NCBI GenBank assembly: GCA_017536885.1
Contig: JAFWCM010000053.1
Coordinates: forward strand, 1-61,504
DNA: 61,504 nt
Reading direction: 5' to 3'
DNA from: Solobacterium sp.
GTDB lineage: Bacteria > Bacillota_I > Bacilli_A > Erysipelotrichales > Erysipelotrichaceae
The notes under the pieces were generated by a model. That model saw nothing but the letters and a program-made list of their open reading frames with translations, was not told where the DNA came from and ran no database searches. Every line of letters begins with the position of its first letter. The stretch's first letter is position 1. The translations under genes and the position numbers were made by a program. Positions 1-61,504 of the stretch are shown here, in pieces.

Positions 1-88
1 ATTCTTTTTTTCATCCGGGAATGTCGCTTTTTCCGCGGTTTCCGTCCCGTTCCGCGTGCTCCGGTCTGAAAGCGGTTTCCATAGGGTA

Positions 89-97
89 TGGTAGAAT
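89..97 (+). promoter_or_regulatory. Extended -10 promoter of addB
   Basis: TG-g-TAGAAT is an extended -10 element. It ends 7 bases before the ATG at 105, so the expected transcription start falls on or next to the start codon. No Shine-Dalgarno sequence and no good -35 box are visible. A leaderless addB-addA message is inferred. Confidence 0.6.
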
Positions 98-104
98 AAT
101 CGAT

Positions 105-2708
105 ATGAAAACAATTCTATGCAGTGAATACCAGAAGAACATGCTGTATCATTCTCTTTATCTTCAAAACGGGGAAACCGGGATCAGAGACATTCAGCTT
201 CTGACCGTTTCCAACCTGCTTCGCACCGAAGAGGACGGGGACGATTCCGCTTCCCTTCTGAAGCTCGCCCATCGCCTTCAGGCGCAGAAGGACAGCTTTC
301 CGATCTACCGCAACATGTTTCACTTCTCCGCCTTTGTTCAGGAGATTCTTTCGTTTGCGCGCGAGTGTGCCCTTTACGGGATCGATGCCGGCGATCTTTC
401 CAAAGACACGGAGAGCGAAGAAGAACTCGCCCGGCTCGTTGATGCCGCGCTTTCGCTCGGGCTTCGGGAAAAGACAGTCTTCTTAAAACGGGAAGAGCTG
501 CTTCAGAAGGCCGCCGGACTTCCCGGACTCACAGATGCCGTCCGCTTCGAAGCGGATGTCTTCCGCCATCGCTTTCTCATGGATTTAAAAGCCGCTTCCA
601 TCATGAAGCCATTGCCGCGCGAGAAAAAAGAACCGAAGACGATTCGCTTTCAGTACGCTTCCAGCGTTCGCGAGGAGGCGGAGAGCCTTGCCCAGGAGAT
701 TGTCAGAAACAACCGTCCCTGCGGTGTGGTCCTGTGCGGATATGATGAGATGATTCACGTCATTGAACAGGTATTCGCAAGATACCGGATTCCTTACAGC
801 GCGCTGTATACTCCTGTACTGCCGCTGATTCCGGTCGTCTACGACGCCCTGGCCCGCCTGGCGCTGAACAGGGACAGGGATTCCCTGATCCATGCCCTGG
901 CCTGCAATGCATTCTCAAAGCGCTGCCCGGAACCTCTGCTCGCATGGCTGAACACCACCCTCACCGGCGTATATCCGGATCCGGTCGCACCCGGCATCAC
1001 ATCCGATCTTCTCGAAGAAGACCGCCTCATTTCCGAGCGCATGGATCAGAAAGCCGGAGAATACTACAAACAGATCGGCGAAGATCTGAAGATTCTTCTT
1101 CAAAGCATTACTGTTCCCGAGGCATTGTCAAACGCCTTTGCCGTCATGAAGAAGTCCAGGCTTCTGAAAAAACCGGCCGAGCTTGAGACAGCGATGCGCA
1201 TCCGCAGAATTCTCAGCGAAACCCTCCGGGAAATCAGTTCCGAAGAAGACGCCGAATTCGTCCTTCAGAACATCGTCGCCCTTTCCGCAAGACGGGAGGG
1301 AAACGGCTGTGATTTCTGTCAGATTACCGATCTCTCTCACCCCATCGAGCCGGTGGAGACTCTCTACGTCCTGGGATGTTCCGGAAGGAATTATCCGGGA
1401 ACCCCGGTGCGCAGCGGACTGTTTGATGAAGCGTATACCGCAAAGATCTCTCTCTTCCCTTCTCTGGAAGAAAGGCATCAGCTGTGGAATGCGTCGATCT
1501 CCTGGATCTTTGAATCCTCCGACACCCTGACCGCAAGCTACACGGCCATGGATTATCAGGGGCGGGCAATTCAGCCGGCCTATGAAATGGAAAGCCGGAT
1601 GGACAAAGCCCTGCCGTGGCGCATGGATAAAATCCCTCCCGCGAGAAAGAAGACCCATTTCCTTTCCCCCGAAAAGGCATATGCGCTGTTCACAAAAGAA
1701 GACGGAACGATTCACTCTTCCATCTCGCGCATCGAGCGGTGGTTTGCCTGCCCCTTCTCCTGGTTTGTCGAAAGCGGACTGCGGATCCGGGAACCGCTGG
1801 ACAGCGTTCTCGATCCAAGAACGCTCGGCAATCTTTCCCACGCCTTCTTCGAAACCGCCGTCAAGACGCACGGCAAGGAATACACGGGCGCCGACAGAGA
1901 AGCGATCGAATCCTTCCTCAATCCGGTCTTTGATTCCCTAACCGCAAAGATGCCGTATCAGAAGACAAAGATCACGCTTACCAAAGAGCGGCTGATCCTG
2001 TCCATCGAAAACACCATTCGCTTCCTGAAGAAGGCGGAAGCTGCCTCCTTTGCCTGGAAGCCGACCGAAGCGGAGTATCACTTCGATACCCGCATCACGG
2101 ATCACGTCACATTAAACGGCGTCATCGACCGCATCGATGAATCTGCCGCTTCGGTGCGGGTCATCGATTACAAATCCTCGGATAAATCTCTAAGCGCCGT
2201 GAAGATCAAAGCCGGTCTGCAGCTTCAGCTGCTTTCCTATATGATCATCGCCGAACAGCTCAGAGAGAAGGAGGCTGCCGGTGTGTACTATCTGTCCATG
2301 AAGCCGGCGACTGTCCCGATGGAAGCGGGTACCTTCAAAACGGCCAACAAAGACGGTGTGCCGATGAACGACTGCAGTGACCCGGAAGTTCTTGAAGCAG
2401 CCGAGACAAAAGAGCGCCGGTTCAAGGGATGGGCGCTTGCGGATTCCCTTCTCGCCGATGATGCATACGCAGGCCTGTTCCATCCGTCAAAGGGAATCTA
2501 TAAAAGAGAAGCCCTTGAGCAGTGCATTCTGGAACTGTACGAATACTTCTTCCGCGAGTGCACCTCGGGAAGAATCGAAGTGGATCCGCGAAAAGAAGCC
2601 TGTACGTTCTGCGAGCTTCAGGCGGTATGCCGCCATCACGGAGGAGAGAAAAAGATCGTTCCCCTCGTGTTGGAAGAGGCATCCTTTAAATACGGAAAGG
2701 AGGGATGA
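105..2708 (+). CDS. addB: AddB-type helicase/nuclease subunit (short form)
   Basis: This is probably the AddB subunit of the AddAB helicase-exonuclease, which processes double-strand breaks for RecA. The 867-residue protein ends in a PD-(D/E)XK nuclease domain with GVIDRID (D675) and VIDYKSS (D688, K690). It has the four cysteines that hold the AddB iron-sulfur cluster: C549 in WFACPF, and C833, C836 and C842 in CTFCELQAVC. AddB is usually about 1,100-1,200 residues with an N-terminal Walker A. Here the N-terminus is shorter and I see no P-loop, so the helicase-like part is probably inactive, which I recall is also functionally true of Bacillus AddB. I chose the ATG at 105 over the ATG at 21 because the -10 element lies between them. 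The stop overlaps the first possible addA start. Confidence 0.85.
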   Translation: MKTILCSEYQKNMLYHSLYLQNGETGIRDIQLLTVSNLLRTEEDGDDSASLLKLAHRLQAQKDSFPIYRNMFHFSAFVQEILSFARECALYGIDAGDLSKDTESEEELARLVDAALSLGLREKTVFLKREELLQKAAGLPGLTDAVRFEADVFRHRFLMDLKAASIMKPLPREKKEPKTIRFQYASSVREEAESLAQEIVRNNRPCGVVLCGYDEMIHVIEQVFARYRIPYSALYTPVLPLIPVVYDALARLALNRDRDSLIHALACNAFSKRCPEPLLAWLNTTLTGVYPDPVAPGITSDLLEEDRLISERMDQKAGEYYKQIGEDLKILLQSITVPEALSNAFAVMKKSRLLKKPAELETAMRIRRILSETLREISSEEDAEFVLQNIVALSARREGNGCDFCQITDLSHPIEPVETLYVLGCSGRNYPGTPVRSGLFDEAYTAKISLFPSLEERHQLWNASISWIFESSDTLTASYTAMDYQGRAIQPAYEMESRMDKALPWRMDKIPPARKKTHFLSPEKAYALFTKEDGTIHSSISRIERWFACPFSWFVESGLRIREPLDSVLDPRTLGNLSHAFFETAVKTHGKEYTGADREAIESFLNPVFDSLTAKMPYQKTKITLTKERLILSIENTIRFLKKAEAASFAWKPTEAEYHFDTRITDHVTLNGVIDRIDESAASVRVIDYKSSDKSLSAVKIKAGLQLQLLSYMIIAEQLREKEAAGVYYLSMKPATVPMEAGTFKTANKDGVPMNDCSDPEVLEAAETKERRFKGWALADSLLADDAYAGLFHPSKGIYKREALEQCILELYEYFFRECTSGRIEVDPRKEACTFCELQAVCRHHGGEKKIVPLVLEEASFKYGKEG

Positions 2709-2710
2709 GA

Positions 2711-5700
2711 ATGATGAAAATGGATGAACGCCAGGACAAGGCGGTGAACAGTTTCGGGTCCGACATTCTTGTCTCCGCCTCGGCCGGCGCCGGGAAAACC
2801 CGCGTGCTTGTAGAGCGCCTGCTCAAGAGATGCGTCAAAGACAGAATCTCATTGAACGAAATTCTCGCGGTGACCTTCACCGAAGCCGCAGCCGCGGAAA
2901 TGAAGAACCGGATCGCCAAGGGTCTTCAGGATCTTGCGAAAACCGCCGATGACGAAGCGGAAAGAGAGTATATCCGAAAACAGCTCATCCTGCTTTCGGA
3001 TGCGGATATCACTACGATCGACGGATTCTGCCTCGATATCATCCGCAAATACTACAGCGTGATCGGAATGGATCCGGCACGGGTGAACAACGTTCTCGAT
3101 GAGTCGGCGGGAAACGAGCTTCATGACATCGCCTTCGAGCGGGCGCTTGAAGAATACGATCGTGAAAATCACGAGGTTCTGGTCCGCTTTCTCAAATCCG
3201 TCAGCCCCCGCCCGGAGGATTTCGGTATCCTTCAGGAGATGGTGAAGAAAACCGAAGCGCAGTGCAGTCAGTACGGAGACGGGGAAGAATGGCTGTCACA
3301 GGCAGAACGCTCCGCCGCCGGTATTCATACCCTCAATGATCTTCCCTCTGCCGTCAAAGAGGCGTTCTTCAATGCCCTGACGCTTCACTATGAAACGATC
3401 GATCATTATCTGCAGATGATGGAAGAGACCGCAGTGCTGAGTGAAAAGGCAAAGAAAAAGATAAAGGATCTCGCTTTCACCAGAACACTTCTCTTATCCT
3501 GTGAAGCCCCGTTGAAGGAAAGAAACTATTCGTTTTTCCGCGAGATGTTTCTCGCGTTCGGCACCGAGCAGAAAACTCCCGCCGGCACGGATTATGAACC
3601 GTACAAAAAGGCAAGGGAATCCTTTTACAAGGCATGCGGGGATCTGACGAAACTCCTGTATGAAGAAGAGGTTCTGCTCAGAGACATCCGTGAGATTTCT
3701 CCGTTGATCGAATGCCTGTGCGCGCTCACCCGCAGAACCATGCATCATTTCAGCGAGCTCAAGAGAGAAAAAGCCTGCATGGACTTTGCGGATATGGAGC
3801 ACTTTGCCTGGCAGATTCTCTCCGCCAACAGCGGTGCCGTCGCCACCCTGTTCAAAAACCGCCTCAGGGAAGTCATGGTGGATGAATTCCAGGATACCTC
3901 CCTTCTCCAGAATGAAATCATCGAAGCGGTTTCGCCTGCCGGCACGATCTTCCGCGTAGGTGATGTCAAACAGTCGATCTACCGCTTCCGGGGCGCAAAG
4001 CCTTCGCTGATGCGTTCTTTGATCCGGGATTCTTCTATTCTGAACATCGTTCTGAATCACAATTACCGTTCGAAGGAAAACATCATCTCCTTTTCCAATA
4101 TTCTGTTTCAGAAGCTCATGAATATCAGCGGCTGTGAAGACACTTACAGCGAAGATGATATCGTCTCGCCGGGAACCCCTTCCCAGAAGCTTGCGGAACC
4201 GGATCCGATCCGGCTCGTCCTTCTCCAGGGGGAAAGCGAAGAGGAGGAGGCGCTTCCGCCTTCCGAAGAAGGCGAGGCAGACAACGACGGCGAATCCTAT
4301 TCCGAAAAGGAATACAAGGCCGGCTGGATCGCTTCGGAAATGATCCGCCTCCATGAGTCCGGATATTCCTGGCGCGATTTCTGCGTTCTCGTGAAAAGCC
4401 ACGGGGACAAACTGATTCTCAAACGGGTGTTTGATCAGTGCGGCATTCCTTCCGAAATCGATACCCGCGAAGGGTTTTACAACAGCGATCTCTGCCGCTG
4501 TATCCTCTCTCTTCTCGAATGCATCAGCGGCGGCGGAAATGATATTTCACTGCTTTCGGTCCTTTCGGGAGAACTGTTCGATTTCGATGACGAAACCTTC
4601 GCAGATCTGAAGCTGAATTACGGCAGTGTCCGGGCCGGCATCGAACACCTGCATCCGGAGATACCGGAATGGTTCCATCATCTTTCAATGACCGCCGAAG
4701 AAGGGCTGACCCGGCTTCTCGATGAAATCGCATGCACCAATTCGTTTTATGAAAAGCTGCCCGACAGCCAGAAAGCAAACTTTGATTTTCTGTATGAAAA
4801 GACCGTGCAGTTCAATGCCCAGAACCGCACGATCCGCGATCTCATCCGGATGATGAGCGCGGGTGATGATGAAAAATCCTCCAGTGCCTGTTCCACCGGC
4901 AGAGACGACGATGTGGTAAGCGCCGTGACCATCCATCATTCCAAGGGACTTCAGTACCGGGTGGTCTTTCTCTGGTCGACCGGCAGGAACACGTTTATGG
5001 ACAGCCGCAGCGAGCTGATTCTCGATCCCGAGGTGTTCTTCGGTCTGAAGCACTATGATCTGCCCTTCCGCACGGCACGGCCTACCGTATTCCGCATCGC
5101 CGCCCAGTACCGGCAATCCATGGCCGATATCGAAGAGTTTATCCGCGTCCTCTACGTCGCTCTTACCCGGGCGGAAGAGAAACTTTACATCGTTGATTCG
5201 GAAAAATCCTCACAGCCCTTCTGCGATATCATGAGCGTATTCGAACTGTCCCGCCGCAAGGGAATTACCGGTCTCATCAGCAGTGCGCTTCAGGAAATCC
5301 CCGGTCTTTTCACCATCGACCGCGTTCCCTGTGCCGATTTCACAAAGACTTCGCGGCGGGAGCCCCGCTATGTGAATTTCCTTCCGGTCTATCAGGGAAA
5401 TGAAAGAGAATTCCCGCCGATCACAAAACCGAGCCGGCATGAATTCACCGTTCTTCCCGATCTCGATCCTTCCGGCAGTGAGCGCGGCACCGCCTACGGC
5501 ACCCGCATCCATGAGATAATCGCTTCTCTTCCCAACCGGACATGGACCATAGAAGATTTTGAAGCCACCGGTCTTTCCGACGGTGTAATCTCGCATCTGC
5601 TCGCCTTCTCGCAAAGCGGTCTGTATCAGAGCGCACTTCATACGGACATTCATAAGGAGATGCCCTTCTACACCGAAGATCCAGAGACGAAGGAACGGCT

Positions 5701-5911
5701 GATGGGAGTGATCGATTTTGCGGCGATCGGGGAAGACCGCATCCTTCTGATCGATTTCAAAACCGACAATGCGTCTCTCCATCAGATCGAAACCCGCTAC
5801 CGGGATCAGCTCCTCGCCTATCAAAGAGCCCTCACCCTTCTGTATCCGGAGAAAACCGTGGACACGTATGCATGGAGCCTTCACAACGATGCGGAACTCC
5901 GCATTCACTGA
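2711..5911 (+). CDS. addA: AddA helicase/nuclease subunit
   Basis: This is the 1,066-residue UvrD-like 3'-5' helicase with a C-terminal nuclease, partner of the preceding AddB. Helicase motifs appear in order: Walker A SASAGAGKT (K29), motif II VDEFQDTS (D391-E392), motif III GDVKQSIYRFRG, NYRS, VTIHHSKGLQ, and motif VI YVALTRAEEKLY. The nuclease motifs GVIDFA (D1002) and LIDFKTD (D1015, K1017) are intact, so this subunit should both unwind and cut. An ATG at 2705 overlaps the addB stop, but the AAGGAGG at about 2697-2703 is too close to it. The ATG at 2711 (or 2714) has the right spacing. Two-gene operon with addB. Confidence 0.95.
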   Translation: MMKMDERQDKAVNSFGSDILVSASAGAGKTRVLVERLLKRCVKDRISLNEILAVTFTEAAAAEMKNRIAKGLQDLAKTADDEAEREYIRKQLILLSDADITTIDGFCLDIIRKYYSVIGMDPARVNNVLDESAGNELHDIAFERALEEYDRENHEVLVRFLKSVSPRPEDFGILQEMVKKTEAQCSQYGDGEEWLSQAERSAAGIHTLNDLPSAVKEAFFNALTLHYETIDHYLQMMEETAVLSEKAKKKIKDLAFTRTLLLSCEAPLKERNYSFFREMFLAFGTEQKTPAGTDYEPYKKARESFYKACGDLTKLLYEEEVLLRDIREISPLIECLCALTRRTMHHFSELKREKACMDFADMEHFAWQILSANSGAVATLFKNRLREVMVDEFQDTSLLQNEIIEAVSPAGTIFRVGDVKQSIYRFRGAKPSLMRSLIRDSSILNIVLNHNYRSKENIISFSNILFQKLMNISGCEDTYSEDDIVSPGTPSQKLAEPDPIRLVLLQGESEEEEALPPSEEGEADNDGESYSEKEYKAGWIASEMIRLHESGYSWRDFCVLVKSHGDKLILKRVFDQCGIPSEIDTREGFYNSDLCRCILSLLECISGGGNDISLLSVLSGELFDFDDETFADLKLNYGSVRAGIEHLHPEIPEWFHHLSMTAEEGLTRLLDEIACTNSFYEKLPDSQKANFDFLYEKTVQFNAQNRTIRDLIRMMSAGDDEKSSSACSTGRDDDVVSAVTIHHSKGLQYRVVFLWSTGRNTFMDSRSELILDPEVFFGLKHYDLPFRTARPTVFRIAAQYRQSMADIEEFIRVLYVALTRAEEKLYIVDSEKSSQPFCDIMSVFELSRRKGITGLISSALQEIPGLFTIDRVPCADFTKTSRREPRYVNFLPVYQGNEREFPPITKPSRHEFTVLPDLDPSGSERGTAYGTRIHEIIASLPNRTWTIEDFEATGLSDGVISHLLAFSQSGLYQSALHTDIHKEMPFYTEDPETKERLMGVIDFAAIGEDRILLIDFKTDNASLHQIETRYRDQLLAYQRALTLLYPEKTVDTYAWSLHNDAELRIH

Positions 5912-5942
5912 TAAACACATCATCGGGCAGATCCTTCGTGAT

Positions 5943-5971
5943 TTGCCTGATCTTTTTTCTTGGGTTACATT
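5943..5971 (+). promoter_or_regulatory. Promoter of the small membrane protein gene
   Basis: TTGCCT (5943-5948), a 17-base spacer and TACATT (5966-5971). The -10 ends 6 bases before the ATG at 5978, with no Shine-Dalgarno sequence, so a leaderless transcript is predicted. Confidence 0.55.
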
Positions 5972-5977
5972 TATCTC

Positions 5978-6724
5978 ATGAGAGCACAGGAACAGAAACA
6001 GCCGGAAACCCGGAATCTCTTTACGGATTCGGAAGAAGAAACAAGCACTTCAGCCCATTCCCCGAAGAAGAGAAAAGGCATGGGATTTTTTGCGGTCCTC
6101 GGCGTCATCACCGCCTGCTTCATCTGCACCGGCGTCGGTATGGCGCTCCGCCGGGACACCGCCCTCTTTCTTGAAAAGAGGACCGTTGACGGTTACCTTG
6201 CACCGGAAGATTACATCCTGATCAGCCGGGATACCGGCGAGCCCGTTCAGAATGTCCGCTCCTTTCGGATCAAAACCATGCATACATGGGACGGCAGCGG
6301 CCTGATGACAAACCGCGGAATCGCGGAAGGATCTTCGTGGGAGGAATTTGTCGATGCATACAGTGACGTGCACGCTGACAGTTTTACCTATTACAAAAAC
6401 TCCCCGGACAATTACTCGGTCGATTATTCCGACGGCATCTATCTGACCGAACCGATGACGATCGCGGAATTCAGCCGCGAATACTGCGGCAGCGGTCAGT
6501 TTGATCCGAAAACCGACCGGATCTATGTCAATTTCGAACTCAATACCGACGGTATCCGTCTGTACTATACCGAGCAGGAACTCAGGGAAGCGCTTGACAA
6601 ATACTACGATACACCGTCAGTCCTTCAGCCCTTTGTCTCCTATCCAAGGGCCAGCACCTTCAACATGTCCTTTGTGATTTCCCCGAAGGAAGGGGTTCAG
6701 TACATCTCCAGTTCCTACTACTGA
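5978..6724 (+). CDS. Membrane-anchored protein of unknown function
   Basis: I do not recognise a family. The 248-residue product has a hydrophilic N-terminus of about 36 residues ending in PKKRKG, one membrane helix (about 36-55, FFAVLGVITACFICTGVGM), and a roughly 190-residue soluble domain presumably outside the cell. The outer part is rich in Tyr, Asp and Ser and has no motif I can name. The positive charge before the helix favours an N-in, C-out topology. The ATG at 5978 is preferred over a TTG at 5960, which lies inside the promoter. It follows addA by 66 bases but has its own promoter, and it ends at a shared terminator. Confidence 0.6.
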   Translation: MRAQEQKQPETRNLFTDSEEETSTSAHSPKKRKGMGFFAVLGVITACFICTGVGMALRRDTALFLEKRTVDGYLAPEDYILISRDTGEPVQNVRSFRIKTMHTWDGSGLMTNRGIAEGSSWEEFVDAYSDVHADSFTYYKNSPDNYSVDYSDGIYLTEPMTIAEFSREYCGSGQFDPKTDRIYVNFELNTDGIRLYYTEQELREALDKYYDTPSVLQPFVSYPRASTFNMSFVISPKEGVQYISSSYY

Positions 6725-6745
6725 TCTTCTTTAATTCAGGCATAG

Positions 6746-6787
6746 AAAAATGATACCAGTGCGGATACGCCCCGGCATCATTTTTTA
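6746..6787. terminator. Bidirectional terminator
   Basis: AAAAATGAT (6746-6754) pairs with ATCATTTTT (6777-6785), giving a U-tract in either direction. It lies between the convergent genes ending at 6724 (+) and 6798 (-). Confidence 0.7.
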
Positions 6788-6797
6788 AATTCCGGAT

Positions 6798-7982
6798 TCA
6801 GTTTTCCTTTCCCGTCAGATCTCCGAATGCACTGCAGGCATTGCCGCAGTCTTCCTTATTTACGGTTTCACTTCCGACCACGGGTTTCATCTCCACATAG
6901 TTGCCCATCCACTTCGAGAGCGCTTCGGCTTTGGTGAACGGTTCGAAATCCTCATCTTTGGATGAATCCAGGAAAGCAGCGAGTTCGCCGTCCTTAAAGA
7001 TCACAACCGAAGGCGTATACTTCACCTTTTTCGTGATCTCGCTGTCATCTGAAAGCTCCGAGAGAGAGATTTCGTAGAATCTGATCTGGTCGGAATCCGC
7101 GACTTCCTTCACCACCGGGGTTACTGCCGCACAGCTCGGGCAGGCGGGAAGATATACAAACAATGCAAAGGTTTCCTTCTGTTCGATCAGCTTCTTCAGT
7201 CCCTCTTCATCCAGCGATTCGAAGCCCGGGCGAAACGCTCCCTCGGAAGCTGCGGTTTCCTTCGGTGCTTCGGAGGTCTCCGTGATTCTCTCCATACTGT
7301 CAAAATCCAGATAGTGATACGGCAGTTTGTAGAAGTCGTAGTACACCTTGCCGTTTTCTTCCCGTTTGACATTCAGGCTGTGATTTCCCTTGTAAAACCA
7401 GTAGCCCCCGGCATTCCAGATTCTGTTTTCATCCCAGCCAAGCTCCGCAAGCATCGCTTTTGTCATGCCCGCATATCCGCCCCCGCCGCACATCAGAATG
7501 ATGTTTTTGTCTTTGGGAAACAGATATTCCAGCACCGCCATGGACTGTTCGTAATTGGCGGTATACCCGGACTCGCCATGGGTGAACAGGGTGTTTCCGG
7601 TATAGGAAGACCCTACTTCGGGAGGAAGCCCCTCGACATTCACAAGATACGGATAAGGAACGACCTCAAATCCCTCCACGATTCCGGACAGCCAGGAATC
7701 TCCGCCGATCGCTTCATAATCGGCCTCATCTTTCAGCATCCGCATATCGCGGTAAACGGTATCCTCTCTTCCGAGATACTGATCTATGGTTTCCTCATTG
7801 ATGTTTTTATCTATTCCGAATTGTTCGCCTCGCAGTCCGCCTTCCTTTTCAGGTGCGGGAAGCGATGTGACAGCTGCCGGCTGGCTCTGCTGCGCCGGCT
7901 GAGCCGGCTGAGCCTGCTGTGCGCACCCTGCAAAAGTCATCAGAAATACAAGTGCTGTCAATGGAATTCCGGCCTTTTTCAT
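6798..7982 (-). CDS. Rhodanese-thioredoxin fusion lipoprotein
   Basis: A 394-residue predicted lipoprotein with two sulfur/redox domains. A signal peptide ends in the lipobox TFAGC (C20) and is followed by a Gln/Pro/Ala-rich linker (21-45). A rhodanese-like domain (about 68-200) has a candidate active-site cysteine at C165 in MCGGGGYAG. A thioredoxin-like domain (about 255-375) has C281-PSC-C284 and the cis-proline segment YTPSVVIF. Two more cysteines lie near the C-terminus (EDCGNAC). The likely role is sulfur or disulfide chemistry at the outer membrane face; the substrate is unknown. The ATG at 7982 has AAAGGAGG upstream and its own promoter. A second thiol lipoprotein gene lies immediately upstream. 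Confidence 0.75.
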   Translation of the reverse strand: MKKAGIPLTALVFLMTFAGCAQQAQPAQPAQQSQPAAVTSLPAPEKEGGLRGEQFGIDKNINEETIDQYLGREDTVYRDMRMLKDEADYEAIGGDSWLSGIVEGFEVVPYPYLVNVEGLPPEVGSSYTGNTLFTHGESGYTANYEQSMAVLEYLFPKDKNIILMCGGGGYAGMTKAMLAELGWDENRIWNAGGYWFYKGNHSLNVKREENGKVYYDFYKLPYHYLDFDSMERITETSEAPKETAASEGAFRPGFESLDEEGLKKLIEQKETFALFVYLPACPSCAAVTPVVKEVADSDQIRFYEISLSELSDDSEITKKVKYTPSVVIFKDGELAAFLDSSKDEDFEPFTKAEALSKWMGNYVEMKPVVGSETVNKEDCGNACSAFGDLTGKEN

Positions 7983-8012
7983 GGCAACAACCTCCTTTGA
8001 AAATACTGAACT

Positions 8013-8041
8013 ATTGTATTCCTTTCTTCCCTTTCATGCAA
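8013..8041 (-). promoter_or_regulatory. Promoter of the rhodanese-thioredoxin lipoprotein gene
   Basis: Reading the minus strand: TTGCAT (8041-8036), a 17-base spacer, TACAAT (8018-8013). It is followed by AAAGGAGG and the ATG at 7982. The -35 touches the terminator hairpin of the preceding gene. Confidence 0.7.
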
Positions 8042-8067
8042 AACGGGGAAGCCTCGCCTCCCCGTTT
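8039..8067 (-). terminator. Hairpin after the CSWC lipoprotein gene
   Basis: AAACGGGGA (8041-8049) pairs with TCCCCGTTT (8059-8067) around a 9-base loop. On the minus strand the U-tract is only TTTT. The tail overlaps the next gene's -35 box. Confidence 0.5.
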
Positions 8068-8091
8068 GCGGAATGTCTCATCTGATATTGC

Positions 8092-8688
8092 TTATTGCTT
8101 TGTCTTAGTGTTTTTCCCGTTTTTCATCGTATCGAACATCTCGCGGTAGATTTCACTCAGGATGGCTTTTTCCTCCTGCGACATCTGCCTGACATTGGCG
8201 TTATGGGTTTCCACCGTGCCTTCATGATATCCGACCGCCTGCCCGTTTCGGATCACAAACAGGGACGGGGTGTACAGATGGCGCAGGCCTTCCTGATCAA
8301 ACTCAATGTATTCGCCAAGCCGGTCCACCAGAAGATCATAGTCATCGATATCCATATTGCTTTCCCATGCCGGATTTTTTCTGGTATCGATATATCCGAC
8401 TTCAAAGCCTGCCTGCTTTGCGGCATCGTTGATCAGCGGCATCGCTTCCCGGCACCAGGAACATTCGGAAAAGCCGAAACAAACCGCAAATGTCTTTCCC
8501 TCATCCATGTTGGCGATCATCTCTTTGACATTCGTATCATAAAAGACATGATCATTCCCGGGGAAACATTCATAACTGCTGAGATCACTCCTGGGTCCGC
8601 TGACCGTAACGAGTTCCTTTTTCTTTTTTGCACAGCCGGCTGTGATCAGAAACATCACAAACACCAGCCAGATCATTCTGTATTTCAC
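8092..8688 (-). CDS. Thioredoxin-like lipoprotein (CSWC active site)
   Basis: A lipoprotein of about 198 residues with a thioredoxin-like fold, resembling the TlpA/bacteriocin-accessory type. Signal peptide MKYRMIWLVFVMFLITAGC has its lipobox cysteine at 19. The redox pair is C76-SW-C79 (SECSWCREA), and the cis-Pro segment is LYTPSLFVI. An in-frame ATG at 8706 would add six residues, but it starts only two bases after a TATAAT, upstream of the expected transcript start. The GTG at 8688 keeps a compact signal peptide and has AGGAG upstream. It lies 109 bases upstream of the rhodanese-thioredoxin lipoprotein gene on the same strand; the two may act in one extracellular thiol pathway (inference). 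Confidence 0.75.
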   Translation of the reverse strand: MKYRMIWLVFVMFLITAGCAKKKKELVTVSGPRSDLSSYECFPGNDHVFYDTNVKEMIANMDEGKTFAVCFGFSECSWCREAMPLINDAAKQAGFEVGYIDTRKNPAWESNMDIDDYDLLVDRLGEYIEFDQEGLRHLYTPSLFVIRNGQAVGYHEGTVETHNANVRQMSQEEKAILSEIYREMFDTMKNGKNTKTKQ

Positions 8689-8708
8689 GTCCTGTTTTCT
8701 CCTCATCT

Positions 8709-8714
8709 ATTATA
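8709..8714 (-). promoter_or_regulatory. -10 element of the CSWC lipoprotein gene
   Basis: TATAAT on the minus strand puts the transcript start near 8702. This excludes the ATG at 8706 from the mRNA and supports the GTG start at 8688. The -35 is poor. Confidence 0.5.
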
Positions 8715-8823
8715 TAAAAAGTGCCCTGTGCATGCATACATCGAATAGGAATGAGAATTGTCTCACTTCTGAACCTCTGTTTTTCCCGAAGCGGCACATC
8801 CTTCTGCCTTGCCGCATATTATC

Positions 8824-9609
8824 ATGGAAGAGATGATGAATCCGTTTGAAAAAGAATATTTAATCCTTTCCCTTCATACCCTGCGCGGAATTCTTCCCTG
8901 TGCGCCGGAGGTTCTTTTACGGCGATATGAAGAAGACGATACCTGCTGGTCGCTGGAAATTATCGATGATCTTGTGTACTGTCTGTTTGCGTTTCCTGTG
9001 CTCTCCCGAACCGAACGCATCTGCCTTCTGGTATACAGCCGGGCCAGAGAGATCATCGCGGACCTTGGCGCCTATCACACCGGTGCCCGCTCCTTTCTCG
9101 AAGACGCAGAACTTTATGACTATCTGAGCCGGGAGAGCGACTGGATGTATCTTGAACACTATGTGCTGAGCAATACCGTATTTGATGCCTATCCCTACCC
9201 GTTCTGCAAGACAAAGCAGACGGCCGAAGAAGACGGCGAAGTTCTCCTCTATATCAATGCCTATGTCTCGGAAGCCTGTCGAAGACAGGGCATCTTCCGC
9301 AATATGGTCGAAACGGTCAGTGAATTCGCACTGCGGGACAGCTGCGGGATCGCGGTGCTCTCTTCGGTGATGTCCATGGATCCGGATATCGCCTGCTATG
9401 GTCCGGACACAAAAGATGAACCGTACTATTACAGCTTTGAAGCCGATGAGCCGATCAGAAAACGGAATGCGGAGATCGCCGTGAAGCTCGGAATGAATCC
9501 GGTGCGTCTGGAGCCGGAGATTCCGGAAAACGAAACGGACGGAACCAAACTCTGGTTCTGTTACGGCACAGAACTCTTTGAGATTATCGAAGCCGATATC
9601 AAAGCCTGA
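8824..9609 (+). CDS. GNAT-like acetyltransferase
   Basis: A protein of about 261 residues, probably of the GNAT N-acetyltransferase superfamily. The segment LYINAYVSEACRRQGIFRN (about 148-166) has the arrangement of GNAT motif A: a beta strand followed by an R-x-x-G acetyl-CoA pyrophosphate loop. The N-terminal 100 residues are helical and acidic with no recognised domain. Substrate unknown. Start uncertain: ATG at 8824, 8833 or 8836. A TATTAT at 8817-8822 would place the transcript start inside the reading frame for the first of these, so 8833/8836 may be real. Confidence 0.6.
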   Translation: MEEMMNPFEKEYLILSLHTLRGILPCAPEVLLRRYEEDDTCWSLEIIDDLVYCLFAFPVLSRTERICLLVYSRAREIIADLGAYHTGARSFLEDAELYDYLSRESDWMYLEHYVLSNTVFDAYPYPFCKTKQTAEEDGEVLLYINAYVSEACRRQGIFRNMVETVSEFALRDSCGIAVLSSVMSMDPDIACYGPDTKDEPYYYSFEADEPIRKRNAEIAVKLGMNPVRLEPEIPENETDGTKLWFCYGTELFEIIEADIKA

Positions 9610-9639
9610 AAATCCGATCACAAAATGCACAAAAAAGCA

Positions 9640-9667
9640 TTGACAGCCAAATTATATTGTATACAAT
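9640..9667 (+). promoter_or_regulatory. Promoter of the gpx-ohrR operon
   Basis: TTGACA (9640-9645), a 16-base spacer, TACAAT (9662-9667). The -10 lies inside the palindromic operator. The start codon has an AAGGAG site. Confidence 0.85.
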
Positions 9668-9672
9668 ATAAT
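9651..9672. promoter_or_regulatory. Perfect 22-bp palindrome, probable OhrR operator
   Basis: Half-sites ATTATATTGTA (9651-9661) and TACAATATAAT (9662-9672) are exact reverse complements. The centre resembles the TTGTATACAA core I recall for Bacillus OhrR operators. It covers the -10 and most of the spacer of the gpx promoter, so a bound dimer would block RNA polymerase. An imperfect extra half-site, ACAATATAA, follows at about 9679-9687. Confidence 0.85.
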
Positions 9673-9701
9673 TGCAAACAATATAAAAAGGAGAAAAAAA
9701 T

Positions 9702-10247
9702 ATGGCTAGTATTTATGATTACAGCATCCCCACACCCGACGGAAAAGAAGTAAGTCTTCGTGATTTTGCAGGAAAGGTCATGATCATTGTCAATACCGCA
9801 ACCGGCTGCGGATTCACCCCTCAGTACAAGGAACTCGAGGAGATCTACGAAGCCGATCACGATAAGGGCATCGAAATCATCGACATTCCGTGCAACCAGT
9901 TCATGGGTCAGACACCGGGCACCGATGATGAGATTCATGAGTTCTGCACCCTGCACTACAACACCCGGTTCCCGCAGTACAAGAAGTCCGATGTCAACGG
10001 CGAAAACGCTCTTCCCCTCTATGCTTATCTCAAATCCTGCCAGGGATTCAAGGGATTCGGCAAGGGCATCAAGGCAGCTGCGATGAGCGCTATGCTTGCG
10101 GCTACCGATAAGAACTACAAGACCAACCCTGACATCAAGTGGAACTTCACGAAGTTCGTCGTTGACCGTGAGGGCAACGTTGTCGCAAGATTTGAGCCGA
10201 CTGCCGACATGGGCGAACTTCGCAAGTGTGCGGAGGCGCTGCTTTAA
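9702..10247 (+). CDS. Glutathione peroxidase-family thiol peroxidase
   Basis: A 181-residue cytoplasmic peroxidase of the GPx family that reduces organic and hydrogen peroxides, in bacteria usually with thioredoxin as donor. The peroxidatic cysteine is C36 (NTATGCGFT), and cysteine replaces selenocysteine. C64 lies in the family motif DIPCNQF, and C82 (EFCTLHYNTRFP) is the probable resolving cysteine. The catalytic Trp-Asn block is KWNFTKF. The ATG at 9702 follows AAGGAG. The stop overlaps the downstream ohrR start by one base (TAATG). The promoter carries a perfect OhrR-type operator, so expression should rise on organic peroxide stress. Confidence 0.92.
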   Translation: MASIYDYSIPTPDGKEVSLRDFAGKVMIIVNTATGCGFTPQYKELEEIYEADHDKGIEIIDIPCNQFMGQTPGTDDEIHEFCTLHYNTRFPQYKKSDVNGENALPLYAYLKSCQGFKGFGKGIKAAAMSAMLAATDKNYKTNPDIKWNFTKFVVDREGNVVARFEPTADMGELRKCAEALL

Positions 10248-10672
10248 TGCGAGAACAGCTGAAACTCGAAAATCAGCTATGCTTTCCTCTCTATGCAGCC
10301 GCAAGAAAAGTTACGGGGTTTTATTCCCCGCATCTTAAGCCGCTCGGCATTACCTATACTCAGTATCTTGTATTTCTTGTTCTCTGGGAAAAGGGATCTC
10401 AGACCGTCGGTGATCTCTCGTTTGCGCTTCATCTCGACAGCGGCACACTGACGCCGGTACTCAAGAAACTGGAAGCGGGCGGATATGTGACGCGCAGCCG
10501 CTCTATACAGGATGAGCGCATTGTAAATATCAGCCTGACAGACAAGGGAAAAGTGCTGGAAGAAAAAGCAGCTGAGATCCCCGCCTGCCTGGCTTCTTCC
10601 CTCCCGTTTTCGGAGAAGGAAACCATGGAGCTATACCGCCTTCTGTACCGCGTTCTCGAATACAGCGAATAA
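10247..10672 (+). CDS. ohrR: OhrR-type peroxide-sensing MarR repressor
   Basis: A 141-residue MarR-family winged-helix repressor of the OhrR type. The N-terminus LKLENQLCFPLYAAAR matches the OhrR signature, with the redox-sensing cysteine at C12. The recognition region is LDSGTLTPVLKKLEAGG, and the wing follows at RSRSIQDERIVNISLT. In known OhrR proteins, oxidation of this cysteine by organic hydroperoxide releases DNA. Translation is coupled to gpx by TAATG, so the repressor would control itself and the peroxidase from the palindrome at 9651-9672. No ohr gene is in the window, so Gpx seems to take the usual place of Ohr. Confidence 0.9.
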   Translation: MREQLKLENQLCFPLYAAARKVTGFYSPHLKPLGITYTQYLVFLVLWEKGSQTVGDLSFALHLDSGTLTPVLKKLEAGGYVTRSRSIQDERIVNISLTDKGKVLEEKAAEIPACLASSLPFSEKETMELYRLLYRVLEYSE

Positions 10673-10699
10673 CCAAAGGAAAACCCGATCAGAGTATGC

Positions 10700-10722
10700 A
10701 AAACCGGTCAATGACCGGTTTT
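10700..10722. terminator. Bidirectional terminator
   Basis: AAAACCGGTCA pairs with TGACCGGTTTT, with U-tracts in both directions. It lies between convergent ohrR (+) and the MATE gene (-), and its right arm overlaps the MATE stop codon. Confidence 0.8.
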
Positions 10723-12109
10723 AGTTTGCTTCTCCGGGAATTTCGCTTCGTATGACGTGAAGCAGGAAGTATACGGATACTGCCATCATGATCGCTTCCG
10801 TGATCGGCTGGGCATAGATCATGCCATAGAAGCCGAAGACATGATTGAGAATCAGAAGCAGCGGCACATAGAGAACCAGCTGACGTACCAGGGTGATCAT
10901 AAATGCATGCATCGGCTTCCCCATCGCCTGAAAGGACATGCGGCACATCGATACCGCACCGACAAAGGGCAGAATCCAGAGAATCGCCCGCAGGATGACG
11001 GTTCCCTTTTCAATGACTTCCGGATTTTCCGTGAATACCGCGATGAGGTCAGGTGCGAAGATGCCGTACACCAGCATCACCACGGCTTCGGTGCCGCTGC
11101 TGACCAGCAGCCCCGCTTTGAGCACATCGATCATTCTCGTGTAGCTGCCGGCACCGTAGTTGTATCCCATGATCGGCTGCGTTCCGGCCGCGTATCCCTG
11201 GTAAATGTAATTTCCCAGCTGCATAATCTTCTGAGCGATCCCCATTGCCGCAACCGTGAGCTCACCATAGCTCACCGCAAGCCGGTTGTTTACGATATAG
11301 GCAGCCGAGGTAAGCAGAGTCTCGAGAGAGGCGGGAATCCCGACCCGGTAGATTTCCAGCACGATGTCCTTTTCGAGATGAAACTTCTGAAAGGACAGCG
11401 AGAGCAGGGTTTTCTTCCGCAGGTAAAACGAAAGCGCAACAAGCACCCCGGCCGCATTGCCGAGAATCGTCGCAATCGCAGCTCCCCTTACCTGCATGCC
11501 CAGGGCAAAGATAAACAGCGGATCCAGAATGATATTCACGATTGTACCGGCAATCATGCCGGCAATACTGATGCGCACCGATCCCTCGCTTCGAAGCAGC
11601 GATGATCCGGTATAGCTGCCCATCGTAAATACCGTGCCGGCAAGCAATATGCCGGCATACTGGCAGGTATAGTCAAAGGTCATCTCCCCGGCACCCAGTC
11701 CTCTTGCGACTGCCGGCAGGAACACCAGTCCCGGCACGGTCACAATGACTGCGCCGATCACGTTCAGAACAACGGCAGTCGCCAGGGTGGTCTCCGCCTT
11801 TTTTCTGTCCCCGCCGCCGAGGCAGCGGGCAATCAGAGATGCACTGCCGCTGGAAACCATGTTGGATACCGCCACTGTGATCATCATCACGGGATAGGCC
11901 AGGCTCACCGCGGCCAGCTGATAATCATTTCGCAGAAGTCCGATGAAGAAGGTATCCACGAGATTGTACAGAACCATGATAAACATGCCTGCAATCAGCG
12001 GAACACTCAGCTTCACGACTGCCCGTACCGGTTTTTCCTCTTTCAGAAGAAAGATTCTGCGGTCTTCTTTTCCAGGAGAACCGCCCGGCTGTTGTTGTAG
12101 TTCTTTCAT
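10721..12109 (-). CDS. MATE-family multidrug/cation antiporter
   Basis: A 462-residue integral membrane protein of the MATE family, with about twelve hydrophobic segments in two homologous halves. Typical features are the first helix LSVPLIAGMFIMVLYNLVD, the loop GLLRNDYQLAAVSLAYP, and SSGSASLIARCLGGGDRKKA. It probably exports organic cations or toxic metabolites using a sodium or proton gradient; the substrate is not predictable. It starts 9 bases after the stop of the alaX-like gene, so the two are one operon. A second MATE gene (18408-19778) is a different subfamily member and not a duplicate. Confidence 0.9.
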   Translation of the reverse strand: MKELQQQPGGSPGKEDRRIFLLKEEKPVRAVVKLSVPLIAGMFIMVLYNLVDTFFIGLLRNDYQLAAVSLAYPVMMITVAVSNMVSSGSASLIARCLGGGDRKKAETTLATAVVLNVIGAVIVTVPGLVFLPAVARGLGAGEMTFDYTCQYAGILLAGTVFTMGSYTGSSLLRSEGSVRISIAGMIAGTIVNIILDPLFIFALGMQVRGAAIATILGNAAGVLVALSFYLRKKTLLSLSFQKFHLEKDIVLEIYRVGIPASLETLLTSAAYIVNNRLAVSYGELTVAAMGIAQKIMQLGNYIYQGYAAGTQPIMGYNYGAGSYTRMIDVLKAGLLVSSGTEAVVMLVYGIFAPDLIAVFTENPEVIEKGTVILRAILWILPFVGAVSMCRMSFQAMGKPMHAFMITLVRQLVLYVPLLLILNHVFGFYGMIYAQPITEAIMMAVSVYFLLHVIRSEIPGEAN

Positions 12110-12118
12110 AGTCAGTGC

Positions 12119-13297
12119 CTATGCGCTCTCCTTCGCTCCAAGCACCTCATAAAGGGCAGCTTCCGCCTCAGAGCGCTTACATGCAAACATGCCCTGGACC
12201 AGTTCATCACTGCCCCCGCCCCGGCCTTTCAGCTGCTTGTTGAGATCTTTGATCAGCGGGCGAAGAGCCGATGCATGCGAGACGATCACGTAGCGGATCG
12301 CGCCGTCATCCTCACACAATGCCGCGGCGGTCAATGCGCCTTTTTCCTCAATGATCGCATTGGCGAAATAGCGCAGGGCATCGTGATCCGCATTCTCCGC
12401 AAACGCGATTACCAGCGGCTCATTGTCTTTCATCGCTGTGATCGACCGGCGCATGGCTGCTTCACTGGCAATCCGAAGCTTCTGCCTGGTTTCGTAATAA
12501 CTGTTCTGAAGCTTCTCTGCGGCAGCGGCGGTTTCGTTCATCTTTGCGCTGAGAAGATGGGAGATGCGCATGTTCTGATCCATGATCATCCGCATATACT
12601 CCTCCGCCCGTTTGCCGGCGAGCATTTCGATCCTCACCCCGTTTTTGTGGTTTGCCAGGGAGATCAGCTTGATATAGCCGATTTCTCCGGTGGAACGAAG
12701 ATGCGTTCCGCAGCAGGCGCAGACATCCGCTTCCGGAACCGTGACAATGCGGACTTCACCGCTGAGTTCCTTCTTGGAGCGATAGTCCATGTCACGCAGT
12801 TCTTCTTCGCTCGGAATATCCGCTCTGATCATAAGGTTTCTGCGCACCAGCGTATTTGCCATGGCTTCGATCTTCATGCATGCATCCCAGTCCATCGGGC
12901 CGTTGAAGTCGATGATGACCGCATCCTCTCCCATATGGAAGCCGACATTGTCATAGCCGAACGTTTTATGGATCAGCCCCGAAACCATATGTTCCGCACT
13001 GTGCATGACCATATGATCCAGGCGGTTTTCCCAGTCGAGAACGCCATGGACTTCGGTTCCCTCTTCCATGGGTTCGGACAGGACATGCATGATCCTTCCC
13101 TCGATCTTTCTCGTATCGCTGACCGGTTTTCCGTTCAGTGTGCCGGTATCGCCCGGCTGTCCTCCCCCCTCCGGATAAAATGCGGTTTCTTCGAGTTCCA
13201 CCGCATAGTTCTTCCGGTATGGCTGACAGGATTTCACTCTGCTCGTAAACTCACGGCAATAGGAATCCCGGTAGAATAATGTATCAAATTCACTCAT
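12119..13297 (-). CDS. Alanyl-tRNA editing protein (AlaX-L type)
   Basis: A 392-residue free-standing editing protein that hydrolyses mischarged Ser-tRNA(Ala) or Gly-tRNA(Ala). It has the N-terminal beta-barrel of AlaRS-type editing proteins, zinc-binding HSAEH and C-x3-H in CCGTH, and a C-terminal DHHA1-like domain with GGGSDELVQG, so it is the long AlaX form. The ATG at 13297 (MSEFDTL) is preferred: an in-frame ATG at 13339 would lie upstream of the TATAAT at 13322-13327. It is first in a two-gene operon with the MATE exporter; a functional link is not obvious. Confidence 0.88.
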   Translation of the reverse strand: MSEFDTLFYRDSYCREFTSRVKSCQPYRKNYAVELEETAFYPEGGGQPGDTGTLNGKPVSDTRKIEGRIMHVLSEPMEEGTEVHGVLDWENRLDHMVMHSAEHMVSGLIHKTFGYDNVGFHMGEDAVIIDFNGPMDWDACMKIEAMANTLVRRNLMIRADIPSEEELRDMDYRSKKELSGEVRIVTVPEADVCACCGTHLRSTGEIGYIKLISLANHKNGVRIEMLAGKRAEEYMRMIMDQNMRISHLLSAKMNETAAAAEKLQNSYYETRQKLRIASEAAMRRSITAMKDNEPLVIAFAENADHDALRYFANAIIEEKGALTAAALCEDDGAIRYVIVSHASALRPLIKDLNKQLKGRGGGSDELVQGMFACKRSEAEAALYEVLGAKESA

Positions 13298-13321
13298 TTT
13301 TCTGCTTTTCTCCCGACGAAT

Positions 13322-13327
13322 ATTATA
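13322..13327 (-). promoter_or_regulatory. -10 element of the alaX-MATE operon
   Basis: Perfect TATAAT on the minus strand, 24 bases before the ATG at 13297. The -35 is unclear. It is back to back with the promoter of the gene at 13436. Confidence 0.6.
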
Positions 13328-13383
13328 CCTGTTTTCCACTATACAATCGTGTTGGTTTGTTTATTATCAGCCGGGCGGGAAGA

Positions 13384-13392
13384 TGGTAGTAT
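13384..13392 (+). promoter_or_regulatory. Extended -10 promoter of the GlsB/YeaQ-type gene
   Basis: TG-g-TAGTAT, with TTATCA at about 13364-13369 as a possible -35 at 17 bases. The downstream gene has AAGGAGG at 13421-13427. Confidence 0.6.
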
Positions 13393-13435
13393 AAGGTCGT
13401 TCCGGAAAGGGAACCATATAAAGGAGGTCCATGTT

Positions 13436-13681
13436 ATGTGGCTTATCTATTCTCTGCTGATCGGACTTGTGGCAGGTTATCTGGCATCCCGTCTGATGGG
13501 AGTTGACTCTTCCAACATTATCAAAAACATCGTGCTCGGAATCATCGGATCGTTCGTCGGCGGACTGGTCGGCTCCCTGATCAGTCTGAAAGCAACCGGC
13601 CTGATCGGCTCCGTCATCCTTGCGGTGATCGGTTCCTGCATTTCCATCTGGGTATACCAGAAATTCCTGAGAAAAAACTGA
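13436..13681 (+). CDS. GlsB/YeaQ/YmgE-family small membrane protein
   Basis: An 81-residue protein that is almost entirely membrane-embedded, with three hydrophobic helices and the Gly-rich pattern VLGIIGSFVGGLVGSLI of the GlsB/YeaQ/YmgE family (often called transglycosylase-associated). Members are frequently stress-induced; the biochemical role is unknown. The ATG at 13436 has an AAGGAGG site 8 bases upstream and an extended -10 promoter. It is a single-gene unit closed by a strong terminator. Confidence 0.85.
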   Translation: MWLIYSLLIGLVAGYLASRLMGVDSSNIIKNIVLGIIGSFVGGLVGSLISLKATGLIGSVILAVIGSCISIWVYQKFLRKN

Positions 13682-13692
13682 TCCGACTGAAA

Positions 13693-13727
13693 ACTGCGAA
13701 GCGATGGCTCCGCAGTATTTTTTTATT
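13693..13727 (+). terminator. Rho-independent terminator
   Basis: ACTGCG (13693-13698) pairs with CGCAGT (13711-13716), followed by ATTTTTTTATT. Confidence 0.8.
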
Positions 13728-13745
13728 TTCTTCCTGCCCCGTTTC

Positions 13746-15092
13746 TCAGCCGGGGTAGAAGGTATAGGTATTCTTCCCCTGCTTCTTGGAATTATACATC
13801 GCCTCATCCGTCTTCTCAAACAGCTTGGAAGGATCGGAAACCTGTGATCCGTGGACGATTCCGACACTGATCGAAATCGGCGGCAGGCCATCCACTTTCT
13901 GTTCCAGTTCCCTGTTGATATCCTCCATCTTGGAGGCGATCAGGCGGTCCTGCTTTTCATTGGCATGAACCATGAATACGACGAATTCATCTCCTCCCAC
14001 CCGGCAGATGTAATCATCGGAGCGGAAGTTTTTCTTCAGAACACTGACGAGCCTGACCAGTACCTTATCTCCCGTTTCATGTCCGTAGGTATCATTGATC
14101 GTTTTGAAATTATCCACATCAAACAACATCATGTAGGTCGTATAGAGGTCGATGCTCGAAAGCAGAAGATCATATCCGGCCCGGTTGTACGCACCGGTCA
14201 GCTCATCGTGGCTGGCCTTGAAGTTGAGCCGTTCCAGACTGGTCTTGTATGCGGAATACATCCGGTTGTATGCCTTGGCGAGATACCGGAATTCATTTGC
14301 CCCGACTTCCGGGATGGGACTGTCATCTTTGATCCGGTCCACCGCCTGCAGTACCGGGTTGATTCCGAGATAATCCGTGAGCCATACCATGAACAGAATC
14401 GCCAGGATCAGAACCAGGATGATCCCCCGGACAATTCTCAGTTCGGTGTACAGGGAATCGAGTTCCCTGTTATCGATATCCTTGGTCAGCTTGTCTATTT
14501 CCGCAATGCTCTGGCGGATATGTCCCCGGATCAGATCCTTCTGGTTGTAATAGTCATCGCTCATCACGCTTTTCGCAGCCCGTTCCATCTTTTCCCGGGC
14601 GGAAAGTTTCTGATCCTCTTCCGAAAGGGCCACCGCCGCAATCACATCGGGAAGTTCCGTGATGTTCTTTGCCTCCGCCGTCAGGCGGATCGCATAGTAT
14701 TCGGCATCCATGAGCTTCACGGATTCATTCATCGCCTTCTGAAGTTCTTCCATCGCGGCCGCGCTGGCAGGATCTTCCCCCATCTTTGAAAGCGCCTCTT
14801 CCCGCCGGTTAGCCTCAAATGCCTCCCGGAAGTATTCATCCATGAAGCGCTTTTCGCCGTTGATCGTGAACCGCTGTACCTGCTCGGTCAGATAATCGGA
14901 CGCATCGAGCATCTCCAGGGATGCTTTTTCCATTTCCATATGCTCTTCCGCCGCATTGGTCACATGTCGGAAGGTAACTGTCAGATGATAGGTGGAATAC
15001 ACCAGAAGACCGGAGAGAATTACCGCAATGGCGACAAGGCAGGTATGAATCGCCTTAAGCGAGATTCCTTTGTTCTTCAGTTCTTTGATCAT
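13746..15092 (-). CDS. Membrane diguanylate cyclase (GGDEF)
   Basis: A 448-residue enzyme predicted to make cyclic di-GMP. Helix 1 (about 12-36) and helix 2 (about 216-238) flank an extracytoplasmic, mostly helical sensor domain of about 180 residues. A short linker leads to a C-terminal GGDEF domain with intact active site RVGGDEF (366-370). The product-inhibition site RxxD (RSDD) lies five residues before it, so feedback control is likely. I chose the ATG at 15092, which has AGGAGG at proper spacing; the ATG at 15110 lies before that site. The start lies inside the 3' end of the upstream EAL gene (about 38 bases overlap), indicating coupled translation. Confidence 0.92.
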   Translation of the reverse strand: MIKELKNKGISLKAIHTCLVAIAVILSGLLVYSTYHLTVTFRHVTNAAEEHMEMEKASLEMLDASDYLTEQVQRFTINGEKRFMDEYFREAFEANRREEALSKMGEDPASAAAMEELQKAMNESVKLMDAEYYAIRLTAEAKNITELPDVIAAVALSEEDQKLSAREKMERAAKSVMSDDYYNQKDLIRGHIRQSIAEIDKLTKDIDNRELDSLYTELRIVRGIILVLILAILFMVWLTDYLGINPVLQAVDRIKDDSPIPEVGANEFRYLAKAYNRMYSAYKTSLERLNFKASHDELTGAYNRAGYDLLLSSIDLYTTYMMLFDVDNFKTINDTYGHETGDKVLVRLVSVLKKNFRSDDYICRVGGDEFVVFMVHANEKQDRLIASKMEDINRELEQKVDGLPPISISVGIVHGSQVSDPSKLFEKTDEAMYNSKKQGKNTYTFYPG

Positions 15093-18039
15093 GGCAGTCC
15101 CTCCTGTCATTCAAAGCCTGTATTTCCCTGCGGAGAATCTTCGTTTCGAATTCCTCCGCCGGCAAAGGCATAGAGAAGTAATATCCTTGAACAATATCAC
15201 ATCCTGCGTCTCTCAGCAAATTCAGCTGGTTTTCCGTTTCCACACCTTCCGCAATCACAGGCACCTTAAGATAGTCCGCAATATCGATAATCAGCTCCAC
15301 AAGGCGGAAATCATGATCATTTCTCTCAATATTCCGCACAAATGCCATATCCATCTTCAGGATATCGACCGGCATGGAAGAAAGCATGTTCAAAGAGGAA
15401 TATCCCGATCCGAAATCATCCATTTCGATCTCATATCCCCGCAGACGAAGCTGTTCGATCACCCGGATCAGATAGCCGGCATCTTCCGTATAGGCGGATT
15501 CCGTCACTTCAAGCTTCAGATCGCTGCTTTTCAGCCCGTATTTTTTCACCAGCGAATCCAGCGTTTCGATCAGCCCCGGATCAAAGACATCCACCCGGGA
15601 AAGGTTGACGGAAACCGGCAGAACATAACCGAAGCGATCCCGCCAGGCAGCGATCTGCTTTACGGCCTCTTCCCAGACATAGTGATCCAGCAGGCTGATC
15701 TGCCCGTCTTTTTCCAGCAGCGGGATAAACTCACCCGGGGAAATCGTGCCGAGTTCCGGATGAATCCAGCGGACCAGTGCTTCGGCGCTGGAAAGTTCCG
15801 GCGGCTCACACTGTATCCGGTATTTCGGCTGATACCATACATGAAACTGCTTTTCGGCCAGGGCATTGCGCAGGTCGTTCAGCAGCCGCTGGTCGATCTC
15901 TTCCTGATGTCCCATCCTGGAATCATAGATCATCACCTGTGACTTGAATTCTCCCCGCATCTTTCCGCATGCGGTTCTCGCACAGTCAAACTGCAGGATC
16001 GGCTCCATGCCTGCCTGCCACGGCTTGACGCCCATGCGCAGGCGCACCGATGCATTTCCGGAAATGCCGTCAACGCTTTTCTGAAGCCGGTCCAGAAGCG
16101 GCTGCCAGTCTTTTCTTTCCAGGCAGTAGAGATCAAACCGGTCCGCTTCATAGCGGCAGGCGATTCCTTCCGTTTCGCTGAGGAACCGGGTGATCTCCTC
16201 TCCCATCTTTTTCAGAACCCGGTCGCCGAACTCCCTTCCGTTCAGGGCGTTGACGGAGTGAAAGCGGTCGATGTTCACCACAATCGCATCCATGTGCTTT
16301 TCCGGATGTTCGCGGTAGATTCTTCCCGCATAGGCAAGGAAGAAATTCCAGTTGTACAGTCCGGTCAGAGGATCGCGTTCGGTTTCCGAAATCAGCCGCC
16401 TTCCCTCGTTCGCTTTTTCCTCCGCCTTCATCGACCGCAGCACCAGAAGCAGAATCACCACGGTGAAAACCGCCGCAGCCGCAACGGCATACGGGAGGTT
16501 GTCGCGGATATATTCGGAAAACGTCACCCTCTCATCCTCAAAGGAATACGAGGTCAAAGCGGTATTGAGCGAAGGATTGGGATAGAGGTTGATGATCTTG
16601 GTCAGGATGGAATACAGGCAGTCATCGCTTCTGTTCATCGCAAAACAGAGATCCATGGTTGCGCCGGTCGCAAGCGCGGAGAGATTGTTTTTATCAAACA
16701 GATCCCTGACCCGGTTGATGCGGTAGCTGCTGACCAGGGTGCAGTCCGCCTCGCCGTCATGAACCGCCCGGAAGGTTTCTTTACTGCTGTCGTAATAGCG
16801 GATATCCCAGTCCGGGAAGTTGTCCTTCAGAAAAGTCTCATGGTTGGGATGACCCTTCAGCACCGCAGCGGTCATCTGTGTTTCCGGCGAAACGCCCTTA
16901 TGATCCGCGGTCCTTACCGCCGCATACATCTGGGTACTGACAAAGGGATCGGTGATGATGATGCCGAGCTGTTCGCCGTCATAGGCGCTGAGATTGACGG
17001 GAAACACACAGTCGATCTCCTCCCGGGACAATGCCCTCAGGACATCTTCCGTCGTATCATATCCGCGTGCCTCAAAGCTCAGTTCCGCATTCTTCTGACA
17101 GGTTTTCGCAAAGGAGAGAAACTCCGAAAGGGCACCGGTCAGTTCACCCGTAACCGCATCAATATCGCAGAAGGGAAGAAAATTCTTCCGGTAGCCGACC
17201 CGGATCACTCCGTGTTCCTTCAGCCAGGTTTTCTCCTCCGCACTCAGGAAGCTGTTGACTGCGCCTGCCCGATTGAATTTCTCGGTCATCTGCTGGTTGA
17301 ATTCGCGGTTGTTGTCCAGTATCCGGTTCATCGCCGTATCGAGTTCCCGCTTGAGATCGGGGCGATTCTTATTGATGCCGAAATAGAAATCGGAAGAGCC
17401 GATCTTGCATACCGGCACCACATCGGCGCTGTTGCCGTAGGTGTCGAGTGTCACCAGAACATCGATTTCACCGTGATCCAGCATTTCCAGCAGCTCCGGC
17501 GTCTTCCCGCTGAGCTCAGTGATCTGCGGCGTCACCCGATGCGCATCCGCCCAGGCGATGAACATCTGTTCCTGAATGCTGTTTTTGTTTACGCCGACGC
17601 GCTTTCCGTTGAACGTGGAGAAATCATCCGGGCGAATCTCGGTATTGTCCGGAGAGATAAAAGCCAGATAGTCCTCGGTGCCCATGCCTTCGGCGGAATA
17701 CAGGATCTTCTCTGCCCGCTCCGGGGTATAGGAGACATCGCTCAGAAGATCGATCTCCCCTGCCACCAGCTTCTCAAACAGCTCCGACCAGCTGCCCTCC
17801 ACATATTCATAGGTCCAGCCGGTGAACACGGCGATCCTTCTCTGATATTCATAGCCATAGCCGGATTTTCTTCCGAACTGATCGGTCCGGTGAAACGCGG
17901 ATTCATACCAGCCGACCCGGACCACTTTCGAGCCCGGTTCCTGTGCCCTCAGAACCAGCGGCGAAAAAACGGAAAGCATCAGCGCAGTCAGCCCTGAAGC
18001 CAGCAGAATTTTTTTGAAATACGCACGGAACAACGTCAT
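15055..18039 (-). CDS. SBP-sensor, degenerate GGDEF, EAL phosphodiesterase
   Basis: A 994-residue signalling protein. A signal/anchor segment (about 10-35) is followed by two tandem solute-binding-protein domains of the SBP_bac_3 kind (about 38-270 and 285-515), then a membrane helix near 530-550 (AVAAAAVFTVVILLLV). Next is a GGDEF-like domain whose signature has decayed to EADRF (631-635), and an EAL domain with E753-A-L-V, DDFGSGYSSL and the loop GYYFSMPLP. Expected activity is c-di-GMP hydrolysis controlled by an extracellular small ligand, as in BvgS-like sensors. The ATG at 18039 has CGGAGG 6 bases upstream. It is followed by an overlapping GGDEF gene, so synthesis and breakdown enzymes share one operon. 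Confidence 0.9.
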   Translation of the reverse strand: MTLFRAYFKKILLASGLTALMLSVFSPLVLRAQEPGSKVVRVGWYESAFHRTDQFGRKSGYGYEYQRRIAVFTGWTYEYVEGSWSELFEKLVAGEIDLLSDVSYTPERAEKILYSAEGMGTEDYLAFISPDNTEIRPDDFSTFNGKRVGVNKNSIQEQMFIAWADAHRVTPQITELSGKTPELLEMLDHGEIDVLVTLDTYGNSADVVPVCKIGSSDFYFGINKNRPDLKRELDTAMNRILDNNREFNQQMTEKFNRAGAVNSFLSAEEKTWLKEHGVIRVGYRKNFLPFCDIDAVTGELTGALSEFLSFAKTCQKNAELSFEARGYDTTEDVLRALSREEIDCVFPVNLSAYDGEQLGIIITDPFVSTQMYAAVRTADHKGVSPETQMTAAVLKGHPNHETFLKDNFPDWDIRYYDSSKETFRAVHDGEADCTLVSSYRINRVRDLFDKNNLSALATGATMDLCFAMNRSDDCLYSILTKIINLYPNPSLNTALTSYSFEDERVTFSEYIRDNLPYAVAAAAVFTVVILLLVLRSMKAEEKANEGRRLISETERDPLTGLYNWNFFLAYAGRIYREHPEKHMDAIVVNIDRFHSVNALNGREFGDRVLKKMGEEITRFLSETEGIACRYEADRFDLYCLERKDWQPLLDRLQKSVDGISGNASVRLRMGVKPWQAGMEPILQFDCARTACGKMRGEFKSQVMIYDSRMGHQEEIDQRLLNDLRNALAEKQFHVWYQPKYRIQCEPPELSSAEALVRWIHPELGTISPGEFIPLLEKDGQISLLDHYVWEEAVKQIAAWRDRFGYVLPVSVNLSRVDVFDPGLIETLDSLVKKYGLKSSDLKLEVTESAYTEDAGYLIRVIEQLRLRGYEIEMDDFGSGYSSLNMLSSMPVDILKMDMAFVRNIERNDHDFRLVELIIDIADYLKVPVIAEGVETENQLNLLRDAGCDIVQGYYFSMPLPAEEFETKILRREIQALNDRRDCHDQRTEEQRNLA

Positions 18040-18053
18040 AATCTGCCTCCGAA

Positions 18054-18082
18054 CTTCCCGGATTCTCTGAGAATCCGGGAAG
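18054..18082 (-). promoter_or_regulatory. Leader hairpin just upstream of the EAL gene's ribosome site
   Basis: CTTCCCGGATTC (18054-18065) and GAATCCGGGAAG (18071-18082) form a perfect 12-bp stem with a 5-base loop. It sits directly beside the CGGAGG that serves the start at 18039. There is no U-tract after it, so it is more likely a translation or mRNA-stability element than a terminator. Confidence 0.55.
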
Positions 18083-18242
18083 AATGAATATGCCTGAAAA
18101 GGCATTTCTGCCCTGTTGTTAAAGCAAGAACAAAACAATGTGTTTCTATCTTTTATTTTATCTGTTTTTTCACGGAAAATAGCTCTTTTTCCGTATTTTT
18201 AAAGGGTAGATAAAGTTTTGCGGCAGGGAAGGCAAAGAACAG

Positions 18243-18266
18243 ATTGACTTAAGATGACGCTTAAGT
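18243..18266. repeat. Nested, mutually exclusive inverted repeats
   Basis: TGACTTAAG/CTTAAGTCA and AAGATGAC/GTCATCTT overlap and share arms, so only one hairpin can form at a time. A TTTTT run follows on the plus strand. No gene reads through it on that strand in an obvious way. Function unknown. Confidence 0.45.
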
Positions 18267-18350
18267 CATCTTTTTCAGTCAGCTGATCCCGATCTGTTTC
18301 CTGCTGAGCGCAGGTCAGTTATGATGTTCAGTCCGACGCATTCAAATCAT

Positions 18351-18372
18351 AAAAAAAAGACGGTCACCCGTC
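18351..18372 (-). terminator. Terminator of the second MATE gene
   Basis: On the minus strand GACGG-GTGA-CCGTC (a GNRA tetraloop) is followed by TTTTTTTT. Confidence 0.85.
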
Positions 18373-18407
18373 AGGACAGCCGCGGTATTGACCTGCAGAA
18401 GAAGGGA

Positions 18408-19778
18408 TTACAGTTCCTTCATCTTGATTCGGTAAATACGCCGGAAAGCAATCACATTCAGAACCGTGCATAATATCCAGCAGATCGGAAAGGAGATGTA
18501 GATCGACTCAACCGTTCCGGCTGCCCGCGCATAGGTGAGGATCCAGGTCAGCCGGAATGCGACGGAACAGAACAGCGATATATACAAAGGCGTCTTCGCA
18601 TCCCCGAGCCCGCGTTCACAGCCGCTCACCACATTCATCGTTCCGCAGAACCCGAAGAAAAGACACATATAAAACATCCTGCTTTTTGCACATTCAACGA
18701 TTGCCCGCTCGGAAGTGAACAGAGATGCAAGCGGATCAGCGAAGAGATACAGAAGAACGCCGACGGCCTCAGCTGCGAGAAAAACCGTGCTGATCGTGAT
18801 CAGGAATATGTTCCGCACGCGTTCCTTTTCCTTCGCCCCGTAATTCTGCGAGATATATACCGTGCTGGCGGACGCAAACCCGACAAACGTCAGAACCATC
18901 AGACCTTCAATCGTTGTCGCTATCGTGTTGCCGGCAATGACCGGCGTATCAAACCGGTTGACAGCGGAGGCGATGATCACTCCGGACAAATTCAGAATGA
19001 TACCTTCCATGGATGCCGGAATTCCAATTGAAAACACCTGTTTCATCCCGGAAAAGAGTGTGAGTTTTTTTAAATCCAGCTTCAGTTCATCTTCTCTTCC
19101 GCAAAGGAACACAAGGAACATGACTGCCAGAACAACCTGCGAAATCACCGTCGCCGCACCGACACCTGCCACATTCCAGTCAAATACGATCACAAAGAAG
19201 AGATTCAGCAGGATATTCAGAACTGCCGCCGAGATCTGAAAGAAAAACGGGATAAAGGAATTCCCCCTGGCCTGAAGCACAGAGGCGAGAAACGTGCTCA
19301 TGACGGTCAGCGGTACACCGAGAAAGTAAATGCGGAAATAAAGCACCGCATCCGCCAGGATTTTATCCGGACAGTTGAGAAACCGAAGAATCATCCGGGA
19401 AGACAGAATTGCGGCGATACTGATCAGACTTCCCGGCAGAAGTGCAGACAGCGGCAGGCTGTGCAGCAGCCGGCTGACCTTTTCCGGCCGGTTTTCCCCG
19501 TAATATCTGCCTGCTGTGACGGTTACTCCGGAAGACAGTTCCGTGAGGCCTCCCACAAGAAGGTTCAGTATGGAAGCGGATACCCCAATCGCGGAAATGG
19601 CGTTCGCATGCCCGAAGCGTCCGATTACGATTGTATCCGCAAAGGAAAAAAACATGGTGAGAAGCGTCGAGGCCGAGATCGGAAGGGAGAATCGAATCAT
19701 TCCCTTCAGGATGGATCCGCGGACCGGATCGACTTCATATCTCTTCGTCTCTTCGTTCATCGAGAATAATTCAATCAT
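18408..19778 (-). CDS. MATE-family efflux transporter
   Basis: A 456-residue membrane protein with about twelve predicted helices and the MATE pattern: LPISASTLLTMFFSFADTIVIG in the first helices, the loop GRFGHANAISAIGVSASI, and VTAGRYYGENRPEK. It is a Na+ or H+ coupled exporter; the substrate cannot be predicted. The ATG at 19778 has only a weak AGGA upstream; a second ATG at 19760 is an alternative. A 170-base gap separates it from dusB, with a palindrome TTTCTGATCAGAAA at 19859-19872 and a possible promoter, so it is probably its own unit. Confidence 0.88.
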   Translation of the reverse strand: MIELFSMNEETKRYEVDPVRGSILKGMIRFSLPISASTLLTMFFSFADTIVIGRFGHANAISAIGVSASILNLLVGGLTELSSGVTVTAGRYYGENRPEKVSRLLHSLPLSALLPGSLISIAAILSSRMILRFLNCPDKILADAVLYFRIYFLGVPLTVMSTFLASVLQARGNSFIPFFFQISAAVLNILLNLFFVIVFDWNVAGVGAATVISQVVLAVMFLVFLCGREDELKLDLKKLTLFSGMKQVFSIGIPASMEGIILNLSGVIIASAVNRFDTPVIAGNTIATTIEGLMVLTFVGFASASTVYISQNYGAKEKERVRNIFLITISTVFLAAEAVGVLLYLFADPLASLFTSERAIVECAKSRMFYMCLFFGFCGTMNVVSGCERGLGDAKTPLYISLFCSVAFRLTWILTYARAAGTVESIYISFPICWILCTVLNVIAFRRIYRIKMKEL

Positions 19779-19858
19779 TTCATGGCATTCCTGACAAGAA
19801 CCGGATCCCTTTCAGAATCATTCCCGGCAAATCTCCAGATGCCCTGTGTTCCCGGTGA

Positions 19859-19872
19859 TTTCTGATCAGAAA
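19859..19872. promoter_or_regulatory. 14-bp perfect palindrome upstream of the MATE gene
   Basis: TTTCTGATCAGAAA is its own reverse complement. It lies in the 170-base gap between dusB and the MATE start. On the minus strand, TTTGAA, 17 bases, TATCAG is a candidate promoter just upstream of it. An operator for regulated efflux is possible but unproven. Confidence 0.4.
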
Positions 19873-19948
19873 GCCGCAGCGGCGCTGATACAAACCGGAT
19901 ACCGCGTTTCAAACAACGGCCGACAAAAAGGGCTCAGCGCCTCCTTCC

Positions 19949-20923
19949 TCAGAAAGTGTTCAGCCTTGTCTGATACCGGTCCAGAATATCGCCGAATTCC
20001 GCCAGGGAATTCATCTCCGTCATCTCCTTGCGCACTTTGGCCGCATGCGGCATGCCGTCAAGATAATTTCCGGCAAGTCCCCGCATCATGGAGATTCCCG
20101 TGCGCTCCCCTTCATACCCGCATAAGAGATTACCGTATTCCCGGCACAGCGCAATCCGCTCTTCATACGAGGGCATCACGAATGGTTCACCCCGCTCTTT
20201 GGCGAGAATTTCCCGGATCAGATACGGTTTTCCGAGCAGCCCGCGGCCGATCATCACGGCATCGCACCCGGTTTCCGCAAACATCCTCCGGGCATCTTCC
20301 GCTGTTTTAATATCCCCGTTTCCGATCACCGGAATCGACACCGCTTCCTTCACCATCCGGATGTACGCATTGTCGGAGCTGCCCTGATACAGCATGGATT
20401 TCGTCCGGCCGTGCACCGCAACCGCCGATACGCCGACTCCTTCCAGGGCTCTGGCAAGTTCGGGCGCATTGATGTGTTCTCTGTCCCATCCCGTCCGCAT
20501 CTTCACCGTAACCGGCCGGTCCGCATGTTTCACCACCGCTTCGGCAATCTGCACGGCAAGGTCGGGATGCGCCATGAGATAGCTGCCGGCATGAGACTTC
20601 AGCACCTTGGGAACAGGACAGCCCATATTAATGTCGATGATATCGCAGGATGTGTTTTCACAGAGATACTCCGCCGCCTCCGCCATCGTTTCCGGATCCC
20701 CTCCGAACAGCTGCAGCGAAACCGGATGTTCTTCTTCCAGCACAGCGCACATATCAAAAGTGCGCTCATTTTTATAATGGAGCGCCTTGTCGGAGATCAT
20801 CTCGGATACCGTAAGTCCGGCCCCGGCTCTGCGGTTCCACAGGCGGTAGACCGGATTGGAAATCCCCGCCAGGGGTGCCGCGATGATCCGGTTTTCAATC
20901 GTTACGTTTTTTATGTTCCACAT
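19949..20923 (-). CDS. dusB: tRNA-dihydrouridine synthase
   Basis: A 324-residue FMN enzyme that reduces specific uridines in the tRNA D-loop. Signatures are [13 protein letters not shown] at the N-terminus, [13 protein letters not shown] with the catalytic cysteine, [20 protein letters not shown] and the phosphate-binding IGNGDIKT...GRGLLGKP. This fits the DusB/Dus1 bacterial family. The start overlaps the 3' end of hslO by 29 bases, so translation is coupled. The hslO-dusB neighbourhood agrees with the gene order downstream of ftsH I remember from Bacillus. Confidence 0.93.
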
Positions 20924-21794
20924 CTGTTTTCGTCTTCAGAATTTCTTCGAGATCGTCTTTTGAAAAAAGATACTTATTCCCGCAGTACCGGCAGACAATC
21001 TCCGCCCCGCCGTCTTCTTCGATCATGTCTCTGAGATCTTCCTTCTTCAGCGTCAGAAGCGCTCTCTGGAATCCCTCTTTCGAACAGCCGCAGTGCCATC
21101 TCAGCGGTTTCTTCGCCAGGATTTCCGCGTCGGAAAACAGGTGTTTCACCAGCTCTTCGGCGCTGTATCCCTCTTTCATGTATTCGCTCATCGGCCGCAT
21201 CGTTCCCGCGAGTTTTTCCAGAGCGCTGATCGTCTCTTCCGAAGCCCCCGGCAGCAGCTGGGCAATCATTCCGCCGGCAGCCAGCACCGAGGAATCCGTT
21301 CCCACCAGCACGCCGACCGATACAACGCTCGGGGTCTGTTCGCTGACCGCGAAATAGCGGGCAAAATCCTCGCCGATCTCGCCGCTGGCAAGTTCCACCG
21401 TTCCCGTAAACGGTTCTCGCAGCCCCATGTCCTTTGCGACCTGAAGGGTGCCGCTGTTTCCGACAATCCTTCCGACATCGAGATGACCGTCTTCCCGCGA
21501 GGCATACAGATTCATATTGTCGGCGGTTCCCCGCACATTTCCCGCACCGTCTCCTTCCGCGATCACAGTTCCGATCGGTCCGTTTCCCCGGATCCGCACC
21601 CGGACGTGTTCTTCGTCCCGTTTGAGATCACTTGCCATTAAGCCGGTTACTGTAAGCACCCGGCCCAGGGCGGCCGTGCATGTGGCGGAACTGTCAAACG
21701 CCTCCTGCATTGCCTTTACGGTATCGGTGCTTCTCGCGGCGTGAATCCGCACTTCCTGATTCATCGCCTCGGCGATGACTATCTCATCTTTCAT
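20895..21794 (-). CDS. hslO: Redox-regulated chaperone Hsp33
   Basis: A 299-residue Hsp33 chaperone, activated when oxidation releases its zinc. The zinc-binding cysteines are present near the C-terminus as C-x-C in WHCGC and C-x2-C in VCRYC. The N-terminal core shows [16 protein letters not shown] and [16 protein letters not shown], typical of the family. The start codon overlaps the stop of the GH2 gene by four bases (ATGA), and its own stop lies within dusB. It is the third gene of a coupled four-gene run starting at 23898. Confidence 0.95.
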
Positions 21795-23518
21795 TTCATA
21801 CTCCTGATAATCCGCTCGTTCAGTTTGCGGAGCTTCTTTTCATTTGCCTTGACCACCAAGCGGTCCGCACTCAGCAGGCCGTTGCACTCATCCTCCACAT
21901 CCGCAAGCTGGGTATAGACACTGCCGGAAAGGCCGCGTCTGACATTGCCGAGAACATCCTTCTCAAATAATTTCAGCACCGCTTCATTCCATTTTGCCTT
22001 ATCCGTGAATTTCTTATAGCCGTAGACCCCGTTTGGCTCGCTGTGGCCGGGTTCGATAAAGGAGTAGCCGCCGAATTCGCTCAGAATCAGAATTCTGCCG
22101 TCGGAGCGCGGGGCACGGAAAGAATGGAAATAGCAGTGGCGGCTGTTGAAATCACCGCAGCCCTGATCGTGCCAGCCGCTGGCGGAATCGACCAGCCGGG
22201 TCGTGTCATAGCGTTTGATATGAGCGGTGACCTCTTCGCTGTCGAACTGCCCCCACCCTTCATTAAACGGAACCCAGGCGAATATGCAGGGGCTGTTGTA
22301 TAGCATGTCGAGAATCTCATCGAGTTCCCGGTAATATGCCTCCCGGCTTTTGGGATCACTCCGGCCGTTTTTCTCATACTCGCTGTCGCTCATCTTCCTG
22401 AATCCGATCGTGGGAAGAACGGCAGTGCGCATGAAATCATACGGGTGGCCGCCGTTGGGAATATCCTGCATGACGAGTATCCCCAGAAGATCGCAGAGAT
22501 AATACCATCTGCGGCATTCTACCTTGACATGCTTGCGGATCATATTGAAACCCAGTGCCTTCACTTTCCGAAGATCGTAAATCATCGCCTCTTCGCACGG
22601 ATAGGTTAAAAGACCGTCGGCGTTGTATCCCTGGTCGAGAACACCGGAAAGATAGAGCGGCTGATCATTGATCGTAAACCGCATGTTTCCGGAAGAATCG
22701 CGTCTGGCGCCGAACCGGCGCATCGCAAAATAGCTTTTGACGGTTTCATCCTCCGTCTGAAGATACATGGTATACAGGAAGGGGTCCGACACCGACCAGG
22801 GGTGATAGTCCCGGAGCGGAATCGTATAATCCTTCATATTCGTGATGCCGCGGTGCACGAGGGTTTTGCCGGCAAAGACGGTAATCACGATCTGCGAATA
22901 CGTGCCGGCCATACGGAGATATACGGCGTTGTTTTCGCAGTCGGGTGTGATCTTGATATCCTGCACGGCATGCTCGGGCAGATCTTCCAGCCAGACGGAC
23001 TGCCAGATCCCGCAGGAAGGGGTGTACCACATGCCGGAGTGCTCGCGCTTCTGCTTTCCGTATCCATAGAGGCCGCTGTCGCATTCATCGCTGATCCGCA
23101 CCAGAATTTCATTGTGTTCCTTGATCTTGTCGCTGACATCCAGGGAGAACGGCGTATAGCCGCCTTCATGGCGGCCGGCTTCCATGCCGTTGAGATAGAC
23201 GACGCAGCACTGATCCACCGCTTCGAAGTTCAGCAATGTCATCTCCGTTTCCGGATGGTATTCAAACTGCCTTCTGACCCAGAGCACCTCGCCCGGGTTC
23301 AGCGTTTTTTTCGTTTGCGATAACTCCGTTCCCAAAGCAAACGGCACGATGATTTCCTCCCACCCGCCGAAGATAATTGGCTGTGATCCGTCGGTAATCT
23401 GAAATTCCCAGGGACCGTTGAGCGAAGTGAAAGAGCCGCGCTGCATCTGCATCCGCGGATATTCGCTGAGCGGGGATTCGAGATTGACGGAATCACTCCA
23501 TGGGGTTTTAAGACTCAT
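21791..23518 (-). CDS. Glycoside hydrolase family 2 enzyme
   Basis: A 575-residue GH2 hydrolase without a signal peptide, hence cytoplasmic. The order is a sugar-binding jelly-roll domain (about 25-180), an immunoglobulin-like domain (about 185-275) and a TIM barrel (about 280-560). The acid/base is E420 in PFNEGWGQFD and the nucleophile E481 in LSEFGG. It lacks the long C-terminal domains of LacZ and is near beta-glucuronidase size, so beta-galactosidase, glucuronidase or mannosidase activity cannot be separated from sequence. The ATG at 23518 follows AAGGAGG. ATGA overlaps join it to the membrane protein upstream and to hslO downstream. A glycosidase in a chaperone/tRNA-modification operon is unexpected. 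Confidence 0.88.
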   Translation of the reverse strand: MSLKTPWSDSVNLESPLSEYPRMQMQRGSFTSLNGPWEFQITDGSQPIIFGGWEEIIVPFALGTELSQTKKTLNPGEVLWVRRQFEYHPETEMTLLNFEAVDQCCVVYLNGMEAGRHEGGYTPFSLDVSDKIKEHNEILVRISDECDSGLYGYGKQKREHSGMWYTPSCGIWQSVWLEDLPEHAVQDIKITPDCENNAVYLRMAGTYSQIVITVFAGKTLVHRGITNMKDYTIPLRDYHPWSVSDPFLYTMYLQTEDETVKSYFAMRRFGARRDSSGNMRFTINDQPLYLSGVLDQGYNADGLLTYPCEEAMIYDLRKVKALGFNMIRKHVKVECRRWYYLCDLLGILVMQDIPNGGHPYDFMRTAVLPTIGFRKMSDSEYEKNGRSDPKSREAYYRELDEILDMLYNSPCIFAWVPFNEGWGQFDSEEVTAHIKRYDTTRLVDSASGWHDQGCGDFNSRHCYFHSFRAPRSDGRILILSEFGGYSFIEPGHSEPNGVYGYKKFTDKAKWNEAVLKLFEKDVLGNVRRGLSGSVYTQLADVEDECNGLLSADRLVVKANEKKLRKLNERIIRSMK

Positions 23519-23898
23519 GACGCCTCCTTCGGACGAATCAGAAAACGGATCAGGGTGCCAAGAAGCGCAAGGGCGTGAACAATCAGAAACGCTCTTGCCA
23601 TATCGTATCTCGCAACCGTATTGGCGGCGGTTTCATGCATGTAGAGCAGCGATATCAGAAGCGATACCGCACTCATCACAAACTGCGCCGGAAAGATGAA
23701 GATGCCCCGCTTCCCGATCCAGGACATGCACCAGGGAAGGCAAACGGCAACCACTGCGATCAGATAAAAGGACAGGGATGAAACATCATATCCCGTCATC
23801 TGAAAGAGAAACAGAAGAACCGCGGCCATGAGCACACCTCCGGCCGCTCCGATCAGAATCGATGAAATCATTCGAAATCCCGGAGAACTGCGATCCAT
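23515..23898 (-). CDS. Four-helix membrane protein of unknown function
   Basis: A 127-residue protein with four hydrophobic segments (about 11-33, 42-58, 66-88 and 98-118) and a basic C-terminus. I do not recognise a family. Its stop overlaps the GH2 start by ATGA, so it might help uptake or sensing of the GH2 substrate (inference only). The ATG at 23898 lies downstream of an extended -10; an ATG at 23871 is an alternative. Confidence 0.7.
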   Translation of the reverse strand: MDRSSPGFRMISSILIGAAGGVLMAAVLLFLFQMTGYDVSSLSFYLIAVVAVCLPWCMSWIGKRGIFIFPAQFVMSAVSLLISLLYMHETAANTVARYDMARAFLIVHALALLGTLIRFLIRPKEAS

Positions 23899-23919
23899 AC
23901 TTTCTTTCTCTTTTTACAA

Positions 23920-23928
23920 ATTCTAACA
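23920..23928 (-). promoter_or_regulatory. Extended -10 promoter of the GH2-hslO-dusB run
   Basis: TG-t-TAGAAT on the minus strand, about 21 bases before the ATG at 23898. It is divergent from the pepD promoter. Confidence 0.6.
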
Positions 23929-23963
23929 TATCTTTCCCGGGTACACGGAGATCAAACCCCGGA

Positions 23964-23969
23964 TATAAT
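23964..23969 (+). promoter_or_regulatory. -10 element of pepD
   Basis: Perfect TATAAT, followed by GGGAGG (23976-23981) and the ATG at 23987. The -35 is weak. Confidence 0.65.
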
Positions 23970-23986
23970 TACAGCGGGAGGTCATT

Positions 23987-25417
23987 ATGGAATTTGATCT
24001 GAACAAAAGACACTGCTATTACTTCAACGAAATTTCAAAAATCCCCCGCGGTTCCCGAAATGAAAAGGCCATCAGCGACTATATCTGCGCCTTTGCGGAA
24101 GCCCATGGTCTGCCCTTTCACCGCGATGAGGTATTCAATGTCACGATCGACAAACCGGCAAGCCACGGCTATGAAGACAGCGCCCCCGTCATCCTGCAGG
24201 CGCACATCGACATGGTCTGCGAAAAGAACGGAGACTGCGATCATGACTTCGAACACGATCCCCTGGATCTCTATGTCGAAGACGGCTGGCTGAAAGCCAG
24301 GGGGACGACACTGGGCGCGGATGACGGCGACGGTGTCGCCTACATGCTTGCAATCCTTGAGGATGACACCATAGAACATCCGCCGCTGGAATGCATCTTC
24401 ACGACCATGGAGGAGATCGGTCTGGTCGGCAGCCTGTATCTTCGAAAAGAGGATCTGCACGGACACCGCTATATTTCCCTCGACGGCAGTGGCCTTTCCA
24501 CCACGACGGTGAGCTCAGCCGGATCCATGGAAGCTGAGATCTCGCAGAAAATCACCTTCATGCCCTGTAATCTTCCCGGTTACACCCTTTCCGTACGGGG
24601 GCTTGCGGGCGGACATTCCGGCAGCCGGATCGACAAGGAACCCGGCAATGCCAACATCCTCGCCGCCCGGATTCTCAAGGAAGCGGAACTTGCCGGCCTG
24701 GACCTCACCCTGACCTCTCTGCAGGGAGGAAACAAGGAAAACGCAATTCCGAGAGAAGCGAAGTTCTCCTTCGTATCCGCTGCTGATCCGGATAAACTGA
24801 AGGCAAAGATCACTCAGAGCATTCATGAGATCGCTCAGGAGCTTTCGGTTTCCGATCCCGGCTTTCAGGCCGAGCTGGAATCCGCCGCCTCTGACAAATG
24901 CATGAGCAGGGCAGAGTCGGAGAAGCTGCTGAATTTCATCTTCCTGATGCCGCACGGCTTCCTGCACAAATCCATGGCCGTGCCCGGCCTGACCACAGCC
25001 TCGCTCAACCTCGGCGTTATCACCACCGAAGAGGACAGAGTCCGCCTGATCATCATGGCAAGAGCGGCCGATGACAGCCAGCGCATCCTGATCGGAAACA
25101 AGCTGAAGCTTCTCGCGGATCTTATCGGTCTTGAAGCGAATGTACCGGAGGGATATCCCGGCTGGCCATACAGCGAGAACTCAGAGATGCGTGACATCTA
25201 CCGCCGGGTTCTTGCCTCCCGCGGTCTCACGCTCAAAGAAGAAGCCACCCATGGCGGGCTTGAATGCGGAGTGATCAAAGGTCTCGATCCCGAAATGGAC
25301 ATCATCACCTTCGGACCTGTCTATGAAGATATTCACTCTCCTTCCGAACGCCTTGACCTGAAGTCCTTTGATGAGGCGTTTGTGATCCTTAAGGAAATCC
25401 TGCGAGAATGCCGCTGA
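23987..25417 (+). CDS. pepD: Aminoacyl-histidine dipeptidase (peptidase M20C)
   Basis: A 476-residue cytoplasmic metallopeptidase of the PepD family that cleaves Xaa-His and other dipeptides. Metal and catalytic residues are visible: H73 and D75 in QAHIDMV, D112 in GADDGDG, E142-E143 in TTMEEIG. The lid/dimerisation domain is inserted after about residue 190, and the C-terminal metal residue follows near HSPSERL. The start has GGGAGG at good spacing. It is a single-gene unit bounded by a TATAAT and a UUCG terminator, on the strand opposite its neighbours to the left. Confidence 0.95.
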   Translation: MEFDLNKRHCYYFNEISKIPRGSRNEKAISDYICAFAEAHGLPFHRDEVFNVTIDKPASHGYEDSAPVILQAHIDMVCEKNGDCDHDFEHDPLDLYVEDGWLKARGTTLGADDGDGVAYMLAILEDDTIEHPPLECIFTTMEEIGLVGSLYLRKEDLHGHRYISLDGSGLSTTTVSSAGSMEAEISQKITFMPCNLPGYTLSVRGLAGGHSGSRIDKEPGNANILAARILKEAELAGLDLTLTSLQGGNKENAIPREAKFSFVSAADPDKLKAKITQSIHEIAQELSVSDPGFQAELESAASDKCMSRAESEKLLNFIFLMPHGFLHKSMAVPGLTTASLNLGVITTEEDRVRLIIMARAADDSQRILIGNKLKLLADLIGLEANVPEGYPGWPYSENSEMRDIYRRVLASRGLTLKEEATHGGLECGVIKGLDPEMDIITFGPVYEDIHSPSERLDLKSFDEAFVILKEILRECR

Positions 25418-25419
25418 GT

Positions 25420-25447
25420 ACCGCCGCTTCGGCGGCGGTTTTTCTTT
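25420..25447 (+). terminator. UUCG-loop terminator of pepD
   Basis: ACCGCCGC-TTCG-GCGGCGGT followed by TTTTTCTTTT. Confidence 0.9.
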
Positions 25448-25585
25448 TCTGTCCCGGCTGCGTTCTGTCACGATATTGCCTCAGGCGACATCGCGCTTGA
25501 AAATCACCGTACTATTTTATATATGTGAATTAGGACTGCAGATATCCTTTTCTTGTGGATCGGGAGTCTTTCGGGATCAGACAAT

Positions 25586-28540
25586 ATGAGCAAATATCAG
25601 TATGCAAAAAACGAATTCGCGCTGATGGAACACACGGGAATTCCCCTGGCGGTGTATCAGTATATTGACAAACGGGTGATCTCCCTCGTTATTTCCGACG
25701 GGTTCTGCCGTCTTTTCGGCTATTCCCGCGAAGAGGTTTACGATGTCATGGACAATGACATGTACCGGGATACGCATCCCGATGACATCTCGCGCATCAG
25801 CAATGCGGCGATCAGCTTCGCCCGCGAAGAGACGGAATACAATGTCGTCTACCGCACCCGGAAAGGCGATTCCTACGAGATCATTCATGCGATCGGCCAG
25901 CACATCTATAAGGAAGACGGAAGCCGCATCGCCGTGGTCAGCTATACGGATGAGGGTCCCTACGATCCAAGCACCGCATCCACGGGAAAACTGAATGCGG
26001 CGTTTCAGGAAGCTCTGCACAAGGACAGCCTGGTACGGCACCATTACTACGATCATCTGACCGGCCTGCCGAGCATGTCGCACTTCTTTGAACTGGCGGA
26101 AATCCGGATTCAGCGGCTCAGGGAAGAAGGAAAAGTACCTGCCATTCTGTTCATGGATCTTGCCGGGATGAAATTCTTCAACCGGAAATTCGGATTCGGA
26201 CATGGCGATGATCTTCTGCGCGGCCTCGGCAGAATCCTGGTCGAGGAATTCGGAAATGAAAACTGCAGCAGATTCGGTCAGGATCATTTTGTGGTTCTCA
26301 CCGATACGGATCATCTCGAAGAGAAAATCAGACGCGTCTTTGACAAGTGCCGCAGTCTCAACAGCGGCACCAGCCTGCCGGTCCGCACCGGTATCTATCT
26401 CTTTGACAAAGCGGAAACGATCATTATCGCCACCGCCTGTGACCGGGCGAAATACGCCAGCGACATCATCCGGGAAGTCACCGCCAGCGAATACCGCTAT
26501 TTCAATGACGGCATGTTGGAAGATGCATACAAGCGTCAGTACATCATAAACAACATTGACCGCGCCATCAGCGAGAACTGGATTCAGGTCTACTATCAGC
26601 CGATCGTCCGCGCCGTCAACGGAAAGGTCTGCGACGAAGAAGCCCTCGCCCGCTGGATCGATCCCGAAAAGGGAATGTTCTCCCCTGCGGATTTCATTCC
26701 GGTGCTTGAGGATACCCGGCTGATCTGGAAGCTCGATCTCTTTGTTCTGAACCAGGTGCTCAACAAGATGAAGGGTCAGGCAGATGCCGGCCTTCACGTC
26801 GTTCCCCAGTCGCTGAATCTCTCCCGGGCCGACTTCGACTCCCTCGATATCGTGGAAGTAATCCGAAAGCGGGTGGATGAAGAAGGAATCGAACGGGACA
26901 AGCTCACGATCGAAATCACCGAAAGCATCGTCGGAAAAGACTTCGAGTTCATGAAGGAACAGATCCAGCGCTTCCGGGATCTCGGCTTCCGTGTCTGGAT
27001 GGATGATTTCGGGAGCGGATATTCCAGCCTCGATGTCCTGCAGAACATTCGCTTTGATCTCATCAAATTCGACATGCGCTTCATGCAGAGATTCTTCGAC
27101 GGTCCGGAAAGCAAAATCATCCTCACGGAACTCGTGCGGATGGCGGTCGGCCTCAACATCGAATGCCTTGCGGAAGGTGTGGAAAAAGAAGAACAGGCAA
27201 CTTTCCTCAGAGACATCGGCTGTATGAAGCTTCAGGGCTATTATTACTGCAAGCCGATCCCTCCCGAAGAGATCGTGCGCCGCAACCAGCTCGGCATCCA
27301 GATCGGATACGAAAATCCGGACGAAGCGCTGTATTACGAATCCGTCGGCCGGGTGAATCTCTTTGACGTATCCTCATTCGCCGGACCGGATCTCAATGCC
27401 TCCCAGAAGTATTTCGACACCCTGCCGACGGCGGTTTTTGAAATCAATAAAGATACCTTACGGGTGATCCGCGCCAATAAAACCTACCGCGACCTGATCC
27501 GGAAGTTCTCCCCCCGTAGAGACATCGAAAGCAGTATTCGGTTCAGCGATCTCGAAGTGACCGCCTTTGCCAATGCGGTGCGGCAGTGCGCGGAAACCGG
27601 AAACCGGATATTGATCGACGATGTCGACAGTGACAACACCACGATTCACGCCATCCTGCAGCGGATCGGCATCAACCCCGTCACCGGCTCAGCCGCCGTC
27701 GCGGTCGGTGTGCTTTCGATCAGCGATTCCTCCGATACCAAACCCGCGGTCACCTATGCCAATATCGCAAAGGCGCTCTCGGCCGACTATGCCTATCTGT
27801 ACTACATCAACCTCACCAACGATCAGTTCGTGGAATTCTCCTCCGGAACTGCCGGCAATGATCTCTCCGTCGAGCGTCATGGCAAAGATTTCTTCCAAGC
27901 GGCAGTCACCGACGCAAAAACCGTTCTGTACAGCGAAGACTATGAGGAATTCATCCGCCTCTTCACAAGGGACAACATCCTTCAGACCCTGAAGGATTAC
28001 GGTTCCTTCATCCACCGGTACCGCATGGCGACAGAGAACGGACCGCGCTGGGTCATGATGAAGATCAATCTCATGCCGGATGATCCGGATCACATCATCA
28101 TCGGCGTCACTGATATCGACGCCCAGATCCGCCAGCAGGATGCGTTCGATCAGGTGATGAAGGAAGCTGTCATCTATTCGCGGATCAGCGCTCTGGCCGG
28201 CAATTACATCTGTATCTACAATGTCGATCCGGAAACGGAACACTATACCGAATTCATCGCCGACAGCGATTTCGAAAGCCTCGGTCTCCGTAAGGAAGGG
28301 ATGCCCTTCTTCGAAAGGGTCCGGAAGGAAAGTCCCCGCGTCATCCATCCCGAGGATCTCCCGCGGCTTCTGAATTCCCTGACGAAGGAAAATGTACTGA
28401 AGACGATCGAAGCCCACGGCAGCTATGAAATCTCCTACCGGATGATCCTGAACAGGGAAGTGATCCCGGCGCGGCTGAAGGCGGTGTGGATCTCGGAGAA
28501 AGGGCATCCCCAGCTGATCATCGGCGTCAACAGAATCTAA
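25586..28540 (+). CDS. PAS-(degenerate GGDEF)-EAL protein with C-terminal PAS repeats
   Basis: A 984-residue soluble signalling protein. An N-terminal PAS-like domain (about 5-125) is followed by a GGDEF-like domain with the signature decayed to GQDHF (231-235), so no cyclase activity is expected. The EAL domain has E352-A-L-A, DDFGSGYSSL and LQGYYYCKPIP, so c-di-GMP hydrolysis is likely. The last 400 residues look like three further PAS-like units (from about 600, 730 and 860). No transmembrane helix is evident, so the signal is cytoplasmic. The ATG at 25586 is preferred over a TTG at 25553; the Shine-Dalgarno is weak. A -35/-10 pair TTGAAA, 17 bases, TATATG at 25497-25525 would give a leader of about 55 bases. 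Confidence 0.88.
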   Translation: MSKYQYAKNEFALMEHTGIPLAVYQYIDKRVISLVISDGFCRLFGYSREEVYDVMDNDMYRDTHPDDISRISNAAISFAREETEYNVVYRTRKGDSYEIIHAIGQHIYKEDGSRIAVVSYTDEGPYDPSTASTGKLNAAFQEALHKDSLVRHHYYDHLTGLPSMSHFFELAEIRIQRLREEGKVPAILFMDLAGMKFFNRKFGFGHGDDLLRGLGRILVEEFGNENCSRFGQDHFVVLTDTDHLEEKIRRVFDKCRSLNSGTSLPVRTGIYLFDKAETIIIATACDRAKYASDIIREVTASEYRYFNDGMLEDAYKRQYIINNIDRAISENWIQVYYQPIVRAVNGKVCDEEALARWIDPEKGMFSPADFIPVLEDTRLIWKLDLFVLNQVLNKMKGQADAGLHVVPQSLNLSRADFDSLDIVEVIRKRVDEEGIERDKLTIEITESIVGKDFEFMKEQIQRFRDLGFRVWMDDFGSGYSSLDVLQNIRFDLIKFDMRFMQRFFDGPESKIILTELVRMAVGLNIECLAEGVEKEEQATFLRDIGCMKLQGYYYCKPIPPEEIVRRNQLGIQIGYENPDEALYYESVGRVNLFDVSSFAGPDLNASQKYFDTLPTAVFEINKDTLRVIRANKTYRDLIRKFSPRRDIESSIRFSDLEVTAFANAVRQCAETGNRILIDDVDSDNTTIHAILQRIGINPVTGSAAVAVGVLSISDSSDTKPAVTYANIAKALSADYAYLYYINLTNDQFVEFSSGTAGNDLSVERHGKDFFQAAVTDAKTVLYSEDYEEFIRLFTRDNILQTLKDYGSFIHRYRMATENGPRWVMMKINLMPDDPDHIIIGVTDIDAQIRQQDAFDQVMKEAVIYSRISALAGNYICIYNVDPETEHYTEFIADSDFESLGLRKEGMPFFERVRKESPRVIHPEDLPRLLNSLTKENVLKTIEAHGSYEISYRMILNREVIPARLKAVWISEKGHPQLIIGVNRI

Positions 28541-28549
28541 GACTAATCG

Positions 28550-28577
28550 AAAACAGCGCAGGCTGCGCTGTTTTTCA
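28550..28577 (+). terminator. Terminator of the PAS-EAL gene
   Basis: CAGCGCA-GGC-TGCGCTG followed by TTTTT, with AAAA on the other side. Confidence 0.85.
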
Positions 28578-28583
28578 GTTCCG

Positions 28584-28610
28584 AAAAAAAGAATACCGCA
28601 TCGGGTATTC
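28584..28610 (-). terminator. Terminator of the tilS-hpt-ftsH operon
   Basis: On the minus strand GAATACC pairs with GGTATTC around a short loop, followed by TTTTTTT. It lies just after the ftsH stop. Confidence 0.85.
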
Positions 28611-28621
28611 TTCTTCAGAGA

Positions 28622-30523
28622 CTATACGGTTTCACCGGTTTCGCTGCTTTTCTGCGCTTCTTCGCGCGCTTCATCCTTGGTGGGTTTGCTGAGACCTTCG
28701 CCGTGAATGATTTTTTCGATCTCTTCCGAGGTAAGGGTCTCATACTCCATCAGAGCTTCGGCGATATTGATGAGCTCCTGGCGATGTGCCTCAAGGGTCT
28801 TTCTCGCCTTGTCATGGCAGCCATTGACGATCTTTCTGACTTCCTGATCGATCTCGAAGGCCACCTGGCCGCTGACGTTGTTCGGGCTGTTGTAATCTCT
28901 GCCCAGGAACACATTCTCACTTCCCGCATTGTATTTGATCGGGCCGAGATCGCTCATACCATACAGGGTAACCATGTCCTTGGCGATATTGGTCGCGCGC
29001 TCGATATCATTGCTTGCGCCGGTGGTGACATCATCGAAGAACATCTCCTCCGCTGTGCGCCCGCCCATAAACGAGGTGATGGTCGCAAGCAGGTCGTTCT
29101 TCGTGTTCATCATCTTTTCTTCTTTCGGCGTCATGAGGTTATAGCCGCCGGCCTGTCCGCGCGGAATGATGGTCACTTTCTGAACCACCTGCGCGTTATC
29201 CAGGAACAATCCGATGACCGCATGGCCGGCCTCATGGTAGGCCACAAGCTTCTTGGTCTTTTCATCATAGGTGCGGCTCGTCTTGGCCGGACCCATCATG
29301 ACACGGTCGATCGCTTCGTCGATCTGCACCATTCCGATCTGGTTCACGTTGTCTCTGACCGCAAGGATCGCGGCTTCGTTCAGCACGTTTTCAAGATCCG
29401 CACCGGAGAATCCCGGGGTGCGCTTGGCAAGCGCATCAAGATCAACATCCTTCGAAATCTGCTTGTTTCTTGCATGAACGGCAAGAATTGCACATCTTCC
29501 CTTGCGGTCGGGCAGGGAAACGATGATCTGCCGGTCAAATCGTCCGGCTCTCAGCAGCGCCGGGTCAAGAACGTCGGGACGGTTGGTCGCCGCAATTACG
29601 ACAATACCGCTGTTGTCCTGCATACCGTCCATTTCCACGAGCAGCTGGTTGAGGGTCTGTTCCCGCTCATCATGGCCGCCGCCGAAACCGGCACCGCGCT
29701 GTCTGCCGACGGCGTCGATTTCATCGATGAAGATCATGCAGGGAGCGGTCTGCTGGGCCTGATGGAACATATCACGGACGCGGCTGGCTCCGACACCGAC
29801 GAACATTTCGACGAAGTCGGAACCGGAGATGGAATAGAACGGAACGTTCGCCTCTCCTGCCACGGCTTTCGCAAGCAGGGTTTTACCGGTGCCGGGAGGG
29901 CCGCAGAGAAGAATTCCCTTGGGAATTCTCGCACCCATCTTCTTGAATTTGGACGGGTATTTCAGATAGTCGATAATCTCGGCCATCTCCTGTTTTTCCT
30001 CATCGCAGCCGGCCACGTCTTCAAACTTGACCTTGGATTTGTTTTCGAGCCTTGCCCTGGATTTTCCGAAATCAAACGCCCTGGCATTCGCGCTGCCGGC
30101 TCCGTTCATCCGGTTCATCATCCAGATGCCCATGACCACGACGACGATCAGCGGCAGCATCGAATACAGCAGCTCCAGGAACATGTTGGAGGCGTTGGCG
30201 TCGACGATCGTCAGCTTGGAACGGCTCAGTTTGTCGATAACGGTACTGATCTCCTTTTCCGAAGAGGGAAGGGTTGAGTTAAAGGTGACCTTCTTGCCTT
30301 CCTTTTCGTAGACACCCTTGACCGTCGATACGTTGGATCCGATCGACAGCGTTGATTCGGAAACCTTCTCTGTCTCGATCACCCCGAGCAGCTGATCATA
30401 GGTCAGTGTCGACGAAGATGCCGGCTGATTCAGGGTAAACAGGGAAATCACCGCGACCAGAACGATCAGATACGGAAGATAGTTCAGTATTCTCTTGTTG
30501 TTGTTTTTGTTGTTATTCTGCAT
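28622..30523 (-). CDS. ftsH: ATP-dependent zinc metalloprotease FtsH
   Basis: A 633-residue membrane-bound AAA+ protease that degrades misassembled membrane proteins and short-lived regulators. The N-terminus is Asn/Lys-rich, then helix 1 (about 14-31), an extracytoplasmic domain, and helix 2 (about 118-136). The AAA domain has Walker A GPPGTGKT (208-215), Walker B MIFIDEID, and SRH/second-region residues in [18 protein letters not shown]. Zinc ligands are H430-E431-x2-H434. The start has GGAG 10 bases upstream and lies 21 bases after hpt, in the classic tilS-hpt-ftsH order. Confidence 0.98.
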
Positions 30524-30544
30524 TGCGTATTACTCCACGAGGCG

Positions 30545-31090
30545 TTATTCATAGATCTCGTCCTTCAGGACGGCGATATACGGCAGGCAGCGATAGTGCT
30601 GGTTGTAATCCATACCGTATCCTACGACAAACAGATCCTCTATTTCAAATCCGACATACTCCGGTGTCACATCTACCTTACGCCGGCTCGGTTTGTCAAG
30701 CAATGTAACCACTTTTACCGAAGCCGCTTCCTTGCGGAACAGAAGCTTCTTGACCGCTTCAATCGTAAAGCCGCTGTCTACGATATCTTCCACCAGAAGA
30801 ATATCCTTTCCCACCACGGAGGTATCGAGATCCTTCAGGATCTTGATATCACCGGTCGTGCGGGTTCCGGCATAGCTTGTGACATCCATGAAGTCGTACT
30901 GGATATCCAGATCGATGTACTTGATGATATCCGCAAGAAAAGGCACCGATCCTCTCAGAAGAGCAACCGCGTAGGGTGCTTTTCCCTCTCTTGCATAATC
31001 TTCGGTAATCTGTTTTCCGAGTTCTTCCGAACGTGTTCTGATCTGTTCTTCGCTGATCAGCACTGTTTTGATATCATCTCTGACCGACAT
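30545..31090 (-). CDS. hpt: Hypoxanthine-guanine phosphoribosyltransferase
   Basis: A 181-residue purine salvage enzyme converting hypoxanthine and guanine to IMP and GMP. The PRPP-binding loop is LLVEDIVDSGFT, the pyrophosphate loop ALLRGSVPF, and the flexible-loop region DVTSYAGTR; length and order are typical. The start has GGAGGG upstream. It sits 18 bases downstream of tilS and upstream of ftsH, as in many Firmicutes. Confidence 0.97.
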   Translation of the reverse strand: MSVRDDIKTVLISEEQIRTRSEELGKQITEDYAREGKAPYAVALLRGSVPFLADIIKYIDLDIQYDFMDVTSYAGTRTTGDIKILKDLDTSVVGKDILLVEDIVDSGFTIEAVKKLLFRKEAASVKVVTLLDKPSRRKVDVTPEYVGFEIEDLFVVGYGMDYNQHYRCLPYIAVLKDEIYE

Positions 31091-31108
31091 ATCTGCCCTC
31101 CGATTTGT

Positions 31109-32323
31109 TCAATGCGAATATTGTATCACAGAAAAATCAGGCCATATAGAATAATGACTTCTGTCACATCCCAGTCCCGGAACAAGGATAATCTCTCCCC
31201 GGGCGTTTTCGACGACCGGCCAGCTGTCCCGGTAACAGAGGGGAATCCGGCGGTCGATGAAAAAGCGGTGCACTTTCTTGGTTCCAAACCGCATGGCGAT
31301 TCTGTCCTTTTCCCGGGCGTTTCGGATGATCAGCGGGTAATCCGCCTCCCCGGCGGTGACCGAATTCACGCCGGCCCTTCCTTCGGCAATCTCAAAATAC
31401 GGGCTCTTCAGAGCTCTGACCTCTTCTATGGAACGGACTTCAAAGGCATACGGCACCGGAATCTCCTGGCGGAATACCCGGCCCTTGTCATTGGCAAGGC
31501 GCCCGTTCGGACAGGGAATCAGAAAGTCCTTTCCGGAACAGAGAATATGATCATTGATTCTCAGATATTCCCGGCCGGCATGTTTCTGAGGTTTGTCAAA
31601 AAACGTCCTCAGCAATTCCAGCCTGTCTTCTTCCTGCATGGCGCAGTAATCCGAGAGAAGAAAGCTGCCTTCTTTCACAGCCGCCTGTACGCGGCAGCGC
31701 CGCTCTTTGAGCTCGGCATTTTCGCGGCCGATCTCCTTTCGGATCATGGCGCGTTCAAATTCGCTCATCTCTCTGACATAGGCATCGCGGATCCGGTTTC
31801 TGGCAAGAGAGGTATCGAAATTTGTGGAATCAATATAATAGCGGACGCCGTTTTCCTGACAGTACCTGCGCAGCTGTTCCGCCCGGTATGCAAGCAGGGG
31901 GCGCACAACGAGGACCCCATGGATCATGCGCTCTTCCTTCAGGCCGTAATATTCGGGGGTGATGTTCTTCTCCTTCTGCATGATATAGGTTTCGATGAGA
32001 TCATCTTCCTGATGCCCCGTAAGAACCCCCCTGTATCCATACTCCTTCACGAGCTGCGCAAAAAAAGAATAGCGGCAGTCCCGGGCAGCCGCCTCAAAGT
32101 TTCCCGTATACTCGAATACGTCATTTTTCACATGCAGGACAATCCCGTGATCTTCGCAGAAGGAGCGGACATACTGTTCCTCTTCCTCCGCCTCCGGGCG
32201 GTGATGATAATTGACATGCGCCGCCGCCACCGAAATGCCCTGACTCATGCACCAGTGCAGCAGTGCCATCGAATCGGGACCCGATGACACCGCCGCCAGC
32301 CATGTTCCGCTGAACAGATTCAC
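31109..32323 (-). CDS. tilS: tRNA(Ile)-lysidine synthase
   Basis: A 404-residue enzyme that converts the wobble cytidine of tRNA(Ile) to lysidine, so the tRNA reads AUA. The N-terminal PP-loop ATPase motif reads VSSGPDS (13-18 S-S-G-P-D-S), where most members have S-G-G-x-D-S; the first Gly is Ser. AAHVNYHHRP and LTGHQEDDLIET follow normally. The C-terminal part fits a TilS substrate-binding domain. The start is a GTG at 32323 with no Shine-Dalgarno; a TGn-TACGAT element ends 6 bases before it. It lies 19 bases after the MazF-like gene. Confidence 0.93.
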   Translation of the reverse strand: MNLFSGTWLAAVSSGPDSMALLHWCMSQGISVAAAHVNYHHRPEAEEEEQYVRSFCEDHGIVLHVKNDVFEYTGNFEAAARDCRYSFFAQLVKEYGYRGVLTGHQEDDLIETYIMQKEKNITPEYYGLKEERMIHGVLVVRPLLAYRAEQLRRYCQENGVRYYIDSTNFDTSLARNRIRDAYVREMSEFERAMIRKEIGRENAELKERRCRVQAAVKEGSFLLSDYCAMQEEDRLELLRTFFDKPQKHAGREYLRINDHILCSGKDFLIPCPNGRLANDKGRVFRQEIPVPYAFEVRSIEEVRALKSPYFEIAEGRAGVNSVTAGEADYPLIIRNAREKDRIAMRFGTKKVHRFFIDRRIPLCYRDSWPVVENARGEIILVPGLGCDRSHYSIWPDFSVIQYSH

Positions 32324-32329
32324 GGAAAA

Positions 32330-32338
32330 ATCGTATCA
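32330..32338 (-). promoter_or_regulatory. Extended -10 in front of tilS
   Basis: TG-a-TACGAT on the minus strand ends 6 bases before the GTG start. If active it gives a leaderless tilS-hpt-ftsH message independent of the upstream gene. Confidence 0.5.
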
Positions 32339-32342
32339 CACC

Positions 32343-32921
32343 TCAGGATTTTTTGCGTGCTCTGCGAAGCGGTGAGAACACATTGTCCTCGATCCGGTCG
32401 CAGATTTCCTGAAACAGTTCGGAATCCGTATCGATGTGTGCCCGTTTCTCCAGAATTCGCGCGGTGTTGATATAACGCAGATCATTCAGAAACAGGGTCG
32501 AATTCTTGCGCAGGCCTTCCGGCATTCCGATCCGCATCAGATGGGGACATCTGCGCTGGTTCGCCTTCCGGTACATTTCCTCATTGCTGGTAACCGGGAC
32601 CACCAGCGCCTTTCGGTTACAGATCGATAAGATCAGTCCGAAGTGCTGATATCCCATCTCGTTGTTGAACGTCTGCCCGTAGTCCAGCCAGCAGATATCG
32701 CCCGGCGATACCCGGATTCCGATATCCTCGCCGCTGGCATACCTTCCCCGCAGCAGCCACATCGCCTCCGACTTCATGCTGTGATCGGCGTATCCCGGAA
32801 GCAGACGGTTGTAGATCTCCTCCCGCTGCCTGACATAGGCTTTCCATTCCTGCGGTGTGTCCACCATCTCACTTGCCCGGTCGTATCCGAGCCATGCATT
32901 GCTTCTCTGATAAAAACTCAT
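32343..32921 (-). CDS. MazF/PemK-like fold protein
   Basis: A 192-residue protein. Its middle (about 68-150) resembles the MazF/PemK toxin barrel: GDICWLDYGQTFNNEMGYQH starts as in MazF-like proteins, then FGLILSICNRKALVVPVTSN. N- and C-terminal extensions of about 65 and 40 residues are unusual for a simple MazF. I see no antitoxin gene beside it (neighbours are tilS and a TagO-like gene), so a housekeeping RNA-related role or a solitary toxin fold is possible. The ATG at 32921 follows AGGAGG. RNase activity is not shown by the sequence. Confidence 0.65.
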   Translation of the reverse strand: MSFYQRSNAWLGYDRASEMVDTPQEWKAYVRQREEIYNRLLPGYADHSMKSEAMWLLRGRYASGEDIGIRVSPGDICWLDYGQTFNNEMGYQHFGLILSICNRKALVVPVTSNEEMYRKANQRRCPHLMRIGMPEGLRKNSTLFLNDLRYINTARILEKRAHIDTDSELFQEICDRIEDNVFSPLRRARKKS

Positions 32922-32973
32922 GATTTTTCCAGCCTCCTGAGTTTCTTTTAGAGAGGGATAATAAAAATCCGCG

Positions 32974-34482
32974 TCAGTCCGCAGATTTTTCTTCTTTTTC
33001 TTCTTTTTTCGATTCTTTCTTTTCTTTTTTCTTCGGTTTCCCCGGCTTCACTTCTTCCTTTTCAGGCGCATCCGTTCTGGGTTCCGGATCCTTCTGTTTC
33101 TTTTTCCGGCCTCTTTTCTTCTTTGGCTCAGCCATGTGCTCCGGGTTCGCTTCTTCTTTTTTATTCTCTTCTGCAGGGTTCTTTTTCTCTTCCGGCTTTT
33201 TCTCATCCGGCTGTTTTTCCTCCGGCTTTTTTTCCTCCGGCCGGTTCTTCTCATCGTCTGCTTTTTCTTCTGCAGGGTTCTCTTCCTCTTGTTTCGTTTC
33301 CTCTGTTTTCGATTCTTCTTTTTTCAGTTCCTCTTTTTTCAGTTCTTCGGCGGCGGCTCTGGCTTCCTGAGCCTCCTCTTCCCGGCGGATCGTATCCACC
33401 GGATCTTCGCCGTTTTCCATTGCCGGCCAGCCTGTCAGACGATTGACAAGGGAAAGAATGGGATGAAACTTCGGATTGATCATGCCGGTATATTCAATGA
33501 AGAGATCCGCCCCGAGCACCAGCAGGAAAACCATGACAATGCCGAGCTGCGGATTAAACCAGGTCACAATCGCCGCCAAAGCGAACAATGCCGTAACCAC
33601 ATAGAGAACTTCCACGGTTTTGCGGTGGCCGAGCTTCAGCTTGATCATCAGAATATGATGCAGGTGACCGCGGTCGGCCTCGGTGATCTTCTGCCCTTTC
33701 AGCTTTCTTCTCACAATCGCAATCAATGTATCGGAAATCGGAATAAAAAGAACAAGGATCGGCAGTCCGAGGGTGATCAATGCCGTTGTCTTAAATCCGA
33801 GCAGGGACATCGCAGCGATCGAAAAACCCATGAACTGCGCCCCGCAGTCACCGACAAAGATCGAGGCGGGATGGAAGTTATAGGGCAGAAATCCCAGAAT
33901 CGCACCGGAGAGAATCAGCGCCATGACGCAGATATCCCGGCGGCCCATGAAAAAGCCGAGGATGCCGATCGTCATCGTGACAATCGTGCAGATTCCGGAA
34001 GACAGACCGTCGAGACCGTCGATCAGGTTGATCGCATTGGTGATGCCGATGAGCCAGACAAAGGAAATTCCCTTGACGATAATCGGATTGGAAATTTCCA
34101 TGGACAGGATATGCAGGGTATCGAGAGAGAGATTTCCGATGAAGAGCGTCGCAAACGCACCGGCTACCTGAAAGAGGATTTTCACCTTCGGCGGCAGGTT
34201 GTAGATATCATCCAGAAGGCCGCCGATGAAGATCACCGATGCGCCGATCAGAATTCCGTTGAGCTTGAGGTCCGCCCTCCAGAGAACCGTCATCGAAACA
34301 AGAACCGCGATATAGATTGCCACACCGCCGATTCTTACGATCTTGCCATGGTGCACGGTTCGCTTGTTTTCCATCGCATAGATGCCGAGCCGCAGCCCGA
34401 TCCGCTTGGCAAAGGGGACCAGCGCCAGAGAAATGACAAAAGGCAGCAGGAAATATGGTAATGCGCCTTTAATCAGATTCAT
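32974..34482 (-). CDS. tagO: TagO/WecA-type glycosyl-phosphate transferase with charged tail
   Basis: A 502-residue member of the MraY/WecA/TagO family, moving N-acetylhexosamine phosphate from a UDP-sugar onto undecaprenyl phosphate, the first step of teichoic-acid-type polymers. About eleven helices span 1-345. Motifs are GGLLDDIYNLPPK, NAINLIDGLDGLSSG, FVGDCGAQFMGF and ADRGHLHH. From about 370 a cytoplasmic tail of some 130 residues is almost all Lys, Glu, Pro and Asp, with repeated EEKKPEEK-like units; such a tail is not usual for the family. The tagO symbol is by function, not proven. Its start has GGAGGG and an extended -10 promoter. Confidence 0.85.
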   Translation of the reverse strand: MNLIKGALPYFLLPFVISLALVPFAKRIGLRLGIYAMENKRTVHHGKIVRIGGVAIYIAVLVSMTVLWRADLKLNGILIGASVIFIGGLLDDIYNLPPKVKILFQVAGAFATLFIGNLSLDTLHILSMEISNPIIVKGISFVWLIGITNAINLIDGLDGLSSGICTIVTMTIGILGFFMGRRDICVMALILSGAILGFLPYNFHPASIFVGDCGAQFMGFSIAAMSLLGFKTTALITLGLPILVLFIPISDTLIAIVRRKLKGQKITEADRGHLHHILMIKLKLGHRKTVEVLYVVTALFALAAIVTWFNPQLGIVMVFLLVLGADLFIEYTGMINPKFHPILSLVNRLTGWPAMENGEDPVDTIRREEEAQEARAAAEELKKEELKKEESKTEETKQEEENPAEEKADDEKNRPEEKKPEEKQPDEKKPEEKKNPAEENKKEEANPEHMAEPKKKRGRKKKQKDPEPRTDAPEKEEVKPGKPKKKEKKESKKEEKEEKSAD

Positions 34483-34503
34483 ACTTCGCCCTCCGGTTTT
34501 CCC

Positions 34504-34512
34504 ATTATAGCA
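34504..34512 (-). promoter_or_regulatory. Extended -10 promoter of the tagO-like gene
   Basis: TG-c-TATAAT on the minus strand, about 21 bases before the ATG at 34482. Confidence 0.75.
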
Positions 34513-34513
34513 T

Positions 34514-34540
34514 CAGCGGCAGCCGTATGGGCTGCCGCTG
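34514..34540. terminator. Strong hairpin between DUF1146 and the tagO-like gene
   Basis: CAGCGGCAGCC (34514-34524) pairs with GGCTGCCGCTG (34530-34540), 11 bp. There is no U-tract in either direction, so termination of the upp-DUF1146 message would be inefficient. It lies where the tagO -35 would be. Confidence 0.45.
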
Positions 34541-34543
34541 TGA

Positions 34544-34747
34544 TTACTGAAGAAAAAGAAATGAAATGAGAAATGAGCCGGAAAGATATGCCAGGCTCAG
34601 TACCAGAATCCAGTACAGAACCTGCGCCTGGGCGGTATGGCCCTGTTTCAGAAACCGGGAATAATCCAGTGCGGAGAGCCCGTAAAAACTAAGGATGAAC
34701 GCAAGGAGATAGATTCCTGTCTTCAGAAAGAAGGATGACAGTTCCAT
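34544..34747 (-). CDS. DUF1146 small membrane protein (YwzB-like)
   Basis: A 67-residue protein with two hydrophobic helices (about 7-25 and 43-65) joined by a basic loop, SALDYSRFLKQGHTAQAQ. This fits DUF1146, represented by Bacillus YwzB; function unknown. The start overlaps the upp stop by one base (TAATG), so translation is coupled. In Bacillus the family sits just beyond the ATP synthase operon, which is not in this window. Confidence 0.8.
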   Translation of the reverse strand: MELSSFFLKTGIYLLAFILSFYGLSALDYSRFLKQGHTAQAQVLYWILVLSLAYLSGSFLISFLFLQ

Positions 34748-35367
34748 TATTTGGTGCCGAAAATCCTGTCGCCGGCATCGCCGAGACCCGGAACGATATA
34801 TCCGTGCTCATTGAGATGATCATCCAGTGCCGCAAGATAGATATCGACATCCGGATGGGCTTCCTGAACTGCTTTGACTCCTTCGGGAACGCCGACCAGG
34901 CAGACCAGCTTGATCTGCTTCGCTCCCCGTCTCTTGATCATATCGATGGCCGCGACGGCGCTTCCGCCGGTCGCAAGCATGGGATCGACGACCATGACGA
35001 TTGCCTGATCGAGGTCCTTGGGAAATTTGGCGAAGTATTCGTGCGGTTCGAGGGTCTCTTCATCCCGGAACAGACCGATAAATCCGACCTTGGCTGTCGG
35101 AACCAGACGCCTGATTCCGTCCAGCAGTCCGACACCGGCGCGAAGGATCGGCACAATCACGATTTCCTTGCTCAGCTGATAGCCGATGCACGGACTGACC
35201 GGAGTTTCGATATCCACCTTGGTGATCGGAAGGTCACGGCAGACCTCATATGCCATGAGTTCCGCAATTTCATCGAGATTTTCCCGGAAATCCTTGGTTC
35301 CGGTATTCTTGTCACGCATCTGCGTCAGCTTATGGCTGATAAGAGGATGATTCAGTACTTCAAGCAT
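34747..35367 (-). CDS. upp: Uracil phosphoribosyltransferase
   Basis: A 206-residue pyrimidine salvage enzyme making UMP from uracil and PRPP. The PRPP loop is [12 protein letters not shown], and the uracil-binding end is [16 protein letters not shown]. The N-terminus [20 protein letters not shown] is typical, supporting the ATG at 35367 with AAGGAGG upstream. It is coupled to the downstream DUF1146 gene. Confidence 0.97.
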
Positions 35368-35392
35368 AGAAGCCTCCTTGTTTTCTCTGACC

Positions 35393-35421
35393 ATCATAGT
35401 AAAAAAGAACCCCGAATTCAA
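35393..35421 (-). promoter_or_regulatory. Promoter of upp
   Basis: On the minus strand: TTGAAT (35421-35416), a 17-base spacer, TATGAT (35398-35393). The -35 overlaps the -35-like sequence of the divergent glycosyltransferase gene. Confidence 0.7.
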
Positions 35422-35444
35422 CTGAGGTCAAACTGCGTTATACT
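35417..35444 (+). promoter_or_regulatory. Promoter of the glycosyltransferase-like gene
   Basis: TTCAAC (35417-35422), a 16-base spacer, TATACT (35439-35444). The -10 ends 7 bases before the GTG at 35452, with no Shine-Dalgarno, so a leaderless transcript is predicted. Confidence 0.55.
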
Positions 35445-35451
35445 TGGTATT

Positions 35452-36537
35452 GTGAACATACTGATTCTTCCGTCTCTCTGTATTCCTGCCATGGGCTCTG
35501 CGGTTCTTACAGCCAGAAATCTTGCGGAGCTTTTTCAGATGGAACAGATCCGCTGTGCCGTCTGCGCCGATGAATCCTCAAGTTTTCACGGCGTTTCCTT
35601 TTATAAGGCAAAGGCCCCCGTTTCCTTTTCCCGGACAGAGACGGGCAGGTCTTACGAGGAATACCAGAAAGCCTATGGTGCCCTTCGCGGCAGCTGGCTG
35701 AAAAAGGATTATGCATCGATCTCTTCCGCGATTCAGCGATTTGAACCGGATCTTCTTCTTGAGATCGGCCGTCCCGCCGCCTTTGCGGCCGGAAAGGAAT
35801 ACGGTATTGCGGTCTGCAGTGTTCTCAGCGCACCGATGTTCCGAAATACCCCGTTTTCCTATTCCGTGCTCAACAGCCTGAATGAATTTCTGCGTTCGAA
35901 TAATATGGAACAGGTGATTCGGCTTTCGGATCTCTGCCGGCAGAGCAGGGCAAGTCTCTGCTTCGGGCCGCAGTGCTTTCAGCCGATTCCCGTCTCCTAT
36001 CCCTTGATCCGCTGCGGCTTCTCCGCGATCTCGCCGCTGGAAAGAGAACAGACCTCCCGTCTCAGCATTGTCTTTTCCGAAGCCTCTTTGAATACCCGCA
36101 GAACAAAGAAGATCATCTGCGAAGCCTTTCAGGGAGCGCCCTACGAAGTGCAGGCCTTTCTGCCCGGCACGCCTATGGAAAAAAGGGACAACATCCGCTT
36201 TCAGAACCGCTTTCTTCTCTCCTGTCTCAACGGGAGCCGGGCCTGCATTCATGACGGAAACGAAGCGGTCATGCTTTACTGCATCTCCCTGGGAATTCCC
36301 CAGCTGATCGTGCACGATTCCTCCTATCAGAGATCCTGGAACGCTGCCTGCATCCGAAGGGCGGGCATCGGCCTCTCCCTTTCCGAAGCCGAGTTTTCCA
36401 TGGAGCGGTTATACGAAACTTACCGAGCCCTCTGCGTGGCCGACCTCTTAGAGACAAGAACCCTCGCATTAAGGAAGGAAACTCTCTATCAGGGCGATCT
36501 CAGCGCCCTTCCCTCCCTCCTTTCGAAACTGATCTGA
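35452..36537 (+). CDS. Glycosyltransferase-like protein (GT-B type, tentative)
   Basis: A 361-residue protein. The N-terminus MNILILPSLCIPAMGSA looks like the first Rossmann strand of a GT-B glycosyltransferase. The segment CIHDGNEAVMLYCISLGIPQ followed by NAACIRRAGIGLSL resembles the UGT/MurG sugar-nucleotide region, in which HGG...E...GVP...NA..V...G is usual. Several catalytic positions differ, so activity is uncertain. The reading frame stays open far upstream across upp, but the GTG at 35452 lies exactly where a leaderless mRNA would start. It lies between upp (divergent) and a GGDEF gene in the same direction, and may be an insertion between upp and glyA. Confidence 0.6.
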   Translation: MNILILPSLCIPAMGSAVLTARNLAELFQMEQIRCAVCADESSSFHGVSFYKAKAPVSFSRTETGRSYEEYQKAYGALRGSWLKKDYASISSAIQRFEPDLLLEIGRPAAFAAGKEYGIAVCSVLSAPMFRNTPFSYSVLNSLNEFLRSNNMEQVIRLSDLCRQSRASLCFGPQCFQPIPVSYPLIRCGFSAISPLEREQTSRLSIVFSEASLNTRRTKKIICEAFQGAPYEVQAFLPGTPMEKRDNIRFQNRFLLSCLNGSRACIHDGNEAVMLYCISLGIPQLIVHDSSYQRSWNAACIRRAGIGLSLSEAEFSMERLYETYRALCVADLLETRTLALRKETLYQGDLSALPSLLSKLI

Positions 36538-36551
36538 AACGGCTCTCTTTC

Positions 36552-36580
36552 TTGATTTCAGCGCCGAGGAAGTCCATAAT
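36552..36580 (+). promoter_or_regulatory. Promoter of the GGDEF gene at 36592
   Basis: TTGATT (36552-36557), a 17-base spacer, CATAAT (36575-36580). The ATG is 11 bases after the -10, with no Shine-Dalgarno, giving a leader of only about 4 bases. Confidence 0.5.
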
Positions 36581-36591
36581 AAATACATCTG

Positions 36592-37965
36592 ATGACACCT
36601 ATTCAAACAGACATTCCGGCAAAGAAAAAAAACATAAAAGCTTCCGGCATTCCTGCCAAAAAGCTTCTTTTTCCGGTGATAGCCGTCCTCTCGGTTCTCC
36701 ATCTTCTGATCATCGTGGTGATCCTGATGGTCAACAGCACCAGTTCCCAGCTCAGCACCATCATGCAGAATGCGGGAAATTACACCCAGGATGCGACATC
36801 GCTGCTGGCGGGGTCTTCCCTGCTTTCGGAAACCTCTTCCAATTACATCCTGATGCCGATCACGGAAAAAGAAGAAAACAATGTGGGACCGCTCATGGCG
36901 TACGCTCAGGAGCTGCAGGAAGATCACCGCGGCCCGGACGTTCTGGCGCGTTTTAAAACCTACGATGTTCCCCCGGAAGCGGTTGAACGTCTCGCGCTTG
37001 CCTCGGACAGCGCGGAATTCATGAAGAACTCCCAGCTGCACGCCATCGCTCTGATCCGCTCCGTCCATCCCCTCCCCCCGATTCCGGAGCTTGAGGCAAT
37101 TCCCGATTTTCCGCTGAGCCAGAATGAACTTGCGATGCCGGAAGAGGATCGGATCATTGCCGCCCACCAGCTGATCCTGGGTACCGAATACGGCGAAAAC
37201 AAGGGATCGGTCTCCCAGAATGTCAACGCCTGTATCGGCATCCTTCAGAGCGCTTCCTCCCAGCGGGCAGCCGAAGCCGGAAGACAGCTCGCCATCCTGA
37301 GATCCATACTCTGGGCGGATACCCTGTCGATCATCATCATTCTGATCATCACCTTCGTGATTCTCTTCCGTGAGATCATCCAGCCTCTGATCACCTTTGC
37401 CCAGCTGATCCGGGAAGGCGAAGCACTCGACGAGACAAAAGGCATTCAGGAAGTCCGCCTGGTCGCCGCTTCTTATAACGATCTGCGAAAGCGCAGAGAT
37501 TCCCTCGACGCCATTCTGCGCTCGGCCGCGGAAACGGATGCCCTCACCAACCTCCCCAACCGCTACCGGTTTGAACAGTTTGTTCTCGAAGCGGAGGAGA
37601 GCGGATATTCCGTTGCCGTAGTCCTGTTTGATGTGAACTATCTGAAACAGACCAACGACAACCTCGGCCATCTTGCCGGCGACAAGCTTCTGTGCCGGGC
37701 TGCCGAATGCATTTCCTCCTGTTTCGGCAAAAACTGCTTCCGCTTCGGCGGTGATGAATTCGCCGCAATCGTCGTTGGCTGCACCCCGGAAACGATGGAG
37801 AAGATGACAAAGAAGTTTGAGGAAATGCAGAAGGAGAAACAGGTCAGCATCTCCTATGGCTGTGCTTATACGGAAGACATCGGGCGCACGACCTTCCGCA
37901 AACTGCTCGATGAAGCGGATCACAAAATGTATGCCCACAAACAGAAAATACATCAGATGTCCTGA
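36592..37965 (+). CDS. Membrane diguanylate cyclase (GGDEF)
   Basis: A 457-residue protein predicted to synthesise c-di-GMP. After a Lys-rich N-terminus come helix 1 (about 25-47), an extracytoplasmic helical sensor (about 48-240) and helix 2 (about 242-262, SIIIILIITFVILFREI). The GGDEF domain starts near AETDALTNLPNRYRF, and the active site FGGDEF is intact (386-390). Unlike the cyclase at 13746, the RxxD inhibitory site is absent (GKNC in its place), so product feedback is not expected. The sensor differs in sequence from the other membrane cyclase, so each probably reads a different signal. Confidence 0.9.
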   Translation: MTPIQTDIPAKKKNIKASGIPAKKLLFPVIAVLSVLHLLIIVVILMVNSTSSQLSTIMQNAGNYTQDATSLLAGSSLLSETSSNYILMPITEKEENNVGPLMAYAQELQEDHRGPDVLARFKTYDVPPEAVERLALASDSAEFMKNSQLHAIALIRSVHPLPPIPELEAIPDFPLSQNELAMPEEDRIIAAHQLILGTEYGENKGSVSQNVNACIGILQSASSQRAAEAGRQLAILRSILWADTLSIIIILIITFVILFREIIQPLITFAQLIREGEALDETKGIQEVRLVAASYNDLRKRRDSLDAILRSAAETDALTNLPNRYRFEQFVLEAEESGYSVAVVLFDVNYLKQTNDNLGHLAGDKLLCRAAECISSCFGKNCFRFGGDEFAAIVVGCTPETMEKMTKKFEEMQKEKQVSISYGCAYTEDIGRTTFRKLLDEADHKMYAHKQKIHQMS

Positions 37966-37984
37966 TTATGACCGGTACATCTTC

Positions 37985-38007
37985 GGGAACCTGCGGGTTC
38001 CCTTTTT
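37985..38007 (+). terminator. Terminator of the GGDEF gene
   Basis: GGGAACC-TGCG-GGTTCCC followed by TTTTT. Confidence 0.85.
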
Positions 38008-38021
38008 CATTGCGGAAAAAG

Positions 38022-38053
38022 AAAAACAGAAATCCGCTGGTTCCGGATCTCTG
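38022..38053 (-). terminator. Terminator of glyA
   Basis: On the minus strand CAGAGATCCG pairs with CGGATTTCTG (one G-U) around a 7-base loop, followed by TTTTT. Confidence 0.8.
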
Positions 38054-38064
38054 TTTCCTGTAAC

Positions 38065-39285
38065 TTACTCGTAAGGGTGCGCTTCGCTCATCGCGATGAC
38101 TTCCCTGCGGATGTTTGCCTTGAGCTCTTCATCATCCTTGTTTCTCAGAACGGTGGAAATCCATTTGCCGACTTTGCGGAAGTCCTCTTCCCGGAAGCCT
38201 CTGGTGGTCATTGCGGCTGTACCGAGACGAATGCCGCTGGTTTTGTTCGGCTTTTCTTCATCGAAAGGAATGGCATTCTTATTGGCGGTGATGTTCACCT
38301 CATCCAATGCATGTTCCGCTTCCTTGCCGGTGATGCCGATCGATGCCTTGACATCGACGAGGATCAGATGATTGTCGGTGCCGCCCGTCACAAGACGGAA
38401 ACCTTCCTTCTTCAGAGTCTCGGCAAGCGCTGCGCAGTTTTTCACAACCTGGAGGCCGTATTCCCTGAATGCAGGTGTGGACGCCTCGCACAGGCACTGC
38501 GCCTTGGCGGCGACGATATGGCAGAGAGGGCCGCCCTGCATGCCCGGGAAGATCGCTTTATCCACCGCTTTGGCATACTCTTCCCTGCAGAGAATCATGC
38601 CGCCGCGGGGACCGCGCAGGGTCTTATGGGTGGTGGTTGAAACAAAGTCCGCGTAAGGCACGGGATTCATATGTACCCCGGCCGCGACAAGACCCGCGAT
38701 ATGAGCCATGTCCACAAGCAGATAGGCACCGCATTCATCGGCGATGGAGCGGAATTCCTTAAAATCGATTTCGCGGGAATACGCACTGGCTCCGGCTACG
38801 ATCATCCGCGGCTGAAGCTGCTTTGCCTGGCGGCGCAGTTCATCGTAATCGATGCGCTCGGTATCGGGATTAACTCCATAGGAATAAAACTCATACAGTT
38901 TTCCGGAAAAGCTGACTTTGGCGCCGTGGGTCAGATGTCCGCCGGCCGCAAGATCCATTCCGAATACCTTGTCGCCCGGATTCAGCACCGAAAAGTAAAC
39001 CGCCATGTTGGCCTGCGAGCCGCTGTGAGGCTGTACGTTGGCGTGTTCGGCGCCGAACAGTTCACAGGCGCGTGTTCTTGCGATCTCTTCGATCACATCG
39101 ACGTTTGCGCATCCACCGTAATATCTCTTCCCGGGATATCCTTCCGCATATTTGTTTGTCAGGATGGATCCGCACAGATCGCGAACCTCCCTGGAAGTGA
39201 AGTTCTCCGAAGCAATCAGTTCGATGTTGTGCCTCTGCCTCTCCTCTTCCTTGTGCAATGCGTCAAGAATCGCTCGATCAATCAT
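38065..39285 (-). CDS. glyA: Serine hydroxymethyltransferase
   Basis: A 406-residue PLP enzyme interconverting serine and glycine and feeding one-carbon units to tetrahydrofolate. The PLP lysine is K221 in [14 protein letters not shown]; other signatures are [22 protein letters not shown] and [11 protein letters not shown]. The ATG at 39285 has GGGGA upstream and overlaps the sua5 stop by 8 bases, so the two are coupled. It ends the minus-strand run mini-ORF, sua5, glyA. Confidence 0.98.
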
Positions 39286-39883
39286 ATTTCAGTTCCCCTT
39301 TCTCGATTGCCCGGATTATGTCATCCCTTGTTACCGGACCTTCTCTGATAATGCGGATCTCCTTTTGCGTAAGATCCGCAATCGTGCTTGCTTTCTGATA
39401 CAGCGGATGCCCTTCCAGAATCCCGTCCAATGCCGGGCACTGTGCTTCGATCTCCTCCGCATTCCGGCATTCCGGCATCCCGGAAAGATTTGCGCTGGTC
39501 AGATATACGGGCTGACCGTACTCTATCAGCAGTTCCCGGAGCACACCGAATGCCATGCGTACGGCACAGGTCTTCTGACCGCCCGGAAGAGACTTTCCTC
39601 TTGCGGGAAGGATCAGAGTCAGCGGCCCGGGCAGAAGTTCGCCGATCACCTTCAATGCTCTTTCATCCGTCACAGCATACTCTTCGAGCTGAGACGGATC
39701 GCTGAACATCAGCGGAAACTCCTTGGACTTCGGTCTCTGTTTGATCTCATAGAGCCTGGCGCGGGCCGTTTCATTGACCGCTGCCATGATGCCGTAGACC
39801 GTATCCGTAGGAACCGCAATACAGCCGTTGTCCCGCAGGATCGCTGCCATCTCCTTTGTCTCTTCGTCCCTGAACCGTCTCAT
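39278..39883 (-). CDS. Threonylcarbamoyl-AMP synthase (TsaC/Sua5)
   Basis: A 201-residue enzyme that makes threonylcarbamoyl-AMP from threonine, bicarbonate and ATP for the t6A37 modification of ANN-reading tRNAs. Typical residues are [38 protein letters not shown] and [10 protein letters not shown]. There is no C-terminal Sua5 extension, so this is the short TsaC-like form. The ATG at 39883 is chosen because the upstream frame encodes a separate 29-residue membrane protein whose stop is 5 bases before this ATG. The last codons of that ORF supply the weak ribosome-binding site. Confidence 0.93.
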
Positions 39884-39888
39884 CTCTT

Positions 39889-39978
39889 TTACCGGAACAT
39901 GGTCAGTACCATCGACAGTACGACCATGATGATCATCACGATCATAAAGTTCCGCATCCACTTTCCTTTATTGCCCAT
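39889..39978 (-). CDS. 29-residue membrane miniprotein
   Basis: A tiny ORF with start ATG and stop TAA. The peptide begins MGNKGKWMRNFM, continues as one Ile/Met/Val-rich helix (about 12-27), and ends in MFR. The basic N-terminus predicts an N-in single-pass topology. Evidence for reality: a TGn-TACAAT extended -10 lies 10 bases upstream of the ATG, no other gene explains that promoter, and the stop lies 5 bases before sua5. There is no Shine-Dalgarno. It may be a functional miniprotein or a leader ORF coupling translation to sua5. Confidence 0.6.
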   Translation of the reverse strand: MGNKGKWMRNFMIVMIIMVVLSMVLTMFR

Positions 39979-39988
39979 AACGTTGACC

Positions 39989-39997
39989 ATTGTATCA
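39989..39997 (-). promoter_or_regulatory. Extended -10 promoter of the miniprotein-sua5-glyA operon
   Basis: TG-a-TACAAT on the minus strand, ending 10 bases before the ATG at 39978. The leader would be about 3 bases. Confidence 0.6.
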
Positions 39998-40063
39998 GAA
40001 AAAAGATACAAAAATCATGAAAATATGTTTCATTTCATAAGTACCCTTTGTTCAAAAAGCCAG

Positions 40064-40113
40064 AAGAAAAGGATGATTTCCTTTTTCCGTTTCCGGAAAT
40101 CAGGAGATCATCC
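40064..40113 (-). terminator. Terminator of the rpoD-prfA-prmC-srtB run
   Basis: On the minus strand GGATGAT (40113-40107) pairs with ATCATCC (40077-40071), with an inner stem TTTCCG/CGGAAA, then TTTTCTT. The outer stem contains the sortase stop codon. Confidence 0.8.
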
Positions 40114-40965
40114 GATTTTTACGAGTTTTCCGAATACCGCATAGCGGCCGTTGGTGACGTCATAACGACAGGTGGACATCGTCACAATCTTATCGTTCGG
40201 CGTGATTTCCACATCGCTGTTGAACGTACTCTTGGCCTTCAGATCATTTACGTAAGTCATAAATGACTCATCGGTCGGGAAATCAAACTGCACGTATTCC
40301 GTATATCCGTCGCTGAGAAGTCCGGAAAACGGCTGAATGAGATACAGCGCATCGGGAGTCTGCAGGATCAGTTCCTTGTGCTCCTCGTAGTACTCCTGAG
40401 TACGATAGCCTTCCAGCTCGGCAAACATCGATCCGTTGCGCATGTGATGCGCATACATCGCGGTATTGCGGTCGGAGAAGTCCTTTGCGTTGCGGTAGTC
40501 GATAAAGATACATCCGGTATGGTTGGTTTCTCTTGTGAACAGGTGCTCGAGATAATAATCATTATCCGTGCCCTGCACGACCGGATAGTTGATCACCGTT
40601 CCCTTCAGGCTCAGCCATCCCGCCACATCGGGGTTGATTTCCGCAAGAGCGGTGAAGTTTGCCTTGTCGTATTCATAGGTTACGCCGGTTTCCTCTTCCA
40701 CAACGCTCTCCGTCTCCGCCTTGGTCTCCGTTGCCAGTGCGGTATAGGAGTTTTCGCTTTCCCGGTAATCCTTCAGTCCCTTGTAAAGCTGAAAGCCGGA
40801 ATAGGCTGCGGTTGCGATCGACAATATGAGTATCACCCTGAAAATCATGACGCCGGTTTTGGAAAGCTTCTTCTTTTTCTTTTCCTTCGGCTTATCCTTT
40901 TTCGGCGGATCGTTCTCATCCACCACTTCCATTACCTGTGTTTCTTCTAAGTTCAGATCTTCCAT
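40108..40965 (-). CDS. Class B sortase
   Basis: A 285-residue transpeptidase that attaches surface proteins to peptidoglycan or joins pilin-like subunits. A charged cytoplasmic N-terminus (1-35, Lys-rich at 22-36) precedes one membrane helix (about 37-58). The sortase barrel has H173 in MYAHHM, C266 in TMSTC and R274 in NGRYAV. Length and spacing fit class B. The ATG at 40965 has GGGGAG upstream. It follows prmC by 27 bases in a translation-factor operon, an unusual place for a sortase. A sorted surface protein is present at 61058-61504, but class B enzymes often have dedicated substrates, so pairing is not implied. Confidence 0.88.
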   Translation of the reverse strand: MEDLNLEETQVMEVVDENDPPKKDKPKEKKKKKLSKTGVMIFRVILILSIATAAYSGFQLYKGLKDYRESENSYTALATETKAETESVVEEETGVTYEYDKANFTALAEINPDVAGWLSLKGTVINYPVVQGTDNDYYLEHLFTRETNHTGCIFIDYRNAKDFSDRNTAMYAHHMRNGSMFAELEGYRTQEYYEEHKELILQTPDALYLIQPFSGLLSDGYTEYVQFDFPTDESFMTYVNDLKAKSTFNSDVEITPNDKIVTMSTCRYDVTNGRYAVFGKLVKIG

Positions 40966-40992
40966 ATTCTGTACTCCCCTGGGTTGCCCTGA

Positions 40993-41856
40993 CTATTTTA
41001 GCGCGTTTTCCAGTCCGATGTATACGAACAGCATACGATCCTTGCCGTTCATATCCTTCACAATCTCAAATTCCGCTTCCGGAAGGGTTTCTCTGACCAG
41101 CCTGCTCATCGCCTCACGCTGGTTCCAGCCCATCTCAAACGCCATGAAAGCGCGCTCTTTAAGTACCTTACGGCACTCGGAAAAAATCATGCGGTAAAAT
41201 TTCAGGCCGTCCTCGCCGCCAAACAGCGCCACATGCGGCTCAAAGTCCACCACCGAGGCTTCCATGACCTCTTCCTGAGGAATGTAGGGCGGATTGGAGA
41301 TCAGCACATCATATTTCTTTCCGCTCTCTTCCAGCGGTCTGAGCATGTCTCCGGAGAGAAAGGTGATGTCCGCTCCGTTGTTCTCTGCGTTCTGCCTTGC
41401 CGTTATCAGGGCCGTCTCTGAGATATCCGTGGCGTCCATGCATACCCGCGGTTCTTCCAGTGCCACCGTGATCGCAATGGCACCGCTTCCGGTTCCGACA
41501 TCGACGCACTGCACTGTACCCTCAGAAAAAAAACGGTCGATCCTTGCCAGAATGCCGGCGCACAGTTCTTCTGTTTCGGGACGGGGAATCAGAACTTCCC
41601 GGTTCACGATGAATTTATATCCGTAAAACCAGGAATATCCCAGGACATGCGCCATGGGCTCCTGATTCAGGATCCGCCCCATCCCGGAAGAAAAGGCTTC
41701 CAACATCTCCTCCGGCATTTCCTCTTCGTAGTGGAGGTAGAGGTTATACCGCTCCTGATTGGTCAGCTCCACAAGATATGCCAGCACCGTCTCCGCCGGG
41801 ACCCCGCAGGCCTCGCATTTCTTCTCATACTTTTTTACCGCTTCGCGAAATGTCAT
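40993..41856 (-). CDS. prmC: Release factor glutamine methyltransferase
   Basis: A 287-residue SAM-dependent methyltransferase that methylates the GGQ glutamine of release factors. An N-terminal helical domain (about 1-80) precedes the Rossmann domain with VDVGTGSGAIAI and the catalytic NPPY in LISNPPYIP. RPETEEL is also typical. The start overlaps the prfA stop by ATGA, placing enzyme and substrate in one coupled unit. Confidence 0.97.
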   Translation of the reverse strand: MTFREAVKKYEKKCEACGVPAETVLAYLVELTNQERYNLYLHYEEEMPEEMLEAFSSGMGRILNQEPMAHVLGYSWFYGYKFIVNREVLIPRPETEELCAGILARIDRFFSEGTVQCVDVGTGSGAIAITVALEEPRVCMDATDISETALITARQNAENNGADITFLSGDMLRPLEESGKKYDVLISNPPYIPQEEVMEASVVDFEPHVALFGGEDGLKFYRMIFSECRKVLKERAFMAFEMGWNQREAMSRLVRETLPEAEFEIVKDMNGKDRMLFVYIGLENALK

Positions 41857-42932
41857 TCTGCCGCCTCCAGTTTCTGCCGTTCATCATCCTGCTGCAGCCT
41901 GTCGAGGATATCCTGCAGTTTTCCTTCCATCACCCGGTCCAGCTGGGTAATCGTATATCCGATCCTGTGGTCGGTAACCCGGTTCTGAGGATAGTTGTAG
42001 GTCCGGATCTTTTCCGAGCGGTCGCCGGTGCCGATCTTCGCCCGCCGCTCCTTTCCTTCCTGTTCCTCTTTGATGCGCTTGTATTCCTCGTACACTCTCG
42101 ATTTGATCAGCCGCATCGCGGTTTCCCGGTTTTCGATCTGGCTTCTTCCCTCCTGGCAGTTGACGGTGATTCCCGTCGGCACATGAACGATGCGGACAGC
42201 GCTGTCCGTCTTGTTGATATGCTGGCCGCCGGCACCGCTGGCCCGGTGGGTCTCGATCGTGAGATCCTTCGGATCGATTTCAATATCGGCATCTTCCGCA
42301 ATCGGCTGACAGAGCACGGTTGCGGTGCTGGTCTGAATTCTTCCCTGGGACTCCGTCTTCGGAACGCGCTGCACGCGGTGCGCTCCGCTTTCGTATTTCA
42401 GCGCCCGGTATACATCATTGCCGTGAATTTCAAAGATGATCTGGGAAAACCCGCCGGCCTGGGATTCCGAAGCTTCCATCACCGAAACCTTCCAGCCGTT
42501 TCCTTCCGCGTATTTCACATACATGCGGTACAGATCTCCGGCAAAGATATTGCCTTCATCCCCGCCGGCGCCGCCGCGGATTTCCATGATCACATCATGA
42601 TCATCATCCGGGTCCCGGGGAATCAGAAGAATCTGAATTTTCTCCAGGAGCTTTTCCCGCTCCGGAAGGCATTCCGCAAGTTCTTCCTCAGCCATCATGC
42701 GCAGTTCCTCATCGTCATCGTGAACGAGTTCGTTTGCCTCATCGATGCGCCGGTTCAGCTCCAGAAGCTTCTCATACGCTTCGCACGGAGCCGCAAGCCT
42801 GGCCTGCTCGCGGGAAAGACGAGCGCTTTCCTTTACGGAAGAGAGCACTTCTTCCGACATCAGCTTCTCACTGATCGAATCATAGGTTTCCTTCATCGCG
42901 CGAAGTCTGTTTTCCATCGCTTCCTGATTCAT
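41853..42932 (-). CDS. prfA: Peptide chain release factor 1
   Basis: A 359-residue RF1 that reads UAA and UAG. The peptidyl-hydrolysis motif GGQ lies in GAGGQHINKTDSAVR. The codon-recognition motif in RVPKTESQGR is PKT, where PAT/PVT is more usual. The ATG at 42932 has AGGAGG 9 bases upstream, and the open frame further upstream is not coding. Followed by prmC with a four-base overlap; rpoD lies 79 bases upstream on the same strand. Confidence 0.97.
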   Translation of the reverse strand: MNQEAMENRLRAMKETYDSISEKLMSEEVLSSVKESARLSREQARLAAPCEAYEKLLELNRRIDEANELVHDDDEELRMMAEEELAECLPEREKLLEKIQILLIPRDPDDDHDVIMEIRGGAGGDEGNIFAGDLYRMYVKYAEGNGWKVSVMEASESQAGGFSQIIFEIHGNDVYRALKYESGAHRVQRVPKTESQGRIQTSTATVLCQPIAEDADIEIDPKDLTIETHRASGAGGQHINKTDSAVRIVHVPTGITVNCQEGRSQIENRETAMRLIKSRVYEEYKRIKEEQEGKERRAKIGTGDRSEKIRTYNYPQNRVTDHRIGYTITQLDRVMEGKLQDILDRLQQDDERQKLEAAE

Positions 42933-43011
42933 AAAAAAGATCCTCCTGCTGTTTGTTCTACCAGAGACTGACAGACAAATGATACACAACCGAAGGATCT
43001 TTGATGTAGTT

Positions 43012-44178
43012 TCAATTCTCTTTCCAGTCCCTGAAATCCTGTTTGCATGCATAATTGCGGTTGAGCTTCCGAAGCGCCTTGGCTTCGATCTGACGGATTC
43101 TCTCCCGCGTGACATTGCATTCCCTACCGACTTCTTCCAGAGTTTTCGGCCTTCCGTCATCGAGGCCGAAGCGCATGCGTATGATCTTCTGTTCCCGCTC
43201 ATTGAGCATCTGAAGAATCCGGTCCATCTCCTCTTTCAGAAATGCGTTGTTGGCATAATCCTTCGGATCGACGATCGAAGTATCCTCGATGAAGTCGCTC
43301 AATGTCGAGTTCTCCTCTTCGCCCGCCGGGGTTTCAAGACTCACCGGCTCCATGGCGATCTTGAGAATCTCCTCCACCCGTTCCGGTGTCATGCCTTCCA
43401 TCTTCGCCGCAATCTCCCGGTAGGTCGGTTCTCTTCCGAGTTCCTGGATCAGCTGTTTCTCGGTGCGGCGCACCTTCATGATCTGCTCGCCCATATGGAC
43501 GGGAAGGCGGATGTCGCGGGACTGGTCGGCGATGGCCCGGATCATCGACTGCCGGATCCACCAGGTCGCATAAGTGCTGAACCGGAATCCCTTCTGATAG
43601 TCGAATTTCTCCACAGCCCGCATCAGGCCCATATTGCCTTCCTGAATCAGATCCTGGAACGAAAGACCGCGCTTGATGTATTTCTTCGCGATCGAAACAA
43701 CCAGTCTCAGATTGGAATTGATGAGCTTGTTTCTCGCTTCCTGATCTCCCTCCTGGCATCTCTTTGCGATCTCTTTCTCCTCTTCCGGGGAAAGAAGCGG
43801 AATCTTGCCGATTTCCTGCAGATAGAGACGTACGCTGTCGCCGGTGGAAGCCCTGCGGTCGGTCTGCACAAATGCATCGGGAACCTCATCGTCTTCGGAA
43901 TACTTCTCGTCCTCCTCGCCGATGCCTTCCTCTTCGCGCTCTTCTTCGATTTCCTCTTCAAACAGATCGTCATCGGTTCCGTTCAGAAAGATATCATGAT
44001 CGCTGCACCAGTCAAAAAGAATATCGAGTTCCTCTTCCGAAAGATGAGCTTTCTCCGCTTTTTCCTGCAGTAACTCCTGACTGATTTTTTCGCCGGCTTC
44101 ATGCTTTTTCAGGATTTCCTTCTCCAGCGTGTCGAGATCTCCTTCCGAAATGATCGCCGGTTTCTTCTTCTCTGCCAT
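43012..44178 (-). CDS. rpoD: Primary sigma factor RpoD/SigA
   Basis: A 388-residue sigma-70 family housekeeping factor. The N-terminal part (1-105) is acidic, with a Glu-rich stretch at about 74-95. Region 1.2 starts at [16 protein letters not shown]. Region 2 includes [20 protein letters not shown] and [20 protein letters not shown]. Region 4 has the helix-turn-helix [20 protein letters not shown]. The promoters seen in this window (TTGACA/TATAAT-like) fit this factor. It is usually next to dnaG, but no primase gene is here; instead it leads into prfA-prmC-srtB. Start ATG at 44178 with AAAGGGG upstream. Confidence 0.97.
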
Positions 44179-44211
44179 CAGGCACCCCTTTCCCTTTTGA
44201 CAACTGTTTCA

Positions 44212-44220
44212 ATTTTAACA
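44212..44220 (-). promoter_or_regulatory. Extended -10 promoter of rpoD
   Basis: TG-t-TAAAAT on the minus strand, 33 bases before the start codon. Confidence 0.6.
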
Positions 44221-44253
44221 TAGGAGAGGTTTGAACGGCAGAGAACCGGACGA

Positions 44254-44278
44254 AAGAAAAACCCGCATCCGCAGGTTT
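44254..44278 (-). terminator. Terminator of rpmE
   Basis: On the minus strand AACCTGC pairs with GCGGGTT (one G-U) around a short loop, followed by TTTCTTTC. Confidence 0.65.
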
Positions 44279-44290
44279 CCCTTTCATTCA

Positions 44291-44494
44291 TTACTTTAAT
44301 CCGTACTTCTTGTTGAACTTTTCAACACGGCCCTGTGCCTGAGCGAATCTCTGGCGTCCGGTGTAGAACGGATGGCAGTTCGAGCAGGTATCCACTTTGA
44401 TTTCCTTCAGTGTGGAACCGGTCATGAACTCACTTCCGCAGCTTGTGCAGACGACCTTGCACTCATAGTACTTCGGATGAATGTCCTTCTTCAT
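44291..44494 (-). CDS. rpmE: Ribosomal protein bL31 (zinc-binding form)
   Basis: A 67-residue large-subunit protein. It has the zinc-type cysteine set in [13 protein letters not shown] and [11 protein letters not shown], so it is the C+ form and not the zinc-independent paralogue. The start has AAGGGAG. It lies 91 bases after murA with its own promoter, so it can be made separately. Confidence 0.97.
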
Positions 44495-44550
44495 AGTTCT
44501 TCTCCCTTCATGCCTTGAGCCTCATGCGTGCTCAAAGAAAGTGCTTAACA

Positions 44551-44580
44551 ACTATAACACGGCAGTTTTGTCAGAGGCAA
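44551..44580 (-). promoter_or_regulatory. Promoter of rpmE
   Basis: On the minus strand TTGCCT (44580-44575), an 18-base spacer ending in TGT, then TATAGT (44556-44551). Confidence 0.7.
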
Positions 44581-44585
44581 GATGT

Positions 44586-45845
44586 TTATTCCACTTTTTC
44601 CCGCCAGATCACGCCGCCGAGTGCTTTCAGCTTGCCGTCAATGTTGTCATATCCCCGGTCGATGTGATAGACGTCATGGATTTCCGTAACGCCGTCCGCA
44701 AGCAGGCCGGCGATCACCAGCGCCGCACCGCAGCGAAGATCAGTAGCGGTCACCTTGTCTCCGTAAAGCATCGTAGGTCCTTTGACGTAGCACTTGCCGG
44801 TTGAGATTTCGATATCCGCGCCCATGCGCTGCAGTTCGAGACAATGCTTGAACCGTTCGGTATAAATCGTATCGGTGATCTCACTGATGCCCGTTGCCTG
44901 GGTCAGGTAGGAGGTCATCGGCTGCTGCAGATCCGTCGCATATCCGGGATATGGCTTGGTGGTGATATTCACCCCGTGCATGCGTTCGCTTTTCGTCACC
45001 AGTATCGAATCGACTCCTATTTCAAGATTGGCTCCGGTTTCCTGCAGTTTGGAGGTCAGTGCCTCGATGTGCTTGGGAATCACATTGCAGATCTTCATGG
45101 AATCGGCACAGGCGGCCGCCATGATGACAAAGGTTCCCGCCTCAATGCGGTCCGGTATAATCTCGTGGAAACAGCCCTGAAGCTCCCTGACGCCTTCAAT
45201 CGTGATGACGTTGGTTCCGGCGCCGCGGATATTCGCACCCATCTTGTTGAGAAGCGTCGCCACATCGATGATTTCCGGCTCCTTCGCCGCGTTTTCGATG
45301 ATCGTGCGCCCTTCCGCATAGACCGCCGCCATCAGGATATTGATCGTCGCTCCGACGGAGGGAATATCCAGGAAGATCTTGGCACCCATGAGCTTGTCGG
45401 CCTTGATCGTATAGCATCCCTTGTCATACCTGACTTTGGCGCCAAGCGCCTCAAACCCCTTGATGTGAAGGGTGATCGGGCGCGGGCCGAGGTAACATCC
45501 CCCCGGCATGCGGATTCTCACATAGCCGTATTTGCCCAGAAGCGCACCCATGAAGTAATAGGAAGCTCTGAGTTTTGTGACGACATCCGCATCAAGATCG
45601 GTATTGACCATGGAGGTCGGATCGATGATCAGATGATCTCCCATCTCCCGGACATCCGCGTTGAGGATTCGCAGAATCTTGCTTAAGGAATCCACATCGG
45701 CGATATCGGGAACGCCGCTGATCGTGACCGGGCCGCCCGCAAGCACTGCGGCGGGAATCAGCGCAACTGTCGCATTCTTTGATCCGGAGACCTTCACTTC
45801 GCCCGCAAGACGATGTCCGCCTTCAATCTTGATTACTTTTTCCAT
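44586..45845 (-). CDS. murA: UDP-GlcNAc 1-carboxyvinyltransferase
   Basis: A 419-residue enzyme of the first committed step of peptidoglycan synthesis, moving enolpyruvate from PEP to UDP-GlcNAc. The catalytic, fosfomycin-reactive cysteine is C117 in [11 protein letters not shown]. The substrate-binding N-terminal lysine is in [11 protein letters not shown]. The inside-out alpha/beta barrel length is normal. The start at 45845 lies 23 bases inside the HAD gene, with AAAGGACC as ribosome site. Many Firmicutes have two MurA copies; only one is in this window. Confidence 0.97.
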
Positions 45846-46500
45846 AGGATTTGGTCCTTTCGTTGATTACCAGACGGCACATCTCGGCCGCGTTTGAAAC
45901 GATATAATCACTGCCGGCCTGGTTCTGGCGAAACCGTTCTTCCCGCCTTGCGATCACTCTCATCCCGGCGCGTTTTCCGGCTTCGATGCCGATCTGACTG
46001 TCTTCATACACCCAGCAGTTTTCCGGCGGCGCACCCAGTTTCCGGGCCGCAAGCAGATAGATATCCGGTGCGGGTTTGGGATGTTCGATTTCATCGGCGG
46101 ATACCGTAAAACCGAAATACTCCGCAATCCCCATGGCGTCGAGGCTTTGTGCGATCACCTCTTTTTTACTGCTGGAACAGCAGGCCATCAGAAATCCGTT
46201 CTCCTTCAGTGTCTTCAGGGTTTCGGGAATGTCTTCGAACATGATCGCACGGTAGTCGATCGGATGTGCCAGGTTGTCTTTGACCCATGCGGTTTCGATT
46301 TCCCGGCGGCTCCAGTTGCCCTCAAGCAGATCAAAAAGCAGCTGCCAGGTTCCGTCGGATGTTTTCCCGATCGTCTCGTACAGCGATTCACTCGGACCGG
46401 TGTACCCAAGAGAGCGCATCACCCGTTCCGTTACTTTCGCATACTGGACTTCACTGTCATACAGTATGCCGTCCATGTCAAACAGCACCGCATCTGCCAT
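45823..46500 (-). CDS. HAD-superfamily sugar-phosphatase/mutase-like protein
   Basis: A 225-residue HAD hydrolase of the beta-phosphoglucomutase-like type. Motif I is DMDGILYDSE, motif II CCSSSKK, motif III lysine in HPKPAPDIY, motif IV YEDSQIGIEAG. The cap is the helical type (about 15-80). The substrate could be a sugar phosphate or PGM intermediate; no way to choose. It overlaps murA by 23 bases and has its own promoter. Start ATG at 46500 with GGGGAAAG upstream. Confidence 0.88.
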   Translation of the reverse strand: MADAVLFDMDGILYDSEVQYAKVTERVMRSLGYTGPSESLYETIGKTSDGTWQLLFDLLEGNWSRREIETAWVKDNLAHPIDYRAIMFEDIPETLKTLKENGFLMACCSSSKKEVIAQSLDAMGIAEYFGFTVSADEIEHPKPAPDIYLLAARKLGAPPENCWVYEDSQIGIEAGKRAGMRVIARREERFRQNQAGSDYIVSNAAEMCRLVINERTKSYGKSNQD

Positions 46501-46518
46501 AAAACTTTCCCGGGGATA

Positions 46519-46547
46519 ATTCTACCCGAACTTACACATATTTCCAA
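46519..46547 (-). promoter_or_regulatory. Promoter of the HAD-murA operon
   Basis: On the minus strand TTGGAA (46547-46542), a 17-base spacer, TAGAAT (46524-46519). Confidence 0.75.
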
Positions 46548-46562
46548 CCACAGAATCATTCC

Positions 46563-46588
46563 AAGAGAAAAGGGAGGTTCTGCCTCCC
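46563..46588 (-). terminator. Terminator of fba
   Basis: On the minus strand GGGAGG-CAGAA-CCTCCC followed by TTTTCTCTT. Confidence 0.8.
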
Positions 46589-46605
46589 TGATCCTGTGAA
46601 TATGA

Positions 46606-47472
46606 TTATGCTTTGTTGTCGCAGCCGAATGCTTTGATCAGCTCAACGGTCTTGGCAACGATTGCATCTGCGCCCGGTTTCAGGAGCTTGCGGGGATCAT
46701 ATCCCTTGCCTTCGAGATCCTTGCCGGCTTCGATGTACTTGCGGGTAGCGTCCGCGAATACCAGCTGCAGTTCGGTGTTGACGTTGATCTTGGAAACGCC
46801 CATGTTGATGGCCTTGGAAACCTGATCGAACGGGATGCCGGAGCCGCCGTGGAGAACGAGCGGTTTGCCGTTGACAGCCTTGTTGATCTCATCAAGACGA
46901 TCGAAGTTCAGTCCTGCCCAGTTTGCAGGATACTTTCCGTGAATGTTTCCGATGCCGGCTGCGAGGAAATCTACGCCGAGATTTGCGACAGCTGCGCACT
47001 CTTTCGGATCTGCGAGTTCACCGTTGGAGGTAACACCGTCTTCGGTTCCGCCGATTCCGCCGACTTCGCACTCAACGGAAACACCCTTGGAATGAGCGAG
47101 CTCGATGATTTCCTTGGACTTTGCCATGTTCTCTTCGAAATCGAAGTGAGAGCCGTCGAACATAACGGATGTATATCCGGCATCGATGCAGGCCTTTGCG
47201 CCTTCATAGGTGCCATGGTCGAGATGCAGAGCTACCGGAACAGTGATCCCCATGGAATCATGGAGATCACGGACCAGATCCACAACAACCTTGTAGCCGC
47301 CCATGTACTTGGCAGCGCCTTCGGATGTCTGAATCATGACCGGAGCCTTTGCCTGCTCCGCTGCTGCGAGAATGCACTTTGTCCATTCCAGATTATTTGT
47401 GTTGAACGCACCGATCGCATAATGACCCTCATGAGCCTTCTTGATCATTTCTGTTGCAGAAACCATTACCAT
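46606..47472 (-). CDS. fba: Class II fructose-bisphosphate aldolase
   Basis: A 288-residue zinc-dependent aldolase interconverting fructose 1,6-bisphosphate and two triose phosphates. Zinc and catalytic residues are in ALHLDHGTYEG (Asp, His) and IGNIHGKYP plus LVLHGGSGIP (zinc histidines); phosphate binding involves INVNTELQ. Size and motifs match the Bacillus FbaA kind, though closely related sugar-bisphosphate aldolases cannot be excluded. The ATG at 47472 follows AAGGAGG at 10 bases; a second ATG lies two codons in. Confidence 0.95.
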   Translation of the reverse strand: MVMVSATEMIKKAHEGHYAIGAFNTNNLEWTKCILAAAEQAKAPVMIQTSEGAAKYMGGYKVVVDLVRDLHDSMGITVPVALHLDHGTYEGAKACIDAGYTSVMFDGSHFDFEENMAKSKEIIELAHSKGVSVECEVGGIGGTEDGVTSNGELADPKECAAVANLGVDFLAAGIGNIHGKYPANWAGLNFDRLDEINKAVNGKPLVLHGGSGIPFDQVSKAINMGVSKINVNTELQLVFADATRKYIEAGKDLEGKGYDPRKLLKPGADAIVAKTVELIKAFGCDNKA

Positions 47473-47726
47473 ATTGCAATTATCCTCCTTAATCTGCGTT
47501 TATTGGCGTTTCTATTTTATCCTTTTTCTGAACACTTGAAAAGAGAGAATCCATTCCAGGCCGCGCCGCTGTTTTTTCTTTCCTCCTCGGAAGCGCATTT
47601 TCTTTCCTCTTCCTTCTTCGCTTTCATCCCTGCAGGAATGTACGGCACAGCCCTGTCTTTCGTATGGGCGTCATATCCTTTTCCGAAATTGTCTCAGAAA
47701 AGAAAAAGGGGCAATGCCCCGGGTGA
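47473..47726. other. Intergenic region between fba and rpoE
   Basis: These 254 bases hold the fba leader, a possible minus-strand -10 TAAAAT (47519-47514) and the rpoE terminator. A 36-codon minus-strand ORF (47627-47517) has no convincing ribosome site or family. I see nothing else. Confidence 0.4.
47697..47720 (-). terminator. Terminator of rpoE
   Basis: On the minus strand GGGGC-ATT-GCCCC followed by TTTTTCTTTT. Confidence 0.8.
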
Positions 47727-48056
47727 TCAGTACATCTCCTCCGTCTTGGAAAGACCGAGAAGTTCTCTGTCCTCCGTCTCATAGCCCTCATCGTCTTCAT
47801 CCAGAACAATCGCATCCGCACTGACTTCACTGTAGCTTCTGCGGCTGCGCAGATCCCATTTATTTCCGCTGAGAGAAGCGAACCTGCGGTCGTCCATCAG
47901 CTCTGCATAGAACTGTCTCTTCTTGCGGCTGAGCTTCTCCTCCGGAATTTTCATGGCTTTAGCAACTTCCTGCCATAATTTGGAAAATTCAATTTCCTTT
48001 TTCCGCTTAATCATGCAGTTGTACGCGGTATCAGTCATTGTTACCTTCGTACTCAT
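47727..48056 (-). CDS. rpoE: RNA polymerase delta subunit
   Basis: A 109-residue homologue of the Firmicute RNA polymerase delta factor, which speeds polymerase recycling. The N-terminal HARE-HTH domain (about 1-75) ends in RRFASLSGNKWDLRSRRSY. The acidic tail (from about 80, VLDEDDEGYETEDRE) is short: Bacillus delta is about 170 residues with a long Asp/Glu tail. The ATG at 48056 has GGGAGG 12 bases upstream; a TTG nine codons earlier lies before that site. Strong TTGACA promoter. Confidence 0.85.
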   Translation of the reverse strand: MSTKVTMTDTAYNCMIKRKKEIEFSKLWQEVAKAMKIPEEKLSRKKRQFYAELMDDRRFASLSGNKWDLRSRRSYSEVSADAIVLDEDDEGYETEDRELLGLSKTEEMY

Positions 48057-48130
48057 AGAATCTGATTCCTCCCTGATTATCAATCATGTTCCGAGATCGC
48101 CTTCTGTCTGTCCCGGATTTTACGAGATAT

Positions 48131-48158
48131 ATCTTATACTGTTTATGTCCGCTGTCAA
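48131..48158 (-). promoter_or_regulatory. Promoter of rpoE
   Basis: On the minus strand TTGACA (48158-48153), a 16-base spacer, TAAGAT (48136-48131). The leader is about 70 bases. Confidence 0.7.
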
Positions 48159-48187
48159 TAGTGCTTTTTTCCCATGCGTTTCACATT

Positions 48188-48583
48188 CTAGCATGACGTC
48201 CGCGAGAGGGATGAAACGTACACCGCATCCAGTCTGAACCATCCCGCCGGAGTCTCTTCCTGAAACAGCCGATACTCCAGTTCGGCATGCCCGTCGGTGA
48301 CATTCCATGCCGTAAGACGGGTTGTGAAGAACATTTCGCCGAAGGGCGAACGCACGGTCGTCTGCCCGTCCTTTTCGAAATACAGCTCGGTAATGCTTTC
48401 GGTTTCGCCCTGGTGAATCAGGCGGAAGCCGTCGCTGTTCATCTCCAGTTTTCCCTTTCCGGAAAAAGGTTCCTTCTCCGGAAAAGAGAGCACCTTTCCG
48501 GTAAGGATCGCCTTTCCGTCCGCCAGCACCGCTTCGGTTTTCGCAAGCAGATCCTTCTGCACGATTTTTACTGTCACGATCAT
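48188..48583 (-). CDS. DUF1934 calycin-like protein (YwiB family)
   Basis: A 131-residue beta-rich protein matching DUF1934. Family-like segments are SDGFRLIHQGETESITELYFEKD-type strands and the end LEYRLFQEETPAGWFRLDAVY. A small ligand-binding barrel is expected; function unknown. The start overlaps the stop of the HD gene (ATGA), with AAGGAG upstream. It is third in an ispF-HD-DUF1934 run next to rpoE, as in other Firmicutes. Confidence 0.75.
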   Translation of the reverse strand: MIVTVKIVQKDLLAKTEAVLADGKAILTGKVLSFPEKEPFSGKGKLEMNSDGFRLIHQGETESITELYFEKDGQTTVRSPFGEMFFTTRLTAWNVTDGHAELEYRLFQEETPAGWFRLDAVYVSSLSRTSC

Positions 48584-49812
48584 AGAAGTGATCTGATCTC
48601 CTTGGGAAAATAGATGCGTTTATCCTTCAGCGGTTTTCCTCTGACAAGACTTGAAACAATGAAGGAGGAATCCGAGAGTTCACGGATCTCGCCGCCGTGA
48701 ACGCGGATCCAAACCGCATTATCCTTTTCGCCGGTATAGGGCACATACACACTCTGCATCACATCGTCTTCCGTAAGGTAGTAATCCGGATCAAATCCGC
48801 TTTGTGAAAGACACGCTCTGACATGGGCGATGTTTTCCTGCGAAGCATCCATGTAATCAAACAGTTTCCGGTTCAGCAGCCTTTCGGCAAGATCCGAGGC
48901 AATCGGATCCCCGCAGGACTGCAGTTTCATAAAAGCATAACTGCAGGTGCATTCATCCAGTGCAAAATATTCCGGAAGGCTCAGTTCTCTTCCTTCCAGC
49001 AGCGGCAGAAATTCCGGAATCACGGAAGGTGCCGCGTTTTTTTCATGAAGGTTCCGCAGGCGTTTGAACAACGAGAACAGCATCGTCTCATAGCTTCTTG
49101 CGCCGGGATGATAATACACCTGCCAGTAGCTGTGATATCTTGCCATGACATAGTTTTCCACGGCATAAATCCCGCTCTCCTTGATTACAGGCATGGCATT
49201 GATCACCCGCATGGTGCGGAAGATGCGCTCCATATCGAATTCACCGTAGGTGGTTCCGGTGAAGTAGGCATCCCGCAGAAGATAGTCCATGCGGTCCGCA
49301 TCGAGCTGACCGCTGATCAGCCGCGACAGCAGCGGATTGCGGGAGCGGTGGCGGATCACATCCGCCGTATCTTCCGCAAGCCCCGGTGAAGCCGCTTCGA
49401 GAATACTGCGGATTTCCTCATCCTCTTCGATGATCCGGCAGGTATAGTCTTCATGCGACAGGTTCAGAATTCTCTCAAACGCATGCGAATACGGCGCATG
49501 TCCCACATCGTGCAGCAGCGCTGCCGCCATCACGGTAATCTTTTCCCTTTCATTCAGGGAATCCCGGATCTCCGGAATCTCGCTGACCATCCGCCGGGTG
49601 ATTTCATAGACGCCGATCGAATGGGAAAAGCGCGTGTGACATGCCGTAGGATAGACGACAAATGCACCGCCCAGCTGGCGGATCCGATGCAGGCGCTGAA
49701 ACCATCTGGCATTCAGAAGATTCCAGATCACCTCATAGCTGATATGAATATAGCGGTGCACCGGGTCCCGGAGCACTTTTTCTTCCGATGTCTTTCGGAA
49801 CGATTCACCCAT
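48580..49812 (-). CDS. HD-domain phosphohydrolase (YwfO/dNTPase-like)
   Basis: A 410-residue HD-superfamily hydrolase. Metal motifs: H in TACHTRFSHSIGVYE, HD in ALLHDVGHAPYSHAFE, and D in SGQLDADRMDYLLRD. The organisation is that of dGTPase/SAMHD1-like triphosphohydrolases and Bacillus YwfO, so a dNTPase or nucleotide-pool role is likely. I chose the ATG at 49812 because GGAGGA lies 5 bases upstream; an upstream extension lacks support. It overlaps ispF by 8 bases and DUF1934 by 4. Confidence 0.85.
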   Translation of the reverse strand: MGESFRKTSEEKVLRDPVHRYIHISYEVIWNLLNARWFQRLHRIRQLGGAFVVYPTACHTRFSHSIGVYEITRRMVSEIPEIRDSLNEREKITVMAAALLHDVGHAPYSHAFERILNLSHEDYTCRIIEEDEEIRSILEAASPGLAEDTADVIRHRSRNPLLSRLISGQLDADRMDYLLRDAYFTGTTYGEFDMERIFRTMRVINAMPVIKESGIYAVENYVMARYHSYWQVYYHPGARSYETMLFSLFKRLRNLHEKNAAPSVIPEFLPLLEGRELSLPEYFALDECTCSYAFMKLQSCGDPIASDLAERLLNRKLFDYMDASQENIAHVRACLSQSGFDPDYYLTEDDVMQSVYVPYTGEKDNAVWIRVHGGEIRELSDSSFIVSSLVRGKPLKDKRIYFPKEIRSLL

Positions 49813-50284
49813 CGCATTCCTCCAGAAGAACGACTGCCTGGGCCATGACGCCTTCGCCTCTTCCCACATAGCCGAGTTTTTCTCCCCGGGTCGCCTTTAC
49901 ACTGATGTTGGAGAGATCCGTCTCAAGCGCCTCGGCAAAATTTCTGCGCATGGTTTCGATGTGCGGAGCCATCTTCGGCTTTTCGATGAGAACAAGGCTG
50001 TCCACATTGCCGATCCGGTAGCCGCGTTCCTTCATCATCCGCCCGCACTCGCGCAGAATCACCAGGGAATCGCATCCTTCCCATTTCGGGTCGGTATCCG
50101 GAAACCAGTGTCCGAGATCTCCGAGCGCAAGCGCTCCGAGTATCGCTTCTGCGACCGCATGGGTCAGTGCATCGGCGTCGCTGTGACCGTCGAGTCCCTT
50201 TTCATAGGGGATTTCCACCCCGCCCAGAACCAGCCGTCTTCCTTCTTTCATCCGGTGAATATCCGTTGATTGTCCAATTCTCAT
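49805..50284 (-). CDS. ispF: 2-C-methyl-D-erythritol 2,4-cyclodiphosphate synthase
   Basis: A 159-residue MEP-pathway enzyme forming the cyclic diphosphate for isoprenoid synthesis, which supplies undecaprenyl phosphate among others. Zinc site D-x-H in STDIHRM, GHSDADALTHAVAEAILGAL, and the C-terminal KATRGEKLGYVGRGEG are intact. The ATG at 50284 (MRIGQSTD) has GGATGGG about 8 bases upstream and gives normal family length; an ATG at 50296 lacks a ribosome site. The HD gene begins inside its last codons. Confidence 0.97.
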   Translation of the reverse strand: MRIGQSTDIHRMKEGRRLVLGGVEIPYEKGLDGHSDADALTHAVAEAILGALALGDLGHWFPDTDPKWEGCDSLVILRECGRMMKERGYRIGNVDSLVLIEKPKMAPHIETMRRNFAEALETDLSNISVKATRGEKLGYVGRGEGVMAQAVVLLEECDG

Positions 50285-50313
50285 AGTCTTACCCATCCAT
50301 TTGTTTTACAGAA

Positions 50314-50342
50314 AGAATAGGCCTGTTTCGAAAAAAAAGCAA
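50314..50342 (-). promoter_or_regulatory. Promoter of the ispF operon
   Basis: On the minus strand TTGCTT (50342-50337), a 17-base spacer, TATTCT (50319-50314). It is divergent from the cca promoter, only 6 bases away. Confidence 0.65.
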
Positions 50343-50348
50343 AAAGAT

Positions 50349-50376
50349 TTGGAAACGTTTAATTTTCGTTTAGAAT
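50349..50376 (+). promoter_or_regulatory. Promoter of cca, predicted leaderless
   Basis: TTGGAA (50349-50354), a 16-base spacer, TAGAAT (50371-50376). Exactly 7 bases separate the -10 from the ATG at 50384, and there is no Shine-Dalgarno. Confidence 0.65.
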
Positions 50377-50383
50377 ATGAACT

Positions 50384-51598
50384 ATGAAACGCACAATGCC
50401 TTTGCCTTCTTTCGTAAAAAACGCGATAAAGATACTGAATGATGCGGGATATGAAGCCTATGTGGTCGGCGGTGCCGTTCGCTCGTGGTACCTTGGTCAG
50501 GAAACCAGCGATTACGATGTCACCAGCTCTGCGACCCCGGATGAAATCGAAGAGGTGTTTTCGCAGTTCCGGACGCTCGAGACCGGAAAAAAGCACGGCA
50601 CCATCACCGTGCTGTTCAAACGGAATCCCGTGGAAATCACGACTTACCGCACCGAAAGCGGGTATCGGGATCACAGGCATCCGGATCATGTCGCCTTTAC
50701 GCGGTCTCTGGAAGAGGATACCGCCCGCCGCGACTTCACGATCAACGCGCTCTGCTATCATCCCAAAACCGGCATCCGGGATTTTTACGGCGGAATTCAG
50801 GATCTTCAGAATAAGCTGATCCGCACCGTAGGCAATCCCTATGAACGCTTTGAAGAAGATGCTCTGAGAATTCTGAGAGCTGTCCGCTTTTCCTCGATGC
50901 TCGGATTTACGATTGAAGAGGAGACAAAGAAAGCTCTTCTGGAACAGACACCGACGCTTTCCGTGATCTCACAGGAGCGAATTACCTCCGAGCTGAACAA
51001 GACCATCACCGGACCGTATTTCACGCAGGTGCTTCAGGAATACCGGCCGGTCTTTGAACAGGTGATTCCGGAACTCAGAGAATATCCGGAAACCCTCTGG
51101 ACCGGCATCGCCCGCAACCTCGCCCATACCGATCCGGATCTTCATATCCGAATGGCGCTTCTTCTTGACTGCCTGAATGACAGTGAGCGAAGCGAGGAAA
51201 TCCTGCGCCGCCTCAAATATTCCAATGAGGACAGGCAGATGGTGATCAACCTTCTCAAAAACAGAAATCTGTCAATGGATACCAGAATTGACCTTCGGAA
51301 AGTGATCAACCGGCTTACGGTTCCCTTTCCCATGTATCTCAATTTCCGCTGTGCCAGAGACACCCGCCTCGACAAGAAGAAAATCATGGATATCTATGAA
51401 GCGATTGAGCGCGACCATGACTGCTGCACCCTCAAGCAGCTGGATGTCAACGGCAAGGATCTTCAGAAACTTGGTCTGAAGGGATCGGCGATTTCCGTCG
51501 CCATGCATACATTGCTCAGCGCGGTCATGGAAGAGAAAGCGGAGAACTCCCACGATGAGCTGATCCGGTATCTCGAAAACCTCAAAGCTGCCGGATGA
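50384..51598 (+). CDS. cca: CCA tRNA nucleotidyltransferase
   Basis: A 404-residue class II nucleotidyltransferase that adds or repairs the 3' CCA of tRNAs. Catalytic carboxylates are in SDYDVTSSA after the GGAVRSWYLG motif; the nucleotide-recognition helix includes EEDTARRDFTINAL and RFEEDALRILRAVRFSS. The C-terminal domain is helical and not an HD domain, so it fits the Firmicute type. The gene ends directly against the stop codon of the convergent ABC permease. Confidence 0.95.
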   Translation: MKRTMPLPSFVKNAIKILNDAGYEAYVVGGAVRSWYLGQETSDYDVTSSATPDEIEEVFSQFRTLETGKKHGTITVLFKRNPVEITTYRTESGYRDHRHPDHVAFTRSLEEDTARRDFTINALCYHPKTGIRDFYGGIQDLQNKLIRTVGNPYERFEEDALRILRAVRFSSMLGFTIEEETKKALLEQTPTLSVISQERITSELNKTITGPYFTQVLQEYRPVFEQVIPELREYPETLWTGIARNLAHTDPDLHIRMALLLDCLNDSERSEEILRRLKYSNEDRQMVINLLKNRNLSMDTRIDLRKVINRLTVPFPMYLNFRCARDTRLDKKKIMDIYEAIERDHDCCTLKQLDVNGKDLQKLGLKGSAISVAMHTLLSAVMEEKAENSHDELIRYLENLKAAG

Positions 51599-52207
51599 TC
51601 AGAGTTCCTTCTTCTGATAGAACCGGATCGTAACACGCCGCGATATTTCAAAAGCAGCTATTATCAGGACAAAGATCAGAACCGACGCCATTGCCTGTGA
51701 GGACAGGAAGGTCAGGATCACATCGGTATAGTTGATAAGAACCATGCCGCAGATAACCATCAGGAAGACGACCGCCATCCGCACCAGGGATCCTTTCTGG
51801 GCTCCGAAGATAAAGGAGAACGGAAGAGAGAACGCCGATGCGCTGAGTCCGATCGCCGTCATCGCCATCGCTGTCTCGAAGATCATCTCCGTCCGGCCAA
51901 GCACCAGGGAGACTATGGCAAACAGTAGAATACCGCCGAATGTAAGTGCCAGCGAAAGCAGGTACTTTTCATTTACCACATCACTTCTGCTGAGAGGAAA
52001 GGTTTCGCAGTATTTCCGGAATCCGACCGCTTCGTCGTAGTTCTGCAGGGTGCTGACAACAGTGGTGAGAAAGAACATGCCGTACACCGGGCCGTACAGG
52101 CCTTCTTTCCAGAACACGCCCATCAGAATAAAGACGATGGCAAGAATCAGAAATGACCGGTAATCCTTGAGGATGATTCTGAAATCCTTATATAAAAGTC
52201 CTTTCAT
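51599..52207 (-). CDS. ABC-2 type permease
   Basis: A 202-residue membrane protein with about six helices, of the ABC-2 permease kind. The N-terminus MKGLLYKDFRIILKDYRSF is typical of such exporters. It is encoded after, and overlaps by ATGA, an ABC ATPase that is itself coupled to a GntR-family regulator. The whole resembles the YtrA-type GntR/ABC units of Bacillus, often linked to cell-envelope stress or antibiotics. Its stop codon abuts the cca stop: TGATCA serves both strands. Confidence 0.85.
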   Translation of the reverse strand: MKGLLYKDFRIILKDYRSFLILAIVFILMGVFWKEGLYGPVYGMFFLTTVVSTLQNYDEAVGFRKYCETFPLSRSDVVNEKYLLSLALTFGGILLFAIVSLVLGRTEMIFETAMAMTAIGLSASAFSLPFSFIFGAQKGSLVRMAVVFLMVICGMVLINYTDVILTFLSSQAMASVLIFVLIIAAFEISRRVTIRFYQKKEL

Positions 52208-53043
52208 CGGTGTTCTCCTTTGACCATGAATATAAACAGGTCTTCAATGGAAAGCGATTCTCCTCTGGACGGTGCTTTTTCCCTGCACATCAGGACCTCA
52301 GTTCCGTATTTCCCCGTACGGGATCCGAGAATATCCGTGGGATCGATCGCATCGAGTTCTTCTTTCGTGACGCTGACGCGGCAGTACTTCTCCCGAAGGA
52401 CATCCTTCTCTTCCTGAAGAAGCAGTTTCCCCTCATGGAGAAACGCGATCATATCGCACGCTTTCTCGAGATCGCTTACGATGTGGGAAGAAAGCAGCAC
52501 GGAATGATGTTCATCTCTTGTAAAATCCATCAGGATATCCAGAAGATCATCCCGGACCAGAGGATCCAGACCGCTGGTCGCTTCATCGAGCACCAGAAGC
52601 TTCGGATGATGCGAAAGGGCACAGAGGATGCCGGTCTTCATCGCATTGCCGCGGGACATCTGATGGTAATTCGTTTCCTTCGGCACCTTCAGCCGATCGG
52701 CCAGATCAAAGAAATACGCGGAGTCCCATGATCTGTAGATATCCTTCATCATCCGGTCGATATCCGCCAGGCGGAAGGACCAGGGGAACCCGGCTTCCTC
52801 AAGAACAATGCCGACATCCTCTTTCCAGGAGGGATTCTTCACAGGCATCTGTACTCCCATCACCTGAACACTTCCCTCATCCGGCCGGGTCATCTGCAGC
52901 AGAATGCGGATCGCCGTGGTTTTTCCGGCGCCGTTCTCTCCCACCAGTCCCAGAATCATTCCCTCCGGAACACTCAGGTTCAGATCTTTGAGTTCAAACC
53001 GTTCATACCGTTTGGTAATGCCTTTCATCTCTATGGCATTCAT
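52204..53043 (-). CDS. ABC transporter ATP-binding protein
   Basis: A 279-residue ATPase. Walker A is GENGAGKT, the signature is MSRGNAMK (a variant of LSGGQ, with Gly-Gly replaced by Arg-Gly), Walker B is LLVLDEATSGLDP, and the switch His is in LLSSHIVSD. The start at 53043 has GGGAGG upstream and overlaps the GntR stop. The variant signature MSRG is seen in this exporter group, as I recall, and does not imply loss of function. Confidence 0.92.
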   Translation of the reverse strand: MNAIEMKGITKRYERFELKDLNLSVPEGMILGLVGENGAGKTTAIRILLQMTRPDEGSVQVMGVQMPVKNPSWKEDVGIVLEEAGFPWSFRLADIDRMMKDIYRSWDSAYFFDLADRLKVPKETNYHQMSRGNAMKTGILCALSHHPKLLVLDEATSGLDPLVRDDLLDILMDFTRDEHHSVLLSSHIVSDLEKACDMIAFLHEGKLLLQEEKDVLREKYCRVSVTKEELDAIDPTDILGSRTGKYGTEVLMCREKAPSRGESLSIEDLFIFMVKGEHR

Positions 53044-53417
53044 CTTTTTTCCTCCCACATGAGATTCCACATCTCATTGATTTCTTCGCGGCTGATTCCC
53101 GCGTCTGAAGCAACGTCAATCATTTCATCCATGCAGCGCTCGATCCTGCGGCGGCTTTCCTCTTTGAAGAATTCGGCATGGACCTCCGCCACATAACACC
53201 CTTTGCCCGGTACGGTGTGAATATATCCTTCTTTTTCAAGTTCCTCATAGGCGCGCTTGGTCGTTATCACGGATATTCTCAGATCCTTGGCAAGACTGCG
53301 CATCGAGGGAAGAAGCGTCCCGGGTGATAAAGCACCGCTGATGATCTGCGCCCGGATCTGACTGCAGATCTGCGCGTAGATCGGATCCTCGCTTCTGTTA
53401 TCCAGAAAGAGATTCAT
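53040..53417 (-). CDS. GntR-family regulator (YtrA type)
   Basis: A 125-residue repressor with an N-terminal winged helix: IYAQICSQIRAQIISGALSPG, then LPSMRSLAKDLRISVITTKR and GYIHTVPGKGCYV. Only about 40 residues follow the wing, typical of the YtrA subfamily, which senses through a short helical tail. The ATG at 53417 has AGAGGTG upstream. It probably represses its own operon from the palindrome at 53429-53442. Confidence 0.9.
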   Translation of the reverse strand: MNLFLDNRSEDPIYAQICSQIRAQIISGALSPGTLLPSMRSLAKDLRISVITTKRAYEELEKEGYIHTVPGKGCYVAEVHAEFFKEESRRRIERCMDEMIDVASDAGISREEINEMWNLMWEEKR

Positions 53418-53428
53418 GCTGTTCACCT

Positions 53429-53468
53429 CTGTATATATACAGTATATACAGTAATCACAGTATGTCAA
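53429..53468 (-). promoter_or_regulatory. Promoter and operator of the GntR-ABC operon
   Basis: On the minus strand TTGACA (53468-53463), a 16-base spacer, TATACT (53446-53441). A perfect 14-bp palindrome CTGTATATATACAG (53429-53442) overlaps the -10 and start region. Copies of CTGTATATA occur in tandem, which suggests more than one repressor contact. Confidence 0.75.
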
Positions 53469-53492
53469 TCGCCATTTCATGACAGAAAGAAA

Positions 53493-53498
53493 TATAAT
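53493..53498 (+). promoter_or_regulatory. -10 element of the HD gene
   Basis: TATAAT, followed by AAGGAG (53509-53514) and the ATG at 53522. It is divergent from the GntR promoter; the two regions are adjacent, so the regulator may affect both. Confidence 0.6.
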
Positions 53499-53521
53499 GA
53501 ATCCGGATAAGGAGCTACGGT

Positions 53522-54004
53522 ATGGAACGTCAGAAACATCTGAAAAAACTGGTACTGAAGAAACTGAAGGCGATGGATGACAGAAAAAAACGCGATGAAG
53601 CGATCATCCATCTTACCGGTGTCGCGCTTGCGGCTTCCCTCATCGCAGAAAAGCGCGGGCTGAACAGAGAACTTGCATGCATGGCTGCGCTCATGCACGA
53701 TCTTTCCGCCTATCTTTCCGGCACCTATGATGATCACGCCCATAAGGGCGCAAAGATCGCGGAAGAGCTTCTGCAGGAACTCGGCGAAACTACAGAAGAA
53801 GAAAACCGGATCATCTGTTCGATGATCTATCATCACAATGACAAGGACGTCGTCGATTCCGAGATGGATGAAGTGCTCAAGGACGCAGATGTCATTCATC
53901 ACTGCTTCGAAGATCTTTCCAAACCGGTCAAGGACAAGGAGAAAAAACGGTTCAACGCCCTAGTCCGGGAATTCGGACTTTTGACACCTCCGGCGGAGGA
54001 GTGA
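53522..54004 (+). CDS. Small HD-domain hydrolase
   Basis: A 160-residue HD-superfamily protein. Metal motifs are the first His in AIIHLTGVA, HD in ALMHDLSAY, and a later Asp in LKDADVIHH; MIYHHNDKDV provides further histidines. The size and pattern resemble HDIG/YqeK-like phosphohydrolases. Substrate unknown. AAGGAG precedes the ATG. A single-gene unit closed by a shared terminator. Confidence 0.8.
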   Translation: MERQKHLKKLVLKKLKAMDDRKKRDEAIIHLTGVALAASLIAEKRGLNRELACMAALMHDLSAYLSGTYDDHAHKGAKIAEELLQELGETTEEENRIICSMIYHHNDKDVVDSEMDEVLKDADVIHHCFEDLSKPVKDKEKKRFNALVREFGLLTPPAEE

Positions 54005-54017
54005 ATCTCATTGACGC

Positions 54018-54045
54018 AAAAAACGGCCGAGCCGTTTTTTGTTTT
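54018..54045. terminator. Bidirectional terminator
   Basis: AAAAAACGGC-CGA-GCCGTTTTTT, with U-tracts both ways, between convergent genes. Confidence 0.9.
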
Positions 54046-54858
54046 CTACAGAATTTCAAGAGAACTGCCGGATCCGATTTCAATGACAGGCATCTTCGCC
54101 GCCAGCGCCAGTTTGGCATGCAAGGAGACGCAATGACAGGGATACAGGTCTTTCGATACGTGCCCGGACAGAAAGGCTGCGGTCTCTTCCAGAACTTCAT
54201 CCTGTTTCAGAAGATGAAAGCCGCCGATGATTCCTGAAGCTTTTTCCTTTCCGGACAGCTTCAGGGCATAGGAGAGGATATTGCAGATACCGCTGTGGGA
54301 ACAGCCGGTAATCACAAACGGTCCCTCCTCTCCTTCATAGCAGAGAGCTGAGTCATCCCGGATGAAATCCGCTCTCCATTTTCCCTTTTCAAGAACTCTG
54401 CCGATCGGTGTTTTCCCTTCAAAGGAAACTGTCCGCGGGATTTCTCCGAGGTAGATGAGCTTCTCGCTCAGGCGGTATGGTTCGGTGGTTTCGATCACTT
54501 CCAGTCCATGTTCTCGGCATTCCTCTGCCGTCAGTTCCGCACCGATTTCCAGGCCTTCATACCTTCGCCTTCGAAACACGCCGGGATGGGCGATCAGCTT
54601 CACCCCGGAAAGATCCGTTTCATTCAGAAGATATCGAAGTCCTCCGGTATGATCATTGTGGCCGTGCGAGATCACGACGGCGGTAAGCGCGGAAAGATCG
54701 ATTCCGAGCTTTTCCGCATTTCTCAGAAACACATCGGAATACCCGGTATCAAACAGGATCTTCCGATCCCCCTCTTCAAGATAGAAACTGAGCGCCGGTT
54801 CGCCGAGATAATAGCAGTCAATGATCGTGTTGTTGTCACAGAGAACCGTGAGCTTCAT
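54046..54858 (-). CDS. Metallo-beta-lactamase-fold hydrolase (COG1237-like)
   Basis: A 270-residue metal-dependent hydrolase. The metal motif H-x-H-x-D-H is in ISHGHNDHTGG; FDTGYSD and TGCSHSGICNIL further match the COG1237 group, some annotated as dihydropterin-related phosphate synthases. The reaction here is not determined. The ATG at 54858 has GAAGGAGC about 9 bases upstream. It follows the FMN dehydrogenase by 16 bases, so the two form an operon. Confidence 0.82.
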   Translation of the reverse strand: MKLTVLCDNNTIIDCYYLGEPALSFYLEEGDRKILFDTGYSDVFLRNAEKLGIDLSALTAVVISHGHNDHTGGLRYLLNETDLSGVKLIAHPGVFRRRRYEGLEIGAELTAEECREHGLEVIETTEPYRLSEKLIYLGEIPRTVSFEGKTPIGRVLEKGKWRADFIRDDSALCYEGEEGPFVITGCSHSGICNILSYALKLSGKEKASGIIGGFHLLKQDEVLEETAAFLSGHVSKDLYPCHCVSLHAKLALAAKMPVIEIGSGSSLEIL

Positions 54859-54874
54859 TTCCGAAAGCTCCTTC

Positions 54875-55912
54875 TCATACGAGAGACCCTTCCGGAATGC
54901 GCACCATATCGCGGCGTATCTCCGCAAGAGAACCGGCACCGCACATTAACATCGTGTCTTCGAGTTCCGCTTTGATCTTATTGAGATAGGTGATCACGCC
55001 GTCTTTCTCTCCGCCGTAGAAGGAGATCAGCACCGGCCGGCAGATCAGACAGGCATCCGCTCCCAGAGCAAGCGCCTTGAACACATCCACACCGCTGCGG
55101 ATGCCTCCGTCTACGAGGATCTTCATACGTCCGTGCACCGCTTCCGCAATTTCCGGCAGAACTTCCGCGGTTGCCGGGGTATCGGAAAGAACCCGGCCGC
55201 CGTGATTGGAGACGATGATCGCATCCGCTCCGGCATCCAGTGCCTTCAGGGCCGCCTTAGCATTCATGACTCCCTTGATCATCATGCCGGTGCCGCAGTA
55301 TTCCTTCAGCGAGCGGATGTCTTCAACGCTTTTCGGACCGCCGGCACCGTTCATCATCCGATAATGGGGCAATCCCGCCGAATCGACAACCAGTGAGGAT
55401 TCGCACGGTTTTTCGATGTTCTCATAGAGATCCATCCAGGCGCGGATCTGATCCATGCTGTCCGGATTATAGACCGGAATCCCCCGGTTTTCATGGGCAA
55501 GAGAACCTGCGATCGCATTCTCCCATACCCGCCTCTCAAGACCGGTTCCGAAGGCATGCAGGGTATTGCATGCCTCAGCCGCCGCAAGGCAGGCCTCATT
55601 GTAATCACTGACATCATCCTCGGGATGAAACTGGCGGCGTATCGATCCCACCGGTCCGCTCAGCACCGGCAGAGACAATGTTCTTCCGAACAGTTCGAGG
55701 CTTGTATCGATTTCCTTCACGGAGGTGATCGTATCCATGTTCAGACGAATTCTCCGCCAGGCTCTGTAGTTGTCATTGGCTCCGTTTCCCGGGGGCTTAC
55801 TTCCGGGTCCGGGCATGGTGTGACCGCAGGCCAGTCCGTCACAGACGGAACAGACCTTGCATACGGGACTCATTTTTTCTCTTGCCCGCTCTAACACTTC
55901 TTCGTATTTCAT
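54875..55912 (-). CDS. FMN-dependent alpha-hydroxy acid dehydrogenase with Cys cluster
   Basis: A 345-residue TIM-barrel protein of the glycolate/lactate oxidase and IDI-2-like FMN family. IVSNHGGRVLSDT carries the catalytic His, and LVDGGIRSGVDVFKAL binds FMN phosphate. The first 30 residues add a cluster of four cysteines: C18, C21, C24 and C29 (VCKVCSVCDGLAC). This is absent from classical lactate oxidases and suggests an iron-sulfur or zinc site. Substrate unknown. The ATG at 55912 has GAGGAAGAG upstream. It is upstream of, and probably cotranscribed with, the MBL-fold gene. Confidence 0.85.
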   Translation of the reverse strand: MKYEEVLERAREKMSPVCKVCSVCDGLACGHTMPGPGSKPPGNGANDNYRAWRRIRLNMDTITSVKEIDTSLELFGRTLSLPVLSGPVGSIRRQFHPEDDVSDYNEACLAAAEACNTLHAFGTGLERRVWENAIAGSLAHENRGIPVYNPDSMDQIRAWMDLYENIEKPCESSLVVDSAGLPHYRMMNGAGGPKSVEDIRSLKEYCGTGMMIKGVMNAKAALKALDAGADAIIVSNHGGRVLSDTPATAEVLPEIAEAVHGRMKILVDGGIRSGVDVFKALALGADACLICRPVLISFYGGEKDGVITYLNKIKAELEDTMLMCGAGSLAEIRRDMVRIPEGSLV

Positions 55913-55942
55913 CGCACTCTTCCTCTATACTGCCAAAGGCAG

Positions 55943-55967
55943 AAATAAAACCCATGCAGTGCATGGG
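55943..55967 (-). terminator. Terminator of darA
   Basis: On the minus strand CCCATG-CACTG-CATGGG followed by TTTTATTT. A second small stem CTGCC/GGCAG lies at 55930-55942. Confidence 0.75.
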
Positions 55968-55985
55968 CATACGTCACTCTGAATA

Positions 55986-56309
55986 TCAGAGTTTGTGGAA
56001 CTGTTCTACATCCAGTACAAAGATGGTTGCCCCTCCGACCTGCACTTCCACAGGAAAGGAGGCATATCTGCCGATATCATAGCTCGCAGCGCTCGGCACA
56101 ATCTCGGTGCGGCGCTTGGACTCATTTCCTATGATTTCAATGCAGTGATCGACTTTGTCATCTTCTGTTCCGACAATCATCGTAGTATTGCCGGCTCTGA
56201 GAAATCCTCCGGTTGTCGCAAGCCGTGTGACGGAAAAATTTTCTGAAGTCAGAGCAGAACTGACCGCAGACGCATCGTCATTGGAAACAATTGCCAGAAT
56301 CAGTTTCAT
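55986..56309 (-). CDS. darA: Cyclic di-AMP receptor, PII-like (DarA/PstA)
   Basis: A 107-residue trimeric PII-like protein that binds the second messenger c-di-AMP. MKLILAIVSNDDASAV, FSVTRLATTGGFLRAGNTTM and IVGTEDDKVD match the family, and the TGGFLRAGNTT loop lines the nucleotide pocket. Its output partner is unknown in most species. GGAGGA lies 8 bases before the ATG. It follows ychF by 40 bases but has its own extended -10. Confidence 0.95.
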   Translation of the reverse strand: MKLILAIVSNDDASAVSSALTSENFSVTRLATTGGFLRAGNTTMIVGTEDDKVDHCIEIIGNESKRRTEIVPSAASYDIGRYASFPVEVQVGGATIFVLDVEQFHKL

Positions 56310-56335
56310 GATAATTTCCTCCGGTTCTTTTTTTT

Positions 56336-56344
56336 ATTCTAACA
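56336..56344 (-). promoter_or_regulatory. Extended -10 promoter of darA
   Basis: TG-t-TAGAAT on the minus strand, 26 bases before the ATG at 56309. Confidence 0.6.
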
Positions 56345-56349
56345 CATCC

Positions 56350-57450
56350 TCAGACATTGAACCGGAAGAAGACGATATCACCGTCCTTCATCTGATATTC
56401 TTTTCCTTCCATGCGGATTTTCCCGTGTTCCCGAAGAGAGGCTTCGGTCTTGTATTCCATGATGTCATCATAGCTGTACACTTCCGCTTTGATAAATCCC
56501 TTCTCAAAGTCTGTGTGGATGATGCCCGCACACTGCGGTGCCTTCATCCCTTCCTTAAATGTCCAGGCGCGGTTCTCCGGTTCGCCGACCGTAAAGAAGG
56601 TCCGCAATCCGAGCAGATGATACGCGGCGGTGATGATCTGATCGAGGCCGGCTGTCCTGATGCCGAGTTCCTGAAGGAAGGCTTCCTTTTCTTCCTTCTC
56701 CATACCGGAGAGCTCCTCTTCCATCTTTGCGGAAATCGCGATGCATTCGCTTCCCTCTTTGGCCGCATAGTCCTTCACACTCTGATACATGGCGTTTTCT
56801 TCCGGATCGCTGACCTCATCCTCACTCATGTTCGCCACATAGATCACGGGCTTGGCGGTGAGCAGCGAAAAGTTCTTCACGATCTGTTTCTCGCTGTCTG
56901 ACAGTTCGAGAAGACGCACCGGTTTCCCCGCCAGCAGCGCTTCCTTCAGACGGCAGAGCATGTTGTATTCCGCGACGGCGCCTTTTTCCTTGGTCTGCGC
57001 CTTGCGCATAACCTTCGCGATCCGGTTTTCCACGGTGTCAAGATCCGCCATGCACAGTTCGAGATTGATCTCTTCGATATCGCGGACCGGATCTACCGAT
57101 CCTTCGACATGTTCGATATTGGCGTCTTCAAAACAGCGCACGACATGGATGATCGCATCGGTTTCGCGGATGTTTGCGAGAAACTGGTTGCCGAGACCTT
57201 CTCCTTTGGAAGCACCTTTGACAAGCCCCGCGATGTCCGTGAACTCAAAGGTCGTATAGATGACCTTCTTCGGATGAAACAGCTCATTGAGATGTTCCAT
57301 TCTTTCATCCGGCACTTCTACCACACCCACATTGGGAGCGATTGTCGCAAACGGATAGTTTTCCGCCAGTACCTGGCTGTTTGTGATTGCGTTGAACAAC
57401 GTTGACTTCCCCACATTCGGAAGTCCGACAATTCCTGCTGTTAATGGCAT
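56350..57450 (-). CDS. ychF: Ribosome-associated ATPase YchF
   Basis: A 366-residue Obg-family ATPase that binds ribosomes and modulates stress responses. G1 is [10 protein letters not shown]3 [20 protein letters not shown], and the G4 position reads VANMSED in place of NKxD, as in ATP-preferring YchF. A coiled-coil insert and the C-terminal TGS domain (from about 280) are present. It follows DUF951 by 3 bases, a pairing also found in Bacillus (yyzM-yyaF). Confidence 0.97.
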
Positions 57451-57453
57451 AGT

Positions 57454-57663
57454 TTACTCCTTCGGCTGCGGGACATGTTCAATCACCCGCTTCAGTTTTC
57501 TTTCAAATTCATGACGGCTGAACATAACTACGGTTCCGCAGCCCTGACATTTGATCTTGATATCCGCGCCCATCCGGATCACCTTCCAGAGTTTGGATTT
57601 GTGGCACGGATGTTCTTTTTTCATTTCGACGATGTCGTTGAGATCATATTCAAAGACCTGCAT
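57454..57663 (-). CDS. DUF951 protein (YyzM-like)
   Basis: A 69-residue protein of the DUF951 family. DIVEMKKEHPCHKSKLWKVI and DIKIKCQGCGTVVMFSR are the family core; the three cysteines (HPC and CQGC) could hold zinc. The start overlaps folD by 14 bases and the stop lies 3 bases before ychF, so translation is coupled. Possible RNA or ribosome link by context only. Confidence 0.85.
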   Translation of the reverse strand: MQVFEYDLNDIVEMKKEHPCHKSKLWKVIRMGADIKIKCQGCGTVVMFSRHEFERKLKRVIEHVPQPKE

Positions 57664-58507
57664 GTCTCACCTCATACGCCCGGATTGTATTCTTCAAAAG
57701 CATCGTGATCGTCATCGGGCCGACGCCTTTGGGCACCGGGGTGATGTATCCCGCCTTATCCTTCACGTCGTCAAAATCCACATCTCCGACCAGGTGTCCG
57801 TCTTCGGTGCGGTTGATTCCGACATCGATCACATAGGCGCCTTCTTTAACATAGTCCCGGGTAAAAAACTTCGGCTTGCCGATGGCGGCGACCAGAATAT
57901 CCGCCTCGCGGCAGATCTCCTTCATGTTTCTGGTATGCGAATGGCATACGGTTACGGTTGCGTTGGCATCCGTCAGAAGCTTTGCGACGGGTGTTCCGAC
58001 CAGCTGCGATCTGCCCACAACCGCCGCATGCATGCCGTCCACCGGGCATTCCATCCGCTTCAGAAGCTCCATGATGCCAAGCGGAGTGCACGGCCGCAGG
58101 CCGTCCTCTCCCATATAGAGCCGTCCGATATTGATCGGATTGAGACCGTCCACATCCTTGGCGGGATCGATCAGTTTGATGATCTCATTCTGATCGAGGT
58201 GATCCGGCAGCGGAAACTGCACCAGAATGCCGTCCACGCTTTCATCCCCGTTCAGCGCTGCGACCGTTTCCCTGAGTTCTTCCATCGAAACCGCCGCCGG
58301 AAGAGCGATATGCCTGCTTGTCATTCCGATCGACTCACATGCCTTTTCCTTGCCGCGGACATAGGATACCGAAGCCGGGTCCTCCCCGACCAGTACTACC
58401 GCCAGGCACGGAACACGTCTTCCCTCTTTGATAATGAAGCTGATTTCTTCCTTCATCTTTTCTCTCAGTTCATCCGAGAGCTCACTTCCGTAAATAATCT
58501 TTCCCAT
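57650..58507 (-). CDS. folD: Bifunctional methylene-THF dehydrogenase/cyclohydrolase
   Basis: A 285-residue enzyme converting 5,10-methylene-THF to 10-formyl-THF in one-carbon metabolism, complementing glyA in this window. The active-site Tyr/Lys are in SYVRGKEKACESIG, the folate site DGILVQFPLPDHL, and the NADP motif VVGRSQLVGTPVA. PKGVGPMT ends the domain. It lies 3 bases after dtd and overlaps DUF951. Confidence 0.97.
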   Translation of the reverse strand: MGKIIYGSELSDELREKMKEEISFIIKEGRRVPCLAVVLVGEDPASVSYVRGKEKACESIGMTSRHIALPAAVSMEELRETVAALNGDESVDGILVQFPLPDHLDQNEIIKLIDPAKDVDGLNPINIGRLYMGEDGLRPCTPLGIMELLKRMECPVDGMHAAVVGRSQLVGTPVAKLLTDANATVTVCHSHTRNMKEICREADILVAAIGKPKFFTRDYVKEGAYVIDVGINRTEDGHLVGDVDFDDVKDKAGYITPVPKGVGPMTITMLLKNTIRAYEVRHAGL

Positions 58508-58510
58508 AGA

Positions 58511-58957
58511 TCAGATCTCCTTTGAATCAAGAACTATCGTTACCGGACCGTCATTGAGCAGCTCGACCTTCATATTGGCTCCGAAGACTCCCTCTTCCAC
58601 CGGAAGACCCAGAGCCCTCAATGTCTCGTTGAACTTACCGTACATCTCTTCCGCATAGGCAGGACTTCCGGCGTTGGAGAAGGAAGGCCGATTTCCCTTA
58701 TGGCAGTCCGCATACAGCGTAAACTGCGAAACAGAAAGAACCGCGCCGCCGATATCAATCAGAGAAAGATTCATCTTTCCCTCCGCATCCGAAAAGATGC
58801 GAAGCCTGCTGATCTTGGCGGCCATTGCCTTCACGGATGTTTCATCATCCGCATTCTGAAATCCGGCGAGAACCAGAAATCCGGCTCCGATCTCCCCGGT
58901 GATATTTCCGTCCACACGCACCGATGCGTGCTTCACTCTCTGTATTACTGCTTTCAT
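58511..58957 (-). CDS. dtd: D-aminoacyl-tRNA deacylase
   Basis: A 148-residue DTD enzyme that removes D-amino acids (and glycine) mischarged to tRNA. The family signatures SQFTLYADCHKGNRPSF and NDGPVTI (cross-subunit Gly-Pro) are intact. First gene of the operon dtd, folD, DUF951, ychF. The start ATG has no Shine-Dalgarno; an extended -10 ends 9 bases before it. Confidence 0.96.
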   Translation of the reverse strand: MKAVIQRVKHASVRVDGNITGEIGAGFLVLAGFQNADDETSVKAMAAKISRLRIFSDAEGKMNLSLIDIGGAVLSVSQFTLYADCHKGNRPSFSNAGSPAYAEEMYGKFNETLRALGLPVEEGVFGANMKVELLNDGPVTIVLDSKEI

Positions 58958-58966
58958 AACACGGAA

Positions 58967-58975
58967 AGTATACCA
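58967..58975 (-). promoter_or_regulatory. Extended -10 promoter of the dtd-folD-ychF operon
   Basis: TG-g-TATACT on the minus strand. The predicted leader is only 2-3 bases. Confidence 0.65.
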
Positions 58976-59070
58976 TCAGTTTGACGTTCATTCATCTTTC
59001 ACAAATCATATTCGGATTTTCACTTGATATTATTTGGCTTCCTTGTCATGATAATTTCAGGATATTAATT

Positions 59071-60042
59071 ATGGCAGATAAAAAAGACATCCCTGTAGCG
59101 CTTTTGGATATTCTCAAAACATATACAGATGAAAATCACATCCTTTCAACCGGTCAGATTATCGATAAAATGAACCTGATCTACGGGATTTCCATGGAAC
59201 GCAGGACACTGTACGCCAATATTGATCTGCTCAAAAAATACGGGCATCAGATCAGTGACTGGCATGACAACGGCAGCGGATACTTTCTGAAAGAACATCA
59301 GTTCACCAACTCCGAAGTTCTGCTGTTATGCAATGCGATTCATGCGTCTCATTTCATATCGGCCGCGGAAAGCGACGCGATGATCCGGAAGCTCCTGGAT
59401 ACCCAGAGCACCTTTGAACAGCGGAATTTCCGCGACAGCGTTTATCTTCCCAATCCTAAGAAGACCGACAACAAAACCCTGCTTCAGAACATCCGTGTTC
59501 TTTCAAAAGCCATTCAGGACCGCCGAAACGTAAAGTTTGTCTACCTGCACTACAACAAGGACAAGAAACTCGAACCGCGCCGGGAAAAGCTGTATGATGT
59601 GCAGCCGCGCTTCATCGTCTTCCTTGACGGCAGAGCCTATATTGTTGTAACCAGCGATCATCACCCCGGCTTCGGTCATTACCGCATTGACCGGATGAAG
59701 AAAGTTGAACCGGGAGAAACCACCTTCCCCGCACTGCGGGATGATATGGATGCCTATCAGTACGCGTCCGGCCGCTATTACATGTATACCGACAAAATCA
59801 TCTCCGCTTCCTTCCGGTGCAGATACAGCGTTCTCGATCATATGATCGATATCTTCGGGACCGGATTCACTCTGATCCCCTACGATGACGAATACTTCGA
59901 CATGCATGTCAAAGGCAGCGGCGAAGGCCTGCTTCTTCTGGCCCAGCAGTATCTCGATGCGATTACCATCCTCGAGCCGGAAGAACTTCGCCAGAACATG
60001 AAGAAAAGATTATTGCAGGCAAATAATAATTACAGTGACTGA
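59071..60042 (+). CDS. WYL-domain transcriptional regulator
   Basis: A 323-residue DNA-binding regulator. An N-terminal winged helix (about 5-90: LSTGQIIDKMNLIYGISMERRTLYANIDLLKKYG in part) is followed by a WYL-type ligand domain (about 140-250: DVQPRFIVFLDGRAYIVV, HYRIDRMKKV) and a C-terminal WCX-like extension. WYL proteins bind nucleic-acid or nucleotide ligands. The target is unknown; it could control itself or divergent dtd. The ATG at 59071 has AGGA 8 bases upstream; an upstream extension in frame is not supported. Confidence 0.88.
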   Translation: MADKKDIPVALLDILKTYTDENHILSTGQIIDKMNLIYGISMERRTLYANIDLLKKYGHQISDWHDNGSGYFLKEHQFTNSEVLLLCNAIHASHFISAAESDAMIRKLLDTQSTFEQRNFRDSVYLPNPKKTDNKTLLQNIRVLSKAIQDRRNVKFVYLHYNKDKKLEPRREKLYDVQPRFIVFLDGRAYIVVTSDHHPGFGHYRIDRMKKVEPGETTFPALRDDMDAYQYASGRYYMYTDKIISASFRCRYSVLDHMIDIFGTGFTLIPYDDEYFDMHVKGSGEGLLLLAQQYLDAITILEPEELRQNMKKRLLQANNNYSD

Positions 60043-60068
60043 TCAGCCGGGAAACCGGCTGATTCTGT
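60042..60068 (+). terminator. Terminator of the WYL gene
   Basis: ATCAGCCGG-GAAA-CCGGCTGAT followed by TCTGTT, a weak U-tract. The tail overlaps the promoter of the next gene. Confidence 0.6.
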
Positions 60069-60074
60069 TACTAT
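60066..60074 (+). promoter_or_regulatory. Extended -10 promoter of the radical SAM gene
   Basis: TG-t-TACTAT ends exactly 7 bases before the ATG at 60082. No Shine-Dalgarno; leaderless mRNA predicted. Confidence 0.65.
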
Positions 60075-60081
60075 TACCCTT

Positions 60082-60957
60082 ATGAGAACCCTTTCGGATG
60101 TTTTGAAACAGCAATATGGAAGAAAGCTCAGAAAGCTGGCTCTGAGCAGCGGATGTACGTGCCCCAACCGGGACGGGCTGAAGGGAACCGGCGGATGTAC
60201 GTTCTGTTCCCTGGGCGGTTCCGGTGAATTTGCCTCCCCGTTCGCCCCGGTAGATCTTCAGATTCGGCAGGCGAAACAGCTGCTGAAAGAACCGGAAGAC
60301 GCGGATGGATTCATCGCCTATTTCCAGTCCTTCACCAACACCTACGGAGATCCCGCACGCCTTTATGAGCTGTTTCGGGAAACGATTCTCCGGCCGGATA
60401 TTGAGATTCTTTCCATAGCGACAAGACCCGACTGCCTCAGCGATGAAATGATCGGTATGTTAAAAACCCTGAATGAGATCAAGCCGGTCTGGGTGGAACT
60501 GGGCCTGCAGACCATACACGAAGCCACGGCACAGCGCATCCGCCGGGCCTATCCCCTTCCGGTGTTTACCGATGCCTTTCACCGTCTCAAAAAGGCGGGA
60601 ATCGAAGTCATAGTGCATATGATCTTCTCTCTGCCGGGAGAAAGCGAAGAGGACATGCTGGAAAGCATCCGCTGGCTTTCCGGACTGGAGCCGCCGGCGG
60701 ACGGGATCAAGATAACGATGCTGCAGATATTAAAAGGGACAGAGATGGCCGAAGAATACCTTGAACACCCCTTCCCTCTGCTTTCGATGGATGACTATGC
60801 CAGGCTTGTCGCAGACAGTATCCGCATCCTTCCGGAAGCGACCGTCATTCACCGGATTACCGGAGATCCGCCCCGCTCTCTGCTGATCGCACCGGAGTGG
60901 ACGCTGCATAAGAAAAAAACAAGGAACACCATTATGAGATACCTCAATCCCCGCTGA
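60082..60957 (+). CDS. Radical SAM protein of the YtqA/TIGR01212 family
   Basis: A 291-residue radical SAM enzyme. The cluster cysteines are in SSGCTCPNRDG and GGCTFCSLGG, with the longer cysteine spacing typical of this family instead of CxxxCxxC. Conserved segments IAYFQSFTNTYGD, SIATRPDCLS, WVELGLQTIHEAT and HMIFSLPGES follow the family order. The reaction is not established to my knowledge; a tRNA or peptide modification is possible. Confidence 0.92.
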   Translation: MRTLSDVLKQQYGRKLRKLALSSGCTCPNRDGLKGTGGCTFCSLGGSGEFASPFAPVDLQIRQAKQLLKEPEDADGFIAYFQSFTNTYGDPARLYELFRETILRPDIEILSIATRPDCLSDEMIGMLKTLNEIKPVWVELGLQTIHEATAQRIRRAYPLPVFTDAFHRLKKAGIEVIVHMIFSLPGESEEDMLESIRWLSGLEPPADGIKITMLQILKGTEMAEEYLEHPFPLLSMDDYARLVADSIRILPEATVIHRITGDPPRSLLIAPEWTLHKKKTRNTIMRYLNPR

Positions 60958-61005
60958 TCCGGGCATTTTCTGATTCTGCGCTCCCGCAGGGATACAGCCG
61001 GAATG

Positions 61006-61043
61006 AAAAAAAAACTGTGCCCTGTCATCCAGGAACACAGTTT
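61006..61043 (-). terminator. Terminator of the surface-protein gene
   Basis: On the minus strand AAACTGTG pairs with CACAGTTT with an inner CCTG/CAGG stem, followed by TTTTTTT. Confidence 0.75.
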
Positions 61044-61057
61044 ATAATGCAATGCAA

Positions 61058-61504
61058 TTATTTATTGGTTGCGAGAACGTAGCCGGCACCAGCCATGACG
61101 ATCAGAGCTCCGCCCATCATGACATAGTAGGCTGTGTTGTCACTCTCACCGGTGTTGGGAACGCCGCTTCTGGAGCCTGCACCAGCAGCTGCTGCTCCGC
61201 TGCCGCTGTAGATGTTGTACAGAAGCTTGCCGTTGCCATCAAATACGTTGCCTGCGGATGTTGTGAATGTTCCATCACCGTTGGAAGTAACGATCTGACC
61301 GTTAACGATGAAGAGGCATCCTTTGCCGCCAAGAACCGGGTTGCTTACAGCGCACGGATTGTCCACTGTTCCTTTGGAAGAGTCATCATCATCCTTTTTC
61401 GGCTCATACGGTTCATCACTGTGATGATGAGGATCCGGGCTCCATTTCGGAGGCCACGGCCACGGGTTTCTCTCTGCAAGTACGGAAATCGGTGCACCCG
61501 CAAT
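61058..61504 (-). CDS. Cell-wall-anchored surface protein, 5' end beyond window
   Basis: The frame is open to the window edge, giving at least 148 residues. The visible N-terminal part, IAGAPISVLAERNPWP, looks like the end of a signal peptide. Then come a Trp/Pro-rich stretch and a His/Asp-rich linker (HHHSDEPYEP, KKDDDD), and a small domain with C-x14-C near NPVLGGKGCLFIVNG. A Ser/Gly/Ala linker leads to the sorting signal: VPNTG, a hydrophobic helix and the tail ATNK. VPNTG is a variant of LPxTG, and the tail has just one Lys, so anchoring efficiency is uncertain. If the signal peptide begins just outside the window, the mature protein is only about 135 residues. Confidence 0.75.
   Translation of the reverse strand: MAGAPISVLAERNPWPWPPKWSPDPHHHSDEPYEPKKDDDDSSKGTVDNPCAVSNPVLGGKGCLFIVNGQIVTSNGDGTFTTSAGNVFDGNGKLLYNIYSGSGAAAAGAGSRSGVPNTGESDNTAYYVMMGGALIVMAGAGYVLATNK

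Follow-up and report, generated by a model that had tools for sequence, protein, structure and literature searches.

An EAL gene overlapping a diguanylate cyclase gene in Solobacterium sp. as a candidate antagonistic c-di-GMP pair with two external inputs

Introduction

How signals are kept separate in cells with dozens of c-di-GMP enzymes is an open question, and one stretch of DNA from Solobacterium sp. (assembly GCA_017536885.1, contig JAFWCM010000053.1, 61,504 nucleotides, hereafter the window) raises it in compact form. In this bacterium, which is probably gut-dwelling, a gene for an EAL protein runs into a gene for a diguanylate cyclase (DGC). Do the two genes encode a dedicated unit for breaking down and making c-di-GMP, or are they neighbors that happen to share a message? 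The reading that we consider probable is that this two-gene operon encodes an antagonistic membrane c-di-GMP pair with two external inputs and feedback on synthesis; enzyme activity, ligand, signal direction, and physical contact of the pair are predictions from sequence. The DGC family occurs alone, beside EAL genes, and fused to EAL domains, a natural series that provides test material for dedicated pairs, and the nearest named records of the bacteria in this series are largely from the ruminant gut.

Results

Two overlapping genes and the limits of their transcript

The preliminary description of the locus gave an overlap of about 38 bases between the two genes, and the gene coordinates confirm this figure.

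15055..18039, minus strand: gene for a predicted EAL-type phosphodiesterase (PDE), 994 aa, ordered SBP1-SBP2-membrane helix-degenerate GGDEF-EAL (SBP, solute-binding protein-like domain)
13746..15092, minus strand: predicted diguanylate cyclase gene, 448 aa (translation, Pfam, GGAGG before the ATG)
15055..15092, minus strand: overlap of the EAL and DGC genes, 38 bases (gene coordinates)
15100..15104, minus strand: GGAGG, likely ribosome-binding site of the DGC gene, within the 3' end of the EAL gene, seven bases before the ATG at 15092
18359..18372, minus strand: stem with a T run, resembling a terminator and following the MATE-like gene upstream (consensus match only)

The EAL gene starts at the ATG at 18039, with GGAGG ahead of it, and its translation has a signal-like N-terminus. 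An alternative TTG start at 18138 was dropped because the GGAGG precedes the ATG at 18039 instead, and an alternative ATG at 15110 for the DGC was dropped because its GGAGG stands before the ATG at 15092. Domain scores and conservation rule out a chance open reading frame or a misread gene.

The genes overlap by 38 bases on one strand, with a GGAGG inside the first, and we infer that the two lie on one transcript. The gap upstream of the EAL gene is 368 bases and holds the terminator-like stem, a possible upstream operon boundary, and the next likely gene downstream of the DGC (13349-13681) is convergent; together, these flanks point to a likely transcript that would carry the EAL and DGC genes only. 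The names that we give to the neighboring genes (MATE, AlaX, DusB, and Hsp33) are our own reading of their sequences. A promoter scan of 12500-19500 found no minus-strand site within the EAL gene for the DGC, placing the minus-strand promoter-like sites at 13819-13791 inside the DGC gene and at 18374-18346 upstream of the EAL gene; with six sites in total versus 5.3 expected by chance, the scan says little. No c-di-GMP riboswitch or other known RNA was found at gathering score in 12000-20000. The gap upstream of the EAL gene also contains a perfect 9-pair inverted repeat, TGACTTAAG..CTTAAGTCA (18245-18268), a possible operator.

The EAL protein carries tandem periplasmic sensors and a full set of catalytic residues

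The EAL protein matches the Pfam families EAL (1.1e-65), GGDEF (5.6e-14), and SBP_bac_3 (1.1e-15), the last as a single stretch within SBP1.

17248..17934, minus strand: SBP1, aa 36-264, fold of an amino-acid-binding protein; R108 is present in each of the 61 aligned modules
16480..17247, minus strand: SBP2, aa 265-520, BvgS VFT2-like, no Arg at the place of the SBP1 Arg (hand alignment)
16402..16497, minus strand: membrane helix at about aa 515-546 (a hydrophobic run in the translated sequence; model helix 484-515)
16066..16377, minus strand: degenerate GGDEF domain, RYEADRF (domain match and family alignment)
15166..15879, minus strand: EAL domain, with E753, N812, E844, D874, D875, K895, E931, and Q951

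The eight EAL positions that we take to be catalytic are conserved in a family alignment of 61 rows, the window included: six are present in all 61 and two in 59, the exceptions being truncated frames. The top solved EAL proteins aligned to this domain have the same catalytic letters, except for 4rnf, which has NN for DD. By this full set of metal and catalytic residues, the protein fits an EAL-type c-di-GMP phosphodiesterase. The GGDEF domain ahead of it is degenerate, as had been described: RYEADRF replaces xxGGDEF, and N replaces the residue that we take to be the first metal Asp. This degeneration runs through the family, in which the catalytic Glu has become Arg in 35 of the 61 rows and His in 15, and the first metal Asp has become Asn in 52.

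Both of the solute-binding-like sensor domains proposed earlier were borne out, SBP1 by Pfam and SBP2 by a sequence match together with the model fold. SBP2 has no Pfam match. It matches the periplasmic part of BvgS by sequence, and in the AlphaFold model of the EAL protein (pTM 0.72), it adopts an SBP fold that aligns with BvgS VFT2 (3mpk; Z 24.5, rmsd 3.1, 230 aligned) and with the PBP domain of RmcA (7ejg; Z 22.4, rmsd 3.3, 233 aligned). SBP1 groups with amino-acid-binding proteins by sequence as well as by model: the model aligns with a glutamine-binding protein (4g4p; Z 24.1, rmsd 2.4, 218 aligned), and amino-acid SBPs make up the majority of the SBP1 rows listed in the fold comparison. 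Sequence and model agree on tandem SBP domains ahead of a membrane helix, as in the CdgH and BvgS receptors.

R108 of SBP1 is found in all 61 aligned double-SBP modules, five of which come from proteins of other than EAL type, and the nearby S103 in 59 of them. This Arg sits where family-3 SBPs hold the ligand carboxylate, matched by motif rather than by superposed coordinates, and we take its role to be that of R109 in CdgH, as given in an excerpt of PMC5431781. The corresponding stretch of SBP2, NLSAYDGEQLG, contains no Arg, the position being set by hand alignment. SBP1 Asp 199 is conserved in 52 of the 61 modules, without a confident match to the Asp that binds the amine in known amino-acid SBPs. 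The earlier suggestion of an amino-acid ligand thus gains from the invariant Arg of SBP1 and loses at SBP2, which lacks it.

The cyclase has an intact active site and a sensor of its own

The DGC matches Pfam GGDEF at 7e-34 and divides into two parts.

14328..15092, minus strand: DGC sensor, aa 1-255, a pair of long helices separated by shorter ones, two membrane stretches included
13770..14216, minus strand: intact GGDEF domain, with the I-site R357-x-x-D360 at about 14013-14024

The RxxD reported earlier for this gene is indeed there, five residues ahead of GGDEF in the motif FRSDDYICRVGGDEF. Across 42 sequences of the DGC family, the GGDEF signature and the metal and substrate residues, whose roles we assume, are invariant, and R357xxD360 is kept in at least 90%. 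Signature, metal Asp, substrate residues, and I-site together make the protein fit a diguanylate cyclase.

Two membrane stretches flank a helical periplasmic part, and the GGDEF domain follows (model mean pLDDT 86.9, pTM 0.51). No Pfam family passed the cut-off over the window's sensor (best COX14, 0.024); the best Pfam matches for the sensors of 16 family members were DUF6377 (0.00066, two members), TPR_8 (0.0014), and CHASE3 (0.008; one member each). A PDB profile search with the sensor gave a single match, at 0.15, and the best 50 rows listed by Foldseek for the whole DGC were all GGDEF matches. The sensor is a separate family with its own periplasmic helices, absent from the preliminary description. 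With a sensor on the DGC as well, there are two possible inputs to the operon, and a single external ligand setting both activities, as once proposed, is not implied.

The pair is conserved in a small clade of EAL relatives

In a scan of a one-genome-per-species collection, relatives of the EAL protein were found at 66 loci, many with record titles that mention the rumen or ruminant gut and Clostridia. Adding loci from further genomes, excluding short fragments and split frames, and dropping the short copies L067-L070 resulted in 65 double-SBP EAL genes, of which L043 and L051 are identical. With at least 1400 bases of downstream sequence required, 59 of the 65 can be judged, and the other six end too soon. 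A DGC of the window's family lies directly downstream in six of the 59 (window, L195, L003, L005, L052, and L066) and is lacking in 53; another DGC lies directly downstream in five of the 59, and a DGC lies directly upstream in ten of the 65. When any family and both orders are counted (up to 400 bp, same strand), 21 of the 65 genes abut an intact-motif DGC and 44 do not, six of the 65 ending too soon downstream to judge.

In the EAL tree, built by a quick method with SH-aLRT supports only, the window, L195, L003, and L005 form one clade (95), L052 and L066 fall elsewhere, and the pair label needs two changes. The same clade of four appears in the DGC tree (98/97), and both trees group the window with L195 and L003 with L005, the window-L195 fork of the DGC tree being weak (91/47). 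On these trees, the pair is co-inherited within the clade of four. The second clade of two pairs has damaged EAL genes, shortened in L052 and broken in L066. Linkage to any DGC requires at least ten state changes on the EAL tree (61 rows, 23 linked, with contig-end rows excluded and two linked genes present twice). Whether the pair is kept together in relatives, a check proposed in the preliminary description, therefore has a divided answer: it is kept in the clade of four and missing for 53 of the 59 judgeable EAL genes.

The overlap itself is a different matter. Spacing between the genes is -4 in L195, +9 in L003, +8 in L005, and +15 in L052 versus -38 in the window, so the overlap, which had been read as the mark of coupling, is not conserved in length. 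From the last catalytic Gln, the window's EAL tail runs for 44 residues, the longest of the 61 rows (next 39), and this unusually long C-terminal tail gives rise to the 38-base overlap. By this comparison, the overlap is local to the window and the adjacency is older. The proposal of opposing activities in one coupled message stands as far as both catalytic motifs are kept and weakens where it leaned on the length of the overlap.

A synteny comparison of the DGC and nine neighbors with other loci, whose flanks were mostly 5 kb or less, found no EAL relative in the same neighborhood; hits beyond window copies and DGC matches were scattered, at 29-44% identity (L037, L057, L082, L115, L125, L127, and L218). 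EAL relatives at 59-68% identity (L003, L005, L008, L037, and L061) have record titles naming Actinomycetota, Chloroflexota, and Pseudomonadota besides Bacillota, reflecting either transfer between gut phyla or mislabeled metagenome bins.

The DGC family is joined to EAL domains in several ways

The DGC sensor profile matches in 36 of 315 genomes of the order. Of 41 family matches of at least 100 bits, 40 were examined (G177:C94 was left out), and nine carry an EAL domain in the same protein. Eight of these fusions run degenerate GGDEF-EAL-sensor-GGDEF, in line with the order of the gene pair in the window, and make up a single clade spanning two genera; the ninth, L144, has the reverse order. 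The eight may stem from one event and L144 from another. Eight of the 40 abut a same-strand EAL gene within 400 bp, two are divergent from an EAL gene, four have one further off, and 17 have none in the stretch examined, some of them near contig ends.

Motif calls in this series vary in firmness. Three of the nine fused EAL domains fail the strict Lys-motif pattern, making hydrolysis by those three less sure, and because this pattern may match elsewhere in the domain, a "full" motif call is no proof. Strict patterns also flagged the L195 EAL domain as lacking Glu and that of L144 as lacking DDFG, residues that alignment and a looser pattern show to be present. Among the eight EAL-adjacent DGCs, the GGDEF domain of L208 looks degenerate, and L216 is a very long branch.

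Partners also differ. In G015, the EAL protein ahead of the DGC-family member has no SBP matches, and the closest double-SBP EAL gene of that genome lies on another contig. In the window's own genome, a second family member precedes another EAL gene by 186 bases (C207), and on C176 (L127) another double-SBP EAL gene shares four bases with a different DGC; overlaps of this length with other DGCs also occur at L032, L033, L034, and L047. As sequence patterns, linkage and fusion in relatives lend support to functional coupling, and the fusions of the DGC family, together with the other DGCs that may adjoin the EAL gene, suggest partner exchange. The recurrence of adjacency, overlap, and fusion is an argument for the usefulness of joining opposite activities more than for a fixed pair of exactly this kind.

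The genome-wide background bears on these counts. The window's own genome (G000) has 25 EAL and 64 GGDEF matches in 3.4 Mb, and with so many the pair may not act alone; many same-genus genomes have few or no matches to the EAL protein and DGC. Clustering of DGC and EAL genes is also a wider feature of these genomes: across four of them, 8 of the 92 other GGDEF-only genes have a same-strand EAL match within 4 kb. A Fisher test comparing the 8 of 32 unfused DGC-family genes that abut an EAL gene with these 8 of 92 gave p 0.03, to which we attach little weight: distance rules differ between the two sides, relatedness is ignored, the lists were sorted by hand, and the 32 include one gene that was not fetched, 31 having been examined.

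Comparison with known systems

Antagonistic operons such as dgcO-pdeO and tandem-SBP c-di-GMP enzymes such as CdgH are already described. We take the dgcO-pdeO products not to be a pair of membrane receptors, and RmcA presumably has one SBP. In E. coli, dgcO-pdeO (dosC-dosP) combines a DGC and an EAL PDE as an antagonistic pair in one operon (excerpts of PMC8846402 and PMC5635695), with heme on PdeO and oxygen as the signal sensed by the pair (excerpt of PMC8846402). The window resembles it in holding DGC and EAL PDE genes together as a predicted antagonistic pair and differs in that the PDE gene leads and its end overlaps the start of the DGC gene. The nearest described case for the window's sensors is V. 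cholerae CdgH, which has tandem periplasmic SBPs and whose PBPb-I binds L-Arg (excerpt of PMC5431781). Both proteins place tandem periplasmic SBPs on a c-di-GMP enzyme, and the CdgH structure 5GZS was a fold match; the output of CdgH, however, is GGDEF, whereas that of the window protein is EAL, and its PBPb-II has R343 where SBP2 has no Arg.

P. aeruginosa RmcA joins an SBP_bac_3 sensor to a GGDEF-EAL phosphodiesterase and senses L-Arg (excerpts of PMC8846402 and PMC9028604). It is like the window protein in pairing an SBP sensor with GGDEF-EAL, its PBP domain 7ejg being the one that aligns to SBP2, and unlike it in having PAS domains, as the excerpt of PMC9028604 gives it. By the precedent of RmcA (same excerpt), a ligand at an SBP may raise hydrolysis in the window protein. 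The sensor kinases BvgS and EvgS share the tandem Venus-flytrap periplasmic part, but their output is a histidine kinase; 4q0c_A aligned over model residues 1-486 with Z 24.4 and an rmsd of 13.4, so high that the relative placing of the domains is not fixed by it. On whether DGCs and PDEs work in dedicated pairs, an E. coli two-hybrid survey, as excerpted from PMC5635695, describes hubs instead. Our literature searches on c-di-GMP, rumen, and diguanylate cyclase returned no title on such pairs among the matches listed, and none was found joining SBP and EAL, which is no proof of absence.

Discussion

In the reading that we prefer, the first protein would be a PDE in which an alpha-amino acid or a similar carboxylate most likely closes SBP1, with SBP2 probably relaying the movement or reading another ligand; the single membrane helix and then the degenerate GGDEF domain would carry the signal from the SBPs to the EAL domain. 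The second protein would be a DGC that senses through periplasmic helices of its own and is inhibited by its product at the RxxD site. With PDE and DGC held in ratio by translational coupling, local c-di-GMP would answer to two external inputs, and its synthesis would be under feedback. From this arrangement, we infer set-point control of c-di-GMP by the pair.

The two genes could instead encode unremarkable c-di-GMP enzymes placed on one message by the general clustering of such genes, each enzyme with its own input and output. The crowded genome (25 EAL and 64 GGDEF matches in 3.4 Mb), the 8 of 92 other GGDEF-only genes near EAL genes, and the majority of EAL relatives that are unpaired all fit independent neighbors; we nevertheless find this fairly unlikely, given that both trees group the four pairs alike, that 9 of 40 DGC relatives are fused in one order or the other, and that four-base overlaps with other DGCs recur. 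A closer form of coupling, in which the EAL protein is mainly a regulator (a trigger enzyme) that binds ligand and c-di-GMP and switches the DGC by contact, hydrolysis being secondary, would agree with the recurrence of partner DGCs and fusions and has a counterpart in E. coli, where PdeR frees DgcM from direct inhibition (excerpt of PMC5635695). The catalytic positions, however, are kept in the 61 aligned rows, most of them without a DGC, and we regard this as improbable.

What the flytraps bind is a separate matter. The ligand might not be an amino acid, or the SBPs might have no ligand at all and take their signal from partner proteins or the membrane, as the missing Arg of SBP2 and the SBP1 Asp 199 without a confident match to the amine-binding Asp would allow. 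Against this stand the invariant SBP1 Arg, the neighboring S103 in 59 of 61, and the dominance of amino-acid SBPs among the SBP1 fold rows listed, which leave it rather doubtful in our judgment.

An extension of the antagonistic-pair reading, speculative and in our view unlikely as a whole, treats the two partners as exchangeable. The DGC family would be repeatedly wired to EAL (behind, before, divergent, or fused in either order), and the double-SBP PDE would repeatedly gain DGCs, giving an amino-acid-switched membrane complex in which partner exchange rewires the second signal that is weighed. If this were true, the amino acid in the flytrap would set the sign of net c-di-GMP turnover, and by exchanging partners gut bacteria would change the second signal that is set against their amino-acid supply.

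Related sensors at other loci

Sensors of both kinds occur in other settings. The four-base overlap in the window's own genome (L127:2394-9031, C176) belongs to a cluster in which the double-SBP EAL gene is followed by a 540-aa DGC and then by a double-SBP protein; this third gene had no GGDEF or EAL match in the scan, and its cytosolic end differs. Elsewhere in the same genome, a similar double-SBP sensor is joined to two GGDEF domains (L130:5479-8586) and, by the look of the sequence, to a histidine-kinase part (L132:1892-4000). By their predicted domains, these two loci show one kind of sensor with several outputs. In G277, proteins of 563 and 571 aa at L217 and L218 match the DGC sensor profile (two of them in L218) with no GGDEF match, and at L218 Hsp33-like and Dus-like genes adjoin, as in the window. 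The window itself encodes, on the plus strand, a distant member of the DGC sensor family at 24% identity (36592-37965) and another degenerate-GGDEF/EAL protein of 995 aa (25553-28540).
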